Shown here: positions 1 through 61,448 of the stretch, piece by piece
How positions within the stretch are numbered: position 1 is the stretch's first letter
Layout: each line of letters opens with the position of its first letter
Source of the DNA: Syntrophobacterales bacterium
GTDB lineage: Bacteria; Desulfobacterota; Syntrophia; Syntrophales; UBA5619
Direction: 5' to 3'
Assembly: GCA_019429105.1 (NCBI GenBank)
Contig: JAHYJE010000022.1
Coordinates: 1-61,448, forward strand
Length of the DNA: 61,448 nucleotides
The notes under the pieces: generated by a model
Seen by the model: the letters and a program-made list of their open reading frames with translations, nothing else
Databases searched by the model: none
Told to the model about the DNA's origin: nothing
Position numbers and translations under genes: made by a program

Positions 1-949
1 TCATAAACTCATAGGTTATCGGTCCCTTTGCTCCTTCGGAGACCATACGATGATACCAGAAGTAGTCGTTCGTTCCCTTGGCGATCTTCTCGAAGGTGAG
101 GGGTTTTTTCTCGGTTTCCGAAAGGATTTGTTTTGTCTTCTTTTCTCCACCGTATCGGTAAGACTTCTCCATGATCGCTGGGTCATGCAGCCAGCAGAGG
201 GTGTCACGGGGAAGAGCCACGATGTACGCCACTCCGGGAACCTTTTCCACAGCATGCAGAAACTCCGGGCTGTTCCCGTAAATCGAATCCGCCGCCACGT
301 ATCGAAAGGGAATCACTCCTGCGGCGACAATTTTCTCCAGCATCTCCACCGCCAACTGAGGCTTCGTCTTGAAAGAAACCTCGTCGGAAAGTCGGCACTT
401 CTTCCTGCGCTCGGCGTAATCATCGCCGAACCACTTCTCAGGGATAAACAGGCGGTTATCCAAAAAACAATACCCGTGGCGAGAGGCGTAGGCCGCATAA
501 ACGCCGACCTGGCTGTTCTCCACTTTTCCAACGCTGCCACAGTACTGCCGGGAAACCCCGACGGAATCATTCCCTTTTTTTACAAAGCCCGATTCGTCAA
601 AAAGAAGCACCCCCTCGGCATCCCCCAGATCTTCTGCTACCATGCCGTGGTACTTGGAAAGAATGAGCTCCTCTTCCCAGACGATATCACTCAAAAAGTG
701 TTGCATCGCCCGTACTTTGGCGCTCTCCACATTCAGGGCAATTGGCTCAATCGATTTCCTTTCCAGTTGGCTCATTTGGCCTGCCATGTAATGATAAAAG
801 TTCTCCCGCGGCTCCTCACGGGAAAAACAATCGGCAAACTGGGAGTGGAAGCCCTTAAATTCTTTCATAAAACCGCTTATATCCTCTTTATCGATCAACA
901 GTTTCGGTATGGGAAAGCTACCATCATAAACTCGATCTTCCGGAATCAT
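1..949 (-). CDS. IS701-family transposase, partial (runs off left edge)
   Basis: Reading the minus strand from ATG at 949 gives 316 open codons to the window edge, with no stop. The product has the features of a DDE transposase of the IS701 type: a first catalytic Asp in LLFDESGFVKKG (about residue 115) and a second in VAADSIYGN (about 200). The start is chosen because GGAGG at 956-960 sits six bases upstream. It would cut and paste its own element. The C-terminal part, including the third acidic residue, lies outside the window. The frame shows no stop or shift, so the element may be intact. The insertion interrupts the methylase gene that follows on the same strand. Family call from motifs only. 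Confidence 0.85.
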   Translation of the reverse strand, partial: MIPEDRVYDGSFPIPKLLIDKEDISGFMKEFKGFHSQFADCFSREEPRENFYHYMAGQMSQLERKSIEPIALNVESAKVRAMQHFLSDIVWEEELILSKYHGMVAEDLGDAEGVLLFDESGFVKKGNDSVGVSRQYCGSVGKVENSQVGVYAAYASRHGYCFLDNRLFIPEKWFGDDYAERRKKCRLSDEVSFKTKPQLAVEMLEKIVAAGVIPFRYVAADSIYGNSPEFLHAVEKVPGVAYIVALPRDTLCWLHDPAIMEKSYRYGGEKKTKQILSETEKKPLTFEKIAKGTNDYFWYHRMVSEGAKGPITYEFM

Positions 950-1020
950 GGCCCACCTCCTGTTCATGTTTTTGAAAAACAAGTAACAGAGTCAGGCATA
1001 TTTGTCAACTGTTTATTTAG
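1..1020 (-). mobile_element. IS701-like insertion element, partial
   Basis: The element comprises the transposase plus about 70 bases of leader between its start codon and the truncated methylase. Its inner end must lie near 1000-1025, because the methylase reading frame stops abruptly there. The other end, its terminal repeat and the target duplication are outside the window, so the exact boundary cannot be set. Confidence 0.6.
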
Positions 1021-3720
1021 TTATGTATCGTTGTAGGGATAAACCGCAAGAGGATCAGGCCCTGAGTTCTTCTGGGCCAAAAGTTTTTCAGGCGTTTCAT
1101 GAAGTTCGGGAAATGTTGGGCGACAGAATTTAGCTGGAGCACGATTTGTTCCCCATTCGATCCATACGTTGAGAACAGGAAGCCATCTTGCAAGATGCTT
1201 CCCTTCCACATATGCCTTGCAATGAATACAATCCTTTTGTAACGAAACAACATCTGCAGTGACAAATTCTCCTTTGGCGTCGTTTTCATCACTATTTGGA
1301 CGAAGTCCATAGCTAATGTAACAAATCTTATTTAGAGTAACCGTTTTAACCGTATAGTTTTCTTGTTCTATATCGTCCGGAAAAAACGCTCGAATTGATA
1401 GATTTTGCTGCTCATCAGTCGGCAGTTTCTTTATCTTCCCAAATTCAATCTCATGCACACATCGCTCAGGTTTGTTGGTTGTACCGTCCGTCTTCTGAAA
1501 GAAATAAACAATGTTATGTACTCCTGCATCGAACACCTTGATCTTGCTCAAGAAGTCCAAGCGCATCACGCGGCTGTTGCGCAGGAACCACTCCTGTGAT
1601 TTCTGGGCATATTTGGAATGGCAATAGGCATCGGAAACTATCATGGTGGTGACGCCGTTCGGCTTCAGAATTTTATACCCAAGCTCTATGAACGGAATGA
1701 AGAGATCCCATTTTTCCCACAGTGTTACATATTGCTTCGATTCGATAATTCGCTTCCGCTGGGCAAGATGTTCTTCTCCCGCATCCGCCCTTACATACGG
1801 CGGATTTCCTATTGAAATATCAAATCCATCTTCAACGCCAAACATCCATGCAGGGCTGAAAAACGGCGCCGCTTTGCTGTCATCAAAAGGGTTCCAGCCA
1901 GTGATTCGATTGGCAAACTCCGGGCTGATCAGCTTCTGTTTCACCAGATCAAGTGAAATCCTGAATATTTCATCCTGGACTTTCAGAAATTCCTGCTTCA
2001 ACTGTTGTTTACGATTATGGTTGTGCGTTGTATCAAAATAGCCATGCCTGATACGCTTCAACTCATTTATTTTATCATCAAACTCCTGAAGAAAAAGGAA
2101 ACCATACCGCTTTTCGCACTGCTCCTGTAATGTCTGGTAACCCAAGTCTATCAGTGAATCGGCGCACACAAACTTGAAATCCAGATTGGGGAGCGGCTGC
2201 ACCTTGTCCGGCTCTTCATCCACGATCAGCGACAGCCAGCAGCGCAGCCGTGAAAGCTCGATCGCCATCGGCTGAATGTCCACGCCGTAGATGCTATTTT
2301 CAATGGTTTTCAGCTTCAGGTCATAGAGGGACGCTTTGGGATTAAGCGCCTGTTTGAGCATGACGATCTTTTGCAGCATCCCCATGGGGAAGGCGCCGGA
2401 ACCGGCGGCAACGTCGATGGTCCTCAGGCTATTCAGCTTGTTTAGCAAATCTGATGGTTGTGATTTCAGATCGGTGGGCAGCTCGCCGGTGTGAACAAAG
2501 TCTGCACACCCACTCCCCAAATACGCGATCAGGCTTTCCTCAACCATATAATCCACGATCGGGCGGGGGGTGTAGAAAGAACCGGTCTGTTTGCGGGCCG
2601 ATGCGCCGGTTTGTGGATTCTGTTCGGCCAGCAGGTTTTCAAATATCCGCCCGAGCATCTCCGGGTCAATGGCTATTTCGGAATTTGCCGACGAGTTTTC
2701 ATCCACTGTGAAATTATAGCGCTCCAGGGTATCACCGAAGAATCCTGCAAACCAGTCATTGGGGATCAGCAGTTGAAAGTTACCCCGGCAATCATCAGTT
2801 TGTGGCTCGAACAGGCCGCCGTTCAGGAAACGCAACCCGGCAATACAGGCTGGCAGGCCTGCCTTACGGGCATTTTGCGGGGTGTTGAAAACATCGAAAA
2901 AGAGCGGTTCCAGAAGCTCGTGGTAGAAATTGGCGCAGGTTGTAACCGTGGCGCTGGAAAGGGCATCGCTCCCTACAATCCCCTTTTTCTTCAGAAACCA
3001 GCAGAATATGAGCCGACCCAGCAGGCGGACTGCAAACTGGGCGCGTTGTTCCGGTCTGGTCAGAATCCCCTTGCATTTGGAAAGCGCCGTTATCAGTGAA
3101 TCAAAGGCAACTTTGATGTCAAGGTAGAAGTTCTTGTTAACGATCGAGATATCAAAGGCTTGCCAGAGGGCCTTCCAAAGCAGGGAAGGCTCGCCGACAG
3201 CGAACATATCCCTCTGGGCAGGCATGGCGTTTTGTTTGGCAACCGTATCCAGGATGAAGTCGTAGGTCTTGTACCACTGCCCTGCCTCCAGCGTCAGAGT
3301 CTTGCAGACTGTCTTTTTACCTTCGCGGCCGGCCAGTACAACCTTAAGCATGGTTTGTGACGGATTGCCGAAAAACCAGACGGTGTAACGCTCGGCCTCC
3401 AAGCCGCCCACAAAACGGCGCGTAATCCGCTCTATCTGCGCTTTGGGGAGGCGGTCGTCACTTAGCCGGACAAAGAGAAAAAGCAGTTGGGATACAGTCC
3501 CTTTGGGCCAGCAGAGGGCACGGATGTCGTGCTGTTGAGCCAGGGTAGGATGATCTGCCACGATGCGGAGAAGTTCTCCGCCGAAAAGCTGTTGTTGCTG
3601 AGCGGTTGAAAGGGAGCTGTCCCATTTGACCGTCTCGGTCATGCCGAAAGTGCGGATCAGGGATTCGCACAATGTATTGTAGTCCAGTTTCGCGACCGGT
3701 TTGACGTACTGCCGTATCAT
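1021..3720 (-). CDS. Eco57I/PglX-like adenine-specific DNA methylase, C-terminally truncated by IS701
   Basis: 899 residues. It should transfer a methyl group from SAM to the N6 of adenine in a restriction or phage-defence system. The SAM-binding motif DVAAGSGAF is at about 436-444, an acidic ligand motif YGVDIQP at about 478, and the catalytic NPPY tetrad at 639-642 (ISIGNPPYVR). A TaqI-like target-recognition region begins after about 780 but ends suddenly at YPYNDT, next to the IS701 element. Relatives carry a further C-terminal recognition segment after a conserved VYDD-like stretch, so this gene has probably lost its end and its specificity. It starts four bases after the stop of the PLD-SNF2 helicase, so the two form an operon. 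The catalytic half is intact but activity is doubtful. Confidence 0.85.
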   Translation of the reverse strand: MIRQYVKPVAKLDYNTLCESLIRTFGMTETVKWDSSLSTAQQQQLFGGELLRIVADHPTLAQQHDIRALCWPKGTVSQLLFLFVRLSDDRLPKAQIERITRRFVGGLEAERYTVWFFGNPSQTMLKVVLAGREGKKTVCKTLTLEAGQWYKTYDFILDTVAKQNAMPAQRDMFAVGEPSLLWKALWQAFDISIVNKNFYLDIKVAFDSLITALSKCKGILTRPEQRAQFAVRLLGRLIFCWFLKKKGIVGSDALSSATVTTCANFYHELLEPLFFDVFNTPQNARKAGLPACIAGLRFLNGGLFEPQTDDCRGNFQLLIPNDWFAGFFGDTLERYNFTVDENSSANSEIAIDPEMLGRIFENLLAEQNPQTGASARKQTGSFYTPRPIVDYMVEESLIAYLGSGCADFVHTGELPTDLKSQPSDLLNKLNSLRTIDVAAGSGAFPMGMLQKIVMLKQALNPKASLYDLKLKTIENSIYGVDIQPMAIELSRLRCWLSLIVDEEPDKVQPLPNLDFKFVCADSLIDLGYQTLQEQCEKRYGFLFLQEFDDKINELKRIRHGYFDTTHNHNRKQQLKQEFLKVQDEIFRISLDLVKQKLISPEFANRITGWNPFDDSKAAPFFSPAWMFGVEDGFDISIGNPPYVRADAGEEHLAQRKRIIESKQYVTLWEKWDLFIPFIELGYKILKPNGVTTMIVSDAYCHSKYAQKSQEWFLRNSRVMRLDFLSKIKVFDAGVHNIVYFFQKTDGTTNKPERCVHEIEFGKIKKLPTDEQQNLSIRAFFPDDIEQENYTVKTVTLNKICYISYGLRPNSDENDAKGEFVTADVVSLQKDCIHCKAYVEGKHLARWLPVLNVWIEWGTNRAPAKFCRPTFPELHETPEKLLAQKNSGPDPLAVYPYNDT

Positions 3721-3724
3721 CAGG

Positions 3725-6700
3725 TTATCTCATTGTTGATTCAGCGGAATAATACCCGAACCATATAACCGGATCAGGCGCATTGTGCGGTTCGAGTTGC
3801 TTGACCAAGTGAACCGATTGTATAGCCAGCGAGTCCAGAAAATCAAGCGACACCCGGTTATCGTTTCGTCGCAAATAAGCCCGCAGACGGTTATCCACCG
3901 ACAGGTTGCGACCGGTGAGCAGACGTTGCATACGTCGTATGTTGTCTTGAGAGTAGCGTTCTGCATTCTCTGACAACAGGCGCAAAAGGTCGGTCTTTGC
4001 CTGTACGATGGGGTTTGCGCCGCCACCTTTTCTTACGCCCAAAAACTCTCCAAAGTCGCCGCCATCCATGGTTTCCTGAACTGATCTTTCAGACGCAAAA
4101 AGCTCCTCAGCCTGCCGGATCAAGGCCTGCTTTTCGGTAAAACCGATCCGTTCTGTCTGCCGTCGCCTATCAAAAGAGCGGATACGTCGTAAAGCTGTAA
4201 GCTGGTTGTCCGCACGGCCAATTTTTGCGCCATCGTGCGTCAGGTAATCAAACTCACCTTCACCGATATTGAACACCAGCAGCTTATCTTTCCCGGCTAC
4301 CGTCGGGATGCCGCACCATTTGTTGAAGTTCATGGAACGCAAGCGCTCCCGCTCCACGTCGGAAGCGCTACGCATAAAATCACGCAGATCATTCTCGAAC
4401 ACTTCATCAAAAGCCAAGTCGTTCCGCCGCTCCAGTTCTTCGGTGGCGCTTCGCTGCCTGTTTGTATCGCCGGAGTAAATATCTTCCATAAGTCCGAACT
4501 GGCGGTCACTGATCTGTTCACCAAGAACGCTGCTGTCTATCCCCACGCTGCCGCCAATGATCCGTATCTTCTCTTGAAGTTTCTTCATCAACCTCAGGAA
4601 CTTGTCAAGCTGGGCTTCGGGGCGGAAGTTTTTGATGAAAACCTCGTCAAAGGTTGAACCGAGGCGGCTGATTCTGCCGTTGCGCTGGATCATCTTGACT
4701 GGATTCCAGTGCAGGTCATAGTTGATAATAACGCCGCAATCCTGAAGGTTTTGCCCCTCGCTCAACACGTCGGTGGAGAAGAGCAGCTTCAATTCAGGTT
4801 TGTCATTGACCATGCCATTTATAACCATCTGCTGCTGGGCAACAGGAGAAAAACGGCGCACATACTCCTGTTTGTACTCTCCATTTCGGCTTTTCAGAAA
4901 TGCAATCTGTTCCCGATTGATACCGAGTTCAGTCAGGAATGCATCGCCAATCTGCTGTTTGAGGTAATCGATGGTGGTGGCAAAATAGGAGAAGATGAGA
5001 ACTTTGCTTCCCTTGAGCTCGCCGCGCAATAACTGTTTCAGGGTCTCCAGTTTACTGTCCTGTCTGATCTCTGCCAGTATTTCAAGAATCAGGGCGATAA
5101 TCTCTTTATCCTGCAGGATGAATGTCCTAACCCGATCTATCCAATAATCATCGTGACGGATGGAAGCGTAGGGCGTTTTTATTGGGTAGGCGGCGTCACG
5201 CGCCTGCTTCCGCAGTTCCCGGTCAGTGAAGTGCGCAACCTCTTCTTCGATAAGATCCATGATGTCGTCATCAGGCTGTTCATCATGGCGTGTCAACGCC
5301 TTCTGAATGATTTCCGGGCGTACAATGCGCGACTGATCGAAGAAGATGGTTTCAAAGGTTGCAAGATAGTCTGAGTAGCGCTCGATCCTTTGTCGGAAAG
5401 TATGGATAGATGAATCGAAAGACTTGAACATCGTGACCTTCATGACTCCAGTCAGGCTTCCACGGGCGCGTGCCTGAAGCTCTTCATCGGAAGTACGCTG
5501 CTTCTTTTCTGAAAGATAGCTATAGGGGATCAGTTTGAGACCATTGATGGCTCGATCGATAAAATGGAAGATCGACTCGAACTCGACCGCCTTTTTGCTC
5601 TGCCTTGCCGTTGCCTTAGCAAAATTGAAGAAGTCCAGAATTCCCTCTTGTTCCTGCCGCTCTTCATCAGTCTGGTCTCGTTCTTCGGTAAATGCCGCAT
5701 AGAGAGATGGATTTTCATCGGCAAGATTTGCAAGACGTTTGTATATGGTTTTCCTGATCTCCTTTCCGTCCAGCTCATAGAGGATGCTCTCAAGGCGCTC
5801 TTCCGGAAATTTAATCGGCTGGCCGTCGTTTATCGTCGCATCGGGGAAATCTTTCTTGACTTGGTGTTTGGTGCGTTTGACCATGATCTTATGCAGAATG
5901 GGATAAAGGTCAGCGAAAGTTTCATCCCTGCCGTTGGCGCTGAACTGACGCTGTATGTTGCCGAAGAACGACTCCAAGTCCTGAATGCCGAAGTGTGAGA
6001 AGAATTGTCCGTTGCCGCCTTTGGAAAGGATTATTTGGTTAGCCAAGTCTTTGATGCCATTGTTGACCGGGGTTGCGGTTAGCAGCAAAACACGGGGAAC
6101 AGCGCTACAGAAGTCAGGACTGGTGATGGTTTCCTGGAGGTTCTGAAATGACTGGCTGCCTTGGGTTTTCAGATTGTGGCTTTCATCAATTACCAAGAGG
6201 TCAATGGCGCTTGCTGCCTTGGATGCCTCTTTGCGTCGTTTAAGTTCATTACGGACACCTTCCAGGCTATGTTCGTTGCCGAATTCAGTAATGGAAAAGA
6301 CCGGAGCATTGACCGTGATCTCTTCAAGGTGTTGTTTCCAGTCGTCACGTAGTGAGGCGGGACAAACAACGACAACATTCTTGCGCTGAAAATAGCCATA
6401 CTCCTCAATAACCCGCCGCGCTATATAAGATTTTCCCAACCCAACGCTGTCGCCCACAAGGCACATTCCGATCTTGGGATTATCCAAACGTGATTTGACC
6501 TTGCGGTAACTCTCCTCCTGAAAAAGTGTCAGGTCCGTCCGGCTCTCAAATCGTTCCTCATGTTTCAGCGTTTCTTCAATTTCGATGTCGTCACCATATA
6601 TCTCATACAAGATGCGGATATACATCTCATATGGGGAATAGCTTATATCTCCAAATTTACTAAGTCCCAGCACCTCCAAGGTAAAGCGCTCATTCCAGTC

Positions 6701-7291
6701 AATGCTGGCCGGATCATTCCACATCTTTTCAAACCAACTAAAATGACTTGGGTTCTGACATTGGGCCGTAGGACGGAAGTTGACAATCCGGTGGTCATCC
6801 TCAACTGCGTTCAACTCGGTATTGCCCATGAGACCGGCGCGGGTGAAGTTGGAACTGCCTATAATTCCAATGGCATTTTCATTTTCGGCACCGACGATGT
6901 AGCACTTGGCATGAAGAAAATCGCCCTTGTAGAGTTTGACCTTGAGTGTACCCTTCTGTAGTGCCTCGATCATGAAGCTGACGACTTCACGATATTCTTG
7001 AGAGAAGGGAAGTTCTGAAAGATCAGCGTTGAGGTATTTTTCAGGGAAAGCGGAATCAAGCTGGCCGACGCGAATTTTCGGCTCTTCGCCAATCAAGAGG
7101 CGTATTTCATTGAACATCCGTTGAGATAAAAAGTCCTTGAGCGCTGGGAGTACTTCCCGCATGGCCGGAAGATCCCAATAACCAGTTGCAACAGAGAAAC
7201 GTTTGTACGTACCGGATTGCAGTAAATCGCTGAGAATTGTCTTCAGCAGAACGTTTTCAGTGGAATTGTCTATTATGGATGGAATAGCCAT
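3725..7291 (-). CDS. PLD-nuclease-like / SNF2 helicase fusion protein
   Basis: 1188 residues. The N-terminal ~170 residues form a single phospholipase-D-type domain with HAK at 127-129 and GSSNFTRAG from 145, the half-HKD signature of PLD nucleases. A superfamily 2 SNF2-type motor follows: Walker A GDSVGLGKS at 280-288, DESH at 369-372, LLLTATPVNN (motif III), and later SEGQNLQ and QRNGRISRLGS (motifs V and VI). The architecture suggests an ATP-driven DNA translocase with a nuclease-like module. It sits directly upstream of an adenine methylase, so a restriction-like or phage-defence role is likely. That role is inferred from context. The frame is complete. AGGAG lies about 13 bases before the ATG, which is a long spacing. 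It is not a canonical type I or type III restriction subunit. Confidence 0.85.
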   Translation of the reverse strand: MAIPSIIDNSTENVLLKTILSDLLQSGTYKRFSVATGYWDLPAMREVLPALKDFLSQRMFNEIRLLIGEEPKIRVGQLDSAFPEKYLNADLSELPFSQEYREVVSFMIEALQKGTLKVKLYKGDFLHAKCYIVGAENENAIGIIGSSNFTRAGLMGNTELNAVEDDHRIVNFRPTAQCQNPSHFSWFEKMWNDPASIDWNERFTLEVLGLSKFGDISYSPYEMYIRILYEIYGDDIEIEETLKHEERFESRTDLTLFQEESYRKVKSRLDNPKIGMCLVGDSVGLGKSYIARRVIEEYGYFQRKNVVVVCPASLRDDWKQHLEEITVNAPVFSITEFGNEHSLEGVRNELKRRKEASKAASAIDLLVIDESHNLKTQGSQSFQNLQETITSPDFCSAVPRVLLLTATPVNNGIKDLANQIILSKGGNGQFFSHFGIQDLESFFGNIQRQFSANGRDETFADLYPILHKIMVKRTKHQVKKDFPDATINDGQPIKFPEERLESILYELDGKEIRKTIYKRLANLADENPSLYAAFTEERDQTDEERQEQEGILDFFNFAKATARQSKKAVEFESIFHFIDRAINGLKLIPYSYLSEKKQRTSDEELQARARGSLTGVMKVTMFKSFDSSIHTFRQRIERYSDYLATFETIFFDQSRIVRPEIIQKALTRHDEQPDDDIMDLIEEEVAHFTDRELRKQARDAAYPIKTPYASIRHDDYWIDRVRTFILQDKEIIALILEILAEIRQDSKLETLKQLLRGELKGSKVLIFSYFATTIDYLKQQIGDAFLTELGINREQIAFLKSRNGEYKQEYVRRFSPVAQQQMVINGMVNDKPELKLLFSTDVLSEGQNLQDCGVIINYDLHWNPVKMIQRNGRISRLGSTFDEVFIKNFRPEAQLDKFLRLMKKLQEKIRIIGGSVGIDSSVLGEQISDRQFGLMEDIYSGDTNRQRSATEELERRNDLAFDEVFENDLRDFMRSASDVERERLRSMNFNKWCGIPTVAGKDKLLVFNIGEGEFDYLTHDGAKIGRADNQLTALRRIRSFDRRRQTERIGFTEKQALIRQAEELFASERSVQETMDGGDFGEFLGVRKGGGANPIVQAKTDLLRLLSENAERYSQDNIRRMQRLLTGRNLSVDNRLRAYLRRNDNRVSLDFLDSLAIQSVHLVKQLEPHNAPDPVIWFGYYSAESTMR

Positions 7292-7623
7292 GTTTTAATT
7301 CAACTCCTATTGTTAAGCGGTATTGCATACTATTCAAAATACGTCAAACAATGACTGCATGAGCATAAACAATCTGATTCTATACGAAGGTAAAATAGGC
7401 CCTCAAAGCATCACACTTTTCAAACGGAAGTCATTGAATTATATGTTTGGTTTAAATCGTCGGCTTGTATTTGAAGTCTTGCAGTCCCGCTTAATCCAGC
7501 TTGTCCACACTTTCAGGAAGTTGTCCTTACTTCAACGCTCCGGCCTGCTCCATGAAAAAACAATCTCCGCTAAAAAATTAAGCATGTAGATGAATAATCT
7601 CTATTTCCGCTGGTTCTTCATAT
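7292..7623. other. Gene-free stretch upstream of the helicase operon
   Basis: About 330 bases, more AT-rich than its neighbours. I see no convincing gene, RNA or terminator. The minus-strand promoter of the helicase-methylase operon must lie in its left part; a TTGACG is present about 40 bases upstream of the helicase ATG, but no good -10 partner could be fixed. Confidence 0.4.
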
Positions 7624-7761
7624 CTATCGTCTGGACTTCCAGTAGTCCGGGTGCCGATGAAGATGCATGACCGCAAGGATGTAGATGCGATCGGACTCAA
7701 TGCTGTATAGAACACCGTATGGAAAGCGATTGGTTATCACAACCAGGAAGCAAGCATTTTT
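7624..7761 (-). pseudogene. RelE/ParE-family toxin, C-terminal fragment
   Basis: An open stretch of 45 codons bounded upstream by TGA. Its translation ends in NRFPYGVLYSIESDRIYILA followed by VMHLHRHPDYWKSRR and TAG, the classic C-terminal half of a RelE/ParE toxin. The N-terminal half and the partner antitoxin are not recognisable in the following 270 bases. It is therefore a relic of a toxin-antitoxin locus rather than an active gene. Confidence 0.7.
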
Positions 7762-8027
7762 TCAAGGTTGATATTTTATTGACACCCAGATCAGTTCATC
7801 GTCATGGCGGTGGACGGAGCATCATCCCACAGAAGCAAAGAGCTCAAGATTCCAAAGGTTTGACTTTGCCTTGCTGTTTTTTGCAGTCATCCAGACTGCG
7901 TATGAAACTACCCTCAACAGCCCACTGTCATTATATGGACAGTGTCCCCTTCATTTATGATTTCATTCATCCGCTCACCATAGGAAAGATATCCGGACAT
8001 ATTCACAACCACCCGGCAATCAACATT
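7762..8027. other. Non-coding stretch between the toxin relic and cimA
   Basis: No supported gene. A 28-codon minus-strand open frame starting MSGYLSYGERM lies around 7925-8010 but has only a weak ribosome site and no recognised family. It may be the degraded remainder of the toxin-antitoxin locus. Confidence 0.3.
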
Positions 8028-9653
8028 TCACGCCAGCTTCTGGCTTTTACGAGCTTTTTTGCTGGTCGGATTATGTTTGTTCAGCTTGTCCTTGCTCAAT
8101 TTGTATTGGATGCTGTCCACCAGGGCATGCCAACTGGCATCGATTACATTGGTTGAGACGCCGATCGTGCTCCAGAGATCATGGCCATCACGGGAATCCA
8201 GCAAAACCCTTACCTTGGCGCCGGTGCCTTCGCTGCTCTCGATAATCCTTACCTTGAAATCCACCAGATGCATCTCGGCAATCTGAGGGTAAAATTTTGT
8301 CAATGCCTTCCTTAAGGCGTGGTCGAGGGCGTTGATGGGGCCGTTGCCTTCCGCCGCCGTCAGCTCTTCTTCAGCGCCGACCGTTATCTTGACGGTGGCG
8401 TGACACTGGGAGGGCGCCTCCTTCGTCTTGGAGTTGATGACCTGAAAACTTTCGAGCGCAAAGGGCGCCTTGAATTCCCCGGTTGCCTTTTTTATCAGCA
8501 GCGAAAGCGATCCTTCGGCTGCATCAAACCGATATCCCTCATCTTCCATCCTTTTTACTTCCGTCACGATCCTCCGACTCGTCAGCTCGTCGGTTCCCAG
8601 ATCGATGCCCATCTCCCGCGCCTTGTATTCGATATTGCTTTTTCCGGCCAGATCGGAAACCAGAACTCGCTGATGGTTGCCTACCAGCTCCGGCTTGATG
8701 TGCTCATAGGCGCTGGCATTTTTCACGACAGCGCTCACGTGGACACCCCCCTTGTGGGCGAAGGCGCTGCGCCCGACGTAGGGGCTGTAAGGAACGGGAG
8801 GGATATTTGCCAAGTCGCTGACATAATGGGCCAACTTGGACAATTGGCGAAGCTGCTCCTCCGTCATGCACTGTTTGCCCATTTTGAGCTGCAAGTTGGA
8901 AATAATGGTAATCAGGTTTGCGTTGCCGCACCGTTCGCCGAAACCGTTCACCGTTCCCTGCACCATCCTTACGCCGCATAAAACTGCAGCCAGCGAATTG
9001 GCTACAGCCACGCCGCTGTCGTTATGGGCATGAATGCCCAGCCGCTCCGAAGGAATCACTTCGCCCACAGAGTGAATTATTTCCGTTATTTCCTGGGGCA
9101 TGGCGCCGCCATTGGTGTCGCACAGAACGATCATGTCAGCGCCCGCTGCGGCAGCCGCCTCGATAACCTGCAAGGCGTACCGGGGATTATTTTTATAGCC
9201 GTCGAAGAAATGCTCGGCGTCGAAAATCGTTTCCTTTCCCACGGATTTAAGAAAAATGATGGAGTCGCGGACCATGGCAATGTTTTCCGCAAGGGATGTC
9301 TGCAAAATCTCCTTCACATGCAGATCCCATGACTTGCCGAAAATCGTTACCGTGGGCGTTGCTGCGGCCAGAAGCGCCTGCAGATTGGGGCAATCTTCCG
9401 GTTTGCTGGCAGGTTTGCGCGTACTGCCGAAGGCGACAAGCCTGGTCTGCTTGAATTCAACCCCTTTTGCCAGTTCAAAAAAACGCATGTCCTTCGGATT
9501 TGAGCCGGGCCAACCCCCTTCGATATAGTGAAAGCCATTAGCGTCCAGACGTTGGGCAATGCGCAATTTTTCTTCGGCCGTGAAGTTGATCTGCTCTCCC
9601 TGGGTTCCATCCCTCAATGTTGTATCGTAGAGCAACATTTCTGCTGTTGCCAT
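8028..9653 (-). CDS. cimA: (R)-citramalate synthase
   Basis: 541 residues, the usual length for the CimA branch (TIGR00977 type) of the isopropylmalate synthase family. It condenses pyruvate and acetyl-CoA to citramalate, the first step of the threonine-independent isoleucine pathway. The N-terminal HMGL-like TIM barrel shows DTTLRDGTQGEQINFT (metal and substrate loop, residues 10-25), an HAHNDSG metal-binding motif near 210, and NGFGERCGNAN. The C-terminal ~130 residues form the LeuA-type dimerisation/allosteric domain, where isoleucine feedback would act. GGGGGAGG at 9663-9670 supports the ATG. The gene stands alone behind a long leader with an attenuator, so transcription is probably controlled by isoleucyl-tRNA supply. 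Confidence 0.93.
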   Translation of the reverse strand: MATAEMLLYDTTLRDGTQGEQINFTAEEKLRIAQRLDANGFHYIEGGWPGSNPKDMRFFELAKGVEFKQTRLVAFGSTRKPASKPEDCPNLQALLAAATPTVTIFGKSWDLHVKEILQTSLAENIAMVRDSIIFLKSVGKETIFDAEHFFDGYKNNPRYALQVIEAAAAAGADMIVLCDTNGGAMPQEITEIIHSVGEVIPSERLGIHAHNDSGVAVANSLAAVLCGVRMVQGTVNGFGERCGNANLITIISNLQLKMGKQCMTEEQLRQLSKLAHYVSDLANIPPVPYSPYVGRSAFAHKGGVHVSAVVKNASAYEHIKPELVGNHQRVLVSDLAGKSNIEYKAREMGIDLGTDELTSRRIVTEVKRMEDEGYRFDAAEGSLSLLIKKATGEFKAPFALESFQVINSKTKEAPSQCHATVKITVGAEEELTAAEGNGPINALDHALRKALTKFYPQIAEMHLVDFKVRIIESSEGTGAKVRVLLDSRDGHDLWSTIGVSTNVIDASWHALVDSIQYKLSKDKLNKHNPTSKKARKSQKLA

Positions 9654-9689
9654 GACTGTTTGCCTCCCCCTTTGAGAAAATCCCCGGAT

Positions 9690-9727
9690 AAAAAAATCCG
9701 TTACCAGCCCGAGGCCTGATAACGGAT
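9690..9727 (-). terminator. Attenuator terminator in the cimA leader
   Basis: On the minus strand ATCCGTTA pairs with TAACGGAT, the stem continues through TCAG/CTGG (one G-U) and GCC/GGC with a TCG loop, and a run of seven T follows (9690-9696). It lies 37 bases upstream of the cimA start, so it must be read through for expression. Confidence 0.85.
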
Positions 9728-9794
9728 CGCATTAAGTTTCAATTTGTTCTTGCTATAAAACTACATCGCCGTCAGACCCCCTATGTGGGGGGCC
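9713..9794 (-). promoter_or_regulatory. Antiterminator and protector pairings of the cimA attenuator
   Basis: By hand folding, GGTCTGA (9772-9778, minus strand) pairs perfectly, with one G-U, with TCAGGCC in the 5' arm of the terminator (9713-9719). GGCG/CGTT then extends the helix after one mismatch. The same GG-rich segment can instead pair with the CCCCC run at 9787-9791, over the end of the leader peptide. These three structures are mutually exclusive, as in a classic amino-acid attenuator. A thermodynamic fold was not run. Confidence 0.6.
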
Positions 9795-9888
9795 TAATTA
9801 TGCCTTCCCGAAGAAGGGCGGCCATTTTTCCGGCAATCACGGCGGCGATCGCCGGTACCGTTGTCTGAATGGTGAATGGATTATTCAT
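9781..9888 (-). CDS. Ile-rich leader peptide of cimA
   Basis: A 35-codon open frame with ATG at 9886-9888 and TAG at 9781-9783. Five of 35 residues are Ile, with two Val and two Leu. Two adjacent Ile codons (ATA ATT, residues 29-30) sit immediately before the CCCCCC run that forms the protector hairpin. A ribosome stalled there for lack of charged tRNA-Ile would cover that run and free the antiterminator. The ribosome site is weak (AGAG). Citramalate synthase serves isoleucine synthesis, so the codon bias fits the enzyme. Confidence 0.6.
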   Translation of the reverse strand: MNNPFTIQTTVPAIAAVIAGKMAALLREGIIRPPT

Positions 9889-10236
9889 AGCGGGCGTCTC
9901 TTTATAACCTCTGGGCGTCTTTGTCAATGTAATTTTGCGCAGACCTCAAACCGGCTCATTTCACTGCTGCTCAAGATTTTTTCTTTTTCCGAAATGCCTG
10001 TAATGACGGCTTCTTCGTCAATATCATCCCTGCGGGCAATCCTCTGTTGGAAGCAGTGCAGGTTTGACGCCGATATGATTTTCGCCTTGACTTGAGCGAT
10101 GAGTGCGTATAAGAATTAAATATTCGAGTACTCGGGAAAACATTCTCAGAGCGCTGGAGAAGTTTAGATTGCAGTGGATATGCGACGCAAGATATTCGTA
10201 ATAACTCGAAAATAATTTTAACATGGAGGTAAGTCA
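9889..10236. other. Intergenic region between the cimA leader and the biotin carrier gene
   Basis: About 350 bases with divergent genes on both sides, so it should hold both promoters. A perfect 10-base palindrome CGAGTACTCG at 10125-10134 is a possible operator. No RNA gene or CDS is supported. Confidence 0.4.
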
Positions 10237-10452
10237 ATGAGTGAAGAAGTAAAGGCCCCGATGCCGGGCAAAATACTCGAGGTTCTTGTCAATGTTGGAG
10301 ATCAGGTGAATGAAGACGATGAGCTGATCATTCTCGAGGCAATGAAGATGGAAAATCCGATTTACGCCCCGGTTGGCGGAACCGTCAAGGAAATCAAGGT
10401 AAAAGCCAATGATTCGGTCGATACGGACCAGCTCATGATGGTCATCGAGTAG
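10237..10452 (+). CDS. Biotin carboxyl carrier protein (biotinyl domain only)
   Basis: 71 residues forming one biotinyl/lipoyl-type barrel. The biotin acceptor lysine lies in EAMKMEN (about residue 37), preceded by APMPGKI and followed by the mirrored half-barrel ending DSVDTDQLMMVIE. Such stand-alone carriers serve multisubunit biotin enzymes (acyl-CoA carboxylases, glutaconyl- or methylmalonyl-CoA decarboxylases, oxaloacetate decarboxylase). No carboxylase or decarboxylase subunit is adjacent here, so the partner enzyme cannot be named. GGAGG seven bases before the ATG supports the start. The gene is monocistronic, flanked by its own terminator. Confidence 0.88.
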   Translation: MSEEVKAPMPGKILEVLVNVGDQVNEDDELIILEAMKMENPIYAPVGGTVKEIKVKANDSVDTDQLMMVIE

Positions 10453-10505
10453 AGAAGACATTTATCCGACGGTAATTTATTGCAGTTGCCGGAAATTGAT
10501 CGTCA

Positions 10506-10540
10506 GGGCGCGCGCCTTAAATAGGCTGCGCGCCTTTTTT
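10506..10540 (+). terminator. Intrinsic terminator of the biotin carrier gene
   Basis: GGCGCGCGCCT pairs with AGGCTGCGCGCC (one mismatch) around a TAAAT loop, followed by six T at 10535-10540. On the opposite strand there is no T-run, so it serves the plus strand only. Confidence 0.85.
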
Positions 10541-10549
10541 GTGGCCGTC

Positions 10550-11938
10550 TCAGGCAATGATTTCAGCAAAAAGGTCGTAATCGTCAGCGGCGGTTATCCG
10601 GCAGGGGATGATCTGGCCTATTTTGGCCTTGCCTCCCCTGAGGTAGGTAATGCCGTCAATCTCGGGGGCCTGACGTCGGCACCTGCCGGTCATCGGGAAG
10701 TCGTCCCGCTCGCTTTTCCCTTCCACAAGAACCTCCTGCACGGAGCCGATCAGACGGCTGTTGATCTCCCGCGAGATAAATGCCTGTTCTTCCATCAGGA
10801 TATCCCGCCGCCGCCGCTTCTCACGTTCTGAAATCCGGACGGGAAGGCCTGCCGCCTTGCTGCCCTCTTCCCGGCAGTAGGGAAAGGCGCCCAGATGGTC
10901 AAAACGAATTTCCCGGACGAACGAGAGCAAATTTTCAAAACGGCGGGGGGTTTCGCCAGGAAATCCGACGATCAGCGAGGTACGCAGCGCAACGCCGGGG
11001 ATAATCTCCCGGGCCCGGGCAATAACACTGCGGAGCTGGGCGCTGTTGCCCCCGCGCTGCATCGCCGCGAGGATCGAATCATCGCTGTGCTGTATCGGGA
11101 TGTCAATGTATTTACAGATCTTTTTCTCATCGGCAATAGTACGCAGAAGCTCCGGCGTGATCCGGCCCGGGTAGAGGTAGAGAAGCCGTATCCAGGAAAT
11201 GCCGGCGATTTCGGCAAGCGCGCGAAGCAGTCGGCTCAGGGACGTCTTGTCCCGCAGATCCCTTCCGTAGGCGGTGGTGTCCTGGGCAATCAGGATCAGC
11301 TCGCGCACCCCCTGGGAAGCGAGTTCCTCCGCCTCTTGGACGAGATCGTCAATCCCGCGACTGCGCGCCTTGCCGCGGATGGACGGAATAACGCAGTACG
11401 AACAACTGTTTGAACATCCCTCGGCGATTTTCAGGTAGGCGCTCCCCGCCGGAGTGGAAATAATTCGTTTATGGGCCGCGTTCATTAAAAAGGTAGGCTT
11501 GCCGATAACGGCGCAGCCGTTTTTCCCTTTTTCCCCGGCAAAAAGCATCCTCAGGCGGCGGGCGATCTCGGGAACATCCGAGATGCCGAGAAACAGATCA
11601 ACCTCGGGCAACGACTCCGCAAGCTCGCTTCCGTAGCGCTGCGGCAGACAGCCGGCAACGACAATCCTTCTGCCCGCAGCGCCCTTTTTCCAGAGAGCGG
11701 CTGAGAGAATTTCCTCGATCGCCTCTTCTTTTGCGGGCAGGATAAAGGCGCAGGTGTTGATCAGGATGACGGCGGCATCCTCCCGCCGTTCCGTCAGCCG
11801 GAACCCGCCTTTTTCCAGGAGAGATGCCATCACCTCGGAATCCACCTGGTTCTTGGGACAGCCGAGACTGATTATCTGAACCCTTTTTCCCTTCACGCCT
11901 GGCTTCTCACCCCTCACATTTGAAGCCCCCTTGCTCAA
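10550..11938 (-). CDS. rimO: Ribosomal protein S12 methylthiotransferase
   Basis: 462 residues. This radical-SAM enzyme adds a methylthio group to Asp88 of ribosomal protein S12. The N-terminal UPF0004 domain has SLGCPKNQVDSE, followed by cysteines in INTCAF and VAGCLPQ that bind the auxiliary cluster. The radical-SAM triad is CSNSCSYC (about 180), followed by a barrel with LIVGFPGET. A TRAM domain ends the protein. The listed TTG start overlaps the ftsK stop by four bases and has GAGG upstream. An internal GTG at 11917, with a good GGGGG site, is an alternative. It is the last gene of the dprA-to-rimO operon. Call certain; start uncertain. Confidence 0.93.
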   Translation of the reverse strand: MSKGASNVRGEKPGVKGKRVQIISLGCPKNQVDSEVMASLLEKGGFRLTERREDAAVILINTCAFILPAKEEAIEEILSAALWKKGAAGRRIVVAGCLPQRYGSELAESLPEVDLFLGISDVPEIARRLRMLFAGEKGKNGCAVIGKPTFLMNAAHKRIISTPAGSAYLKIAEGCSNSCSYCVIPSIRGKARSRGIDDLVQEAEELASQGVRELILIAQDTTAYGRDLRDKTSLSRLLRALAEIAGISWIRLLYLYPGRITPELLRTIADEKKICKYIDIPIQHSDDSILAAMQRGGNSAQLRSVIARAREIIPGVALRTSLIVGFPGETPRRFENLLSFVREIRFDHLGAFPYCREEGSKAAGLPVRISEREKRRRRDILMEEQAFISREINSRLIGSVQEVLVEGKSERDDFPMTGRCRRQAPEIDGITYLRGGKAKIGQIIPCRITAADDYDLFAEIIA

Positions 11939-14148
11939 GGCAGCTTCCTCGCCAAAACCTTCCGCGGTTTCGCGCCGTCGGCGGGGCCTACAACCCCCTC
12001 CGCTTCCATCTTTTCGATGATGCCGGCGGCGCGGTTGTAGCCGATTTTCAGATAACGCTGCACCAGCGAGATCGACGCCTGTCCCTGCTTCGTAACCAGT
12101 TCCACCGCCTCGTCGTACTTCTCGTCGAATTCTCCCTCCGCCTTTTCCTCTGCCTCAACCGACTTCAATTCGACGAGAGACTCGTCATAAGCCGGCTTCC
12201 CCTGCTGCTTTACGAAATCAACGATCCGCTCAATCTCCTGATCAGACACATAGGCGCCGTGGATTCTCATCGGCACGGAGCTTCCCGGCGGGATGAAGAG
12301 CATGTCCCCGGCGCCAAGCAGCTTTTCGGCGCCGAGCTGATCGAGGATGGTGCGGGAATCAACCTTCGATGATACCTTGAAGGAGATGCGCGTCGGGAAG
12401 TTGGCCTTGATGACGCCCGTTATCACGTCAACAGAGGGCCGCTGGGTGGCAAGGATAATGTGGATGCCCGCAGCCCGCGCCATCTGGGCCAGGCGGGCCA
12501 GCGACTCCTCTACATTTCGCTGGGCCACCATCATCAGATCGGCCAGTTCATCAATTATAATAACAATGTAGGGAAGCTGCTCGGGAAGGGAATCTTTTTT
12601 TTCGGCCCCCTTTCCTTCCCCCTCAGCATCCATGTTTGAAGGCTTCGCTGCCGGCTGTTTTGTCGTTTGCATCAGGTTGTACGTATCTATGCTTTTTGCC
12701 CCCACCTCACTGATAGCCTGATAGCGGCGCTCCATCTCTTCGACCGCCCAGCGCAAAACCAGCGAGGCCTTTTTCGGATCGACGACAACCGGGTGGAGCA
12801 GATGGGGAATTCCCTCGTAGCCGGACATTTCCAGACGCTTGGGATCGATCATGATGAACTTTACCTCTTCGGGCGAAGCCTTGAAGAGGATGCTGCAGAT
12901 CATCGCATTGAGCGAGACGCTTTTTCCGGAACCGGTCGTCCCGGCGATCATCAAATGGGGCATGCGAAGCAGATCGGCAATAACCGGCGTTCCCAATATA
13001 TCCTCGCCGAGAGCGATCGGCAGCTTATAGGTGGAGCCCTGAAAAGCCGGGTGGTCAAGTACATCCCGCAGGCTGACGGGGTTCCTCTCCTGATTGGGAA
13101 TCTCGACGCCGATTGCCCCTTTGCCTGGGATGGGAGCAATTATTCTGATGCTCTGGGCACGCAGCGCCAACGCCAGATCATCGGAAAGATTGGTTATTTT
13201 GTTTATCTTGACGCCCGGCGCCGGCTCCAGTTCGTACATCGTCACAACCGGCCCCGGCTTTACCTCAATCACCCTTCCCTCAACCCCGAAGTCAAAAAGT
13301 TTCTTTTCCAGCAAGCGGGAGTTTTCCAGCAGGGTTTCTTTCTTCACCCGGGTATCTTTCTTTTGCAGTTGTTCGAGAAGGGTTAACGGCGGCAGTTTGT
13401 ATTTCCCGCTTGATTTGCCGGGAGCTGTAAAATCAAGATGCGTCTGTTCAGCCTTGGCCAGTTTCTCTTTTATCTTTTCGCTCTTGATCTCGGCAATCCG
13501 GGGGTCTGTTTTCGAATCCGCCCTTGCCGCCTTTTCCCCATCTCCCCATAGTTTACCCTTAAGCAGAAAGAAAAAGGCGCCTGCATTTTTCAGATTCAAA
13601 AGCGAAGCTGCCGACTTCTTCACAAAAGCGACAAAAGAAAAGTCGAACAGGACGATCAGGGCCACCAGAAAAACAAGGAAAAAAAGAATCGCCGATCCGG
13701 CCGGATGCAGCGATAACTTAAACAATTCGTATGTTCTTGAACCGAGCAGACCTCCCGTATCCACGGAATTGCCATAAAACGAGATGTCCCCTGCCGTCAT
13801 TTCCAAGATCCCGGAGGTGGCGAAGATGAGGCCAATGACAGCGGATACAGCATCAATCCCAATACTGAACTGGGGAATTTGCAGGAAGCGGACGGCGAAA
13901 AACATTAAGGCAACCGGCAGCCAGAGGATGCCGAACCCGATCAGCCAGATCGCCGCATCGGCAGCATAAGCGCCGACGGTTCCTGCCCAATTGCGAACCG
14001 CGATCTCCTCCGGGCCGTAAAAATGGCGGAGCGAGGGATCGAGTGGATAGTAGGAAAGGAGGGTTATAAAAAGAAAAAGGGCGCAGGCGATGCAGACCAA
14101 CCCGGCTATTTCCGCCCATCTTTTTGAAAATGGAGAGTCACTATTCAT
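11935..14148 (-). CDS. ftsK: DNA translocase FtsK/SpoIIIE
   Basis: 737 residues from ATG 14148. The septum-anchored motor pumps chromosome ends apart at division. Four hydrophobic segments occupy the first ~170 residues. A charged linker, an alpha-beta motor with Walker A GTTGSGKSVSLN and Walker B YIVIIIDELADLM, and a C-terminal gamma winged helix (from about GEFDEKYDEAVELV) follow. This is shorter than the E. coli protein because the long linker is reduced. The start is placed at 14148 because GGAG lies at the right distance; the ATG overlaps the plsC stop (ATGAATAG), giving translational coupling. A longer open frame to 14178 is less likely. Confidence 0.95.
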   Translation of the reverse strand: MNSDSPFSKRWAEIAGLVCIACALFLFITLLSYYPLDPSLRHFYGPEEIAVRNWAGTVGAYAADAAIWLIGFGILWLPVALMFFAVRFLQIPQFSIGIDAVSAVIGLIFATSGILEMTAGDISFYGNSVDTGGLLGSRTYELFKLSLHPAGSAILFFLVFLVALIVLFDFSFVAFVKKSAASLLNLKNAGAFFFLLKGKLWGDGEKAARADSKTDPRIAEIKSEKIKEKLAKAEQTHLDFTAPGKSSGKYKLPPLTLLEQLQKKDTRVKKETLLENSRLLEKKLFDFGVEGRVIEVKPGPVVTMYELEPAPGVKINKITNLSDDLALALRAQSIRIIAPIPGKGAIGVEIPNQERNPVSLRDVLDHPAFQGSTYKLPIALGEDILGTPVIADLLRMPHLMIAGTTGSGKSVSLNAMICSILFKASPEEVKFIMIDPKRLEMSGYEGIPHLLHPVVVDPKKASLVLRWAVEEMERRYQAISEVGAKSIDTYNLMQTTKQPAAKPSNMDAEGEGKGAEKKDSLPEQLPYIVIIIDELADLMMVAQRNVEESLARLAQMARAAGIHIILATQRPSVDVITGVIKANFPTRISFKVSSKVDSRTILDQLGAEKLLGAGDMLFIPPGSSVPMRIHGAYVSDQEIERIVDFVKQQGKPAYDESLVELKSVEAEEKAEGEFDEKYDEAVELVTKQGQASISLVQRYLKIGYNRAAGIIEKMEAEGVVGPADGAKPRKVLARKLP

Positions 14149-14887
14149 CAGTTTTCTCCGACAATGCCCCCTTTTCAAAATTTCTGATTATGATGCCGCG
14201 AACCAGGTCAATCAGTTTCCCCCGTGTTTCAATCTTATATGGAGACACATTGACAGGCTTACCGATAATCATTTTAATTGTTCCCGGTTTTATCAGAAGA
14301 CTCCGCTTCGGCATGATCTCGCTGGCGCCGATAATCGAGATGGGAACGATGGGCACGCCCGACTGGATGGCGAGGTAAAACATCCCCTGTTTGAAATTCT
14401 TTATCTCACCGTTCCGGCTTCTCGTCCCCTCGGGAAAGGTGACCACCGATTTGCCATCCCGAATCTTTTTTGCCGCCTCGTCAAGGCTTTTCATCGCGTT
14501 TTCGTGGTGCTGCCGATCAATCTCGATATAGCCGGCATTTCTCATCGCCTTGCCGAAAATGGGAATTTTGAAAAGCTCTTTCTTGGCAATCCAGCGAAAC
14601 TGTCCAGGGATATGCGCCAAAACGATCAGGATGTCGAAATCGCTCTGGTGGTTGGACATAAATATCTGTGGTTTGTCCAAAGAGACGTTCTCCACCCCTT
14701 CCACCTCAACCCGGACGGCCGAGAGCCTAAGCAGCATCCTTGCCCAGATATTGGCAATCAGGTGGACCTTCTCTTCTCCGGGGGAAATAAATGGTAAAAT
14801 AGTGGCAGATACGGCCATGAAGGCAGTTACCATAACCGAAAATGCTACAAGTATCGCGGATCGAAACATAAGCTTACCGTGCCCCAT
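14141..14887 (-). CDS. plsC: 1-acyl-sn-glycerol-3-phosphate acyltransferase
   Basis: 248 residues. It acylates lysophosphatidic acid to phosphatidic acid at the inner membrane. An N-terminal hydrophobic segment (about 8-35) anchors it. The acyltransferase motif I is NHQSDFD (H-x4-D, about 79-85), motif III is FPEGTRSRNG (about 151), and a P-I-V-P-I segment follows. It overlaps ftsK by eight bases and lies 65 bases after trmFO on the same strand, inside the housekeeping operon. Confidence 0.92.
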   Translation of the reverse strand: MGHGKLMFRSAILVAFSVMVTAFMAVSATILPFISPGEEKVHLIANIWARMLLRLSAVRVEVEGVENVSLDKPQIFMSNHQSDFDILIVLAHIPGQFRWIAKKELFKIPIFGKAMRNAGYIEIDRQHHENAMKSLDEAAKKIRDGKSVVTFPEGTRSRNGEIKNFKQGMFYLAIQSGVPIVPISIIGASEIMPKRSLLIKPGTIKMIIGKPVNVSPYKIETRGKLIDLVRGIIIRNFEKGALSEKTDE

Positions 14888-14951
14888 AAAATCAAGCTGT
14901 GTGTTTATGAACGGATTGCACTGGCGTTGTGTTACTACCCGAATGTCCCTT

Positions 14952-16298
14952 TTAAGTCAACAGGGAAAGCGGCCCAAGGCTTTCCTGCCACGAGGCAAGC
15001 GCGGCGAGGGCCCGTTGGGAGTAGAGCGCGCCCCGTTCTTTTTTGGGGATTCGGCCCGGCAGCGGCGGGAAGAGGCCGAAGGTAACATTCATCGGCTGGA
15101 AAATTTTGCTTTCCCGATTTGTCAGATGACCGATGAGCGCGCCCAGGGCCGTTTCCGGCGGGGGCAGGAGCAATTCCTTTTCGGCCAGCAGGCGGGAGAC
15201 ATTAATCCCGGCCACAAGCCCCATCGCCGCCGATTCGACATACCCTTCGACGCCTGTAATCTGCCCGGCGAAAAATATCCGCTGGTCGGCGCCCAGTTGG
15301 AGCGTCGGCAAAAGCAGGCGGGGGGAGTCAATAAAGGTGTTGCGATGGATGCTTCCGTAACGGGCGAACTCGGCATTTTCCAGACCGGGGATCATGCGCA
15401 GCACCCGCTGCTGTTCCGGCCAGGTCATTTTCGTCTGAAACCCGACGATGTTGTAGAGGATGCCCTCCCTGTCCTCCCGGCGCAGTTGCACCGCCGCGTA
15501 AGGCTGGCGGCCGGTGCGGGGGTCAAGCAGACCGACGGGCTTCATCGGGCCGTAGGCAAGGGTTTCAATCCCGCGCTTGGCAATGACCTCGATCGGCAGA
15601 CAGCCCTCAAAAAACTTTTTCTCCTCGAACTCCCGAAGGGGTACATTTTCGGCCTCGGTCAGCGCCTTCCAGAATGTCTCGTACTCGGCGCGAGACAGGG
15701 GACAGTTCAGGTAGTCAGCCGTGCCGTGACCGTAACGGGAAGCGGCGAATACCTTCGTCATGTCGATTGATTCCGCTTCGACAATCGGCGAAATGGCGTC
15801 ATAAAAAGAGAGGCTGCCGGCATTGGTCAGGCGGGAGAGCGCCGCGGCAAGGCTATCGGAGGTAAGCGGCCCGGAGGCGATGACGACTATCCCCGCAGGC
15901 GGAATCTCGGTTATTTCACCGCGGATTATCTCCAAATTTTGATTTTCAGAAAGTTTTTCCTCAATATAGCGGGAAAAGGCGGTTCGGTCTACGGCGAGCG
16001 CCTTTCCCGCCGGGACGGCAGTTACGGCGGCCGCGGCAAGAAGCAACGAATCCATCTGCCGCATCTCCTCTTTCAGGAGGCCTACGGCATTGTGCGGGTC
16101 GTCGGAGCGGAGCGAATTGCTGCAGACAAGTTCGGCCAAAAGCGGCGACTTGTGCGCCGGAGAAAAACGCTCCGGCTTCATTTCGTAAAGGCGCACCCGG
16201 CATCCCCGCCGCAGCAGTTGCCATGCCGCCTCGCAACCGGCCAGTCCCCCGCCGATTACAGCGACTGGTGCGTCCTTGCCCAGCTTGTCATTCGTCAC
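14952..16298 (-). CDS. trmFO: Folate/FAD-dependent tRNA m5U54 methyltransferase
   Basis: 448 residues from GTG 16298. It methylates U54 of tRNA to ribothymidine with methylenetetrahydrofolate and FADH2. The FAD-binding start [17 protein letters not shown] is at residues 8-24, and the conserved [20 protein letters not shown] stretch follows. The frame is open far upstream (to 16832), but that part is only a shadow of the topA zinc ribbons. GTG 16298 with AGAGG before it gives the normal family length, and it overlaps the topA stop by 11 bases. An out-of-frame ATG lies seven bases further on. It is coupled to topA, as in many bacteria. Confidence 0.95.
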
Positions 16299-18810
16299 TG
16301 CTGACCTCTGACGCCTCCGGCGCCTTGTATTTCTGGATATTTTTACAGTCCGGGTAGCCGGTGCAGGCGAGAAATTTACCGTAGCGTCCCTTCCGCACCG
16401 CCATCGGCTTGCCGCATTTCTCACAGAGGACATCGGTAAGCTCGACGGGAGCCTTTTCTTTTGCCGCGCCCCGGGGCGTCCTGACAATATTTTTGCACTC
16501 GGGATATCCGGAACACCCGAGAAATGTCCCAAAACGCCCCCGTTTTGCAACCATCGGCTTGCCGCATTTTTCGCAAACCTGAGCGGTTTCCTCCCCCGCC
16601 TCCGTCTCCCCTCCCGGTATTGCCCGGGAAGTGGTTTTAAGGATAAATTTGCACTCAGGATATCCCGAACAGCCAAAGAATGCTCCATAACGTCCCCGTT
16701 TGGCCGCCAGCGGCTTGCCGCATAGCGGGCAGGTCTCGTCCGTCGTGGGCGCCTTTTCCGGGATGATCTTCCCGTCGGCGTCTTCAGTGAAATTCGTCGT
16801 GTTCTTGCAGGTCGGGTAATTGGAACAGGCAAGGAATTTGCCGTTTTTCCCCATCTTTACGACCATCGGACTCCCGCATTTTTCACAGTTTATCTCTGCC
16901 TGAGCCTCTGTGGCAACCATTGTCTCCGGGATAATCTTCCCACTTTCATCCTGGGTGAAATTCGTCGTGTTCTTGCAGGTCGGGTAATTGGAACAGGCAA
17001 GGAATTTGCCGTTTTTCCCCCACTTTATCACCATCGGGCTCCCGCATTTTTCGCAGACGATATCGGTCGGAATCTCCTCCCGCTTTATGTTGCGCATCCC
17101 CGCACTGGCCTTTTTCAGCTCGTCCAGAAAAGGGGCATAAAAACTGTTCAGCATCTCGAGACGCTTGGTCTGACCCTCCGCAATCTGGTCAAGCTGGGTT
17201 TCCAACGACGCGGTAAAGGCAACATCGAGAATCCGGGGGAAATTCTTCACGAGCAGTTCCGTAACGAGCACCCCCAGATCAGTAGGAAAAAACTTGCTCT
17301 TTTCCAGCTTGACGTATTCCCTGTCCTGAATCGTGCTGATAATCGCCGCGTAGGTGCTGGGGCGGCCAATGCCCTTCTCTTCAAGTTCCCGGACAAGCGT
17401 CGCCTCCGAAAAACGGGGCGGCGGCTGAGTAAATTTCTGTTCCTGATTGAGAGCAAGAAGCTTGAGGGTTTCCCCCTTGCGAACCTCCGGCAGCAGCTTC
17501 CCGAATTCTTTGTCCTCCCCGTTGTCATCCTTGCCTTCCGTGTAAAGAACGGTAAAACCGGGGAATTTCATGATCGCCCCCTGCGCCCGGAAGAGGCAAT
17601 TCGCGGCCTCGATGTCAACGGTAGTCTGGTCGAGCAGGGCGGGGTTCATCTGGGAGGCGACGAAGCGGTTCCAGATGAGCTGGTACAATTTGAACTGATC
17701 GGGGCTGAGGAATTCCTTGATCTCTTTTGGCGAGCGGGAAACCGCCGTCGGCCGGATTGCCTCGTGGGCATCCTGGGCCGCATCCTTGACCTTGAAGGCC
17801 TTGGCCTTTGCCGGCAGGTAAGAATCGCCATAAAATGATTTTATGTAATCCCGCGCTTCACTGACTGCCTCGGCGGCGACGCGGACGGAATCGGTCCTCA
17901 TATAGGTGATAAGTCCAACCTGACCATCCCGGCCCAGTTCGATCCCCTCGTAGAGTTTCTGGGCAGTTGACATCGTCTTTTTGGCGGTAAAATGCAGCCA
18001 GCGGGCGGCCTCCTGTTGCAGTTTGCTCGTCGTAAAAGGGGCCGGCGCCTGCCGCTTGACCTCCTTTTTTTCGACAGCGGCAACAATAAAAGCCGCCTCT
18101 TTTACGGTGGCGGCGATTTTTGCGGAAGTTGCCCCATCCGGAACCTTGGCCTTTTTCCCATCCACCTTCAGCAGCTTCGCCTCAAACGGGGGAGGATTTT
18201 CCCCTTCGAGAACAGCGGTAAGATTCCAGAATTCCTCCGGCTTGAACTTTTTAATTTCCGCTTCCCGGTCGCAGATAATCCGGACGGCAACGGACTGCAC
18301 CCGGCCGGCGCTCAAGCCCCGCCTCACCTTTTCCCACAGAATCGGGCTTATCTGATAGCCGACCAGCCGATCGAGGGTGCGCCTTGTTTGCTGAGCCTCG
18401 TACAAATCGAAATTGAGTTCGCGAGGGTGCGCTATGGCGTGGAGAATCGTCTCCTTGGTCAGGTCGTTGAAAAGCACGCGCTGGACAACCTTCTTGCTGC
18501 CGATTTCCTCGGCGACGTGCCAGGCGATCGCCTCCCCCTCGCGATCCGGGTCGGGGGCAAGCAGGATGCGATCCGCATGCGCCGCGGCCCTCTTGAGCTC
18601 GGCCACCACCTTTTTTTTAGTTTCCATAACCGTGTAGGTCGGCTCGAATCCATTTTCGGTATCGATCCCGAGCTTGTTTTTGGGAAGGTTCTTTATATGG
18701 CCGACGGAGGCCCTTATTTCAAACCCCTTGCCGAGATATTTGCCGATGGTTTTCACCTTGGTGGGGGACTCAACGATAATTAACGAATTAACCGGATTTT
18801 TTTCTTTCAA
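16288..18810 (-). CDS. topA: DNA topoisomerase I
   Basis: 840 residues. It relaxes negative supercoils by single-strand passage. The Toprim domain is N-terminal ([25 protein letters not shown] near 87). The catalytic tyrosine is in ITYMRTDS (Y303). Five C-terminal zinc ribbons of the topoisomerase type (CEKCGKPM...C...YPxCKN) fill the last ~250 residues, more than the three of E. coli. Ribbons 1 and 2 are nearly identical at the DNA level. The start codon is TTG with AAGGAG eight bases upstream; no ATG or GTG is available before the conserved VESP motif. Three-base separation from dprA indicates one operon. Confidence 0.95.
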
Positions 18811-18812
18811 AT

Positions 18813-19997
18813 TTATGACTCCTTAAGTGAATAATTCTTGCCGGGAAGCTGCTTGATCAAACCGGACAGCTCGAGAGTAAGTAGTGAATTTTGTACGGCC
18901 CGGGCGGACAGACCGGATTTTTCAATAAGCGTATTGATGTCAAGCGGCCTTGAAGAAAGCAATGAGAGCAGCCGGCTTTCGCCATCGGTGATGGTCGGAT
19001 TTTCCGCAGGCGAAGCGAGCCTTTCTTTCGCTCCCTGGCTCATGGCTTTGTCAGACCCGGCGAGCGGTTGTTGCGCCGGCAGCGAGGGAGGCAATTCACC
19101 CGTATCCGGCCGGAAAAACCCGGCCTGGGGCATGATTTCCTCAAGAATGTCATCGATGCCCTCGAGCAGCGTCGCCCCCTGCTTGATCAGATGATTCGTC
19201 CCCCGCGAACCCGAGGCCCCGAATTCCCCCGGCACGGCAAAAACAGAACGCCCCTGTTCGGAGGCGATTCTGGCCGTAATCAGCGAGCCGCTTTTCTCCC
19301 CGGCCTCCACAACAACAACTCCGTACGAAATCCCGCTGATGATCCTGTTCCGGGAGGGAAAATTGGGGGCATTGGGCGGCGTACCCAGCGAAAATTCGGT
19401 AACAAGCACCCCGTTTTCGCTGATCTGCTCGGCAAGCTTGACGTTTTCCGGCGGATATATCGTGTCGATTCCCGTACCGAGAACGGCAATTGTCCGACCC
19501 TTGCCGGCGAGGGCGCCCCGGTGCGCGGCGGCGTCTATCCCGCGCGCCAGACCGCTTACCACCGTAACCCCTTTCATGGCCAACTCGCGGCTCAGTTTTT
19601 CCGTCGTGTAGCGGCCGTAAACAGAGGCGACCCGGGAGCCGACAACCGCCACGCAGACATCATCCGGAATGAGCGAACCCTTGACGTAGAGAAAAGGCGG
19701 GTAATCGTATATATTTAAAAGGTTATGGGGATAGCGGGGGTCCGTGCAGACGATTATTTCTACGCCCGCTTTTTCGGCGAGGTCCAGCTCCTGTTCAATC
19801 TTTCCCCAGGATGAAAACGAGCGGATATTATCGGCCGTTTTGGGGCCAATGCCGGGGATTACCCTGAGCGTCTGCCCGGAGGCCGAAAACACCCCCCGCG
19901 GCGCGTGAAAGGCTTTAAGCAGCGTGCGAAAACCCACGCAGCCGACATCCTCAACAGCCCTGAGCGCGAGCCAGTATTTTAACGTCTCCCTGTCCAT
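18813..19997 (-). CDS. dprA: DNA processing protein DprA (Smf)
   Basis: 394 residues from ATG 19997. It loads RecA on incoming single-stranded DNA in natural transformation, but is widely conserved also in non-competent species. A helix-hairpin-helix-like N-terminus (GFRTLLKAF, IPGIGPKTADNI) precedes the Rossmann-like core with VAVVGSRVAS, SGLARGIDAAAHRGAL and VLGTGIDTIYPPEN. A winged-helix C-terminus ends it. The open frame reaches 20099, but residues before MDRETLKYW do not match the family. It is first in the dprA-topA-trmFO-plsC-ftsK-rimO operon, so its promoter should lie in 20000-20230. Confidence 0.92.
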   Translation of the reverse strand: MDRETLKYWLALRAVEDVGCVGFRTLLKAFHAPRGVFSASGQTLRVIPGIGPKTADNIRSFSSWGKIEQELDLAEKAGVEIIVCTDPRYPHNLLNIYDYPPFLYVKGSLIPDDVCVAVVGSRVASVYGRYTTEKLSRELAMKGVTVVSGLARGIDAAAHRGALAGKGRTIAVLGTGIDTIYPPENVKLAEQISENGVLVTEFSLGTPPNAPNFPSRNRIISGISYGVVVVEAGEKSGSLITARIASEQGRSVFAVPGEFGASGSRGTNHLIKQGATLLEGIDDILEEIMPQAGFFRPDTGELPPSLPAQQPLAGSDKAMSQGAKERLASPAENPTITDGESRLLSLLSSRPLDINTLIEKSGLSARAVQNSLLTLELSGLIKQLPGKNYSLKES

Positions 19998-20233
19998 CCC
20001 CGTACATATTCCCCTTGAAAAATTTGAGGGAGGATATACGCACCTAAGTGGGGTGTCAAGCTTTTTGGGGAATGTCCCGATTAAACTGCGGCGAAGCAAC
20101 TACAGGCGCTGGAACTGAGCGTGGCTGTTTTCCGGGAATTGAATGCCTCGCCAAAGACAGTACCCTAGGAAACGGGGGTATTATCAACCAGTGCATACTT
20201 CCCTCCAGCATGGTTATATGGAATGGAACTTAT

Positions 20234-20569
20234 TCAACTGCAGTTCGCAGCCTCGGCCAAAACATGAGCGGCCCACTGGTTGAGGCTTTTGCCCTCGCTT
20301 TCGGCCGCCATTATAGCTGCAGAATGAATTTCAGACGGCACTCGCAGCAATATCTTGCCGGAAACCGGTTTATTGGGTTGTTGTCCCAGTCTGGTGCAAG
20401 CAGCAAGATAATTGTCAACTGCCTCATGGAATGCGGTTTCAAGCTCTTCAACAGACGCTCCGTGAAACCCCACGATGTCACGTATACCGACCAGATGACC
20501 TACAAATATGCGGTCATAGGCATCATACTCGATACGAGCTGCATATCCTTTGTATTTCATAGCGTTCAT
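20234..20569 (-). CDS. hicB: HicB-family antitoxin
   Basis: 111 residues. The N-terminal half is the degenerate RNase-H-like HicB fold (YAARIEYDAYDRIFVGHLVG; FHGASVEELETAFHEAVDNY). The C-terminal half is a ribbon-helix-helix DNA-binding segment (SGKILLRVPSEIHSAAIMAA), typical of HicB proteins with pfam05534. It should neutralise HicA and repress the operon by binding the promoter palindrome. Its ATG overlaps the hicA stop (ATGA), so the pair is translationally coupled. Intact. Confidence 0.9.
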   Translation of the reverse strand: MNAMKYKGYAARIEYDAYDRIFVGHLVGIRDIVGFHGASVEELETAFHEAVDNYLAACTRLGQQPNKPVSGKILLRVPSEIHSAAIMAAESEGKSLNQWAAHVLAEAANCS

Positions 20570-20820
20570 GGCTTTACTCCGATAGATTCAAGAAAATGCC
20601 TGGCGTCTGTCACCCGGTATCGCAACGACTCTTTTTGAGGATGAGGGCGATGGAAGTATGCCCGTCTTCCGCTTTTCTCAAAGGTAACGGAAGAACCGGA
20701 ACCCTCCTCAACAACACATCCAACGGCAACGAACAACGCCTCTATCCTCGACCATTTAATGTTTCCGTCGACGGGGTTGGTAAATATGGCTTCAAGGGTT
20801 TTCCTGTGTTTGCCATTCAT
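20566..20820 (-). CDS. hicA: HicA-family mRNA interferase toxin
   Basis: 84 residues from ATG 20820. A dsRNA-binding-like toxin that cuts mRNA. The family core is visible: IEALFVAVGCVVEEGSGSSV, then RRAYFHRPHPQKES and RYRVTDARHFLESIGVKP at the end. It belongs to the subgroup with the FHRPHP histidines. The frame opens at 20838, but the -10 element overlaps that part, so ATG 20820 is preferred. On this reading the mRNA would begin at or within a base or two of the ATG, making it leaderless. Upstream of hicB in the same operon and intact. Confidence 0.88.
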   Translation of the reverse strand: MNGKHRKTLEAIFTNPVDGNIKWSRIEALFVAVGCVVEEGSGSSVTFEKSGRRAYFHRPHPQKESLRYRVTDARHFLESIGVKP

Positions 20821-20826
20821 GGCCAG

Positions 20827-20854
20827 ATGATAACACAATATGATATCATGTCAA
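20827..20854 (-). promoter_or_regulatory. hicAB promoter with palindromic operator
   Basis: The minus strand has TTGACA (20849-20854), a 16-base spacer, and TATCAT (20827-20832). The spacer holds a perfect palindrome ATGATATCAT (20840-20849), the expected kind of site for a HicB ribbon-helix-helix dimer. The -10 ends six bases before the hicA ATG. Confidence 0.75.
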
Positions 20855-20931
20855 TGTTTTTTTCAGGGCTAAAGTGGCATGAATATCATTTCATATAATT
20901 ATCTGATAATACGAGATAAAAATAAAACTAA

Positions 20932-22605
20932 TCAAATCTTTGTCAGCCGCTTGCCAATCAGCGAGGCAGTGAGCACCAGCGTCGTCGAAATGAAGATCAT
21001 CAGTATGCCCAGGGCTGACAATCTTCCCCAGAGGCCGTCTTCGGCAAATCGCAGTATCTGAACGGCAAGCACCTCCGTGCCGGGGCGGGACAGGACAACG
21101 GAAAGACTCAGTTCCCGGACAAACATCGTTGCCATCAAAATCCATCCCGAAACAATTCCCGGAACCAGAAGCGGCAGAACGATTCTCCGCATCGTGTAGA
21201 GCGGGCCGCCGCCGCAGACGCGTGATGATTCCTCGAGGTTTCCGTGGATCTGGACAAAGGCGCTGGTAAGCGGCCTGATTCCGTAGGGAAGATACGTCGC
21301 GATATAGCCGATCAAAAGCGCCCAGATCGTCGAATAGAGGGGCGTCTGCACAAAAAACCACATGAAGCCGATTCCGACGACTATACCGGGAAACGAAAAG
21401 GAGAGAAAACTCAGCGATTCAAGAAATCCGGAGGCTTTTGACCTTATTTTAACGATTGTATAGGCGACAAAAAACGAAAGTACCATGCCGAGGGTCGCCC
21501 CTCCGACCCCGAGCAGCAGGCTGTTTTTCAGGGAAAGAAGCGAAACCGGATCGTTCAGCACCGCCAAGTAGTGCCTCCAGCTCATGCTGGCAAACGCCTT
21601 CGCGCTCGGCGCCATTGAATAGGGGATCAAGGATGTGTAGAAGAGCACCGCAACTGGCAAAACTATCAGAATAAATGAAAGAATTCCAACAATCCCGAAA
21701 AGCGGATAGCGCGCCCCTTTGAGGTAGATCGTGCTCGGACGGTAGCCGCGGCTGGTGACCGTCACGTATTTTTCTCCCTCTTTCGTTAAGCGCCGATATA
21801 CAAAAATCAGCGTAATCGACGCGACCAGGGCGCTCATCCCGACTGCCGCCGCCAAACCGTAATCTGTCGCGTAACCAGTTGCCACAACACGATAAATGTG
21901 CGTCGCCAGCACGTATATCCTCCCCGGCATGCCGATTACGGAAGGAACGGCAAACGAGGCCATGCTGCGGACAATAACCAGCGTCGCGGCGGCCAGGATC
22001 GCCGGACGCAGCACCGGGAGGGTAATCCGAAAGAGCGTCCGCCAGTTCGAAGCGCCGCAGACCCGGGACGATTCCTCCAGCGAGACGTCAAAAGACGACA
22101 TCGCCGGGGCGATGACCAGGTAGGCAATCGGCAGATCGAGGAGTCCCTCCACAAGAATCATCCCCTTCAAGGTGTAAATGTTCAACGATATCGCATCAAA
22201 CCCCAATATCTGGCGGAGAAAGATATTGAGCATCCCGTTGGTCGGGTTAAGCAGCAGCGCCCAGCTCACGGCAAACAGGATATGGGGAACCATCATCGGC
22301 ACAAGCGAGATGATCTGGAAAAGAAACTTGAACGGAACATTGGTCCGGGTGTTCAGATAGGCCAGAAAGAGCGCGAGCGCCGTCGCGACAAAGGCCGAGC
22401 CAAGGGTAAAGATGACCGTATTGATTATTATTTTTGCAAATTCAGGGTCTGTATAGGCGCTGACATACTTCGCCGTCGTCAAGGTTCCAAAGGCGCCGAG
22501 CCCCTCGCTGAAGCTCCCGAGGGCAAGCATTAGAATCGGGCAAACCGTCAGGAAACCCACTATTGCAATCAGCGTCGGCGAGAGGATCGCCCCTTGTTTT
22601 TTCAT
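20932..22605 (-). CDS. Iron(III)-type ABC transporter permease, two-domain
   Basis: 557 residues with about 12 membrane spans. It consists of two tandem BPD_transp_1 domains, as in FbpB/SfuB. Each half has the EAA loop that contacts the ATPase: SLEESSRVCGASNWRTLFRI near 180 and NLEESSRVCGGGPLYTMRRI near 450. It forms the inner-membrane channel for the substrate delivered by the binding protein encoded upstream. It is the last gene of an SBP-ATPase-permease operon. The 38-base gap to the ATPase gene supports co-transcription. The substrate is probably ferric iron or a small organic anion; the sequence does not settle it. Confidence 0.9.
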   Translation of the reverse strand: MKKQGAILSPTLIAIVGFLTVCPILMLALGSFSEGLGAFGTLTTAKYVSAYTDPEFAKIIINTVIFTLGSAFVATALALFLAYLNTRTNVPFKFLFQIISLVPMMVPHILFAVSWALLLNPTNGMLNIFLRQILGFDAISLNIYTLKGMILVEGLLDLPIAYLVIAPAMSSFDVSLEESSRVCGASNWRTLFRITLPVLRPAILAAATLVIVRSMASFAVPSVIGMPGRIYVLATHIYRVVATGYATDYGLAAAVGMSALVASITLIFVYRRLTKEGEKYVTVTSRGYRPSTIYLKGARYPLFGIVGILSFILIVLPVAVLFYTSLIPYSMAPSAKAFASMSWRHYLAVLNDPVSLLSLKNSLLLGVGGATLGMVLSFFVAYTIVKIRSKASGFLESLSFLSFSFPGIVVGIGFMWFFVQTPLYSTIWALLIGYIATYLPYGIRPLTSAFVQIHGNLEESSRVCGGGPLYTMRRIVLPLLVPGIVSGWILMATMFVRELSLSVVLSRPGTEVLAVQILRFAEDGLWGRLSALGILMIFISTTLVLTASLIGKRLTKI

Positions 22606-22643
22606 AATGTTCTGCCTTATTGCCGGTTCCTAATACTGGGCAT

Positions 22644-23732
22644 TCAATGGAACAAAAGCGAGCAGTAACGCCGATTCAGGTGCAGAAAAATCTCTTCGTC
22701 CACGGCGATGGGCAGGGTCGGGTCGATGCGCAGCACAAGCCGCGTATCGGCAATCCGCGCCTCCGCCTCCCAGACATCCCCGACAAAAACAAGGGATTCG
22801 ATTTTTCCCCGGAAGGTATTTTCCCCTTCCCCGGGATCATCGCGAAAGGTTTTAATGAACTCGGGGCGGATGCCGACCGTCACTTTTTCCCCCACGGGGT
22901 AGTCCTTTTTCTTTTCGCAGACAATCGGGCCAATTGATGAATTTACAACCGTGAAGTCCCGCCCGGCCTCCGCGATGCTGCCTTCGATGAAATTGACGCG
23001 CCCGATGAAATCGGCGACAAAACGGCGGTCGGAGTCAAAATAGATCTCCCAGGGGGTGCCGATCTCGACAATCTGCCCGCTTTTCATAACCGCCACATTG
23101 TCGGACAGGGAAAGGGCCTCCAGCCGGTCGTGGGTCACGTAAACAGCGGTAATCGCAAGCTCCGTCAGAAACCTCCGCAACTCCTTGCGCGTTTCCTCCC
23201 GCAGTTTGGCGTCCAGGTTGCTAAGCGGCTCATCGAAAAGAATTACCTTGGGCTCGGCTGCCAGCGCCCGCGCAAGGGCTACCCGCTGCTGCTGCCCACC
23301 GCTGAGTTTCGTTGCCGGACGATTCCCGAATCCGTCCAACTGGACAAAATGGAGCGTCTTTTCCACCCGTTCGGCTATTTCCTCCTTTGGAACTTTCTGC
23401 GTCTGCAACGGATAGGCGACGTTATCGAATACATTCATGTGCGGCCAGATGGCGTAGCTTTGAAAGACCATCCCCAAGCCCCGTTTCTCCGGGGCCAGCG
23501 AAATGCCCTTCTGCGATGAAAAAACCACCTCGTCGCCGATGACAATTTCCCCGGCGTCGGGCATCTCCAAACCAACGATGCACCGCAAAAGCGTGGTCTT
23601 GCCGCAACCGCTGGGTCCCAAAAGCGTGAAGATTCGGTTGGCGGGGATGGTCAGATCAATGTGGTCGAGTGCCGCAAAGCTCTTTTTCTCCACGGTGTAG
23701 TTTTTACAGAGATTTCTGATCGTTATTTCCAT
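22644..23732 (-). CDS. Iron(III)/polyamine-type ABC transporter ATPase
   Basis: 362 residues from ATG 23732. Walker A is LGPSGCGKTTLLR, the Q-loop region is VFQSYAIWPHMNV, the ABC signature is LSGGQQQRVALARAL, Walker B is VILFDEPLSNLDA, and the switch is VTHDRLEALS. A C-terminal TOBE-like domain (from about 240) marks the FbpC/PotA class. The frame extends 17 codons upstream, but GGAAA before ATG 23732 and the family start (MEITIRNL) favour the shorter form. Confidence 0.93.
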   Translation of the reverse strand: MEITIRNLCKNYTVEKKSFAALDHIDLTIPANRIFTLLGPSGCGKTTLLRCIVGLEMPDAGEIVIGDEVVFSSQKGISLAPEKRGLGMVFQSYAIWPHMNVFDNVAYPLQTQKVPKEEIAERVEKTLHFVQLDGFGNRPATKLSGGQQQRVALARALAAEPKVILFDEPLSNLDAKLREETRKELRRFLTELAITAVYVTHDRLEALSLSDNVAVMKSGQIVEIGTPWEIYFDSDRRFVADFIGRVNFIEGSIAEAGRDFTVVNSSIGPIVCEKKKDYPVGEKVTVGIRPEFIKTFRDDPGEGENTFRGKIESLVFVGDVWEAEARIADTRLVLRIDPTLPIAVDEEIFLHLNRRYCSLLFH

Positions 23733-23748
23733 GATTGCATTTCCAGAA

Positions 23749-23783
23749 ATGTTCCGGAAGCGTTGCACAAACTCCCGGAACAT
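23749..23783 (-). repeat. Intercistronic hairpin between binding-protein and ATPase genes
   Basis: ATGTTCCGG pairs perfectly with CCGGAACAT across a 17-base loop. There is no T-run, so it is not a terminator. Its place just after the binding-protein gene suggests protection of the upstream mRNA from 3' exonucleases, giving more binding protein than permease. Function inferred. Confidence 0.5.
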
Positions 23784-23813
23784 CGAAAGATAAAAACAGG
23801 TCGAGACAACCGC

Positions 23814-24824
23814 TTACGGCCTCGCAAAAATCTTTTTGAATTCCTTGCCCCAGCTCTTGATCTCCGCATCGGAAAGCTCCCGGATCGGGATGACCTTCGC
23901 CTTGTCGATCCCGGCGATCGGCGGGTAAACGCCCGGGGTAAGAACATATTCGCCGACCTTGGCGGCCATGATGGTCATAGCGTCCCGGGAGAGCCAGTAG
24001 TCCACAAACAGGCGGGCCGCATTCGGGTGCGGGGCCTTGGCGGCAATCGCAATCCCGCGCGGCGTTCCCATCATCGGCTGCGAAACATGCGCCCAATCCA
24101 GCGGCGCCGGGGCCTTGGTAACAATATATTTCGGCATGGAGATGCCGATCAGCTTCTCGCCGCTTTCAATCGGGGCGGGGGTTGGGCCGAACGACGCGAC
24201 GAACATGGGGTCGTTCGCGGCCAGTCCCTTGAGAAATTTCATCCACTCGGCATCGGATTTAATGACATTTTCCTTCAGACCCACCAGCCAGGAAATGGTC
24301 GTCGGATGGGTGGCGGGATCGGCCATGACGATCTTCCCCTTCCATTTGGGATCGGTCAAATCCTGATATGTTTTGGGAACATCTGCCGGTTTTACCAGTT
24401 CCTTGTTGTAGATGAGGGCGGCGTATTCGATCCCGAAGAGCTGGATCTTGCCGTCGGTATTCGCCCACTTCGGATACCCGGCCGCGGCCGGGGAGACGTA
24501 GGAGGCAATCACCCCCTTCTCCTTCAGGAATTCAAGAACCGGAACCGGGGCCTGCAGAACATCGGCAGTGAGTTTTCCGGCGGCATGTTCCGTCATGATC
24601 GTCGCGACAAACTTGGTTGTGGAAAGCCGCGTGTACTCAGCCTTGACGCCATATTTTTTCCCGAAATCAGCGATGATCGGCTCAATGGCGGTCATGTTCG
24701 CGTAAAAGGCGACCTTGCCCTCCGCCTTAGCCTTTTCGACCAGCGCCCCCGACGGCTCCGCCGCAAACGCAGCCACAGCCGTGAGGACGGATAGAATTAC
24801 CCCCAATGCCATCTTTTTCCTCAT
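23814..24824 (-). CDS. Periplasmic substrate-binding protein, iron(III)/2-AEP type
   Basis: 336 residues from ATG 24824. A Sec signal peptide is clear (MRKKMALGVILSVLTAVAAF, cut after AFA). The mature part is a class II periplasmic binding fold with VAFYANMTAIEPIIADFGKK, TDPKWKGKIVMADP and a late FVDYWLSRDA segment, as in FbpA and related proteins. AAGGAG lies just before the start. It heads the operon with the ATPase and permease. FbpA-type proteins bind Fe3+ through tyrosines; Tyr residues are present but the ligand cannot be assigned by eye. Confidence 0.9.
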   Translation of the reverse strand: MRKKMALGVILSVLTAVAAFAAEPSGALVEKAKAEGKVAFYANMTAIEPIIADFGKKYGVKAEYTRLSTTKFVATIMTEHAAGKLTADVLQAPVPVLEFLKEKGVIASYVSPAAAGYPKWANTDGKIQLFGIEYAALIYNKELVKPADVPKTYQDLTDPKWKGKIVMADPATHPTTISWLVGLKENVIKSDAEWMKFLKGLAANDPMFVASFGPTPAPIESGEKLIGISMPKYIVTKAPAPLDWAHVSQPMMGTPRGIAIAAKAPHPNAARLFVDYWLSRDAMTIMAAKVGEYVLTPGVYPPIAGIDKAKVIPIRELSDAEIKSWGKEFKKIFARP

Positions 24825-25049
24825 TTTTTCTCCTTTCCGGTTGTTCACCAACTATTCCTTCGTTTTCAATCCTGTTTCCTGACTGCATCGGCACCCGCTG
24901 CATGTCCGGCGAACCATTTTGTCAATTGAATCATTGACGGATGCTGATTATTATATCCCCCGTTCCGAAAGCAAGAAAAAAATAAACACGCTTCCCCCGT
25001 AAATTGGCAACTGCCTTTCTCCATCCCCTGTTGCAGGCCTTCATATTGC

Positions 25050-25078
25050 TTGACAAATTATCGTGACTATGGTTTAGA
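25050..25078 (+). promoter_or_regulatory. Sigma-70-type promoter of rpmH
   Basis: TTGACA (25050-25055), a 17-base spacer and TTTAGA (25073-25078), 36 bases upstream of the rpmH ATG. The preceding ~225 bases, back to the divergent binding-protein gene, hold no DnaA-box cluster or gene that I can see. Confidence 0.7.
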
Positions 25079-25114
25079 GCCCAATCAATAAACATCGGAT
25101 TGGGAGAATTTAAA

Positions 25115-25252
25115 ATGAAGAAGACATTGACCACATTCAGCAATACCAAAAGAAAACGCACCCATGGGTTTCTGGTGCGCATGGCCACCAAGGGCGGTCG
25201 GAATGTCCTCAGCCGAAGGCGGGCAAAGGGCCGCAAACGGCTGGCGGTTTAA
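25115..25252 (+). CDS. rpmH: 50S ribosomal protein L34
   Basis: 45 residues, beginning [20 protein letters not shown] and ending GRKRLAV, with the invariant [20 protein letters not shown] core. It is a component of the large ribosomal subunit. The first residues differ from the usual MKRTYQPS start but length and core are normal. GGGAG sits upstream. It is followed after 55 bases by rnpA, the usual bacterial order. Confidence 0.97.
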
Positions 25253-25307
25253 GGGATTTACAGTTTCAGGCGGGGATAACCAGCCCCTTTCACAGGGGGC
25301 AACTTGA

Positions 25308-25655
25308 ATGGAATCTCAATCGTTTCAACAAGAAGAGCGGATCAGAAAAAGGCAGGACTACCTGCGAATCTATGATCAGGGTAAAAGGGTTTACACCAGA
25401 AACTTCACCATCATCACCTGCCCTAATCAGACCAATGCAAGAAGGCTGGGAACCACGGTAAGCAAGAAAGTTGGAAACGCCGTCAAAAGAAACCGAATCA
25501 AACGTCTTTTACGGGAGTTTTTCCGACTGAACAAGGAAAGGCTTCCGGCAGCGCACGATATCGTGGTAATCGCCAAAAGGGGCATTTCACAATTGACATA
25601 TAAGGATGTTTACGCCGAGCTTGAAAGTCGGCTGCTAACGAGAACAGATGTCTAA
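25308..25655 (+). CDS. rnpA: Ribonuclease P protein component
   Basis: 115 residues. It binds the RNase P RNA and helps mature the 5' ends of tRNAs. The family signature [13 protein letters not shown] is at about 66-78, preceded by [10 protein letters not shown], with an N-terminal F-x-IY segment ([10 protein letters not shown]). It overlaps yidD by eight bases. Confidence 0.95.
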
Positions 25656-25887
25656 AAAAAACATTTTTTCAGTGACATTCGGAAAACTGCTGGTGATACT
25701 GGTGCGTATCTACCAGATAGCCATTTCGCCGCTTATCGGTTCCAACTGCCGATTTTACCCTACCTGTTCCGAATACACGATCACTGCTTTGCAGCATTAC
25801 GGCCCTTTCAAGGGGATGTTTATGGGCATCAGGCGCATCCTCCGCTGCAACCCCTGGAACCCCGGTGGGTATGACCCGGTAAAATGA
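25648..25887 (+). CDS. yidD: Membrane protein insertion efficiency factor YidD
   Basis: 79 residues of the UPF0161 family. The hallmark [11 protein letters not shown] with three conserved cysteines (C-RFYPTC...[13 protein letters not shown]) is complete. An amphipathic helix ([13 protein letters not shown]) precedes it. It sits between rnpA and yidC, its conserved place, and helps YidC-dependent insertion. Confidence 0.95.
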
Positions 25888-25915
25888 AAATAACGCTACA
25901 AATTTGGAGGTTTTA

Positions 25916-27616
25916 ATGGACAAGAAAACAATTCTTGCCGTCGTTTTATCGGTTATTGTCTTGATGGGATATCAATATTTTTTCGCCAAGCCCCCGGTCA
26001 AACCGCCTGTGCAGCAGCAGTCCGCCGCCGTATCCGGCGCCGATAAAAAGGCCCCCGCTGCGGTCCCGCAGAACGTGCTGCCGTCAGTCGCAACCAACAA
26101 CGCCGCCACCACCGCGCCGGGTACTATAATATCTGCAACAGCAATCATCGGCTCCGAACGGGACGTTGTCGTGGAAACCCCCCTTTACCGGGCGATCTTC
26201 ACCACCCGGGGCGCGGCGTTGAAATCCTTTCAGTTGAAGCAGTACAAAACATCCATTCCCGGCACCAAAGACATTGCCGAAACCTTCTATGGGCTGATCG
26301 GCAAAACAAAACCGGTTCACGAAGCGCCCCAGCCAATCGAGCTGGTTCATGTAACTGAAGGAATGCCCCTGCCCTTTACCGTAACCTTTCCGGACTCAAC
26401 GATCAATATTCCGGATAACGCCTTCTTTGAGGCGCAGGGCAGTCTGCTCGATCTGACTAAAGGGGAAGCAAACCGCAGTCTCGTCTTCACCCAATCCTAT
26501 CCCGGCGATCTGCGCATCGACAAGATATTCACCTTCAATCGCGAAAGTTACTCCTTTGATCTGGAAGTTAAGGTGCACAACCTCCGGGATGCTCCAATCA
26601 ATCAAAACGCGGCCCTGACCTGGCACCAGTTTGTGGATCCGGAGGCGCCGACCGACAGTTACGGCCACGATGGACCGGTTTCCTATGTGGCCGATAAAAT
26701 AGATCGTCCCGCGGTCAAGAAGATGGATGCGGACAAAACAATGGGACCCTATGTCTCCTGGGGGGGCTTCGAAAGCAAATACTTCATTGCCGCGATGATC
26801 CCGCAAAACCCTTCCTTGACAAGCATGAGGCTGGTTAAAACTCAAGGCGATCTGGTTTCTGTAAGTATGCTGGGGCCAAAGAACGTGGTTCCACCAGGGC
26901 AGCCCTCCGTCTTCAAGTACAAATTGTTTCTTGGGCCCAAGGATTTCAATGTTTTGAAGGCACAGGGCATCAAGCTGGAGAACGCCATCGATTTTGGAGA
27001 CTGGCTGAAATGGCTTGCCATTCCAATGCTGCTTACCCTCAAGTTCATCTACGGCTATATTCACAATTACGGAATCGCGATTATCCTGCTGACGATCCTG
27101 ATCAAGCTGATCTTCTGGCCGCTGGGCAACAAGAGCTACCGCTCGATGAAGGAGATGCAGAAGCTACAGCCCAAAATGGCGGAATTGCGTGAAAAATACA
27201 AGAATGACAAGGCCCGGCTCAGCCAGGAATCAATGGCTCTCTACAAAACCCACAAAGTGAACCCGATGGGCGGCTGCCTGCCGATGGTCGTGCAGATACC
27301 CGTTTTCTTCGGCCTCTACAAGGGGTTGCTGTACGCGATCGAGTTGCGTCATGCCCCGTTTTTCTGGTGGATTCAGGATCTCTCCGCAAAGGATCCCTAC
27401 TACTTAACGCCTCTGATTATGGGCGCAACGATGTTCATGCAGCAGAAGATGACCCCGACGGGCGCCGACCCCATGCAGGCAAAAATAATGATGTTTATGC
27501 CGATTATTTTCACCTTCATGTTTCTAAATTTCCCATCGGGACTGGTTATCTACTGGCTTCTCAATAACGTAATCAGCATCGGCCAGCAGATGTACACCAA
27601 CAAAAAACTGGCGTGA
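25916..27616 (+). CDS. yidC: Membrane protein insertase YidC
   Basis: 566 residues from ATG 25916. It folds and inserts inner-membrane proteins alone or with SecYEG. A first membrane span (residues 4-21) is followed by a Pro/Ala-rich linker, a large periplasmic beta-sandwich (about 75-340) typical of Gram-negative YidC, and the five-helix core. The core shows LLTILIKLIFWPL, MQKLQPKMAELREKY, NPMGGCLPMVVQIPVF and the conserved C-terminal span. GGAGG before ATG 25916 decides the start over the TTG at 25904. Confidence 0.96.
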   Translation: MDKKTILAVVLSVIVLMGYQYFFAKPPVKPPVQQQSAAVSGADKKAPAAVPQNVLPSVATNNAATTAPGTIISATAIIGSERDVVVETPLYRAIFTTRGAALKSFQLKQYKTSIPGTKDIAETFYGLIGKTKPVHEAPQPIELVHVTEGMPLPFTVTFPDSTINIPDNAFFEAQGSLLDLTKGEANRSLVFTQSYPGDLRIDKIFTFNRESYSFDLEVKVHNLRDAPINQNAALTWHQFVDPEAPTDSYGHDGPVSYVADKIDRPAVKKMDADKTMGPYVSWGGFESKYFIAAMIPQNPSLTSMRLVKTQGDLVSVSMLGPKNVVPPGQPSVFKYKLFLGPKDFNVLKAQGIKLENAIDFGDWLKWLAIPMLLTLKFIYGYIHNYGIAIILLTILIKLIFWPLGNKSYRSMKEMQKLQPKMAELREKYKNDKARLSQESMALYKTHKVNPMGGCLPMVVQIPVFFGLYKGLLYAIELRHAPFFWWIQDLSAKDPYYLTPLIMGATMFMQQKMTPTGADPMQAKIMMFMPIIFTFMFLNFPSGLVIYWLLNNVISIGQQMYTNKKLA

Positions 27617-27669
27617 GAAAGATGGTTCAAAAGCGTGGCTAATGTTCAAAATGGAGATAGAGTCACAAG

Positions 27670-28617
27670 ATGGAAGCGATTGATATTGAAGCCAAAACCA
27701 TAGACGAAGCAATAGAAAAGGCTTGCAGGGAATTTCAGACAACACGGGAAAAACTGAAGATAGAGATCATTGCCGAGGGAAATCCAGGCTTTTTAGGATT
27801 TGGCTCCAAAAAGGCCCTGATCAGGGCCGGCGTTCTGCATATCGACCGGGAGCTCGATGATCTGATAAATGACGCCCCTCCGCTTGCGCCTGTTTTTTTG
27901 CCCGCAGCATACGCAAATCCAGCATTGGCGCCCTTCCCTTCCCCGACAATGCGGGAAAAGAGAATGGAAAATAAAACCGAAGTCAGGGCTGCAAAAAAGA
28001 AACGTAATCCGGAAAGGAATTCCCCGTCAGATAGTTCTGAGGAAGGTTGTAACCAAAAACGGTCGGCCACACAAGAAATTGCTTTCGCAGACCTTGCGGA
28101 TGCCCCCACCCCCGCCCAACCGGAAGCGAAAAAGGCGCTGGAACTTGTCGAAGGAATATTGTCAAGAATGAATATCCCTGCCCGGGTAAAGTTGCAGGAA
28201 GCAGCGGATATGGTGATCCTCAAGATTCAGGGAGATGGGGATGGCCTGCTGATCGGCAAGGGGGGGCAGAATCTCGACGCCATTCAGTATATAGTGAACA
28301 AGGCTGTTCACCACTCCATAAACGACGGCAAACGGATTGTCATAGACACCGAGGAGTACCGAAAAAGGAGGGAAGAATCCCTGCTGACAACGGCCCTGCA
28401 AACCGCAAAAAAGGTCAAAAAAACACGCAAGCCGGTAACGCTTGGCCCCATGAACCCCCACGACCGCCGCATCATCCATATCGCCTTGAAAAATGACAAG
28501 GCGCTTACGACCATCAGTCGCGGCGAGGGAGAGTATCGCAAGATCGTCATCGTCCCGGCCAGGCAGGAACAAGCCGCTGTAAACGACGTTGCGGCCAACC
28601 TGCGCGATGAGGAATAA
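27670..28617 (+). CDS. jag: Jag/SpoIIIJ-associated RNA-binding protein (KhpB-like)
   Basis: 315 residues. The N-terminal Jag domain (IDIEAKTIDEAIEKACREF; NPGFLGFGSKKALI) is followed by a low-complexity charged linker (about 70-155), a KH domain with IGKGGQNLDAIQYIVN near 200, and a C-terminal R3H domain (NPHDRRIIHIALKND). Such proteins bind RNA and affect division and envelope homeostasis in Firmicutes; the role in this lineage is not established. The long linker is unusual. The neighbourhood yidC-jag-mnmE is the standard one. Confidence 0.9.
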   Translation: MEAIDIEAKTIDEAIEKACREFQTTREKLKIEIIAEGNPGFLGFGSKKALIRAGVLHIDRELDDLINDAPPLAPVFLPAAYANPALAPFPSPTMREKRMENKTEVRAAKKKRNPERNSPSDSSEEGCNQKRSATQEIAFADLADAPTPAQPEAKKALELVEGILSRMNIPARVKLQEAADMVILKIQGDGDGLLIGKGGQNLDAIQYIVNKAVHHSINDGKRIVIDTEEYRKRREESLLTTALQTAKKVKKTRKPVTLGPMNPHDRRIIHIALKNDKALTTISRGEGEYRKIVIVPARQEQAAVNDVAANLRDEE

Positions 28618-28716
28618 ATATTCAAGGGCACAGAGGCTTGGGTTGCGAAACAATCCAGAAAATTGCGCGCAGGCAAATTTCCCTGTTTATCAATATGCAC
28701 AACGGCAAATAAAATC

Positions 28717-30099
28717 ATGATGTTCAGCGACACCATTGCCGCCATTGCGACCCCCCCCGGTATTGGCGGCATCAGCGTAATCCGGATAAGCGGACCGGAC
28801 GCGGAGAACATTGCCCTCCGGATTTTCAGACCCTTGCCACCGCATAATTTTCACTCTCATCATCTTTACCACGGCCAAATAGTGTCCCCGGAGACAAAGG
28901 AGGTGCTCGACGAGGTTTTGCTAACCCTCTTTCGGGGACCGCATTCATTTACCGGCGAAGACACCCTGGAAATAAACTGTCACGGCGGCCCCTTTATCAC
29001 CCAATCCCTGTTAGAGACGGTTTTACGGGCAGGAGCCCGGCCGGCAGCCCCCGGTGAGTTCACAAAACGGGCCTTTCTGAACAACCGTCTGGATCTTGCG
29101 CAAGCCGAGGCTGTTGATGACCTGATAAAAGCGCAGACAGGCAGGAGCTTCAAGGCCGCCTTTAACCGTCTGCAAGGGGGCCTTTCCAGTCAAATACAGG
29201 AAATAAGAGAAGAACTACTGGACATGGTCGCCGCCATCGAGGCCGCGCTCGATTTCACCGCCGAGGAGGGAATGGAGGGAGCAGCGGACGATCATGTTTT
29301 GAAAATAAATCGCGTCATCGATAAGATAGAGTCTCTCGTCGCTACCTACAAATGGGGTAAAATAGAGCGGTTGGGGTTCGGCGTCGTGATTGCAGGAGCT
29401 CCCAATGTCGGTAAATCGAGTCTGCTGAACAGACTCCTGGGAGGAAAAAGGTCCATCGTTTCCTCCACCCCGGGAACGACACGGGATTTTATCGAAGAAA
29501 CCGCGGATATGGAGGGAATTCCCGTGCGGTTGACCGACACCGCCGGGCTGCGCGTCCCTCAGGATGACATTGAAAAGGAGGGCATCGCCTTTCTCTGGGA
29601 GAAAGCTGAGAGCGCCGATGCCATTATCTTTCTGCTTGACGCAAGCAGGGAGATAACGACCGACGACCGGGAGCTGTTAAAAAAGATATCCGGGAAAAAG
29701 GTTCTGCTGGTTTTCAACAAATCCGATCTGCCCCCCCGGGCGGATGAAAAATCACTGACAGGCCTTTTACCGGAAGGGTTGTCGCCGGCTCTGAGAATTT
29801 CGGCAAAGTATGGCGAAGGAATCGATATTCTCTCCGCCGCCATCCGCAAACTCGCGGTCAACACGGAGGCAGGGGAAGTTCCTTCTGCGACTATTGCCCA
29901 CTCACACCAAAAAACCTCTCTGGAGAATGCGAAAGTATGCCTTGGCAGAGCCGCCTCTGGCCTTGTCAACGGCATGCCCGCCGAAATCGTCGCCCTGGAA
30001 ATCCGGGAAGCACTGGACTTCATCGGAGAAATAGTCGGAAAAACCTCAAACGAAGATATCCTGAACAGAATATTTTCCAAATTCTGCATTGGAAAATAG
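28717..30099 (+). CDS. mnmE: tRNA-5-carboxymethylaminomethyl-2-thiouridine GTPase
   Basis: 461 residues from ATG 28717. With MnmG it modifies U34 in the anticodon of several tRNAs. The N-terminal formyl-THF-binding domain begins DTIAAIATPPGIGGISVIRI. The inserted G domain has G1 GAPNVGKSSLLN, G3 DTAG, and G4 NKSD. The C-terminus ends in the invariant CIGK. ATG 28717 and 28720 are both possible; the open frame further up (TTG 28663) is outside the family start. Last gene of the rpmH operon; it ends 29 bases from the convergent NRDE gene. Confidence 0.95.
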   Translation: MMFSDTIAAIATPPGIGGISVIRISGPDAENIALRIFRPLPPHNFHSHHLYHGQIVSPETKEVLDEVLLTLFRGPHSFTGEDTLEINCHGGPFITQSLLETVLRAGARPAAPGEFTKRAFLNNRLDLAQAEAVDDLIKAQTGRSFKAAFNRLQGGLSSQIQEIREELLDMVAAIEAALDFTAEEGMEGAADDHVLKINRVIDKIESLVATYKWGKIERLGFGVVIAGAPNVGKSSLLNRLLGGKRSIVSSTPGTTRDFIEETADMEGIPVRLTDTAGLRVPQDDIEKEGIAFLWEKAESADAIIFLLDASREITTDDRELLKKISGKKVLLVFNKSDLPPRADEKSLTGLLPEGLSPALRISAKYGEGIDILSAAIRKLAVNTEAGEVPSATIAHSHQKTSLENAKVCLGRAASGLVNGMPAEIVALEIREALDFIGEIVGKTSNEDILNRIFSKFCIGK

Positions 30100-30128
30100 C
30101 ATTACGGGCAGCAACTACCTTGCAGTCG

Positions 30129-30893
30129 TTATGCGGAACTGAACGCCGTTTTCGTCGTCATCCACGGGGCGCCGTGTTCGTTAAACACCCGCTCGGCAAA
30201 TGTCATCCTCCCGTTATTATCGACCAGCAAAACCGTCGATGAGCGCGTCCCATAGAAGGGGCTCTGAATGAAAAGGGAAGAGAGAACCCTCTCCCATTCC
30301 AGCCCGACCCCCGTTTCGGGAAGCTGGTCATCGGGCGGTCGGGTGCGGTCGGACAAAAGCTCGAAGAGCCGCTCTGACGTCGGCTTCCCCTTGCCGGCGA
30401 GCAGCTTTGCGAGTTTCCTTTTCCCCAGCAGAACCTTCGGCCAGGGAACATCGATCAGAGTATTGCTAATGCCGTAGATTCCCGGTTCCAAACACTTCTG
30501 CGCTCCTCGGTTCGAAAAATAATAAAGACTGGAACAATCCCCGAGCAGCAGATTGAAAGCGTTGTATTTACAGGCATCCAGTGCCAGCCCCTCCAGATAG
30601 TTCCTTGCATTTTCATCGCCGCGAAGATACCCGCTTACCAGCCCGCCGCGCGAAGGGGCGCTTGCCTTGAACGAGGCGGGATCGCGGTAGTTAGTCAAGG
30701 CGGCAATCCTGCCGGTTCGCGTAATCCCGAGCCAGGTTCCCCCTTCTTTTAGATCGCGCCCGGCAAGAATCTCCGGCTCGGCGTCCCAGAAATCGGCCGG
30801 AGCGGAGGGTCTCTCGTAGAACTCATCGCGGTTGGCGGCAAGCACCAGCGGATAATCGGCGTGAACCCTCCAGGCAAAAAGCAAAAGACACAT
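30129..30893 (-). CDS. NRDE/TANGO2-family protein
   Basis: 254 residues from ATG 30893. The family signature AANRDEFYERPSAP and the N-terminal MCLLLFAW with Cys2 are present, followed by GTWLGITRTGRIAALTNYR. The fold resembles Ntn hydrolases, with Cys2 as a possible nucleophile. TANGO2 relatives have been linked to haem and lipid handling, but the bacterial function is not established. It begins 14 bases after the sirtuin stop, so the two genes are an operon. Confidence 0.85.
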   Translation of the reverse strand: MCLLLFAWRVHADYPLVLAANRDEFYERPSAPADFWDAEPEILAGRDLKEGGTWLGITRTGRIAALTNYRDPASFKASAPSRGGLVSGYLRGDENARNYLEGLALDACKYNAFNLLLGDCSSLYYFSNRGAQKCLEPGIYGISNTLIDVPWPKVLLGKRKLAKLLAGKGKPTSERLFELLSDRTRPPDDQLPETGVGLEWERVLSSLFIQSPFYGTRSSTVLLVDNNGRMTFAERVFNEHGAPWMTTKTAFSSA

Positions 30894-30906
30894 GGCTAAA
30901 TCATTA

Positions 30907-31701
30907 TCATTGGTTGTTTGCGAAGGAAGACAGCCCGCTTGCGGCAATGATCCTCTCCAGCGCTTCTCCTGCCGCGCAATGGATCACCAGATCGGCCAGT
31001 TCGTCCAGCGGGGTGGGAGTAAAATTAATGATGACCATTTTTGCCCCTCCCGCTTTTGCATGCTGGGGCAGGGAAGCGGCGGGATAAACGACAAGGGAAG
31101 AACCGACAACGATGAAAAGATCACAGCAGCCGGCGTGAAATGCCGCCTGCCGCAACGCTTCTTCGGGCAGCGCCTCTCCGAAAAAAATGACGTCCGGCTT
31201 CAAAATGCCGCCACATTGTTTACAGACGGGCGCTTCTTTTCTATCAGGATTCATAGAGAGAATTTCTTCAATGGGGTAGCGGGTACGACAGCCAACACAA
31301 CGCGCTGTACGGGCATTTCCGTGGAGTTCAAAAACCCGGGCAGGGTCGTTGCCCGCCTTCTGGTGGAGACCATCAATATTCTGGGTTATGATACAGGCCA
31401 GTTTGCCGCTCTTCTCCAGTTCGGCAATGGCCCGATGCGCCCTATTGGGCGAAGCATCCGTCAGCAAACCGCCCGCCAGCAGCAGCTCCCATTGCTTTTG
31501 TCTGGTTTGCGGGCTTTTCATAAACTTGTCGATCGTAAAATCATCCGGATCAAACTTCGTCCAGATGCCGCCTGGGCTGCGGAAATCAGGAATCCCCGAT
31601 TCCGTGCTGACTCCCGCTCCGGTAAAGCAGACAACGCGTTTCGCGTTCACGATCATCTGCGCGACGCTGTCCAGCATTTTTCCCTGCACCTGATCGAGCA
31701 T
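30907..31701 (-). CDS. cobB: NAD-dependent protein deacylase (sirtuin)
   Basis: 264 residues. It removes acetyl or other acyl groups from lysines using NAD. Motifs: FTGAGVSTESGIPDFRSPGG (about 25-44), TQNIDGLHQ, the catalytic His in LHGNAR, four zinc cysteines (CVGC...CKQC) and IVVGSSLVVYPAA. No Tyr/Arg pair typical of desuccinylases was recognised after the GAG motif, so deacetylase activity is more likely. In acyl-CoA-rich syntrophs such enzymes would counter non-enzymatic acylation; that is inference. Confidence 0.92.
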   Translation of the reverse strand: MLDQVQGKMLDSVAQMIVNAKRVVCFTGAGVSTESGIPDFRSPGGIWTKFDPDDFTIDKFMKSPQTRQKQWELLLAGGLLTDASPNRAHRAIAELEKSGKLACIITQNIDGLHQKAGNDPARVFELHGNARTARCVGCRTRYPIEEILSMNPDRKEAPVCKQCGGILKPDVIFFGEALPEEALRQAAFHAGCCDLFIVVGSSLVVYPAASLPQHAKAGGAKMVIINFTPTPLDELADLVIHCAAGEALERIIAASGLSSFANNQ

Positions 31702-31865
31702 AGCCTCTTCCCCTTATAGCAGCGGCGACCTTTCGCCCTTGCCGCTGAATATATCCGAGACCGCATAAAAAATACAATAAAAACATGCATGCGTAAATCC
31801 AGAGGCGTTATCGCAGGACAAATAGCCTCCTGAAACAGATATTCTTCCCCGCAACGGATAATTTC

Positions 31866-31894
31866 TTGACACTTATAAGGGCTTTTGGTTATAT
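31866..31894 (+). promoter_or_regulatory. Sigma-70 promoter of the cdaA-ybbR fusion gene
   Basis: TTGACA (31866-31871), 17-base spacer, TTATAT (31889-31894). Transcription would start near 31901. The preceding stretch, 31702-31865, has no gene. Confidence 0.75.
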
Positions 31895-31978
31895 GCATGT
31901 GAGAAAAGAACGGGAAGGAACTGCCTTACCCGGGGAAATGCCATCTTTCACATGAAGGGAACCCAAACGGGATTCGCC

Positions 31979-33442
31979 ATGCTCGAATATACCCTGAAGA
32001 TTATAAAAATGATCCGTTTATTGGATATACTTGATATCGCGATCATCTCGTTCATGATCTCGGCAATCCTCATCTGGTTCAAGGATCGGGCGTCGCGTTT
32101 TGTTTTTTTGGGAATCACGCTATTAGGCGCTATTTATATCATCGCCCGTTTCTTCGAACTCTATCTGACCACCGTCTTTCTCCAGTCCTTCTTTGCCATC
32201 CTGCTTTTCGTTCTTGTCGTTATTTTTCAGGAGGATCTGCGCCGATTTTTTGAGCGGCTCGCCATGCTCGGGCGCTTCCGCAAGATGTTCTCGCCGGCAG
32301 CCTCCTTCAACGAAAGCGCCGATATCCTGGCGGAAACAGCGGCCGATTTTGCACGCAAGAAAATAGGCGCCTTGATCGTCATTCAGGGGAAGGATCCGCT
32401 GGATCGTCACCTTACCGGTGGCAACGAATTAGCGGGAGTAATCAGCAAAGCTCTGCTCGACAGCGTCTTCGATCCCCATTCCTCGGGTCATGACGGCGCC
32501 GTCCTTGTCGAAGGCAATCGGGTCATGCGTTTCGGATGCCACCTTCCCCTTTCCGCCAATGCCTCCACTCAAGGCAACCTTGGTCTCAGGCATACCGCAG
32601 CACTGGGACTCTCGGAAAGATCGGATGCCATCTGCATCGTGGTCTCCGAAGAAAGCGGCGATATTTCCCTCGCCAGCGGAGAAAAAATTAGAAAAATTGC
32701 CAATGCGTCTGCCCTGCGAGTCGAGTTGGAAGCTTTTTTCGAGAAGAACGGCGCCCTTTCCCGTCAGAAACCCTTCCTCCGCTGGCTCAAGGAGAATACC
32801 CGCGAGAAGGTTCTCGCCATCGTTCTGGCCTGCATCTTGTGGGTTGTTTTCGGCTATCAGCGGGAGATAATCCGGCGGGAATTCGCAGTGCCGATCGAGT
32901 ACTTAAACGCGCCCATGGAGCTGGTTATAGAAGAACCAAAAATTGCGGAAGCCAATGTAATGCTGATGGGACAAGCCCAGGCACTGCAGCTCCTTAATCC
33001 TGCCGACCTGAAAATATCGCTTGATCTTGAAAAAATCCGTCCGGGCAAGCAGGAAATATTACTGACGGGGAAAATGGTAAAAAATGCGCCGAATCTGAGC
33101 GTGACCAGCATAAGACCGGAGAAGGTCATCGTGTCAACCTCGCGTCTCCTCCCGGTGAGTGTGCCAATCGAGGCCATTACCGATAACAAACCTCCTGCCG
33201 GCATTGAGGTAGAGTCGATTACGGTGACGCCCAGGGAGACGCGGGTGCTAATTCCCAAAACTCTCAGCGGCAAACGGGTCCGAATCATCACCGAGCCGGT
33301 TGATTTGTCGCAACTGGATGTCCAGCGGGCTTTCACCCCCTCGCTTCGCTACCCCAAGGAGATCCGTTTCGTAAGCGGCAAACCTCCCGTGGTCCGGGTG
33401 GTTATCAAAACCAGGCACGTTGCACCGGAAACCAGTCGGTGA
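31979..33442 (+). CDS. Diadenylate cyclase CdaA fused to YbbR (CdaR) domains
   Basis: 487 residues from ATG 31979 (an upstream ATG at 31952 is possible; residue numbers below use that longer form). Three membrane spans (about 25-90) and the DAC domain match CdaA/DacA, which makes c-di-AMP from two ATP. The catalytic DGA (HDGAVLVEG, 181-183) and RHT (LRHTAALGLSE, 213-215) are intact. A fourth span (about 286-302) then leads to a C-terminal region with about two YbbR-type repeats. In Firmicutes cdaA and the regulator cdaR/ybbR are separate adjacent genes; here they form one chain, placing the YbbR part outside the membrane. No c-di-AMP phosphodiesterase gene is in the window. Confidence 0.88.
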   Translation: MLEYTLKIIKMIRLLDILDIAIISFMISAILIWFKDRASRFVFLGITLLGAIYIIARFFELYLTTVFLQSFFAILLFVLVVIFQEDLRRFFERLAMLGRFRKMFSPAASFNESADILAETAADFARKKIGALIVIQGKDPLDRHLTGGNELAGVISKALLDSVFDPHSSGHDGAVLVEGNRVMRFGCHLPLSANASTQGNLGLRHTAALGLSERSDAICIVVSEESGDISLASGEKIRKIANASALRVELEAFFEKNGALSRQKPFLRWLKENTREKVLAIVLACILWVVFGYQREIIRREFAVPIEYLNAPMELVIEEPKIAEANVMLMGQAQALQLLNPADLKISLDLEKIRPGKQEILLTGKMVKNAPNLSVTSIRPEKVIVSTSRLLPVSVPIEAITDNKPPAGIEVESITVTPRETRVLIPKTLSGKRVRIITEPVDLSQLDVQRAFTPSLRYPKEIRFVSGKPPVVRVVIKTRHVAPETSR

Positions 33443-33578
33443 AACGGCCATTGGGGCTTTGCCGTTTGGCGGCGATTGCCGGCATAAATGTTACGAATCA
33501 AGTTTCGGTCAGCCTTCAAAATTACTTGGAGCTGTAAATAAAAACCTTGTAAAACCATAAAAGAAAGGGGAAAATTGT

Positions 33579-34571
33579 ATGAAAAAAGCTGTTCGCGTCT
33601 TGTTGGTATGTGCCTTTATCTTGGGGGTGACTGTTACTCCCGCCCTCGCCAAAACGGTTTGGAACGCCAATTCGGTATGGCCTCCCAAAAATCTCCACAG
33701 CGTCGGCCTCACGGATTTCGCTGAAAAAGTGAAAACGGCGACAAACGGCGACTTGGAAATGGTGGTCAGCACCGGCGGCGCCCTGGGCTACAAGGGCCCG
33801 GATCTGCTGAAGGCCGTGCGCGACGGACTTGTTCCCGTCTCCGACATGCTCATCAGCGGCGTCGCGGGGGACGAGAAGTCCTTCCAGATCGTCACCCTCC
33901 CGTTCCTCGTGCGGAATTTCGACGAACTGCGGCTTCTGCTCGACATCTCCCGTCCTTACTTTGACAAAAGCGCCCAGAAATGGGGGCAGAAAATCCTCTA
34001 CGTCGCCCCTTGGCCAGGCGCCGGTCTCTGGACCAAGAAAAAGATTACCACCCTTCAGGAACTCAAAGGGTTGAAGACCAGAACCTACGACAAGAACGGC
34101 GCCCTGGTGATGGAGGCAGTCGGCGCAACCCCCTTCGCGCTTCCGTTCAGCGAGGTATATACTTCTTTGCAAACCGGCCTCATCGATTCCGTCATGACCT
34201 CGACGCCGACCGCCGTTGACGGCAAGTTCTGGGAGGTGCTCAAGTACTTTGAACCCCTGAATATCACCATCGCGACCAACATGGTTACCGTCAATCTTAA
34301 GGCGTTCAACAAGCTTCCCAAGGCCCAGCAGGACTTGCTCGTAAAGATCGGACGCGAGATGGAAGGCACAATGTGGGCAAACGTCAAGACCTGGGACAAA
34401 GAACAGGAAGCCATCAGCAACAAAAATGGCATTGAAACGGTGAAGCCCTCCACCAAAATGGTGGGCGAGCTGGAAAAAATTACCGAAGGCATCCGCGCCG
34501 ATTGGCTCAAAGGCGCACCGGCGGATGGCAAAAAGATTTACGACGAGTTCATGAAGAAGGTAAAGCGCTGA
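33579..34571 (+). CDS. dctP: TRAP transporter substrate-binding protein (DctP family)
   Basis: 330 residues. The signal peptide MKKAVRVLLVCAFILGVTVT is cut after ALA. The mature part is a DctP-type binding protein with the conserved carboxylate-contacting Arg region LKGLKTRTYDKNGALVMEAV and PFALPFSEVYTSLQTGLID. AAAGGGG precedes the ATG. It should capture a small carboxylate for the DctQM permease encoded next. The adjacency of 5-oxoprolinase genes suggests 5-oxoproline or a related acid as ligand; this is inference. Confidence 0.92.
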   Translation: MKKAVRVLLVCAFILGVTVTPALAKTVWNANSVWPPKNLHSVGLTDFAEKVKTATNGDLEMVVSTGGALGYKGPDLLKAVRDGLVPVSDMLISGVAGDEKSFQIVTLPFLVRNFDELRLLLDISRPYFDKSAQKWGQKILYVAPWPGAGLWTKKKITTLQELKGLKTRTYDKNGALVMEAVGATPFALPFSEVYTSLQTGLIDSVMTSTPTAVDGKFWEVLKYFEPLNITIATNMVTVNLKAFNKLPKAQQDLLVKIGREMEGTMWANVKTWDKEQEAISNKNGIETVKPSTKMVGELEKITEGIRADWLKGAPADGKKIYDEFMKKVKR

Positions 34572-34600
34572 TAACATTAATTAATTGTTTTTCTTCAAAT

Positions 34601-34646
34601 GCAAGATCGGCAAGCCTGGAAAATTTTACAGGCTTGTCGGTCTTGC
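34601..34646 (+). repeat. 18-bp intercistronic hairpin between dctP and dctQ
   Basis: An 18-base arm starting GCAAGATCGG pairs along its whole length with the arm ending GGTCTTGC, with two G-U pairs and a 10-base loop. No T-run follows (CTTCC), so it is probably an mRNA-stabilising or partial termination element that keeps the binding protein in excess. Confidence 0.7.
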
Positions 34647-34724
34647 CTTCCATAGTGAAAACCCCGGGATGAGCTGTCGCCGGCTTGTCAGGACGGCGAA
34701 ACACGAAGTAACGAAAGATTATCC

Positions 34725-35261
34725 ATGAAAAAAATTATCACCGCCATTGATCGGATTTCCGGCTTAAGCGGCGGAATTTCCGGCTTTTTGGTCGCCCTTG
34801 CTCTAATCATTGTGGTTGCGGAAATCGTCACGAGGTCCGTTCTCGGCAAAACCATCTATATTTCCGACGAGTATTCGGGATATCTGATGTCGATGCTTAC
34901 CTTCATGGGCCTTGCCTATACCTTGCGCGAACGTGGGCATATCCGGGTCTTGGTAATGACGCACCTTTTGCGGGGCAAACGGCGGGTAATTTACAACATG
35001 GCCTGTTCGCTCGCCGGCTTTCTCTTCTGCACGGCGCTTACGCGCTATACATTTGTTTTCTTTTGGGATTCCGTCGTCAATAAAACACAGTCCATGCAGA
35101 TTACCGAAAGCTATCTGGCAATCCCGCAGATTTTCCTTCCCCTCGGTTCCTTTTTGTTCATGCTGCAGTTTTTATCGGAATTTCTCAAGGGAATCGCAAT
35201 TTTAAGAAATGACACGGAGGGTCTCGTCATCCTGGAGGAAACCGATGAACTGGGGCGATAA
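34725..35261 (+). CDS. dctQ: TRAP transporter small permease (DctQ)
   Basis: 178 residues with four membrane spans (about 18-40, 53-72, 90-112, 132-152). It matches DctQ: E-I-V-T-R in the first span, and MLTFMGLAYTLRERGHIRV after the second. It pairs with DctM to form the sodium- or proton-driven importer. It lies 154 bases after dctP and 50 bases before dctM. Confidence 0.9.
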   Translation: MKKIITAIDRISGLSGGISGFLVALALIIVVAEIVTRSVLGKTIYISDEYSGYLMSMLTFMGLAYTLRERGHIRVLVMTHLLRGKRRVIYNMACSLAGFLFCTALTRYTFVFFWDSVVNKTQSMQITESYLAIPQIFLPLGSFLFMLQFLSEFLKGIAILRNDTEGLVILEETDELGR

Positions 35262-35311
35262 ACCAAACAGCGAAAAAAACTCTTTGTTTTCGGTCAAAAG
35301 GAGATACCCCG

Positions 35312-36622
35312 GTGAACGTTGATATAGGAACAGTTTCCGCAGTCATTGTAGCCCTGCTGATCGTTTTCCTGGGCGGATCGCTCTGGATAGGGATAGCCCT
35401 GTTTCTGGTCGGCATGGGGAGCTTTTTTATCTTCACCGACGTTTCCTTCGGCTCCATTCTGGCCAATATCGCCTGGAACAACACCAGCGGCTCGGCAATG
35501 ATGGCACTGCCGTTTTTTATCTGGATGGGGGAGATCCTCTTCCGCAGCAGTATTTCGGAAAACCTTTTTCGGGGGCTGTCTCCGTGGATGGACTCCATTC
35601 CGGGACGACTCATCCACGTGAATATTTTTGCCTCCACGTTCTTTGCCGCCGTCAGCGGCTCGTCCGCCGCCACTACCGCAACCGTCGGCAAGATAACCAT
35701 CCCCGAGCTGGAAAAACGGGGGTACAACCACAGCCTGTCGATGGGCTCGCTGGCCGGAGCGGGAACACTGGGGTTCATGATCCCGCCCAGCATGATGATG
35801 CTTGTTTACGGGATAATCGGGGATGTCAGCATCGGCAAGCTATTCATTGCCGGTTTTATCCCCGGCTTCCTGATCGCCTCCCTGTTCAGCGGTTATATCA
35901 TCCTGCGCTGCCTGATCTCGCCCGAGCTGGCGCCGCGCAGCGCTGAGAAAAACACCTGGAAGGAGCGTTTTCTCGCCATTCCGGCCATTCTGCCGGTTGT
36001 CATTCTTGTTCTCTTCGTCCTTGGCAGCATCTACATGGGCTGGGCGACGCCGACGGAAGCCGGGGCAATCGGCGTCATCGGCGCCCTGTTTTTTGCCCTG
36101 ATCACCAGCAGCCTGGACTGGGGGGTTTTCAAAACGAGTCTCATCGGCACGGTAAAAACAAGCTCCATGATCATGCTGATCGTCATGGGGGCGGCGTACC
36201 TTTCCAACGTTATCGGCTACATGGGAATTACCCGGGCGCTGACAACGCTGGTTACCGAAATGGGGCTTTCCCCCTACATGCTGATCGTCATTCTGACAGC
36301 CCTTTATCTCGTTCTCGGCTGCCTCATCGACGGCTTTTCGATGATCGTCATGACGACGCCAATCGTCGTTCCGTTGATACAGGCCGCAAAATTCGACACG
36401 GTCTGGTTCGGCATCTATCTTGTCCTGATGATCGAGCTCGCCCAGATAACGCCGCCGGTCGGCTTCAACCTGTTCGTCATCAGCGGGCTGAACAATGACG
36501 ACCTGGGAACGATCGCCAAGGCGGCTCTTCCCTTTTTTCTGATCATGCTGCTGGCCGCCGTTCTGCTTACGGTCTTTCCGGAAATCGCCCTTTATCTACC
36601 GAACCGGATGATCGGCAAGTAG
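35312..36622 (+). CDS. dctM: TRAP transporter large permease (DctM)
   Basis: 436 residues, about 12 spans. Family motifs include SGSSAATTATVGKITIPELE, GAGTLGFMIPPSMMMLVYGI and ELAQITPPVGFNLFVI, which form the transport core. The GTG start has GGAG seven to eight bases upstream. Encoded between dctQ and pxpA on the same strand, 84 bases before pxpA. Confidence 0.93.
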   Translation: MNVDIGTVSAVIVALLIVFLGGSLWIGIALFLVGMGSFFIFTDVSFGSILANIAWNNTSGSAMMALPFFIWMGEILFRSSISENLFRGLSPWMDSIPGRLIHVNIFASTFFAAVSGSSAATTATVGKITIPELEKRGYNHSLSMGSLAGAGTLGFMIPPSMMMLVYGIIGDVSIGKLFIAGFIPGFLIASLFSGYIILRCLISPELAPRSAEKNTWKERFLAIPAILPVVILVLFVLGSIYMGWATPTEAGAIGVIGALFFALITSSLDWGVFKTSLIGTVKTSSMIMLIVMGAAYLSNVIGYMGITRALTTLVTEMGLSPYMLIVILTALYLVLGCLIDGFSMIVMTTPIVVPLIQAAKFDTVWFGIYLVLMIELAQITPPVGFNLFVISGLNNDDLGTIAKAALPFFLIMLLAAVLLTVFPEIALYLPNRMIGK

Positions 36623-36705
36623 CGCCTTTGGGTTGTAACTTTAAGCGCGGCTGGAACAATGGATGAGGACAAGCGACATTTCCTGATTCAGCAAAGGAGT
36701 CGGCA

Positions 36706-37473
36706 ATGAAAAAAATTGACATCAACTGCGACATGGGCGAGAGCTTCGGCGCCTACACCCTTGGCATGGACGGCGAGGTGATAAAGCACATAAGTTCCGC
36801 GAATATCGCCTGCGGGTACCATGCCGGCGATCCGCAGGTCATGAACAAAACAGTCAAGCTTGCCCGGGAAAACGGCGTTGCCGTAGGCGCGCATCCCGGA
36901 TACCCCGATCTGGTCGGATTCGGACGGCGCAACATGGATTGCACCTCCGCTGAGGTTCGCGATTTTGTCATCTACCAGGTTGCCGCGTTAAAAGGTTTTT
37001 GCAGTCTGCACAGGGCAAAGATGCAGCATGTAAAGCCGCACGGCAATCTCTACAACATGAGCGTCGGCAATGAAAATCTATCCCGGGCAATCGCGGAGGC
37101 AATCGCCGCGGTCGATTGCAATCTTATCTGGGTAGTCCTCGGCGGCGCCCAGGCTGCACTGGCGCAAAAAATCGCCGCTGAAACGGGGATCAGGGTCGCC
37201 TTCGAAGCGTTTCCCGATCGCACCTACGACCCGGACGGTAAACTCACTTCGCGCAAACGTCCCGGCGCCGTGATCGAGGATCCTAAACGGAGCGTCGAGC
37301 AGGCCCTGCGGATGGCCATTGACGGCGAGGTAATCGCCGTTGACGGCTCCCGGCTCCAGATGGAAATCCACACCCTCTGTCTGCATGGCGACAACCCCTC
37401 CGCTGTCCAGCATACCCGCGCCATCAGACAGGCGCTGGAAGCCGAAGGGATTGGGGTCAGGTCTTTAAATTAA
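36706..37473 (+). CDS. pxpA: 5-oxoprolinase subunit A (LamB/YcsF family)
   Basis: 255 residues. With PxpB and PxpC it hydrolyses 5-oxoproline to glutamate using ATP. The start KKIDINCDMGESFGAYTLG and the SANIACGYHAGDPQVM motif with conserved His and Asp residues are typical. HPGYPDLVGFGRR and VKPHGNLYNM follow. AAAGGAG precedes the ATG. The order pxpA-B-C is conserved in many bacteria, and here it follows a TRAP transporter. Confidence 0.93.
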   Translation: MKKIDINCDMGESFGAYTLGMDGEVIKHISSANIACGYHAGDPQVMNKTVKLARENGVAVGAHPGYPDLVGFGRRNMDCTSAEVRDFVIYQVAALKGFCSLHRAKMQHVKPHGNLYNMSVGNENLSRAIAEAIAAVDCNLIWVVLGGAQAALAQKIAAETGIRVAFEAFPDRTYDPDGKLTSRKRPGAVIEDPKRSVEQALRMAIDGEVIAVDGSRLQMEIHTLCLHGDNPSAVQHTRAIRQALEAEGIGVRSLN

Positions 37474-37487
37474 GTGTTTTGAAAACT

Positions 37488-38192
37488 ATGCCTCATCTTT
37501 TTGAAGAACCGCACTTCAGAATGAGCGGGGACCGGGCGCTGCTGGTTGATTACGGCGAGGGCATCGCTCTTTCCGTAAACGAAAAAGTGCTCGCAATCTC
37601 TTCGCTGCTTCGCCATAATCCGCCGCAGGGCGTGCAAGCCGTTGTGCCCGCCTACCGCTCTTTCGCGATTATTTACGACCCCCTCCTGACAGAACCGGAT
37701 ATATTGAAAAGGGAAATAAGCAGCATCGAAAATTACCACAACCACGCGCTCCGGCCGGAGGCGCAGCTTGTTTCCATTCCCGTCCGCTATGGCGACGAAT
37801 GGGGGCCAGACATCGCCATCGTCTCAGCGCATACGGGGCTCAAAACCGAAGAAATCATCCAGCTCCACTCCTCCCGCGAATATCCCGTTTACATGATCGG
37901 CTTCACACCGGGGTTCTGTTACCTCGGAGGGATGGACGAAAGGCTGAAAACTCCCCGCCGGGAAACGCCGCGCGTCAGTATTCCCGCCGGCTCCGTGGGA
38001 ATAGCGGAGATGCAGACCGGCATGTATCCCGTCGAAAGTCCCGGTGGCTGGCAGATAATCGGCAAAACGCCGCTCAGGCTGTTCGCCCCGGAGAGAGAAA
38101 ACCCCTTTCTTTACAAGGCGGGGGACCGTATCCGCTTTGAACCCATATCCGCGAATGAATTCGATAGAATATACAAAAAGGAGCACTCCTGA
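37488..38192 (+). CDS. pxpB: 5-oxoprolinase subunit B (KipI family)
   Basis: 234 residues from ATG 37488. The KipI/PxpB domain is clear: GDRALLVDYGEGIAL near the N-terminus and YMIGFTPGFCYLGGMDERL (about 130-150), followed by RVSIPAGSVGIAEMQTGMYP. The listed start lacks a strong ribosome site; a TTG at 37479 in frame is an alternative. Its TGA overlaps the pxpC ATG (TGATG). Confidence 0.92.
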   Translation: MPHLFEEPHFRMSGDRALLVDYGEGIALSVNEKVLAISSLLRHNPPQGVQAVVPAYRSFAIIYDPLLTEPDILKREISSIENYHNHALRPEAQLVSIPVRYGDEWGPDIAIVSAHTGLKTEEIIQLHSSREYPVYMIGFTPGFCYLGGMDERLKTPRRETPRVSIPAGSVGIAEMQTGMYPVESPGGWQIIGKTPLRLFAPERENPFLYKAGDRIRFEPISANEFDRIYKKEHS

Positions 38193-39160
38193 TGGATATT
38201 TTTATCGTCAAAAACCCGGGAGCGCTCACGACCATCCAGGATCTCGGCCGTTTCGGCTTTCTCGACAGGGGAGTTCCCCCTTCCGGGGCGCTTGACTCCT
38301 CTGCCTGTCGCATTGCCAATCTGCTTGTCGGAAATCAGGAAAATATGGGCGTTTTGGAAATAACGGTCATGGGACCCATTCTTGAGGCGATGGAGGCGGC
38401 CGATATCGCGATCGCCGGCGCGGAAATGGGAATGACAATCAACAAAACTCCAGTCCCGGCGTGGCGTTCCCTACGGATAAAAAAAGGGGATGTCATCAGG
38501 ATTCCCCTGGCGGAAAAGGGATGCCGGGCCTATCTTGCGGTGAACGGCGGGTTTGCTGCGCCGGTTGTCATGGGAAGCCGCTCCACTTTCGTCCGGGCCG
38601 GCTTCGGCGGCTTCCAGGGACGGGCGCTGGTGAAGGGGGATATATTGAAAAAGGGAAAAGCCGCCCTGCTGGAACAGCCTCTCCTCCTACCTTCTGAATT
38701 TATTCCTGAATATCCAAAAGAGCTTGTATTGGCGGCAATCCCGGGACCACAGGAAGGCTCCTTCAAGGGAGCTCTCGACCTGTTTTTTACAGCCCGCTAT
38801 GAAGTAACGGCGCAAAGCGACCGGATGGGGTACAGACTTAGGGGACCCCTCATCGAGCATGACCCGGATGCGCCCCAAAGCATTATAACCGAACCTGTTG
38901 TGCCGGGAAACATTCAGATTCCCGCCGACGGCCAACCTATCATTCTTCTGGTGGAACAGACAACCGGGGGCTATTCCAAAATCGCCACCGTCATCACGGC
39001 AGATCTCAAGAAAGTGGCCCAAGCCCTGCCCGGCAACATCGTAATATTCGCGCAGACCTCCATCGAGGAGGCGCATCGCCTCTACCGGGAGGAGGAACGC
39101 CGTTTGGAAAAAATCCGCGCCCTCTTATCACTGCCCCGCCTTCAGACCGTATTTTTTTAG
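38192..39160 (+). CDS. pxpC: 5-oxoprolinase subunit C (KipA family)
   Basis: 322 residues. The KipA/PxpC (carboxyltransferase C/D-like) fold shows NPGALTTIQDLGRFGFLDRG at the start, PPSGALDSSACRIANLLVGN, and VLLVEQTTGGY-like ILLVEQTTGGYSKIATV near 250. GGAG in the end of pxpB serves as its ribosome site. Its last 33 bases overlap the end of the convergent response-regulator gene on the other strand. Confidence 0.93.
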   Translation: MDIFIVKNPGALTTIQDLGRFGFLDRGVPPSGALDSSACRIANLLVGNQENMGVLEITVMGPILEAMEAADIAIAGAEMGMTINKTPVPAWRSLRIKKGDVIRIPLAEKGCRAYLAVNGGFAAPVVMGSRSTFVRAGFGGFQGRALVKGDILKKGKAALLEQPLLLPSEFIPEYPKELVLAAIPGPQEGSFKGALDLFFTARYEVTAQSDRMGYRLRGPLIEHDPDAPQSIITEPVVPGNIQIPADGQPIILLVEQTTGGYSKIATVITADLKKVAQALPGNIVIFAQTSIEEAHRLYREEERRLEKIRALLSLPRLQTVFF

Positions 39161-40498
39161 CTTATAGCGGAGCATCCTTTCGCTGATGCCCAAAAGCGCG
39201 GCCGCGCGGCTTTGATGATCGCCGGTTTTTTCCATCGCCTCGGCAATCAACTTTCTTTCCAGCTCCTCAACCGATTGACGCAGAACCCCATCCTCCGTCT
39301 TTTTTCCCCCGTCCGTTTCTTCGATTCCCTCGCCAAAAGGTAGATCGGCAACGGAGATAATATCTTCCCGGGCAATAACGACCGCTCTTTCTATGATGTT
39401 TTCCAGTTCCCGGACGTTTCCGGGATAGTCGTATTTGAGCAGCATATCCAGCGCCTCGCTGCTTGTCCCCTCAATTTCTCTGGAGTTTTCCCTGGCATAG
39501 CGCACAAGAAAATGGTCGATGAGCGGCGGGATGTCCTCCTTGCGCTCCCGAAGCGGCGGCAACTGCATTGTAACGACATTGAGCCGGTAGAAGAGGTCTT
39601 CCCGAAACCCTCCTCCCTTCGCCATCCTTTCCAGATCGCGGTTGGTCGCGCTGATCACCCGGACATCGGCATGCAGGGTCTGATTGCCGCCGAGACGCTG
39701 AAACTCCCGCTCCTGCAAAAATCGCAGCAGCTTCACCTGCACCTGCGGCGAAAGCTCGCCGATCTCGTCGAGAAAAAGCGTCCCCCCGTCCGCCTCCTCG
39801 AACCGGCCGATCCGCCGCGCAGCAGCGCCGGTAAACGCCCCCTTTTCGTGGCCGAAAAGCTCGCTCTCCAACAGATTCTCGTTCAAGGCACCGCAATTAA
39901 CGGCAATAATTCTTCCTTCCGACCGCGGGCTCAGATTGTGGATCAGGCGGGCAAAAAGCTCCTTGCCCGTCCCGCTTTCCCCCTGCAGCAGGATCGTCGC
40001 CCGGCTTGCCGCAACCCTTCCCGCCATATTGATCAGGGCGCCCATCTTTTCGTTGCGGAAGACTATTTTATCCGTGGAGACGCCTTTCTGACCGAGGTGA
40101 TCGCGGAGAATTTCATTTTCCCTGATCAGCGTCCTCCGTTCCGAGACGCGCCCCACCAAAAGGAGCAGCTCATCGAATTCAACCGGCTTCGTGATATAAT
40201 CCAGTGCGCCCGCCTTCATCGCCTCCACGGCCGTCTCGATCGTCCCGAACGCGGTAATAATAACCACATCAATCTCGGGATTTATCTTTTTTACCGACTG
40301 AAGAACCTCCATTCCGTCCATCCCGGGCATTTTATAGTCGAGCAGCAGCAGATCGAAGTGTCTATCCCTGACCTGCTGAATGGCCAGTGGCCCGTTTTCC
40401 GCTTCACCGACCGAGTGCCCCTCCTTTTTCAGGAAATCCCTCAACATCTCTCGCTGCGAACGCCCGTCATCAACAACCAGTATATTTAGTTTTTTCAT
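39128..40498 (-). CDS. NtrC-type sigma-54 response regulator
   Basis: 456 residues. The receiver domain has D10-D11 and the phospho-acceptor D54 ([12 protein letters not shown]). The AAA+ domain has Walker A GESGTGKE and an intact GAFTGA loop ([14 protein letters not shown]), so it should open sigma-54 promoters. A Fis-type helix-turn-helix ends the protein ([22 protein letters not shown]). The start overlaps the stop of the histidine-kinase gene (TAATG). It could act on the sigma-54 promoter found at 42560-42575, 270 bases beyond the kinase start. Regulated genes otherwise unknown. Confidence 0.94.
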
Positions 40499-42291
40499 TA
40501 TTTTGCCGCCGCCTTTTCCTTGAGCCTTTCTGTCGGCATAAATATCTCGAATACCGTCCCCTCACCCTTTTGGCTTTTCACCCGTATCTCTCCCCCATGT
40601 CCGCGGATTATTTCGTGGGCCAGCGAAAGACCAAGGCCAAAGCCCTTTTCCTTTGTCGTGTATTCCGGATTGAAAATCCGTTCCACCTCTTCCGGGGTCA
40701 ATCCGCATCCCGTATCGGTGATTATGATTTTAACCAGACCCTTTTCCTCATTGATGATGGCAAGGGTCACGTCGCCTGTGCCGCTGATCGACTCCACGGC
40801 GTTCTTGACAAAATTCAGCAGGGCCTGCTGGAGCTTGTCCATATCCATCGGGATCACGATCGGTTCTTCGGGCCAATCGGCCCTGATGCTGACGCCCTTC
40901 GCGGAGGCCTCTGCGGAAGCCAGATTCACAATCTTCCGCAAAACATCCTGGACGGCGCTTTCCCGCAGCTCCAGGCGCCTGCTTTTGGAAAAGGTCAGAA
41001 ACTCCTCGATGATTCCGTTCAAACGTCTGATCTCGTCGCGAATGACCGTTGTTATCGTATCAAATTCTTCTTTCTTTCCCAGTTCAGAGGGAGGGAATTC
41101 CCTCTTCAGGCGTTGGCTGGCCATGCTGATCGCGTTTAGCGGATTGCGAATCTCGTGGGCAACGCCGGCGGCAAGCATCCCCAGAGAGGAGAGCCTTTCA
41201 GCCTTTTCCAGTTGTCTGGTCATCTCCACTACCCGCCCCAGGTGCCGGTTCTGATTATGGTAAAGAAGCCACAGCGAAAGCAGGGTAATCGCGATCACAA
41301 AAACAAGAAACAGATAGACGTTCCTCCTGTTTTCCATCAATATTTTGTCGGTGTTCCCCCGGTCGAGGCCCAGAATAATAACACCCAGAGTCTCTTTCCC
41401 GAGGTAAAAAGGGGCTGTTATTTCCTGAACGCTGTTTTCTCCACGGCTTGTTTTCGCGCTTTTGAACCTCATGGCGCCGGAAAGGATGCTGCTTCTCAGC
41501 GAATCATCCAGCCTTCCCTCACCCGACATGAACCCGATACTACCGAGATCAAGCCCCTTGGCATCGCTTATGGCGAGGTAAAGTAGCCCCTGACCCTTCC
41601 CCAGTTTCTCTATCGCCCGTTCCACGGAAACCCTCATTCCCCAATAACGCATACTCTCCCGGTCAAGGGCAAGAACAATGGTTCCGCTTTCATCCTTGCG
41701 GCTCATGGCAATAAAGCCGATTTTCTTTTGCCGGTTCAGGGTGTTTAACCCCTTGATAAGCTCCGCGGCGCTTTGTTTTATGTTTTTTTTCTCCTGAACG
41801 TCGGCACGCAGGTTTTCGGCGACCAGCCGGCTCTGGAAAATGACGTCACCAGCGGCATTAAGGACGGCTACCAGCCAGATGTTCTTTTTGCGTGCAAATT
41901 CATCTATATATGAACCGCTGATATGCTCCTTTTTCCAGTGATTGTCTATTTCCCTGCCCATCGCGATGATCTTTTCGGTTAGCAGCGTATCGGGAGAAAA
42001 TATCTGCTCTTTCAGGGAGATGGCGACGCTTCCCGGAGTTTTCTGAGAGGCCGCAATCATGTTTTTCAGATTTTCCTCGGTCAGCTTTTCCACTACCCCA
42101 ATTATCCGCCGGCCCTGATCTTCGATAAAGCCGCTCAGCATTCGTTCACTGCGCCGCATATCGCTCAAGCCCATGGTCAAGATAAGAATAATGAAAATGG
42201 CGCTGACCAGGATGACAGCGAAAGGTTGGATAAACCGGAACTTGAACCGATGAGCGCCCCGCAGACGGGTGATATTTTCTTCAGAATTCAT
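40498..42291 (-). CDS. Membrane sensor histidine kinase of NtrB type
   Basis: 597 residues. Two membrane spans (about 22-42 and 325-345) flank a ~280-residue periplasmic sensor region of unknown ligand. The phospho-acceptor H379 lies in GVAHEIRNPLNAISM. The N, G1 and G2 boxes are seen in LLNFVKNAVESI, ITDTGCGLTPEE and TKEKGFGLGLSLAHEI. It should phosphorylate the regulator encoded immediately downstream. The sensor region looks like a double-Cache-type module (paired segments around VAVLNAAGDVIF and LYLAISDAKGLDLG), by eye only. Confidence 0.92.
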   Translation of the reverse strand: MNSEENITRLRGAHRFKFRFIQPFAVILVSAIFIILILTMGLSDMRRSERMLSGFIEDQGRRIIGVVEKLTEENLKNMIAASQKTPGSVAISLKEQIFSPDTLLTEKIIAMGREIDNHWKKEHISGSYIDEFARKKNIWLVAVLNAAGDVIFQSRLVAENLRADVQEKKNIKQSAAELIKGLNTLNRQKKIGFIAMSRKDESGTIVLALDRESMRYWGMRVSVERAIEKLGKGQGLLYLAISDAKGLDLGSIGFMSGEGRLDDSLRSSILSGAMRFKSAKTSRGENSVQEITAPFYLGKETLGVIILGLDRGNTDKILMENRRNVYLFLVFVIAITLLSLWLLYHNQNRHLGRVVEMTRQLEKAERLSSLGMLAAGVAHEIRNPLNAISMASQRLKREFPPSELGKKEEFDTITTVIRDEIRRLNGIIEEFLTFSKSRRLELRESAVQDVLRKIVNLASAEASAKGVSIRADWPEEPIVIPMDMDKLQQALLNFVKNAVESISGTGDVTLAIINEEKGLVKIIITDTGCGLTPEEVERIFNPEYTTKEKGFGLGLSLAHEIIRGHGGEIRVKSQKGEGTVFEIFMPTERLKEKAAAK

Positions 42292-42336
42292 AAAAACTTT
42301 CCATAAAAGTTAGAAACCCCCTTAATTGGTTGACGG

Positions 42337-42396
42337 TTCACCGAACAGCGGTCGGAATAAAGACGTTTCGACATTTTTGTCGATTGCTGACAAAAA
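42337..42396 (+). promoter_or_regulatory. Inverted repeats, candidate enhancer sites for the NtrC-type regulator
   Basis: TTTTTGTC (42374-42381) and GACAAAAA (42389-42396) form a perfect 8-bp inverted repeat with a 7-base gap. It overlaps a second one, CGACA-TTTT-TGTCG (42369-42382). Further left is GTTC-ACC-GAAC. They lie about 165-190 bases upstream of the sigma-54 promoter, the usual enhancer distance, and about 80-100 bases upstream of the kinase gene, so they could serve both. Confidence 0.55.
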
Positions 42397-42559
42397 GGCC
42401 CTCCTTCTAAAAGTAACTGTTATCATTCACTTTAATTATTATTAAAATCATCCGGGGCGACATTTATTGCCTCCCTTTTGGGAAAGCAGGGAAAGACAGT
42501 ATCGATCGCCATACTATAATTATAAATTATTTCATTGCCTTATCGGCATTACCTATCTA

Positions 42560-42575
42560 TGGCACACTTAATGCT
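42560..42575 (+). promoter_or_regulatory. Sigma-54 (-24/-12) promoter of a candidate sRNA
   Basis: TGGCACACTTAATGCT matches the consensus TGGCAC-R-N4-TTGCW with one mismatch, and has exact GG-to-GC spacing. Predicted start of transcription is near 42586. No protein gene follows on this strand; an intrinsic terminator does. Confidence 0.75.
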
Positions 42576-42585
42576 GTATAAATCT

Positions 42586-42707
42586 ACAAAGATACATGCT
42601 GACTGATCGCGGGCACGATCAAACAGCGCTGAAATAGAAAAGGAAGGCCAACAAGCTTTCCAACTCCTGAATGAGGGGGGGTTCTTTGAACCTCCCCTTT
42701 TGTTATT
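42586..42707 (+). ncRNA. Candidate sigma-54-dependent small RNA (~120 nt)
   Basis: Between the sigma-54 promoter and the terminator three stem-loops follow one another. Hairpin A: GCTG...CAGC enclosing GATCG-CGGGCA-CGATC (42598-42627). Hairpin B: GGAAGGC-CAACAA-GCTTTCC (42642-42661). The third is the terminator (42675-42707). No plus-strand open frame with a ribosome site is present. Hairpin B carries AAGGAAGG, similar to a ribosome-binding site, and a CAACAA loop. The placement beside an NtrBC-type pair recalls CbrAB-controlled CrcZ of Pseudomonas, a known sigma-54 sRNA; homology is not claimed. Expression not tested. Confidence 0.65.
42675..42707 (+). terminator. Intrinsic terminator of the candidate sRNA
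   Basis: GGGGGGGTTC pairs with GAACCTCCCC (one G-U) around a TTT loop, followed by TTTTGTTATT. On the minus strand no T-run follows, so it serves the plus strand, where no protein gene exists. Confidence 0.85.
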
Positions 42708-42813
42708 AACCCGTGTCCCTTTGTCCATTTTAACTTCCACTTAACCAATAAATATGCCAACTCCGATAAAAAAGTCTCCGCTGCCAGACAATTCCCGAAA
42801 AAAGGGACATCCC

Positions 42814-42868
42814 TTTCACTTTTCACTTTTCACTTTTCACTTTTTACCTTTCACCTTTTACCTTTTTC
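42814..42868. repeat. Heptamer tandem repeat at the 3' end of rarA
   Basis: About seven units of a 7-8 base repeat (TTTCACT and variants TTTTACC, TTTCACC) run through the last codons and the 3' flank of rarA. The rarA stop lies inside it, so unit-number changes would alter the last residues. Confidence 0.8.
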
Positions 42869-44215
42869 TCGTCTTGCGGCATCGGAATTCTTCATCAGCC
42901 GCCATTGTTCGATTCGTTCCCGGATGATCTTCTCATAACCCCGGTCTGTCGGCTTATAGAAGCGCCCCTTTTCGCCGCGGAGTTCGTCGGGCAGATATTC
43001 CTGGGCAACAAATGCATCCGAAAAATCATGGGCGTAGAGATATCCCTTCCCGTAGCCCAACTCCTTCATCAAACCAGTGGGGGCGTTGCGGATATGCAGC
43101 GGCACGGGAAGAGCGCCGGTTTTCTCTATGGCATGTCCAGTTCTGCCGTAGCACTCATAAAGGGCGTTGCTCTTCGTTGCCGTGGCAAGATAAACGGCCG
43201 CCTGGAAAAGCGCCAGTTCCCCCTCCGGCGAACCGAGAAAATGGTACGCCTGCATCGCATCGATTGCCACGCCCAGCGCCCGGGGATCGGCATTCCCGAT
43301 ATCCTCCGAGGCAAAGCGGATCATCCGTCTGACGAGATAAAGGGGATCTTCGCCCGCCATGAGCATCCGCCGCAGCCAGTAAACTGCCGCGTCCGGGTCG
43401 CTGCCCCGGAGGCTTTTGTGCAGCGCCGAGATCAGATTGTAGTGTTCTTCGCCATCTTTATCATAAAGGAGCGCCTTTTTTTGAATCGCCCGCTCGACAA
43501 CTGCACGGGTGATCAGGCCGTTACTTTCCAAGCCTTTGTCCACAAGCGAAGCTGCCGCTTCGAGATTGTTCAACGCAGTTCGGGCATCGCCATCGGCATA
43601 ATCGGCAATTTGCAGGAGGGCGTCCGGCTCGATCTCCAGATTGAGGGCGCCCAGCCCGCGCTCGGCGTCAGTCAGGGCGTTCCTGATGATCCCGGAAAGT
43701 TCCTCGACGGTAAACGGCTTGAGGGTAAGAACCCGCATCCGGGACAATAGCGCCGAGATAACCTCAAACGACGGGTTCTCCGTGGTCGCGCCGATCAGGG
43801 TTATCAGGCCGCTTTCGACATGGGGCAAAAAGGCGTCCTGCTGGGCCTTGTTGAAGCGGTGAATCTCGTCCACAAAGAGAATCGTCCGGCGGCCGCTGAG
43901 ACGAAGCAGCCCGGATGCCTCCTCAACGACAGAGCGTATTTCCTTTACTCCGGAGAGCACAGCGGAAAAACTGATGAAATGGGATTTGGTCTCTTTGGCC
44001 AATATTCGGGCCAGGGTTGTCTTTCCTGAACCGGGCGGCCCCCAAAATATTATCGAAAAAAGGCGATCCTCCGCAATGGCCCTTTTCAAAAGGGTATCGC
44101 CAGCAAGGAGATGCCCCTGGCCAAGGTATTCATCAAGACTCCGCGGGCGCATCCGATCGGCCAGCGGTCGGTTGTCTGTTCCCGGGGTTTTTTTATCGAA
44201 CAGCTCCGTTTCCAC
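42851..44215 (-). CDS. rarA: Replication-associated recombination protein A (MgsA/WRNIP1 family ATPase)
   Basis: 454 residues from GTG 44215, with AGGA six to seven bases upstream; a TTG at 44221 is the longer option. The AAA+ clamp-loader-like ATPase acts at stalled replication forks. Walker A is [15 protein letters not shown], Walker [19 protein letters not shown], sensor 1 [12 protein letters not shown]. The C-terminal tetramerisation region ([26 protein letters not shown]) is complete. It follows the small 92-aa gene by 23 bases. Confidence 0.93.
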
Positions 44216-44238
44216 TCCCAATCCTGTTGATAATTAAT

Positions 44239-44517
44239 TTATTTTATCCGTTTTTTTGCCTTCTCAACAATATCGAGGATATTTGTCAGTTTATCCTTGG
44301 GCGGCTGACTGTTAAGTCTTATCCACGCTTCCTCTGACAGTGTTTCCCGCAGATGATTCTCGACCAAAAATATTCCCTCCCAGCAGCCCACAACCATTCG
44401 GCAGGGAAGATCGCCCCCCTCCTTTTCACAATAGGCAAAGGGAACTTCCCCGCCGAGGCGCGGACATCTGATTATCAGGGTTTTATAATCGCTTGTTTTT
44501 TCATCCTTACGTTCCAT
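44239..44517 (-). CDS. Conserved-type small cysteine protein, function unknown
   Basis: 92 residues from ATG 44517; the frame opens to 44634, but GGGGGG before ATG 44517 favours the short form. Four cysteines occur in an ordered segment: IIRCPRLGGEVPFAYCEKEG then LPCRMVVGCW. The spacing resembles a metal-binding knuckle. A basic amphipathic C-terminus ends KAKKRIK. It lies just upstream of rarA on the same strand and probably shares its transcript. I recognise no family and assign no function. Confidence 0.7.
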   Translation of the reverse strand: MERKDEKTSDYKTLIIRCPRLGGEVPFAYCEKEGGDLPCRMVVGCWEGIFLVENHLRETLSEEAWIRLNSQPPKDKLTNILDIVEKAKKRIK

Positions 44518-44632
44518 CGCGCCCCCCTGTTTTTTCTTCCTTATCACATTATTGGGTAAAGCTGCCACTAAAGAAGCGCTTTCCCGAAAGCCGGCAGTCC
44601 ATTCACAAGGGCATTTACAAAAGATAAATGGC

Positions 44633-44676
44633 AAAAAAATTCCGGGACCGACTGTTTGTAGCTGGTCCCGGAATTT
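44633..44676 (-). terminator. Intrinsic terminator after trpB2
   Basis: A perfect 13-bp stem (AAATTCCGGGACC with GGTCCCGGAATTT) and a 14-base loop, followed on the minus strand by a T-run (44633-44639). It ends the trpB2 transcript 11 bases after the stop. Confidence 0.92.
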
Positions 44677-44686
44677 CTACCTTTTT

Positions 44687-46045
44687 CTAAGGCTTGGGAA
44701 GGCCTTCGATCGCCTTGAGCGCCCTTTTCATCTCATCGTCAGAAAACTCATAGGCATCAAGTCGGCCATTGAGATAGGCGTCATAGGCCGCCAGATCGAC
44801 CAGCCCGTGACCGCTCCAGTTGAAAAGAATCGTTCGCTCTTTTCCCTCTTCCTTTGCCCGCCGGGCCTCCGCAACAACGGCGGCAATGGCGTGGGTCGTC
44901 TCCGGCGCCGGGATAAACCCTTCCGTTCTCGCCCATTTAACGCCGGCATCGAAGGTATCGAGCTGGTTGTACGCCTGCGCTTCAATGAGTCCCAGGTTCA
45001 ACAGGTGGCTGACGATCGGCGCCATCCCATGATAGCGGAGTCCGCCGGCATGAATGGGGGCAGGCACGTAATCGTGGCCCAGAGTGTGCATCGGCAAAAG
45101 CGGCGTTTTTTTGGCAAGATCGCCGAAATCATAGGCGAACGGCCCCCGCGTCATCGTCGGACAGAGGGCAGGCTCCGCGGCAAGTATCCGCAACTGCTTG
45201 CCGTGTATCTCGTCACAAACAAAAGGCAGGGCAATCCCGGCAAAATTGCTGCCGCCGCCCGCGCAGCCGATGACGACATCGGGATACTCGCCGATCTTCT
45301 CAAACTGCTTTTGCGCCTCGAGACCGATGATTGTCTGATGGAGCAGGACATGATTCAAAACGCTGCCCAGGGCATAGCGAGAATTTTCATGAGAGACTGC
45401 ATCTTCCACCGCCTCACTGATTGCAATTCCGAGACTTCCGGGGGAATCGGGATGCTCGGCTAATACCTGCCGCCCCGCCTCAGTCAGGTTGCTCGGACTC
45501 GCGAAACAATTCGCCCCCCATGTGTTCATCATCAAACGCCGGTAAGGTTTCTGCTCGTAGCTGACTTTAACCATAAATACCCGGCATTCCAGACCAAACA
45601 TCTGGCAGGCCATGGCAAGGGCGCTTCCCCACTGGCCGGCGCCTGTTTCCGTCGAAAGGCGCTTAATGCCGAAGGCCTTATTGTAATATGCCTGGGCTAT
45701 CGCCGTATTCGGTTTGTGGGAACCGGCAGGGCTGACTCCCTCGTTTTTGTAATAAATCTTCACCGGGGCATCGAGGAGTTTTTCGAAATTGCGCGCCCGG
45801 TAAAGCGGGCTCGGTCTCCAAAGCAGATACTTGTCGAGCACCTCGCCGGGAATATCGATCCAGCGCTGCTGACTGACCTCCTGCTCGATCAGGTTCATCG
45901 GAAAGATCGGCGCCAGATCCTCCGCGGTTACCGGCTTTCCGGTTCCCGGATGGAGGGGGGGACTCATCGGTTTCGGCAAATCCGCCTGGATGTTGTACCA
46001 CTGTTTCGGGATTTCGTAATCCTCAAGAACGACTTTGGTCTGCAT
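44687..46045 (-). CDS. trpB2: Tryptophan synthase beta-like protein, TrpB2 type
   Basis: 452 residues, longer than TrpB1 (about 400), as usual for TrpB2 (TIGR01415). This PLP enzyme joins indole and serine to tryptophan. The PLP lysine lies in [14 protein letters not shown] (about 110), the phosphate loop is [11 protein letters not shown], and [15 protein letters not shown] precedes. TrpB2 proteins lack the normal TrpA contact surface, and their role in cells has been debated. No trpA or other trp gene is adjacent. AAAGGAG supports the ATG. The transcript begins with a Trp-codon leader peptide and attenuator, which argues that this copy serves tryptophan supply. Confidence 0.92.
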
Positions 46046-46097
46046 AACAATTTTCTCCTTTCCTTTTTAAAGTTGGTTGATAAAAGCTCCTGACAAG

Positions 46098-46142
46098 ACA
46101 AAACAAAAGGCCACGGGATCCTCCCATGGCCTTTTGTTTTGT
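46098..46142 (-). terminator. Attenuator terminator in the trpB2 leader
   Basis: A stem of about 20 bp (CAAAACAAAAGGCCA-T-GGGA with TCCC-G-TGGCCTTTTGTTTTG) and a three-base GGA loop. The single T-G wobble pairs only on the minus strand, fixing its direction. The tail TTTTGTTTTGTC follows. It lies about 50 bases before the trpB2 start and after the leader peptide. Confidence 0.88.
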
Positions 46143-46159
46143 GACTTATCAAGAGCAAT

Positions 46160-46224
46160 GGGTAGGGTCTCCCCCTGCCCACACCCCTTTTTAAAGGATT
46201 AAGGGCAGACGCTTATCGTCTGCC
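46160..46224 (-). promoter_or_regulatory. Alternating hairpins of the trpB2 attenuator
   Basis: In transcript order: segment 1 GGCAGACG (46217-46224) pairs with 2 CGTCTGCC (46204-46211). Segment 2 can instead pair CTGCCC with GGGCAG in 3 (46175-46180). Segment 3, GGGTGTGGG (46178-46186), can pair with 4 CCCTACCC (46160-46167). Segment 4 and its 3' side (CCCATTGC) can pair with ATGGG/GGCC in the terminator's 5' arm. Each pairing excludes its neighbour. Hand-folded only. Confidence 0.6.
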
Positions 46225-46258
46225 ACCACCAGAAAAGCATTACATTTTTTGAATCCAT
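46199..46258 (-). CDS. Trp leader peptide (three consecutive Trp codons)
   Basis: A 19-residue open frame, MDSKNVMLFWWWQTISVCP, from ATG 46258-46256 to TAA 46201-46199. GGGGA lies seven bases upstream of the ATG, an efficient ribosome site. The three TGG codons fall immediately before segment 1 of the attenuator, where a stalled ribosome would mask segment 1 and free segment 2. Leader peptides with tandem Trp codons are the known signature of ribosome-mediated trp attenuation. Confidence 0.85.
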   Translation of the reverse strand: MDSKNVMLFWWWQTISVCP

Positions 46259-46299
46259 GCGTCTATCCCCGAACATTATTAATTCGATATGCGGTTCTC

Positions 46300-46328
46300 G
46301 CCTAACACAATCAAACAATTTCTGTCAA
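46300..46328 (-). promoter_or_regulatory. Probable promoter of the trpB2 leader transcript
   Basis: TTGACA (46323-46328) with a 17-base spacer and a weak TTAGGC (46300-46305), 42 bases before the leader peptide ATG. The -35 is perfect; the -10 is poor, so the exact register is uncertain. Confidence 0.5.
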
Positions 46329-46407
46329 CATTTTTTTTATGGCAAAATTTTTTGCCTAAAAATGGAACTGGTTCGGCGATCAGTAAAAAATACAGAGAAA
46401 CTTCAAG

Positions 46408-47607
46408 TTACGGTTTGGAAAGCAACCCCCGGTGCCGCCGGTACCAAAGATTCGGGAAAAGGCGATAAAGCAAGCGGGAAACGGGACCGATGTACTCCCT
46501 GGTCCGGCGGTCAAACTGGGTGGCATTAATGATCTGCTCCTTTATCGCCTCCCGGCTGCGCTCCTCGTTGAAAATCTTGTACGCACAGTGAAAAATCGGG
46601 CTGTACATATTGCGCTTTTCCAGAAACTTGTGAACGTTCAAGATCGTATTGGGGCCTTCCGGTTTGCCGTCTATCCTTCTTAGTACGCTTAAGTGGGTAT
46701 CAACCGGATTGCCGTTGAACATCTCGTAGAAATAGCTCCCGTAACGATGATTTTTGCTCGCTTCGGACGCAAGGGTTACATACATGTCGCCGACGCCGGC
46801 CTGGCTTTGAAAGGCCTGAAAGCTGCCCCCCAGAATCTTTGACAAAGCGCGAATCTCCACTCCGGAACGGGAGAAAATGGTCCCCGGGATCGAATCGCCC
46901 AACCCAAGGCAATCGGTAACCCCTTTTAAATTTGCCACGATATTTTTGAGCGCCCCGCAGGCCTCCGCCCCGACTATGTCAAAATTATACAGAGAGGTCA
47001 GCTCCCGGCGATTGGCGCCGAGAAACTCCTTGCGGATGGTGGCGCAGATCTGCTTCGGCCCCGCCACGGTAAGACAGACGGGATTCCCCAGCGCGACATC
47101 CATGTCGAAAAAAGGCCCCCCCAAAGAAACAATCGAGATCTTTTCGCTCATTCGGTAGAAACGGTTGGCGATAAGCTGCGAGGGGGTTATAAGCTGGCAG
47201 ACCTTTTCTACGGCGGAAAGCCCCTTTATCGGTGAAATAAAGCATGTATTGGTTATCTTGCGCTGCAAAATCGGTTCGATCTGATCGAGTATCTCGGGCA
47301 GACGGTCCATCGTGACAGAAAGAAAGATAAAGTCGCTCTCATCTACGATACGGCCGAGATCATTCGTCGCCTTGACAGTCTTAGCGAGGCGGGGCACCAG
47401 ATCCATGCCGCCGAGGCGCCGGGCGATGTCCTCGGTGAGATGCCTCGGGTTGATATGCTCCCGGTTAATGGCCCGGCAGAAGTCAACGTCCTTGTAGTAG
47501 ATGGCAACACGCTTGCCGTCTCTGCCAAACTTGTACGCAAAGGACGTTCCGAGACGTCCCGGTCCAATTATGGCAATCCTGCTCGTATCTAAAGGATCAA
47601 TCAGCAT
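46408..47607 (-). CDS. GpsA-like NAD(P)-dependent glycerol-3-phosphate dehydrogenase, divergent
   Basis: 399 residues. The N-terminal Rossmann domain (SRIAIIGPGRLGTSFAYKFG) and the C-terminal helical domain with YNFDIVGAEACGALKNIVA match glycerol-3-phosphate dehydrogenases; the catalytic Lys is likely in GALKNI. It is about 60 residues longer than GpsA at the C-terminus, which is basic (RREYIGPVSRLLYRLFPNLW region) and could touch membranes. It may make glycerol-3-phosphate for lipids or act on a different phosphate ester. It follows an acyl-CoA dehydrogenase gene by 30 bases on the same strand. Confidence 0.75.
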   Translation of the reverse strand: MLIDPLDTSRIAIIGPGRLGTSFAYKFGRDGKRVAIYYKDVDFCRAINREHINPRHLTEDIARRLGGMDLVPRLAKTVKATNDLGRIVDESDFIFLSVTMDRLPEILDQIEPILQRKITNTCFISPIKGLSAVEKVCQLITPSQLIANRFYRMSEKISIVSLGGPFFDMDVALGNPVCLTVAGPKQICATIRKEFLGANRRELTSLYNFDIVGAEACGALKNIVANLKGVTDCLGLGDSIPGTIFSRSGVEIRALSKILGGSFQAFQSQAGVGDMYVTLASEASKNHRYGSYFYEMFNGNPVDTHLSVLRRIDGKPEGPNTILNVHKFLEKRNMYSPIFHCAYKIFNEERSREAIKEQIINATQFDRRTREYIGPVSRLLYRLFPNLWYRRHRGLLSKP

Positions 47608-47637
47608 TTATCATCTTGACTTCATTATCCACAAGCG

Positions 47638-48777
47638 TTAGTCCGCCATGACCTCGCGGGCGATCACAAGCCGCTGCACCTCGGAAGTCCCCTCATAAAT
47701 GGCGGTTACCCTGGCGTCGCGGTAAAGCCTCTCTACCTTGTACTCCTTCATGTATCCATACCCGCCGTGGATTTGCAGGGCCCGGTATGCCGCCCTGTTG
47801 GCCATCTCCGAGGAGAACAGTTTTGCTATCGACGCTTCCCGTGTAAAAGGAATTCCCCGATCCTTCCTTTCCGCCGCTGCCAGCGTCAGCCAGTGGGCCG
47901 CCTCGATTTCCGCGGCAGTATCGGCAATCATCCACTGAATTGCCTGAAAAGAACCGATACTTTTGCCAAATTGCTTCCTGGTCTTTGCGTATTCGATAGC
48001 CTCATGGAGACAGGCCCGGGCAATCCCCAGGGATTGCGAGGCGATGCCAATGCGCCCGCTGTCCAGGGCCACCATCGCAATCTTGAATCCCAATCCCTCC
48101 TTGCCGATGAGATTATCCTTTGGCACAATACAGTCGTCAAAAAGGAGCTCGACGGTATTGGAGGCGCACAGCCCCATCTTGTCTTCCTTGCGGCCGATTT
48201 TGAAACCGGGCATATCCGGGGTCACGATGAAAGCCGAAAGCCCGCGGTTCGATTTATCAGCGCCGGTCCGGGCGATAAGGTTAATAACCCCGGCATAACC
48301 GGCATTTGTTATAAATACCTTGGAACCGTTTACTATGTAGTGATCCCCCCTGTCCTCGGCGCGGGTTGTCATTGAACCGGGGTCCGAACCGGCATCCGGC
48401 TCGGTAACGGCGAATGCCCCAATCGTTTTTCCACTTGCCAGCGGCATCAGGTAACGCCGCTTTTGCTCTTCGCTGCCATATTTAAAAACGGGATCGGAAG
48501 AGAGGTTTGTCACCGACATGGTGACTCCCGTTGAGGCACAGGCATAGGAAATCTCCTGAAGGGCAAGACAATAACTGACCGCTCCGGCGCCGGCGCCATC
48601 GTACTCGGCGGGGATCATCATTCCCAAAAGTCCCAACTCCCCCATTTTTTTGATTGCCGCTTCCGGAAAAATCTTTTCCTGCGACCACTTTCCGGCAAAC
48701 GGCTCAAGTTCTTTTTTGGCGAAATCCCGCGCCATCAGCCGAATCATTTCCTGTTCCTGGGTCAGTTCAAAAGCCAT
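47638..48777 (-). CDS. Acyl-CoA dehydrogenase
   Basis: 379 residues, a standard-length flavoenzyme that oxidises acyl-CoA to trans-2-enoyl-CoA and passes electrons to ETF. Seen are the FAD-contact segments FAVTEPDAGSDPGSM and NGSKVFITNAG, the Q-FGK segment RKQFGKSIGSFQAIQ, and the catalytic Glu in AIYEGTSEVQ near the end, as in short-chain and isovaleryl-type enzymes. GGAGGAG precedes the ATG. It follows an XRE-cupin regulator gene by 17 bases and is probably controlled by it. Substrate chain length cannot be read from sequence. Confidence 0.93.
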   Translation of the reverse strand: MAFELTQEQEMIRLMARDFAKKELEPFAGKWSQEKIFPEAAIKKMGELGLLGMMIPAEYDGAGAGAVSYCLALQEISYACASTGVTMSVTNLSSDPVFKYGSEEQKRRYLMPLASGKTIGAFAVTEPDAGSDPGSMTTRAEDRGDHYIVNGSKVFITNAGYAGVINLIARTGADKSNRGLSAFIVTPDMPGFKIGRKEDKMGLCASNTVELLFDDCIVPKDNLIGKEGLGFKIAMVALDSGRIGIASQSLGIARACLHEAIEYAKTRKQFGKSIGSFQAIQWMIADTAAEIEAAHWLTLAAAERKDRGIPFTREASIAKLFSSEMANRAAYRALQIHGGYGYMKEYKVERLYRDARVTAIYEGTSEVQRLVIAREVMAD

Positions 48778-48794
48778 CTTTTTTCTCCTCCAAT

Positions 48795-49358
48795 TCAGGG
48801 AACGTAAATGATAACAAGAAGCTCGGCTGGCTCTGAATTCGGGTTACTCAGTTTGTGGCGCAACCCGGAATTGAAGTGGATGCTTTCCCCCTTGGAAAGC
48901 TTTGTTATATTTTCTCCGACCTGAACGGTCACGGCGCCACTCAGCACATATTCGAACTCCTCGCCTTCATGGTGGTACTCGACCCCCTTATGCTCGGTGT
49001 TGGCATCGACGTTCACCAGATAGCCGCGCAGGTGTTTGTCCGTCCCCGGCTTGCTCAGCACCGTATAGGCATAGGAATCAACCCGCATCTTGTGACCCTT
49101 GGTGCGCCTTTTGGAGGTGGTTCCCTGTCCATTGGACTCCGGCTCATCCATGTTCATTTTCAACGCACGGCTCAACTGGAGGACAAGCGAAACGGGCGGC
49201 ACACTTCTTCCCTCTTCAACCGCGCTCAGATTCTCATGCACATATCCCGTCTCCAGGGCAAGATCCTCGATGCTGATCCCCATTTTTTCGCGGGCGTCTT
49301 TCATGCGGCGCCCAAAGGATGACTTCTCCTGTTTTTTCACTACCTTTTTTGTTGCCAT
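48795..49358 (-). CDS. XRE-family regulator with C-terminal cupin
   Basis: 187 residues from ATG 49358, which has GGGGGAG upstream. A helix-turn-helix (FGRRMKDAREKMGISIEDLA, about 15-70) is joined by a basic linker to a cupin sensor (EYHHEGEEFEYVLSGAVTVQ; HFNSGLRHKLSNPN). The cupin metal-ligand histidines are present. Such regulators bind small ligands and often control the neighbouring catabolic genes, here the acyl-CoA dehydrogenase. It may autoregulate. Confidence 0.9.
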   Translation of the reverse strand: MATKKVVKKQEKSSFGRRMKDAREKMGISIEDLALETGYVHENLSAVEEGRSVPPVSLVLQLSRALKMNMDEPESNGQGTTSKRRTKGHKMRVDSYAYTVLSKPGTDKHLRGYLVNVDANTEHKGVEYHHEGEEFEYVLSGAVTVQVGENITKLSKGESIHFNSGLRHKLSNPNSEPAELLVIIYVP

Positions 49359-49498
49359 CCACGCTCCCCCTCTTCTATTTATTATCGCCGACAAACTTCA
49401 GGTCAAGGCGCCCAAAAAATCGTAAATACGGGCAACCGCAATAAACATTCTCGATGCTTCTTCTCAATGCGGGTTTGACTGATATAACAATTGCGCTG

Positions 49499-49507
49499 AT
49501 TATACCA
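49499..49507 (-). promoter_or_regulatory. Extended -10 promoter before the XRE-cupin gene
   Basis: TGGTATAAT on the minus strand has a perfect -10 with the TG extension. A TTGACA is only 12 bases upstream, too close to be its -35. It lies 140 bases before the regulator start. Confidence 0.6.
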
Positions 49508-49596
49508 ACTCTTTTTTGTCAAGCTTCCTCTATGGATGCCCGCCCGCGGAGCAATGGCCAGAACACACCGCCCCTTACGCTAACAAAAGGCGTTTT

Positions 49597-50514
49597 TCAA
49601 GACATTGCATACAGTATTTTCCCGGCATCGCTAAAATCATAGCTCCCCAAATGCGAGACGCGCCTGCGGAAAACGTCGCCGCCCAATTCCGCGACCAGCG
49701 CCTGAACACCCTTCTGAAAGAATACCGTCTGGTCGCAGATCAGATCAAAACGTTCCTTGACAACCGGGATAAAATCGAGATTAAAAATGCTGGCCACCGC
49801 TTTTGTGGCAATGCCGGTATCCACCTCGCCGGAAAAAACCCCCAGTCCCGTTTCCATATGGGTATAGACATCATCATAATACCCGACGATGGACCCTGGA
49901 GAGATATTCAATCTTGCCAGATGAAAATCTGTGAGCAGGCGGGTGCCGGAACCCTCCTGCCGATTCAGAAAACGGAGGCCGGGCTTTGTCAAGTCCTCAA
50001 AGCCCCTTATGTTGAGGGGATTCCCGGACACCGTCAAGAATCCCAGCTCCCGGTAGAACAGATTGACAACCACCGCCTTGATATGGGGAAGCAGTTTGGC
50101 AAGGTACGGGATGTTGTATTCCCCGGTTTCCGGATCAAACAGATGCGACCAGGCTATGTCTGTAAAACCCCTGTCCAGCGATTCCATTCCTTCCGTACTG
50201 CCGGTATTCGCTGAAAATATGTAGAACTCCGGGTGAGACTTTTTGAGGCAGGTCTGGAGGATGTCAAGCACAGGGTCATTGCTGCCCGATGCCAAAAGGG
50301 CGCCGGCAATCCTTTCCCCTTTCTTTTTTACCTGCGCCAATCCATCCTTCGAATTATCCTCTATCCACTGATCGATTACCTTTTTCGGAAACAGCCATTT
50401 CCCGGTGAGCCTGGTTGCCGGAATTCTGCCGGCACGGATCAGCGCGTAAATCTGTTTCTCGTGGATATTCAAATAACTGGAAAGCTCTTTGGTGCTCATC
50501 ATCTCTTCCGACAT
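49597..50514 (-). CDS. Excisionase-type HTH regulator with PBP-like ligand domain
   Basis: 305 residues from ATG 50514. The N-terminal HTH_17 domain (MMSTKELSSYLNIHEKQIYA; RLTGKWLFPKKVIDQWIED) is followed by a periplasmic-binding-protein-like domain (pfam12727 type) with a GSxTG-like SANTGSTEGM and RQEGSGTRLL. Proteins of this type are often linked to molybdate or tungstate control; the ligand here is unknown. It follows queD by 42 bases on the same strand, so it may share the transcript, but no functional link is evident. Confidence 0.85.
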   Translation of the reverse strand: MSEEMMSTKELSSYLNIHEKQIYALIRAGRIPATRLTGKWLFPKKVIDQWIEDNSKDGLAQVKKKGERIAGALLASGSNDPVLDILQTCLKKSHPEFYIFSANTGSTEGMESLDRGFTDIAWSHLFDPETGEYNIPYLAKLLPHIKAVVVNLFYRELGFLTVSGNPLNIRGFEDLTKPGLRFLNRQEGSGTRLLTDFHLARLNISPGSIVGYYDDVYTHMETGLGVFSGEVDTGIATKAVASIFNLDFIPVVKERFDLICDQTVFFQKGVQALVAELGGDVFRRRVSHLGSYDFSDAGKILYAMS

Positions 50515-50556
50515 GAAAATCTCCAAAAAATATACGGCTGACTGTCTTTCAATGAT

Positions 50557-51012
50557 TTATTGTTCAAACTCCGCCCAACTGGTCGATGTTTCCCAGACTC
50601 TCACCCGCACCAGTCTTACCCCCTTGGCCAGAAAATAGGGCTGCCTCTTTTTTCGGGCGTACTTTTCGAGACCCTCCCGGGCTTGAGCAAATATCATCCC
50701 GGCGATCACCTCCGTCGTGGGGTCGGTGTCGTCAAAGCCGATCACCCTGTCGCCGTATGCTTTTTTGAAGGTTTCATACAGCGGATCCTTTGTATTCATG
50801 CACATGGCGTGATCGAAAGAATCGAGAAACCCCTTCAGGGCAATCTTCAAAACCGAAAAATCACACACCATGTCGTTTGCATCGAGCTCGTCGGCTTCCA
50901 GAATAAGTTCGACCTGGCGGGAATGGCCGTGCGGATACCTGCAGTTGTCATGATGCTTGGTGAGCATATGTCCGCTCTCGATCTCGATGGTCTTGCAAAT
51001 GCGATAAGTCAT
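50557..51012 (-). CDS. queD: 6-carboxy-5,6,7,8-tetrahydropterin synthase
   Basis: 151 residues. It converts dihydroneopterin triphosphate to carboxytetrahydropterin, the first committed step to preQ0. Zinc ligands and the catalytic Cys are seen in SGHML and CRYPHGHS. The FDHAMCMN segment supplies the catalytic Asp-His pair, and a C-terminal WETSTSWAEF carries the pterin-binding Glu. It is the third gene of queC-queE-queD, five bases after queE. Confidence 0.93.
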   Translation of the reverse strand: MTYRICKTIEIESGHMLTKHHDNCRYPHGHSRQVELILEADELDANDMVCDFSVLKIALKGFLDSFDHAMCMNTKDPLYETFKKAYGDRVIGFDDTDPTTEVIAGMIFAQAREGLEKYARKKRQPYFLAKGVRLVRVRVWETSTSWAEFEQ

Positions 51013-51017
51013 AATTA

Positions 51018-51710
51018 TTACGTTCCCCTCTTGTTTCCGTAAAGCCGAATCTGCAATCGGTCGCAGAAACGGAAACCATGCTCCTTGCAGGCCGGAATTA
51101 TATTTTCGGCAGCCCTTGTCAGGGAGGCTGGCTCGACGCCTTCCGGCATCAGCAGCACCCGCTCCGGCGGAATGTTTCTCCCCAGTTTTTCCAGCAAATC
51201 CAGTATTTCATCTATATCCGCAGGTGAACAGACTACGAATTTAAGTTGATAATTATAATGGTCAATCCAGTCTCTGAGCGCATCAGGCTGCAGGCGCTGC
51301 GCTTCTTGGCGGATGCGGACGGCCTCCGCAACACCCACGTCCGGCGTCGAGTTGGAAAGTTTGGGGCTCAAAGACGCAAGCGAACAGGCAATTCCGTCCG
51401 GGGCACGCGTGGCGGCCGTTTCGATTGTCACATGCCGGCCGCAGGCAACCAGTCGTTTGGTAAGCTCGTGGATGCCTTCGGCCAGCATTGGTTCGCCGCC
51501 CGTAATTACGCAGAATCTGGTCGGATAACGACAAACCTCCTGAACGAGACAGTCAATGGTTCGCTCCTCTCCCCGGGCCTGCCCGGCCGCATATGCCGAG
51601 TCGCACCAGCGACAGTGAAGATTGCAGCCTGCCGTGCGGATAAAAACGGAAGGCTGGCCGGTCAAAATTCCCTCGCCCTGCAGGGAATAAAAGGTCTCTG
51701 AGATGCGCAT
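51018..51710 (-). CDS. queE: 7-carboxy-7-deazaguanine synthase
   Basis: 230 residues. The radical-SAM enzyme contracts carboxytetrahydropterin to CDG. The cluster motif is CNLHCRWCD (C29, C33, C36), and the substrate segment YSLQGEG lies at 8-14. The SAM-binding ITGGEPML follows near 70. It starts 11 bases after queC. Confidence 0.93.
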   Translation of the reverse strand: MRISETFYSLQGEGILTGQPSVFIRTAGCNLHCRWCDSAYAAGQARGEERTIDCLVQEVCRYPTRFCVITGGEPMLAEGIHELTKRLVACGRHVTIETAATRAPDGIACSLASLSPKLSNSTPDVGVAEAVRIRQEAQRLQPDALRDWIDHYNYQLKFVVCSPADIDEILDLLEKLGRNIPPERVLLMPEGVEPASLTRAAENIIPACKEHGFRFCDRLQIRLYGNKRGT

Positions 51711-51721
51711 GGCTTCTTTCG

Positions 51722-52417
51722 TTAATTGCCGGGTTTGGCGGGAAGCGGCCCCTCGTGGGCATAAACAGTTAAATCCTTAACCCCCGCAATGATGAACGCC
51801 TCCCGGCGCTCCACGCAGGTTCCGCAGCGACCGCAATGGATATCTCCCCCCTTGTAGCATGACCAGGTATAAGAAAAGTCCACGCGCAGCTCTTCACCAC
51901 GTTTTGCGATCTGGGCCTTGTTCATGGCAATGAACGGACGGATCACCTCGATTTGCCTGTAAGTGCCCAGCCGAATCGCCTCCCCCATGGAAGCCATAAA
52001 CTCCTCCCGGCAGTCCGGATAGATTGCATGGTCCCCCTGGTGCGCGGCAATTACAATCCCCTCGGCCCCGACGCTTTCGGCATATCCCGCCGCAATCGCC
52101 ATCATGATGCCGTTGCGAAACGGAACCACGGTCTGTTTCATCGTTGCCTCTTCGTAATGCCCCTCGGGAATCTCCCCACCCGAGGTCAGGAGATCGGAAG
52201 TAAACAGATCGCCAATGAAATCAAGGGGAATGACGAAATGGGGTATTCGCAGTTTCTGACAGTGAAATGCGGCAAACGTAATCTCCCGGGCGTTGTGTTT
52301 CGCGCCATAATCGAAGCTCATACCGCAGATGACGCGATATTTCTTGGAGGCGTCATAGAGCGCTGTTACCGAATCCATTCCCCCGCTTACGAGGATAACA
52401 ACTTTTTGCTTTTTCAT
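51722..52417 (-). CDS. queC: 7-cyano-7-deazaguanine (preQ0) synthase
   Basis: 231 residues. It makes preQ0 from CDG, ammonia and ATP. The PP-loop SGGMDSVTAL is at 11-20, and the C-terminal zinc site CYKGGDIHCGRCGTC is intact. It is first in the queC-E-D operon. No preQ1 riboswitch is visible in the 70 bases upstream. The set can feed tRNA queuosine; preQ0 reductase, TGT and FolE are not in the window. Confidence 0.94.
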   Translation of the reverse strand: MKKQKVVILVSGGMDSVTALYDASKKYRVICGMSFDYGAKHNAREITFAAFHCQKLRIPHFVIPLDFIGDLFTSDLLTSGGEIPEGHYEEATMKQTVVPFRNGIMMAIAAGYAESVGAEGIVIAAHQGDHAIYPDCREEFMASMGEAIRLGTYRQIEVIRPFIAMNKAQIAKRGEELRVDFSYTWSCYKGGDIHCGRCGTCVERREAFIIAGVKDLTVYAHEGPLPAKPGN

Positions 52418-52488
52418 AGTTATGTGTCTGTATTTGTTTCAATATAAATATTAACGCTCTACCGGGGCAGATTCAGCATTTGCGATTT

Positions 52489-53235
52489 TCAAAATTTCCG
52501 GGCGGCAGCAAGAAGCGTTTTCCGGGTCGCTTCACTAAACCAGCAATCGATGAAAAACTCGTTTTTAACCCGAGCGTTTTTTTCGTAATTGTTCTTGATC
52601 CCTTCTGTCCGATTCGTTTTTACTGCGGAAAACGCATGAGCATCGAGGGTTGCAAGTCCGGCGATTTTCTCCAGCGCGGCCGCTTTCAACCGCTCCTTCG
52701 GATATGTCTCATCGATCAGTCCAATCTCGGCTGCGTCGGTTAAAGAGATGAACTCCCCGCCGTACAGCATTTCGGTTGCCGCCCGATCACCAACGAGCTG
52801 ACGCAAAATCATATCGGCGAGGTAGGGAACCGGAAGCCCCAGCCTGATTTCATTTAACCCTGTTTTTCTTGCTTCGGAGCAGGCAAACCGGAAATCGCAG
52901 ACAAGCGCAAGGATGTTTCCGCCGGCAATCGCATGACCGGCCAGGGCGCAGACAGACGGAAAAGGCAGGGTGTATAAAGCAAGCGCAAGGTCATTGAATT
53001 TATAAAAGAAATCAGACAATTCCGCTCTGCTCATTGTTATCAGGGCCGGAAGGTCAAAGCCGATGGAGAAAAACTTTTCCCCACCGCACAAAAGCAGGCC
53101 ACGCGCTTCCTTGCTGCTTTCCTGAATGTTTTTTGACAACTCCTCCACGAGTTCGAGATTTATCGCGTTTGTAACCCCGTTCGTCAAGGTCAGGATCGCG
53201 ATATTCCCCTGCAGTTCTTTAACTATTTTGGCCAC
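52489..53235 (-). CDS. Enoyl-CoA hydratase/isomerase family protein
   Basis: 248 residues of the crotonase fold. The oxyanion-hole segment is ALAGHAIAGGNILAL (about 99-113) and a conserved Glu is in NEIRLGLPVP (about 135). The usual second catalytic Glu position is less clear (YGGEFISLTDAAEIGLID), so isomerase or another crotonase activity is possible. The GTG start has GGAGG five to six bases upstream. The queC gene follows 71 bases later on the same strand. Confidence 0.88.
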   Translation of the reverse strand: MAKIVKELQGNIAILTLTNGVTNAINLELVEELSKNIQESSKEARGLLLCGGEKFFSIGFDLPALITMSRAELSDFFYKFNDLALALYTLPFPSVCALAGHAIAGGNILALVCDFRFACSEARKTGLNEIRLGLPVPYLADMILRQLVGDRAATEMLYGGEFISLTDAAEIGLIDETYPKERLKAAALEKIAGLATLDAHAFSAVKTNRTEGIKNNYEKNARVKNEFFIDCWFSEATRKTLLAAARKF

Positions 53236-53694
53236 GGCGCCCTCCTGCTGCCTGAATTTTACCTTTCACTCAAAAATGCGTGCATAAATCGCTTATTTAT
53301 AATGGTTCATCCTTCAGGTAAACCCTCTGAATTTATCTGGCGGTTTAGCATGCCAAGCGGTCAAACCGCAACCGATATTTTCCCTCAAACCACCAGCCCG
53401 CCAGCCTGCTTTAGAAAAACACCTCTGCCTGTCGTAAAAATGGTCCCCACTCAAAAACGGGCACAATAATCATCATTTCTTGGAAAAAGGGGTTCATCCG
53501 GTTATTGCATAACTTCCTGCTATACGTAACAAAACATTACCCTTTAAAATAATGCTTGATTTCTACTGGAAATAGAGCGTACTCCTTTTTGCAAAGAAGG
53601 ACGCCGTGAAAAGTGGACAGTTTCCTGAAGTTTCCAATCGAAATGCTTTAAAATACCTGCCAAACTACGGAAGTTAAAAGAGAATATTGATGCC
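53236..53694. other. Non-coding stretch before the BrnT relic
   Basis: About 460 AT-rich bases. A GCGGTTT/AAACCGC inverted repeat lies near 53340-53370. No gene is supported; minus-strand open frames here are chance. The promoter of the toxin-antitoxin locus should lie in the right part. Confidence 0.4.
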
Positions 53695-53967
53695 ATGATT
53701 GACTTCGAATAGGATATTGCCAAAGCCAAAGCGAACATCCGAAAACATCGTGTTGCCTTCAGCGAGGCAACTACCGTTTTAAGGAACAAACTGAGCATTA
53801 CGATCCACGATCCGGATCACTCTTTTGATTAAGACCGCTATATAACAATTGGGGCATCTATTGCCAACCGGCTTTTGATGGTTCCCCACACAGACAGAGG
53901 AGATCGAACCCGTATTATCAGCACAAGGGAACTGACTCGAAAGGAGCGTGAAGCTTATGAAAACTAA
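53695..53967 (+). pseudogene. brnT: BrnT-family (DUF497) toxin, inactivated by two nonsense codons
   Basis: A 90-codon frame, without frameshift, that matches BrnT along its whole length: MIDFE-*-DIAKAKANIRKHRVAFSEA, then DPDHSFD-*-DRYITIGAS, LLMVPHTDRGDRTRIISTRE and LTRKEREAYEN. TAG stands at codon 6 (53710-53712), where relatives have Trp, and TAA at codon 46 (53830-53832), where relatives have Glu. Each is one base from the expected sense codon. The toxin is an mRNA-cleaving RelE-fold RNase in intact systems. Dead by sequence here. Confidence 0.85.
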
Positions 53968-54223
53968 ATCCATAGACGAAAAAAATGACGAACTTCGTCC
54001 CGAATACGATCTTTCATCCCTGCTCAAGGAAGGGGTGCGCGGAAAATACACCAAGCGTTATGAGCAGGGGACAAACCTGGTTTTGCTATCACCTGATGTG
54101 GCAAGAGATTTCCCGAATGATGAAGCGGTGAACGAAGCGCTTCGTTTAGTAATACAGCTTAAAAAGATTCCGGGCAGCAGTAAACGCCGGGATGTCAGGC
54201 TTGGAGAAAATAAGTCAAATTAA
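53957..54223 (+). CDS. Antitoxin of the BrnT locus (BrnA-like position)
   Basis: 88 residues from ATG 53957, overlapping the dead toxin frame by 11 bases, with GGAG upstream. The sequence holds EYDLSSLLKEGVRGKYTKRY, LVLLSPDVARDFPNDEAVNE and an ALRLVIQLKKI helix, a pattern seen in small antitoxins that follow DUF497 or RelE toxins. The C-terminal part may be a ribbon-helix-helix. Intact although its toxin is not. Confidence 0.75.
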   Translation: MKTKSIDEKNDELRPEYDLSSLLKEGVRGKYTKRYEQGTNLVLLSPDVARDFPNDEAVNEALRLVIQLKKIPGSSKRRDVRLGENKSN

Positions 54224-54575
54224 AGGGTGAACGCTCCTCATGAGAGCGGCATGATTCCGTAAATAGGATTGTTTTTTGTTTGGCAGTAAATAAACTCCTA
54301 CAGGTTTATTATCCCTGTGTCCTCCGGGTTGAAACGTGCAATTTTCGGAAGTCAATTTTTCAAGGGGTCGGGTGCAAGGACAGCTTCCTGAAAGTTTTGA
54401 CGGGCTTGATTAAACGGAACTGCAAGACAACAAATACAAGTCCACACCACAACGATTTTGATGATTGCATTAACTTCGGTTTGAAAGTTGAGAAAGCACA
54501 ACAATAAAGCAATTCCACCCTCAAATGCCTTTCGGGTTACTGTTTATTTGAGGCAATTCAGATTAGCGAAAACTG
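54224..54575. other. Non-coding stretch between the two toxin-antitoxin loci
   Basis: About 350 AT-rich bases. A 75-codon frame (54280-54507, TTG start) has no ribosome site or family features and is not called. Nothing else is recognised. Confidence 0.4.
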
Positions 54576-54604
54576 TTGAAAAATTGCAGTTATTGACCTA
54601 TAGT
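54576..54604 (+). promoter_or_regulatory. Sigma-70 promoter upstream of the higBA-like locus
   Basis: TTGAAA (54576-54581), a 17-base spacer, TATAGT (54599-54604). Transcription would begin near 54611, at the first base of a 13-bp inverted repeat. The leader to the toxin frame would be about 200 bases long. Confidence 0.65.
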
Positions 54605-54610
54605 CGCCTC

Positions 54611-54645
54611 CATCATGGGAAATATTCCGGGCATTTCCTATGATG
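54611..54645 (+). repeat. 13-bp inverted repeat at the predicted transcript start
   Basis: CATCATGGGAAAT pairs with ATTTCCTATGATG across a 9-base loop, with one G-U pair. It could be an antitoxin operator just after the promoter, or a 5' stem protecting the mRNA. Confidence 0.6.
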
Positions 54646-54807
54646 GTCTCAAGTAAAGGCGGCACAAATACACGCAAATACAAAGAACCGTCCGACGAAA
54701 GTTACAGGTGGCCTTGTCAGGCAATATATTAGGAACAGTCGACAGGAGATTTTTCTGAGAATAGAGGCTAAAATTTTCCTTTACAAATATTTACCTATAG
54801 GTTAATA

Positions 54808-55191
54808 ATGATCCTCAAGACGCTCAGCAAAGGTAAATTATATACCCTGTATGCGTTGGATTTGGATTAACGTTGTTTGGTGGTCGAGTTTCTTTCCGTT
54901 CTTGATAAGCAGTCAGAAAAACAGATCTTCGCCTTATTCAAACATATTGGTGCATCAGGACCGCCAGTCAATGAAGAAAAGTTTAAGCATCTTGAAGGCA
55001 AAATATACGAACTGAAAACGAGGACAGGGGTCCGAATCTTAAGTTTTTTTGGCAAGGGTCAGTCGCTCATTTTAACGCATGGTTTCTCTAAACCATCACA
55101 GAAAAAACTCAAGATAGAAATTGGCAAGGCAGCAGAATGGGAAAAAGCGTATCAGCAAAGCCTAAAGATTCAAAGCAAGGAAAAGAGGTAA
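54808..55191 (+). pseudogene. higB: HigB/Gp49-like toxin with a premature stop
   Basis: A 127-codon frame from ATG 54808. After MILKTLSKGKLYTLYALDLD a TAA occurs at codon 21 (54868-54870), then the frame continues RCLVVEFLSVLDKQSEKQIF and the family core, HLEGKIYELKTRTGVRILSF and LILTHGFSKPSQKKLKIEI. The pre-stop residues match the N-terminus expected for this RelE-fold family, so the stop is a nonsense mutation within a full-length gene. Re-initiation at TTG 54877 would give a protein lacking the first strand. Probably inactive. Confidence 0.75.
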
Positions 55192-55199
55192 GCGCCATC

Positions 55200-55655
55200 A
55201 TGGATACGGAAAAGTGGTTCAATGAAAAACTGACGGCATTGGAAGATGACCCCGATTTCCGTCTGGAGGAAGTCATTCTCGATTTGACCGAGCAAATCAG
55301 TCTAAGGATGAAAGAAAAAAGAATGACACGGGCCAAACTGGCCGAGTTGCTGGGTGTGACCCCGGCTGCCGTCACAAAACTATTGAACGGGAATCCCAAT
55401 TTTACCCTGAAGACCCTCCTGAAAGTGGCGGATGCCTTGGATTTGAAATTCAACGCCTTTTTCAGCACCGTAAAATCTATCAGCAAGCCGGTGCTCGTTT
55501 ATCCATTCCGTGAAGCAGTAAAAATACAAAACTCAATTGTTCCAACTGCTAACGATGATATTTATCCGAGTAAGGAACAACCCAAGATTCCGCTCTCTTG
55601 GAATAGTGATGATTCAACAACAATCCCCCGATATGGCGGATTTTTAAGCTGTTAA
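55200..55655 (+). CDS. higA: HigA-like XRE antitoxin
   Basis: 151 residues from ATG 55200, nine bases after the toxin frame. The helix-turn-helix is at about 45-95 (SLRMKEKRMTRAKLAELLGV; TPAAVTKLLNGNPNFTLKTL; LLKVADALDLKFN). It should bind its own promoter and the HigB toxin. The C-terminal ~45 residues are low in structure. AGAGG lies 11 bases before the ATG, a wide spacing. Intact although the toxin has a stop. Confidence 0.85.
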   Translation: MDTEKWFNEKLTALEDDPDFRLEEVILDLTEQISLRMKEKRMTRAKLAELLGVTPAAVTKLLNGNPNFTLKTLLKVADALDLKFNAFFSTVKSISKPVLVYPFREAVKIQNSIVPTANDDIYPSKEQPKIPLSWNSDDSTTIPRYGGFLSC

Positions 55656-55670
55656 GGAAGGAGATCGAAG

Positions 55671-56087
55671 ATGGCTGCCGGCAGAAAAATGAAAGATATC
55701 GTCGTCAATGAGATCAAATATGCCGTAAAAAAAATGGAGGAAGTCTCCAGCATCGAGGAAAAACTGTATTATTTTAGTGCGGTACAAGGGATATTACACC
55801 GCGTGTTCAATATCGAATTCAGTCAGGAGTTTCTCTTTGCTCATTTCATTTTCAATGAAGCCTTGAAGGCTTTCCAGCAGAAACTGGCAGCCATGAAGAT
55901 GGGAGATCTGGTTTTTGTAATCAATGAAGAACAGATCAGCAGACTATCAGAGTTGACGAGGGAATTTCTGATCCAGTTTGAAGCGGGCAAAAGCACTGAC
56001 GATGTTCTGAAGAGAATGGTTACCTTGTTGTATTCAGTCAACGGGAACGGCAATTATCTCATGGGGAAGGGTTTGTTGAAAATATAG
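55671..56087 (+). CDS. Hypothetical protein, third gene of the higBA-like operon
   Basis: 138 residues, with AAGGAGG at a good distance from the ATG, 15 bases after higA. It appears all-helical and has a ~40-residue N-terminal segment rich in Lys and Glu (IKYAVKKMEEVSSIEEKLYY). No membrane span, cysteine pair or known motif is evident. Its position suggests co-transcription with the antitoxin. I do not recognise the family and assign no function. Confidence 0.65.
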   Translation: MAAGRKMKDIVVNEIKYAVKKMEEVSSIEEKLYYFSAVQGILHRVFNIEFSQEFLFAHFIFNEALKAFQQKLAAMKMGDLVFVINEEQISRLSELTREFLIQFEAGKSTDDVLKRMVTLLYSVNGNGNYLMGKGLLKI

Positions 56088-56136
56088 CATCGGTGCATAA
56101 GGGTCATAAAATACTGTTCCACTTTTCGTCTTTAGC

Positions 56137-56193
56137 CTACAGAAACATCTGATCAATCATTTCCACGACCTGGCTTGGCACGACACGAGCCAT
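56137..56193 (-). pseudogene. Start of a lost gene downstream of the SNF2 helicase
   Basis: A perfect AGGAGG (56201-56206) seven bases before an ATG opens MARVVPSQVVEMIDQMFL, then TAG at codon 19. It follows the helicase gene by 22 bases on the same strand. The strong ribosome site, and an N-terminus that looks like the beginning of a longer protein, suggest a once complete gene cut off at the join with the toxin-antitoxin stretch. Confidence 0.55.
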
Positions 56194-56215
56194 TATCCGG
56201 CCTCCTGACATAAAA

Positions 56216-58999
56216 TCAATTGATCGCTTCGATTCCTACGCAGCGCGCCCTTACGTTGAGGACGCCGTCGGAGATCGAGCGGATTTTGGCATCCTGATTC
56301 TGGACAAGGATCCGCAATTGATCCTCGATGTTTTTGGGAGGTTTTGTACTATTTGTCTCCCAGCCCATGCGGCGAAGAAATGACAGGTCGTCGGCAGGCG
56401 CAGCGCCTTCAAGAACGAGAGTTTCATACCTTTCCCGCCGGGACCCGTCTTCAAAGTCCATCGTGAACAGGTAGCGCGCCGTCACCTTGGCCGGTGTTCC
56501 TTCACACCGAGCCAACAGGACGTCTCCGTTCACGGCTTCGCTTCCGAAGTAATCCACAAGGGCGTCAATGAGAGGATGGCCAAGTCCCAGCAGATCCATG
56601 CCCTTTTTCCGCGTGGCGAGCTTGCGGGAAAAGGTTACATTCGTATAGCTGGGGGAGACGTCGGGATATTTCTTGAGGGCCGGCGGCACGGTGATGCTGA
56701 TGAGATCCCCGGAAGGGATAAAAGTCCCCCCCAAGCGAAGTATGGCCTTTTCGGTAAAGCAGCGAAGGTCTTCCAGTGTGAATTTCCCTTTGAGTTCCCG
56801 GTAAAATTCCAGGTTGAAGGCGTGCAGGTCCTGGGTGAGCTGTCGGAGTGCCTCGCTGGCTTCTTGGGCCTTTTTCATGGCCTCGGCAATCTCCAGTTCA
56901 GTCCTCTGGTAATTCCGATTGATGAGGGCTTCCTTGTAGAGATCGTTGTAGTTGGCGGACGAGCCCAAGTAGCCGAGAATCTCCGACCGGAAATCTTCTG
57001 AGACCTCCCCCGTCACCGGATCGGTCTTGCCGATGATCTGCGCGATTTCGAAGAGTTTTTCCTCTAAAATGGTGTAAACCTTCTCTTCAATCGTATCCTC
57101 GGCGACCAGGTTATAGACCTGAACCGTATCGGTCTGACCGTATCGGTGAATGCGGCCGATCCGCTGCTCCACCGCCATGGGATTCCACGGCAGGTCGTAG
57201 TTGAAGAGGATGCGGCAGACCTGGAGGTTGATCCCCTCGCCGCCTGCGGAAGTTGAAATGAGAAACTGCGCCCCGTTTTCATTCCAGAAGTTCTCGCAGG
57301 AGGCGATCTTATCCTCCAGTGGGCCGCCCTTCACAGCGACGATCTTTTCTGGCGGATAGTATTTCCCCAGCTCATCCTGAAGAAAGCGGAGGGTTTCCAG
57401 GTACTGGGTAAAAATTATCATTTTTTCGTCCCGGTTTTCCCGGCGGATCTGTTCGATGGCCCTAAGAAGGGTGTTGAATTTCCGGTCTGGTCCGTCGTCC
57501 ACAAGACCGATCAGTTCCTTCACCTTTTCATCCTCATTCGGGATATTGGCCTCCGCCTCGATGACTCGATCGTCCGATTCCATCGCATCCAGCGCCCACT
57601 GTGTGATCTCCTCCTCGAAACGGGGGCGTTTCCGCAGGCGCTGCTTCAGGCTTACGATATAGGCATCCGCTTCCGTATAATCGATTTGGCCTCTGCCGTA
57701 GGACAGGAGCTCCATGACGAGTCTGCGCATCTGTTCCTGGCATTTAATGATCCGGGAGGCGATATCGGTGCGGGACAACGCTCCTAACTCGCCGCTTTCC
57801 AGTGCCATCTGCCTCCGGGCGTAGAGGGCGATCAATCGTCGCCGCAGCGCCTGCTTGATCGCCCGCGGACTGGACGACATGATCTTCTGAAAAGTCGCCA
57901 TGACGAACCCGACCGCCCGCTGCTGTTTGGTCGTCTTGTCCTGTCCCACGCCCGCGGCGTTATAGCCCTCTTTCAGATATTCGGTCAGCTTTTCGTAAAA
58001 TCGCTGTTCCCGGAGGGAGAGCTGAAACTTCTGGGTATGCGCCTGGCGTCTCATGAAGATGGGATCACCCTGGGCATCCGTCACTTCCTTCTTGATGCGA
58101 CGGAACATGACCCGTCCCAATAGCCCGCGATGATCCTGCATGGCCTCCGGCGTATCGAAAAGCTGATCGTCCAGAAGCTGGATCAGCGACCAAAATTGGT
58201 AAGGATCGCCCTGGTGCGGCGTCGCCGTGAGAAACAGGAGGTCTCGTGTTTTCCCCTTGATCTTTTCCGCCAGCCGGTAATTTTGGGTGACGTCGATCTT
58301 TTTCCCGTATCTCTTCCGGCTCAGGTGATGAGCCTCGTCAAAGACGATTGCGTCCCAGTCCGGTCTCGACATGATCTTTTCCAGCCGCTCGCGTTTTTTG
58401 ATCGTGTCGATGGATACGATCACCTGGTTGCGCCGTTCCCAGGCATAGGGGTTCGCATCGGTAAAATCCTGGCCGAGGATGTCGAAGAAAATCCGGAAAC
58501 AGTCCCTCATTTCGTTCTGCCAGTTGACGGTGAGACCGGCGGGACAGATGATGAGGATGCGCCGAGCCTCGCCCCGAGCGATGAGTTCTCTCAAGATCAT
58601 GCCGACTTCGATGGTCTTCCCCAGGCCCACTTCATCGGCAATGAGGAAGCTTCGCCGATGGGCGGTCACCACCTGATGGGTAAGGAGAATCTGGTGAGGA
58701 AGCAGATCCGTCTTGCTGTTGGAAAGCTCTCCCCCTGCATTTTCCAAGGGGATCTGATAGGCAAGCTGTTTGAGAAAAAAGTCAACGGGCGAATCGGACT
58801 CGCCGTGATCATAGCGATCCAGAATATTCGCCACCGGCGCCAGCATATTTTCCGGATAGGTCTCCAGGATGCGCTCGCCATCTCTTTGAAATACGACGTC
58901 GGCATACAATTTCCCCTGCCGCTCCGTGATCCGGAACACCTCTCCGGAACCGAGCTCCGGCCGACTGTAAATCTTTACCTTCTTGCCTTCTTTGATCAT
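56216..58999 (-). CDS. SNF2/RapA-like DEAD-box helicase of a defence-type cluster
   Basis: 927 residues. The motor has Walker A ADEVGLGKTIEVGM (about 118-131), DEAH in IVFDEAHHLSRK, TATPHQGDPYQ, and the second RecA domain with TSAGGEGINLQ and EQRIGRIHRYGQ. The layout resembles RapA and the SNF2 proteins of DISARM-like systems. The C-terminal ~300 residues hold no motif I know. It is encoded 10 bases after a 142-aa gene and, before that, a DUF1156-type methylase, so a role in phage defence or DNA modification is likely. No Asn/Asp nuclease motif was seen, so the cutting partner may be lost or elsewhere. Confidence 0.88.
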   Translation of the reverse strand: MIKEGKKVKIYSRPELGSGEVFRITERQGKLYADVVFQRDGERILETYPENMLAPVANILDRYDHGESDSPVDFFLKQLAYQIPLENAGGELSNSKTDLLPHQILLTHQVVTAHRRSFLIADEVGLGKTIEVGMILRELIARGEARRILIICPAGLTVNWQNEMRDCFRIFFDILGQDFTDANPYAWERRNQVIVSIDTIKKRERLEKIMSRPDWDAIVFDEAHHLSRKRYGKKIDVTQNYRLAEKIKGKTRDLLFLTATPHQGDPYQFWSLIQLLDDQLFDTPEAMQDHRGLLGRVMFRRIKKEVTDAQGDPIFMRRQAHTQKFQLSLREQRFYEKLTEYLKEGYNAAGVGQDKTTKQQRAVGFVMATFQKIMSSSPRAIKQALRRRLIALYARRQMALESGELGALSRTDIASRIIKCQEQMRRLVMELLSYGRGQIDYTEADAYIVSLKQRLRKRPRFEEEITQWALDAMESDDRVIEAEANIPNEDEKVKELIGLVDDGPDRKFNTLLRAIEQIRRENRDEKMIIFTQYLETLRFLQDELGKYYPPEKIVAVKGGPLEDKIASCENFWNENGAQFLISTSAGGEGINLQVCRILFNYDLPWNPMAVEQRIGRIHRYGQTDTVQVYNLVAEDTIEEKVYTILEEKLFEIAQIIGKTDPVTGEVSEDFRSEILGYLGSSANYNDLYKEALINRNYQRTELEIAEAMKKAQEASEALRQLTQDLHAFNLEFYRELKGKFTLEDLRCFTEKAILRLGGTFIPSGDLISITVPPALKKYPDVSPSYTNVTFSRKLATRKKGMDLLGLGHPLIDALVDYFGSEAVNGDVLLARCEGTPAKVTARYLFTMDFEDGSRRERYETLVLEGAAPADDLSFLRRMGWETNSTKPPKNIEDQLRILVQNQDAKIRSISDGVLNVRARCVGIEAIN

Positions 59000-59009
59000 G
59001 GCCTGTTAT

Positions 59010-59438
59010 TCAACTCGACAGGTTGAATCCGGTGGCGTAAACGGGATTCCCGCGCACCTCGCGCTTCGTCGTTGTTCCGAAGATATAATCGATCGGCAGC
59101 CTCTCGTTTCGGTATTCCAGCCAGAGCGATTCTCCCTTCATAAGTTTACCCTTACAAACAATCTGGACCTCGATCTTCTTCTTTTCCAGAGCATCCGCCG
59201 CCTTTTGCAGAATGTTATGGATGGTTTTGGCGACGTCCTTTCGTCCCTCTATGCCCGCCATGTAGAGAACATCATCAATCCCGATGACCATATAGGAGGA
59301 AAGGGACGGAATGCCCTCCATTCCTCCCCGCAGCTCCCGGAGAAAATCCAGAAGACCGATCCGGATCTCGTGGGGCGCGATGCCGTCTTCTCGGTACCGT
59401 TTCAGATGTCGTTCCTCGAAGATTTCATACCCTTTCAT
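59010..59438 (-). CDS. Small protein between DUF1156 methylase and helicase, unknown
   Basis: 142 residues with a normal alpha-beta composition: YEIFEERHLKRYREDGIAPH at the start, YMVIGIDDVLYMAGIEGRKD in the middle, and a C-terminal beta-rich part. No known catalytic motif, cysteine cluster or membrane span. It begins one base after the methylase stop and ends 10 bases before the helicase, so it is clearly part of the operon. It may be an adaptor; that is inference from place alone. Confidence 0.75.
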   Translation of the reverse strand: MKGYEIFEERHLKRYREDGIAPHEIRIGLLDFLRELRGGMEGIPSLSSYMVIGIDDVLYMAGIEGRKDVAKTIHNILQKAADALEKKKIEVQIVCKGKLMKGESLWLEYRNERLPIDYIFGTTTKREVRGNPVYATGFNLSS

Positions 59439-59439
59439 G

Positions 59440-61448
59440 TCATACCTCGATCAGACTGAGGATTCGGTCTGCGGGATTCTGGAACGTTGGGTTCTTCTCT
59501 CGCAGATATGCGATAGCCGCCCGGATCTGTGGAAGGATGGGTTGGCATTCCTTCAGCCAGGGGACGATATTTTCCTGCGCCTCGGCAAGGCCCATGAGGT
59601 AATGGAGAACGTCCACGAGGGCGAAGCGGTCGAAGCGCGCTTCCTCCAGATCCGGGAAAAGGGAAAGCTGACTTGTGTTCTTTTCTTTGGCGGAAAAGAG
59701 TTTCTTAAGATCGCCGTATCGTTCATCCGGCGTCTTGACTTCATAGGTCCGGCCCCGCTTGGCCCGGCCTTTCCGCATAACGCCGGCCCTGATGAGAATG
59801 TCCGGCTCAATGAGGCCCCGCGTGGTCTTGTGGACCTCGTCGCTTTTGATCTCCTTCCGGTCGCAGAGGCAGGTGAGATAGACGTAGCTGACCGGATCGA
59901 TGTTCTCCAGTTCCGAGGGCAGCGGCCGCTCAGTGGTGACGATCTGCTCCACCATCATGCGGATCGCGCCCAGGGCCGTCTGAAGCTGGACCTCCCCGCC
60001 CAGATGATCGACGATCCGTCCATAGTGACGGCTGTAAAGCTCCAGGCATTTGCCGATCAAGATGATATTGACGTCCGCGGGGGCCATTTTTTCCCGGCCG
60101 TAACGGCCCGCCTCAATGACACGGATTTCCTCCCGAGCCTTGCTGCGGATCTCCTGGCGCACTCCCGCCCAAGAACGCTGCTTGCCCTCCGCTTTCCCGT
60201 TCCTTTTCCGACAGACGTGGATGAGATCGTAGGAGATCGCCTGCTTATCCATAAGATTGAGGGAGCTTTCCTTCTCGCCGTGGATCGGATAGATCGCTTC
60301 GATCAGAAAACCGGCATTGCAGAGAGATTCCAGCAATGTCTCCCAGGCGCGCTCTTCGGCATGGTGGAAGGTGAAGATCAGCAGACCATCGTTCGTCAGA
60401 GATTCGCAACAACGCCGCCATACCGCCGTCAGGCCGTCCTCGTAGTCGGCGGCGGTCTTCCCCCGTGTGGGGTTTTCGATGATCTCCTCTATCTTGGGGG
60501 TCATCTCCGGAGCAAAGGAAGGATAAGTCTTTGCCAGGATCAGACGCAGCCAGACATAATAGAAATCCGATAGTTCAGAGTAATTGACATTACCAGCGTA
60601 GGGAGGATCGGTTATCACATAGTCAAAATGATTTGAATTCAAAGGAATTTCGATCTTCGAATCACCACATTTCAGAATTGCCTGCTTGCCATTAATTCTA
60701 ATATCGGTGTGACTTTCCTTTGCCTTCCCAGAGAGATTTGGATACCAATCAAAGGCATCATGATTGAATTTTTTACCTTCAATTAACCGCCCAAAGATCT
60801 GCGGATATGTTCCGCGTATTGACTTGTCTCCGAAAATACTGCCTTCTGCAATAGTATTTTTTGGCTGATAATCGTGGCGGGAGAATATTTCCTGAATGGT
60901 GTTTCTATCATTGAAATACCTACAAAATTGGTTATTTCTTCCGACACAATCAGAAAACGCGCATAGCAGCATCTCTTTCAGCGTCTGATCCATCTCCTCG
61001 CCAATCGCCTTGAGCATTGTAGCCAGGCAGAGGAGTTGACGGGGGTTGAATATCTGGTGCCAGAATCGGTAGTGATGGGCAATCAAACCCGATTTGGTTT
61101 TCTCACCAACAGGGACTTCACTCTTTGGGTAAGGGAGGTGCTCCTTTACCCTCTCCCAGCGTCTCTCGGTCTCCTGGTAGCGCTTCAGGTCGGCCGGTGT
61201 CACCTTCTTGAAGAACTTCCCGTTGTTGTCGTGGAGGTTGCAAAGATGAGAAATCCTTTTCCGGGAAGCCTTCTCGTCGCCGAAGAGGTCCTTATCGACA
61301 TCACCGTCGCAGCGGGGGCAATAACCCTCGATGGCATAGGGAATGGTCGGCAATGTTTCATCTTCCGGAAGGCTGCGGGCGGCGCTGATGACGGCGGTCG
61401 GCGCGCATCCCGAGGGGCAGGAAAACTTACCCTTTTCTGGTAGATTCC
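59440..61448 (-). CDS. DUF1156/COG1743-type adenine DNA methylase, 5' end outside window
   Basis: At least 668 codons are open to the right edge, so the true start is outside. The apparent start at 61353 is only an internal TTG. Cysteines in KFSCPSGCAPTA and GYCPRCDGDVD look like a zinc-binding insertion. Methylase motif IV is ITDPPYAGNVNYSELSDFYY (DPPY at about 60598-60609), with HFDYV before it, as in COG1743 enzymes. The C-terminal part (ENIDPVSYVYLTCLCDRKEI onward) is unassigned. It heads the operon with the 142-aa protein and the helicase. Whole proteins of this family are about 900-1000 residues. Confidence 0.88.
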   Translation of the reverse strand, partial: NLPEKGKFSCPSGCAPTAVISAARSLPEDETLPTIPYAIEGYCPRCDGDVDKDLFGDEKASRKRISHLCNLHDNNGKFFKKVTPADLKRYQETERRWERVKEHLPYPKSEVPVGEKTKSGLIAHHYRFWHQIFNPRQLLCLATMLKAIGEEMDQTLKEMLLCAFSDCVGRNNQFCRYFNDRNTIQEIFSRHDYQPKNTIAEGSIFGDKSIRGTYPQIFGRLIEGKKFNHDAFDWYPNLSGKAKESHTDIRINGKQAILKCGDSKIEIPLNSNHFDYVITDPPYAGNVNYSELSDFYYVWLRLILAKTYPSFAPEMTPKIEEIIENPTRGKTAADYEDGLTAVWRRCCESLTNDGLLIFTFHHAEERAWETLLESLCNAGFLIEAIYPIHGEKESSLNLMDKQAISYDLIHVCRKRNGKAEGKQRSWAGVRQEIRSKAREEIRVIEAGRYGREKMAPADVNIILIGKCLELYSRHYGRIVDHLGGEVQLQTALGAIRMMVEQIVTTERPLPSELENIDPVSYVYLTCLCDRKEIKSDEVHKTTRGLIEPDILIRAGVMRKGRAKRGRTYEVKTPDERYGDLKKLFSAKEKNTSQLSLFPDLEEARFDRFALVDVLHYLMGLAEAQENIVPWLKECQPILPQIRAAIAYLREKNPTFQNPADRILSLIEV

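Follow-up and report, generated by a model that had tools for sequence, protein, structure and literature searches.

The segment at positions 42560-42706 (+) of the window, by which is meant the whole stretch of 61,448 nucleotides analysed here, is predicted to be a conserved non-coding RNA gene, and chance is ruled out as an explanation. By comparison of genomes it is a member of an order-wide, undescribed RNA family, and a variant of the sigma-54/two-component control logic already known for small RNAs. The RNA is probably the dedicated output of an envelope-stress two-component system, acting independently of Hfq by pairing with Shine-Dalgarno sequences. The sequence comparisons support the RNA gene, its fold, promoter, enhancer and linkage to a kinase, as well as the envelope nature of other genes that bear the same enhancer. 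A preliminary description had proposed a sigma-54-driven small RNA beside a kinase and a GAFTGA-containing regulator, and the promoter, enhancer and linkage all lend support to that candidate. Predicted control of the RNA by the kinase/regulator pair and sigma-54 is well supported by comparison. The predicted features of the locus are:

39128..40498 (-): response regulator/sigma-54 activator, AtoC/ZraR-like, 456 aa (REC, AAA+ and HTH_8)
40498..42291 (-): divergent sensor histidine kinase, ZraS/AtoS-like, 597 aa (Pfam HisKA and HATPase_c)
42369..42382 (strand not assigned): enhancer palindrome (UAS1) CGACATTTTTGTCG, putative response-regulator site (conserved dyad)
42458..42471 (strand not assigned): second, degenerate enhancer half (UAS2) CGACATTTATTGCC (conserved half-site)
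42560..42575 (+): sigma-54 (-24/-12) promoter TGGCACACTTAATGCT, GG-N10-GC spacing (pattern match, conserved in copies)
42587..42706 (+): small RNA, ~120 nt (fold z, covariance models R1 and R2, spread in the order)
42595..42631 (+): hairpin A, with conserved apical loop CGGGCA at 42610-42615 (fold, covariation)
42642..42661 (+): hairpin B, GGAAGGC-CAACAA-GCUUUCC (stem kept by compensatory change)
42662..42673 (+): CU-rich unpaired linker AACUCCUGAAUG, Shine-Dalgarno-complementary, putative pairing site
42673..42704 (+): intrinsic terminator, 12-bp stem (42673-42698) and T-tail (fold, covariation)
42851..44221 (-): rarA/mgsA, convergent neighbour, not part of the system (conserved synteny)

Predicted Fold of the RNA

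The 5' end of the RNA was estimated from the promoter, and its 3' end from the terminator. The segment 42587-42706 folds with -44 kcal/mol (z = -4.6), and none of 200 shuffled sequences folded as well; the two hairpins and strong terminator described earlier were borne out and had been placed correctly. Pair-preserving two-sided changes were present in 8 of the 10 pairs of the main helix of hairpin A, while hairpin B was shorter or missing in some copies. Two unpaired parts of the RNA are conserved: the CGGGCA(C/U) loop and, over 46 aligned sequences, the ACUCCUGAA linker. Two exposed contact sites had been suggested earlier in hairpin B. One of these, AAGGAAGG, was wrongly assigned: it is largely paired and not exposed, because GGAAGGC forms the 5' arm of the hairpin. 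The other, the CAACAA loop, is present as described, but is not conserved.

No credible gene was found in the gap between the kinase and rarA. The sole listed open reading frame there (42584-42826, minus strand, 80 aa) runs antisense across the element. A short tandem repeat of CTTTTCA-type units occupies positions 42815-42870 of the window, between the terminator and the end of rarA.

Promoter and Enhancer

The near-consensus -24/-12 promoter with exact spacing that had been noted earlier was confirmed at 42560-42575 and is conserved. TGGCACACTTAATGCT is the only zero-mismatch match to the sigma-54 pattern in the 61-kb window. The motif alone is unconvincing, because the pattern with one mismatch was not enriched in the window (2 found, 3.3 expected by shuffling). 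A sigma-54 promoter was present in 56 of 60 kinase-linked copies of the RNA gene and in all 12 unlinked copies, compared with 0 of 9 weak matches. RpoN is encoded. Just 5' of the sigma-54 promoter, at 42493-42520 of the window, is a sigma-70-like promoter, AAGACA-N16-TATAAT, from which basal transcription could occur, as in glmY.

The window's UAS1, which extends to the palindrome TTCGACATTTTTGTCGA (42367-42383), is situated 191 bp upstream of the promoter, outside the region covered by the preliminary description, which missed it, although no other feature of the locus is as informative. A dyad search recovered CGACA-N4-TGTCG in 63 of 74 upstream regions, while the best dyad in shuffled regions reached 4 at most; by shuffling, 0.02 occurrences of the UAS1 dyad are expected in the window. 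Its median position is -192 from the -24 element (5-95% range, -199 to -182), and the UAS2 half-site, CGACA-N4-TTGCC, was found in 50 of the 74 regions at a median of -104. The exact enhancer accompanied 53/60 kinase-linked copies and 8/12 unlinked copies, but 0/9 weak matches. Enhancer and promoter at the set spacing were detected in 94 of 155 genomes of the order, covering 41 of 53 genera, against none in any of the 155 genomes with a reversed-pattern control. The single match to this combination in the window's genome is at the RNA gene; the exact extended palindrome has one further occurrence in that genome, without a promoter. The search patterns for promoter, enhancer and linker were written after the family alignments were known. 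Promoter and enhancer nevertheless represent independent support for the RNA gene, because neither was included in the covariance model. IHF sites between enhancer and promoter were seen in 10 of 74 regions (2.1 in shuffles), too few for a claim to be made.

Kinase-Regulator Pair and Its Linkage to the RNA

The kinase adjoins the RNA gene divergently in 60 of the 74 sampled copies, and the regulator gene follows the kinase gene in nearly all loci that extend far enough. Twelve copies are situated away from the kinase (L180 and L270 being one locus), and at L192 and one tandem copy of L254 the kinase is further off. The gene rarA is convergent, and within 1 kb, in 44 of the 60 kinase-linked copies. 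The preliminary description had staked its proposal on the promoter and hairpins recurring beside orthologous kinase genes, and both proved to be conserved there. At L254 (genome G026), the enhancer, promoter and RNA occur twice in tandem, 960 bp apart, beside the kinase.

The pair had been labelled NtrBC-type, a name that does not fit. The regulator scored 507 bits with the AtoC model, 457 with ZraR and 422 with NtrC, and the kinase scored 218 with AtoS, 211 with ZraS and 87 with NtrB, so that the kinase is nearest to the AtoS/ZraS models, and the regulator to AtoC/ZraR, with NtrC lower. The closest solved relative of the kinase is ZraS (PDB 9jfj; 34% identity over the kinase core). Both proteins missed the NCBIfam equivalog cut-offs (ZraS, 211 vs 479; ZraR, 457 vs 760), and the pair is best described, from these scores, as ZraSR-like and not as a ZraSR equivalog. 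The structure model of the kinase sensor was of moderate quality (mean pLDDT 76, pTM 0.46), and the Foldseek matches listed for the kinase model were mainly to kinase cores, with nothing reliable on a ligand.

Genes for a TRAP transporter (DctM) and 5-oxoprolinase-type proteins (LamB_YcsF, CT_C_D, CT_A_B), at 35312-39160 of the window, converge on the response regulator gene and overlap its 3' end.

Conservation and Distribution

A DNA similarity search recovered similar DNA in 15 genomes of the family. In the family alignment, the promoter, CGGGCA loop, linker CUCCUGAA and terminator were common to the copies, and 9 of 29 pairs showed two-sided changes, a signal that was lost when the partners were slid. 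A covariance model of the RNA without its promoter (R1) matched 9/9 good genomes of the family and 52/92 good genomes of the order. A wider model built on 46 sequences (R2), with a covariation score of 0.332 compared to at most 0.116 with slid partners, matched 63 of 92 high-quality genomes and 99 of 155 in total, representing 30 of the 53 genera of the order, which is presumably the Syntrophales. Among 395 genomes sampled across the phylum, strong covariance matches were confined to this order.

Weak covariance matches outside the order (L245-L251) were without promoter, enhancer and kinase, and were judged to be chance. A loose promoter-plus-core pattern applied to named genomes gave mostly chance matches in GC-rich genomes, and only L056, L115 and L116 were clearly real. 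Rfam searches returned no relevant match for the window, for the element (permissive search) or for 18 further loci, and no report on small RNAs of Syntrophales was found in the open-access literature.

ZraP-Like Genes and a Candidate Envelope Regulon

In families 2, 6, 13 and 15, the kinase operon is headed by a gene for a small exported LTXXQ/Metal_resist protein (Spy, CpxP, ZraP). In the window, no open reading frame for a Spy/ZraP-like protein was present between the kinase and the RNA. Outside the order, at L352, L355 and L365 in other families of the phylum, the same enhancer and promoter lead directly into an LTXXQ/Metal_resist (zraP-like) gene, with a divergent kinase of ~30% identity at L355 and L365. 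With this enhancer and promoter driving a zraP-like gene outside the order, the RNA occupies the place of zraP. Related loci differ in what a sensor of one kind has as its first output, a protein (zraP-like) or an RNA, and the envelope-stress system appears to work through an RNA here, in contrast to the protective protein made by its relatives.

Several paralogous copies of the RNA were found immediately 5' of, and codirectional with, genes for FKBP-type isomerases (L260, L323), RlpA-like DPBB proteins (L261, L263), a DUF4412 protein (L262) and sulfatase-superfamily enzymes (L344, L345). At the isomerase, RlpA-like and DUF4412 loci, which have the same enhancer and sigma-54 promoter, the terminated RNA may double as a leader. 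Enhancer and promoter, with no clear RNA of the model type, also precede a sulfatase gene (L343) and a methyltransferase gene (L342). At L322 (genome G027), the enhancer and sigma-54 promoter lead into an operon for a PEMT/ICMT-like methyltransferase and an EptA-like phosphoethanolamine transferase, with a hairpin-A-like remnant, CGCGGGCACGA, between the promoter and the gene. That the genes bearing this enhancer encode envelope functions argues for an envelope regulon, one that the enhancer makes readable directly from genomes.

Proposed Mode of Action

In the proposed mechanism, the membrane kinase (40498-42291) would sense an envelope signal, presumably a stress, and phosphorylate the regulator (39128-40498), which would then bind the palindrome at 42369-42382 and the half-site at 42458-42471. 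The bound regulator would activate sigma-54 polymerase at 42560-42575, giving an RNA of ~120 nt that would end at 42698-42706 and would carry hairpin A with its CGGGCA loop, hairpin B, and an unpaired CUCCU(CC)UGA linker complementary to Shine-Dalgarno sequences. This RNA would need no Hfq, and its most likely action would be to mask the Shine-Dalgarno region of mRNAs for envelope proteins.

A CUCC(U)/CUCUUC motif is predicted to be unpaired in 57 of 74 model-type RNAs, and also in 12 of 15 divergent RNAs with the same enhancer, from families outside the reach of the model; its position in families 2 and 15 is in a 5' hairpin loop. Linker variants include CUCCUGAA, CUCCUCCUGA, CUCUUC and CUCUUCUCUCCU, and some copies are without an unpaired motif. 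Retention of CUCC(U) while the rest of the RNA changes is what would be expected of a Shine-Dalgarno pairing site. Counts of double-seed targets (Shine-Dalgarno plus A/GTGCCCG at the start codon) were not above those of a reversed-pattern control, and the linker paired with the kinase's own 5' region no better than shuffles did (mean z, -0.2). As no target emerged from either test, the mechanism is one that we infer, whereas several independent lines of evidence back the gene, its fold and its control.

None of 21 genomes of the order, complete-grade genomes included, yielded Hfq (PF17209) in a search that recovers the E. coli and B. subtilis controls. An apparently Hfq-less Gram-negative lineage thus keeps an RNA that resembles an anti-Shine-Dalgarno RNA. 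The bacteria of this order are syntrophs of methanogenic habitats, where genetics is hard. A stress-response RNA this well defined, together with its enhancer, promoter and sensor, would offer a handle on their envelope control.

The arrangement may also bear on how the system evolved. It is conceivable, though on balance doubtful, that a ZraSR-type system swapped its periplasmic effector for a sigma-54-driven, Hfq-independent, anti-Shine-Dalgarno small RNA at the zraP position, and that this RNA became order-wide, spread as paralogues to envelope genes with the same enhancer, and was refolded while keeping CUCC(U).

Alternative Explanations

The element could have begun as a sigma-54-driven leader in which the terminator served as an attenuator, the downstream gene at the kinase locus having since been lost to leave the RNA as a by-product, with control by read-through and not in trans. 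Several paralogues directly 5' of codirectional envelope genes, the zraP-like gene driven directly by the same enhancer and promoter outside the order, and the hairpin-A-like remnant between promoter and gene in the methyltransferase-EptA operon are all consistent with such an origin. However, the kinase-locus copy has no gene to read into, rarA being convergent in 44 of 60 loci, and the complete fold there, with its loop and linker, has been kept throughout the order, which makes a leader origin unlikely. A role in sequestering protein, whether as a CrcZ-like Hfq sponge, a CsrA sponge or a GlmY-like decoy, is a slimmer prospect still. CrcZ sequesters Hfq/Crc via repeated A-rich motifs, and no repeated motif is present in the RNA here. 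The analogy to CbrAB-CrcZ drawn in the preliminary description was apt for control by a two-component system and sigma-54, but did not extend to mechanism, as the absence of Hfq from the 21 genomes, with positive controls, argues against a CrcZ-type sponge. A protein might bind the conserved CGGGCA loop, but the alignment has no GGA that is kept at a fixed position, and neither the window nor the 18 other loci matched an Rfam family. The control logic, sigma-54 with an adjacent two-component system, is nonetheless that of both CbrAB-CrcZ and QseEF-GlmY (PMC6075780).

That the element encodes a short peptide is highly improbable. A 13-codon frame, MLTDRGHDQTALK, is present in hairpin A, and some members of the same family have a similar open frame, LTERGHDQPTVK, but a stop interrupts the frame in the sister copy L002, as do stops in the other families, and the changes follow base pairing.

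Comparison with Known Systems

Among known systems, QseEF-GlmY comes nearest in its control logic. In the QseE/QseF (GlrKR)-GlmY system of Enterobacteriaceae (PMC6075780), as here, the sigma-54 promoter of a small RNA adjoins the kinase/regulator genes, and GlmY shares with the present RNA both upstream activating sequences and a link to the cell envelope (PMC6075780). The activating sequences differ, being TGT-N12-ACA for GlmY (PMC6075780) and CGACA-N4-TGTCG here, and the present RNA is divergent from the kinase, unlike the GlmY arrangement. There is no sequence relation to GlmY, the element having no Rfam match at gathering score. GlmY works through RapZ and GlmZ (PMC6075780).

The ZraPSR system of E. 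coli (PMC7657598) is related through its proteins: ZraS is the closest solved kinase, the regulator is ZraR/AtoC-like, and an LTXXQ/Metal_resist gene is also found at the locus in several families of the order. ZraSR of E. coli is linked to zinc and envelope stress, and ZraR activates zraP and zraSR, with mgtA the only additional direct target reported (PMC7657598). The differences are that the divergent output here is an RNA, and that the score of the kinase falls well short of the ZraS equivalog cut-off.

Two Gram-positive systems provide further parallels. LhrC of Listeria, under LisRK (PMC4132741), is likewise a multicopy small RNA of similar length under two-component control; it responds to envelope stress, binds target mRNA via CU-rich sites and is Hfq-independent for lapB (PMC4132741). 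It is not sigma-54-dependent, however, and no sequence homology is claimed. The csRNAs of Streptococcus, under CiaRH (PMC3091779), are also related small RNAs under two-component control, with an unpaired anti-Shine-Dalgarno region between stem-loops, but they are not driven by sigma-54, have another structure and belong to unrelated organisms.

RNAs with the same enhancer but another fold, which the covariance model missed, were observed in families 2, 6, 15 and 18 (L332-L341, L346-L348 and L351). They expose CUCCUCC, often followed by GGCUUAAACC, and are possibly a separate RNA family.
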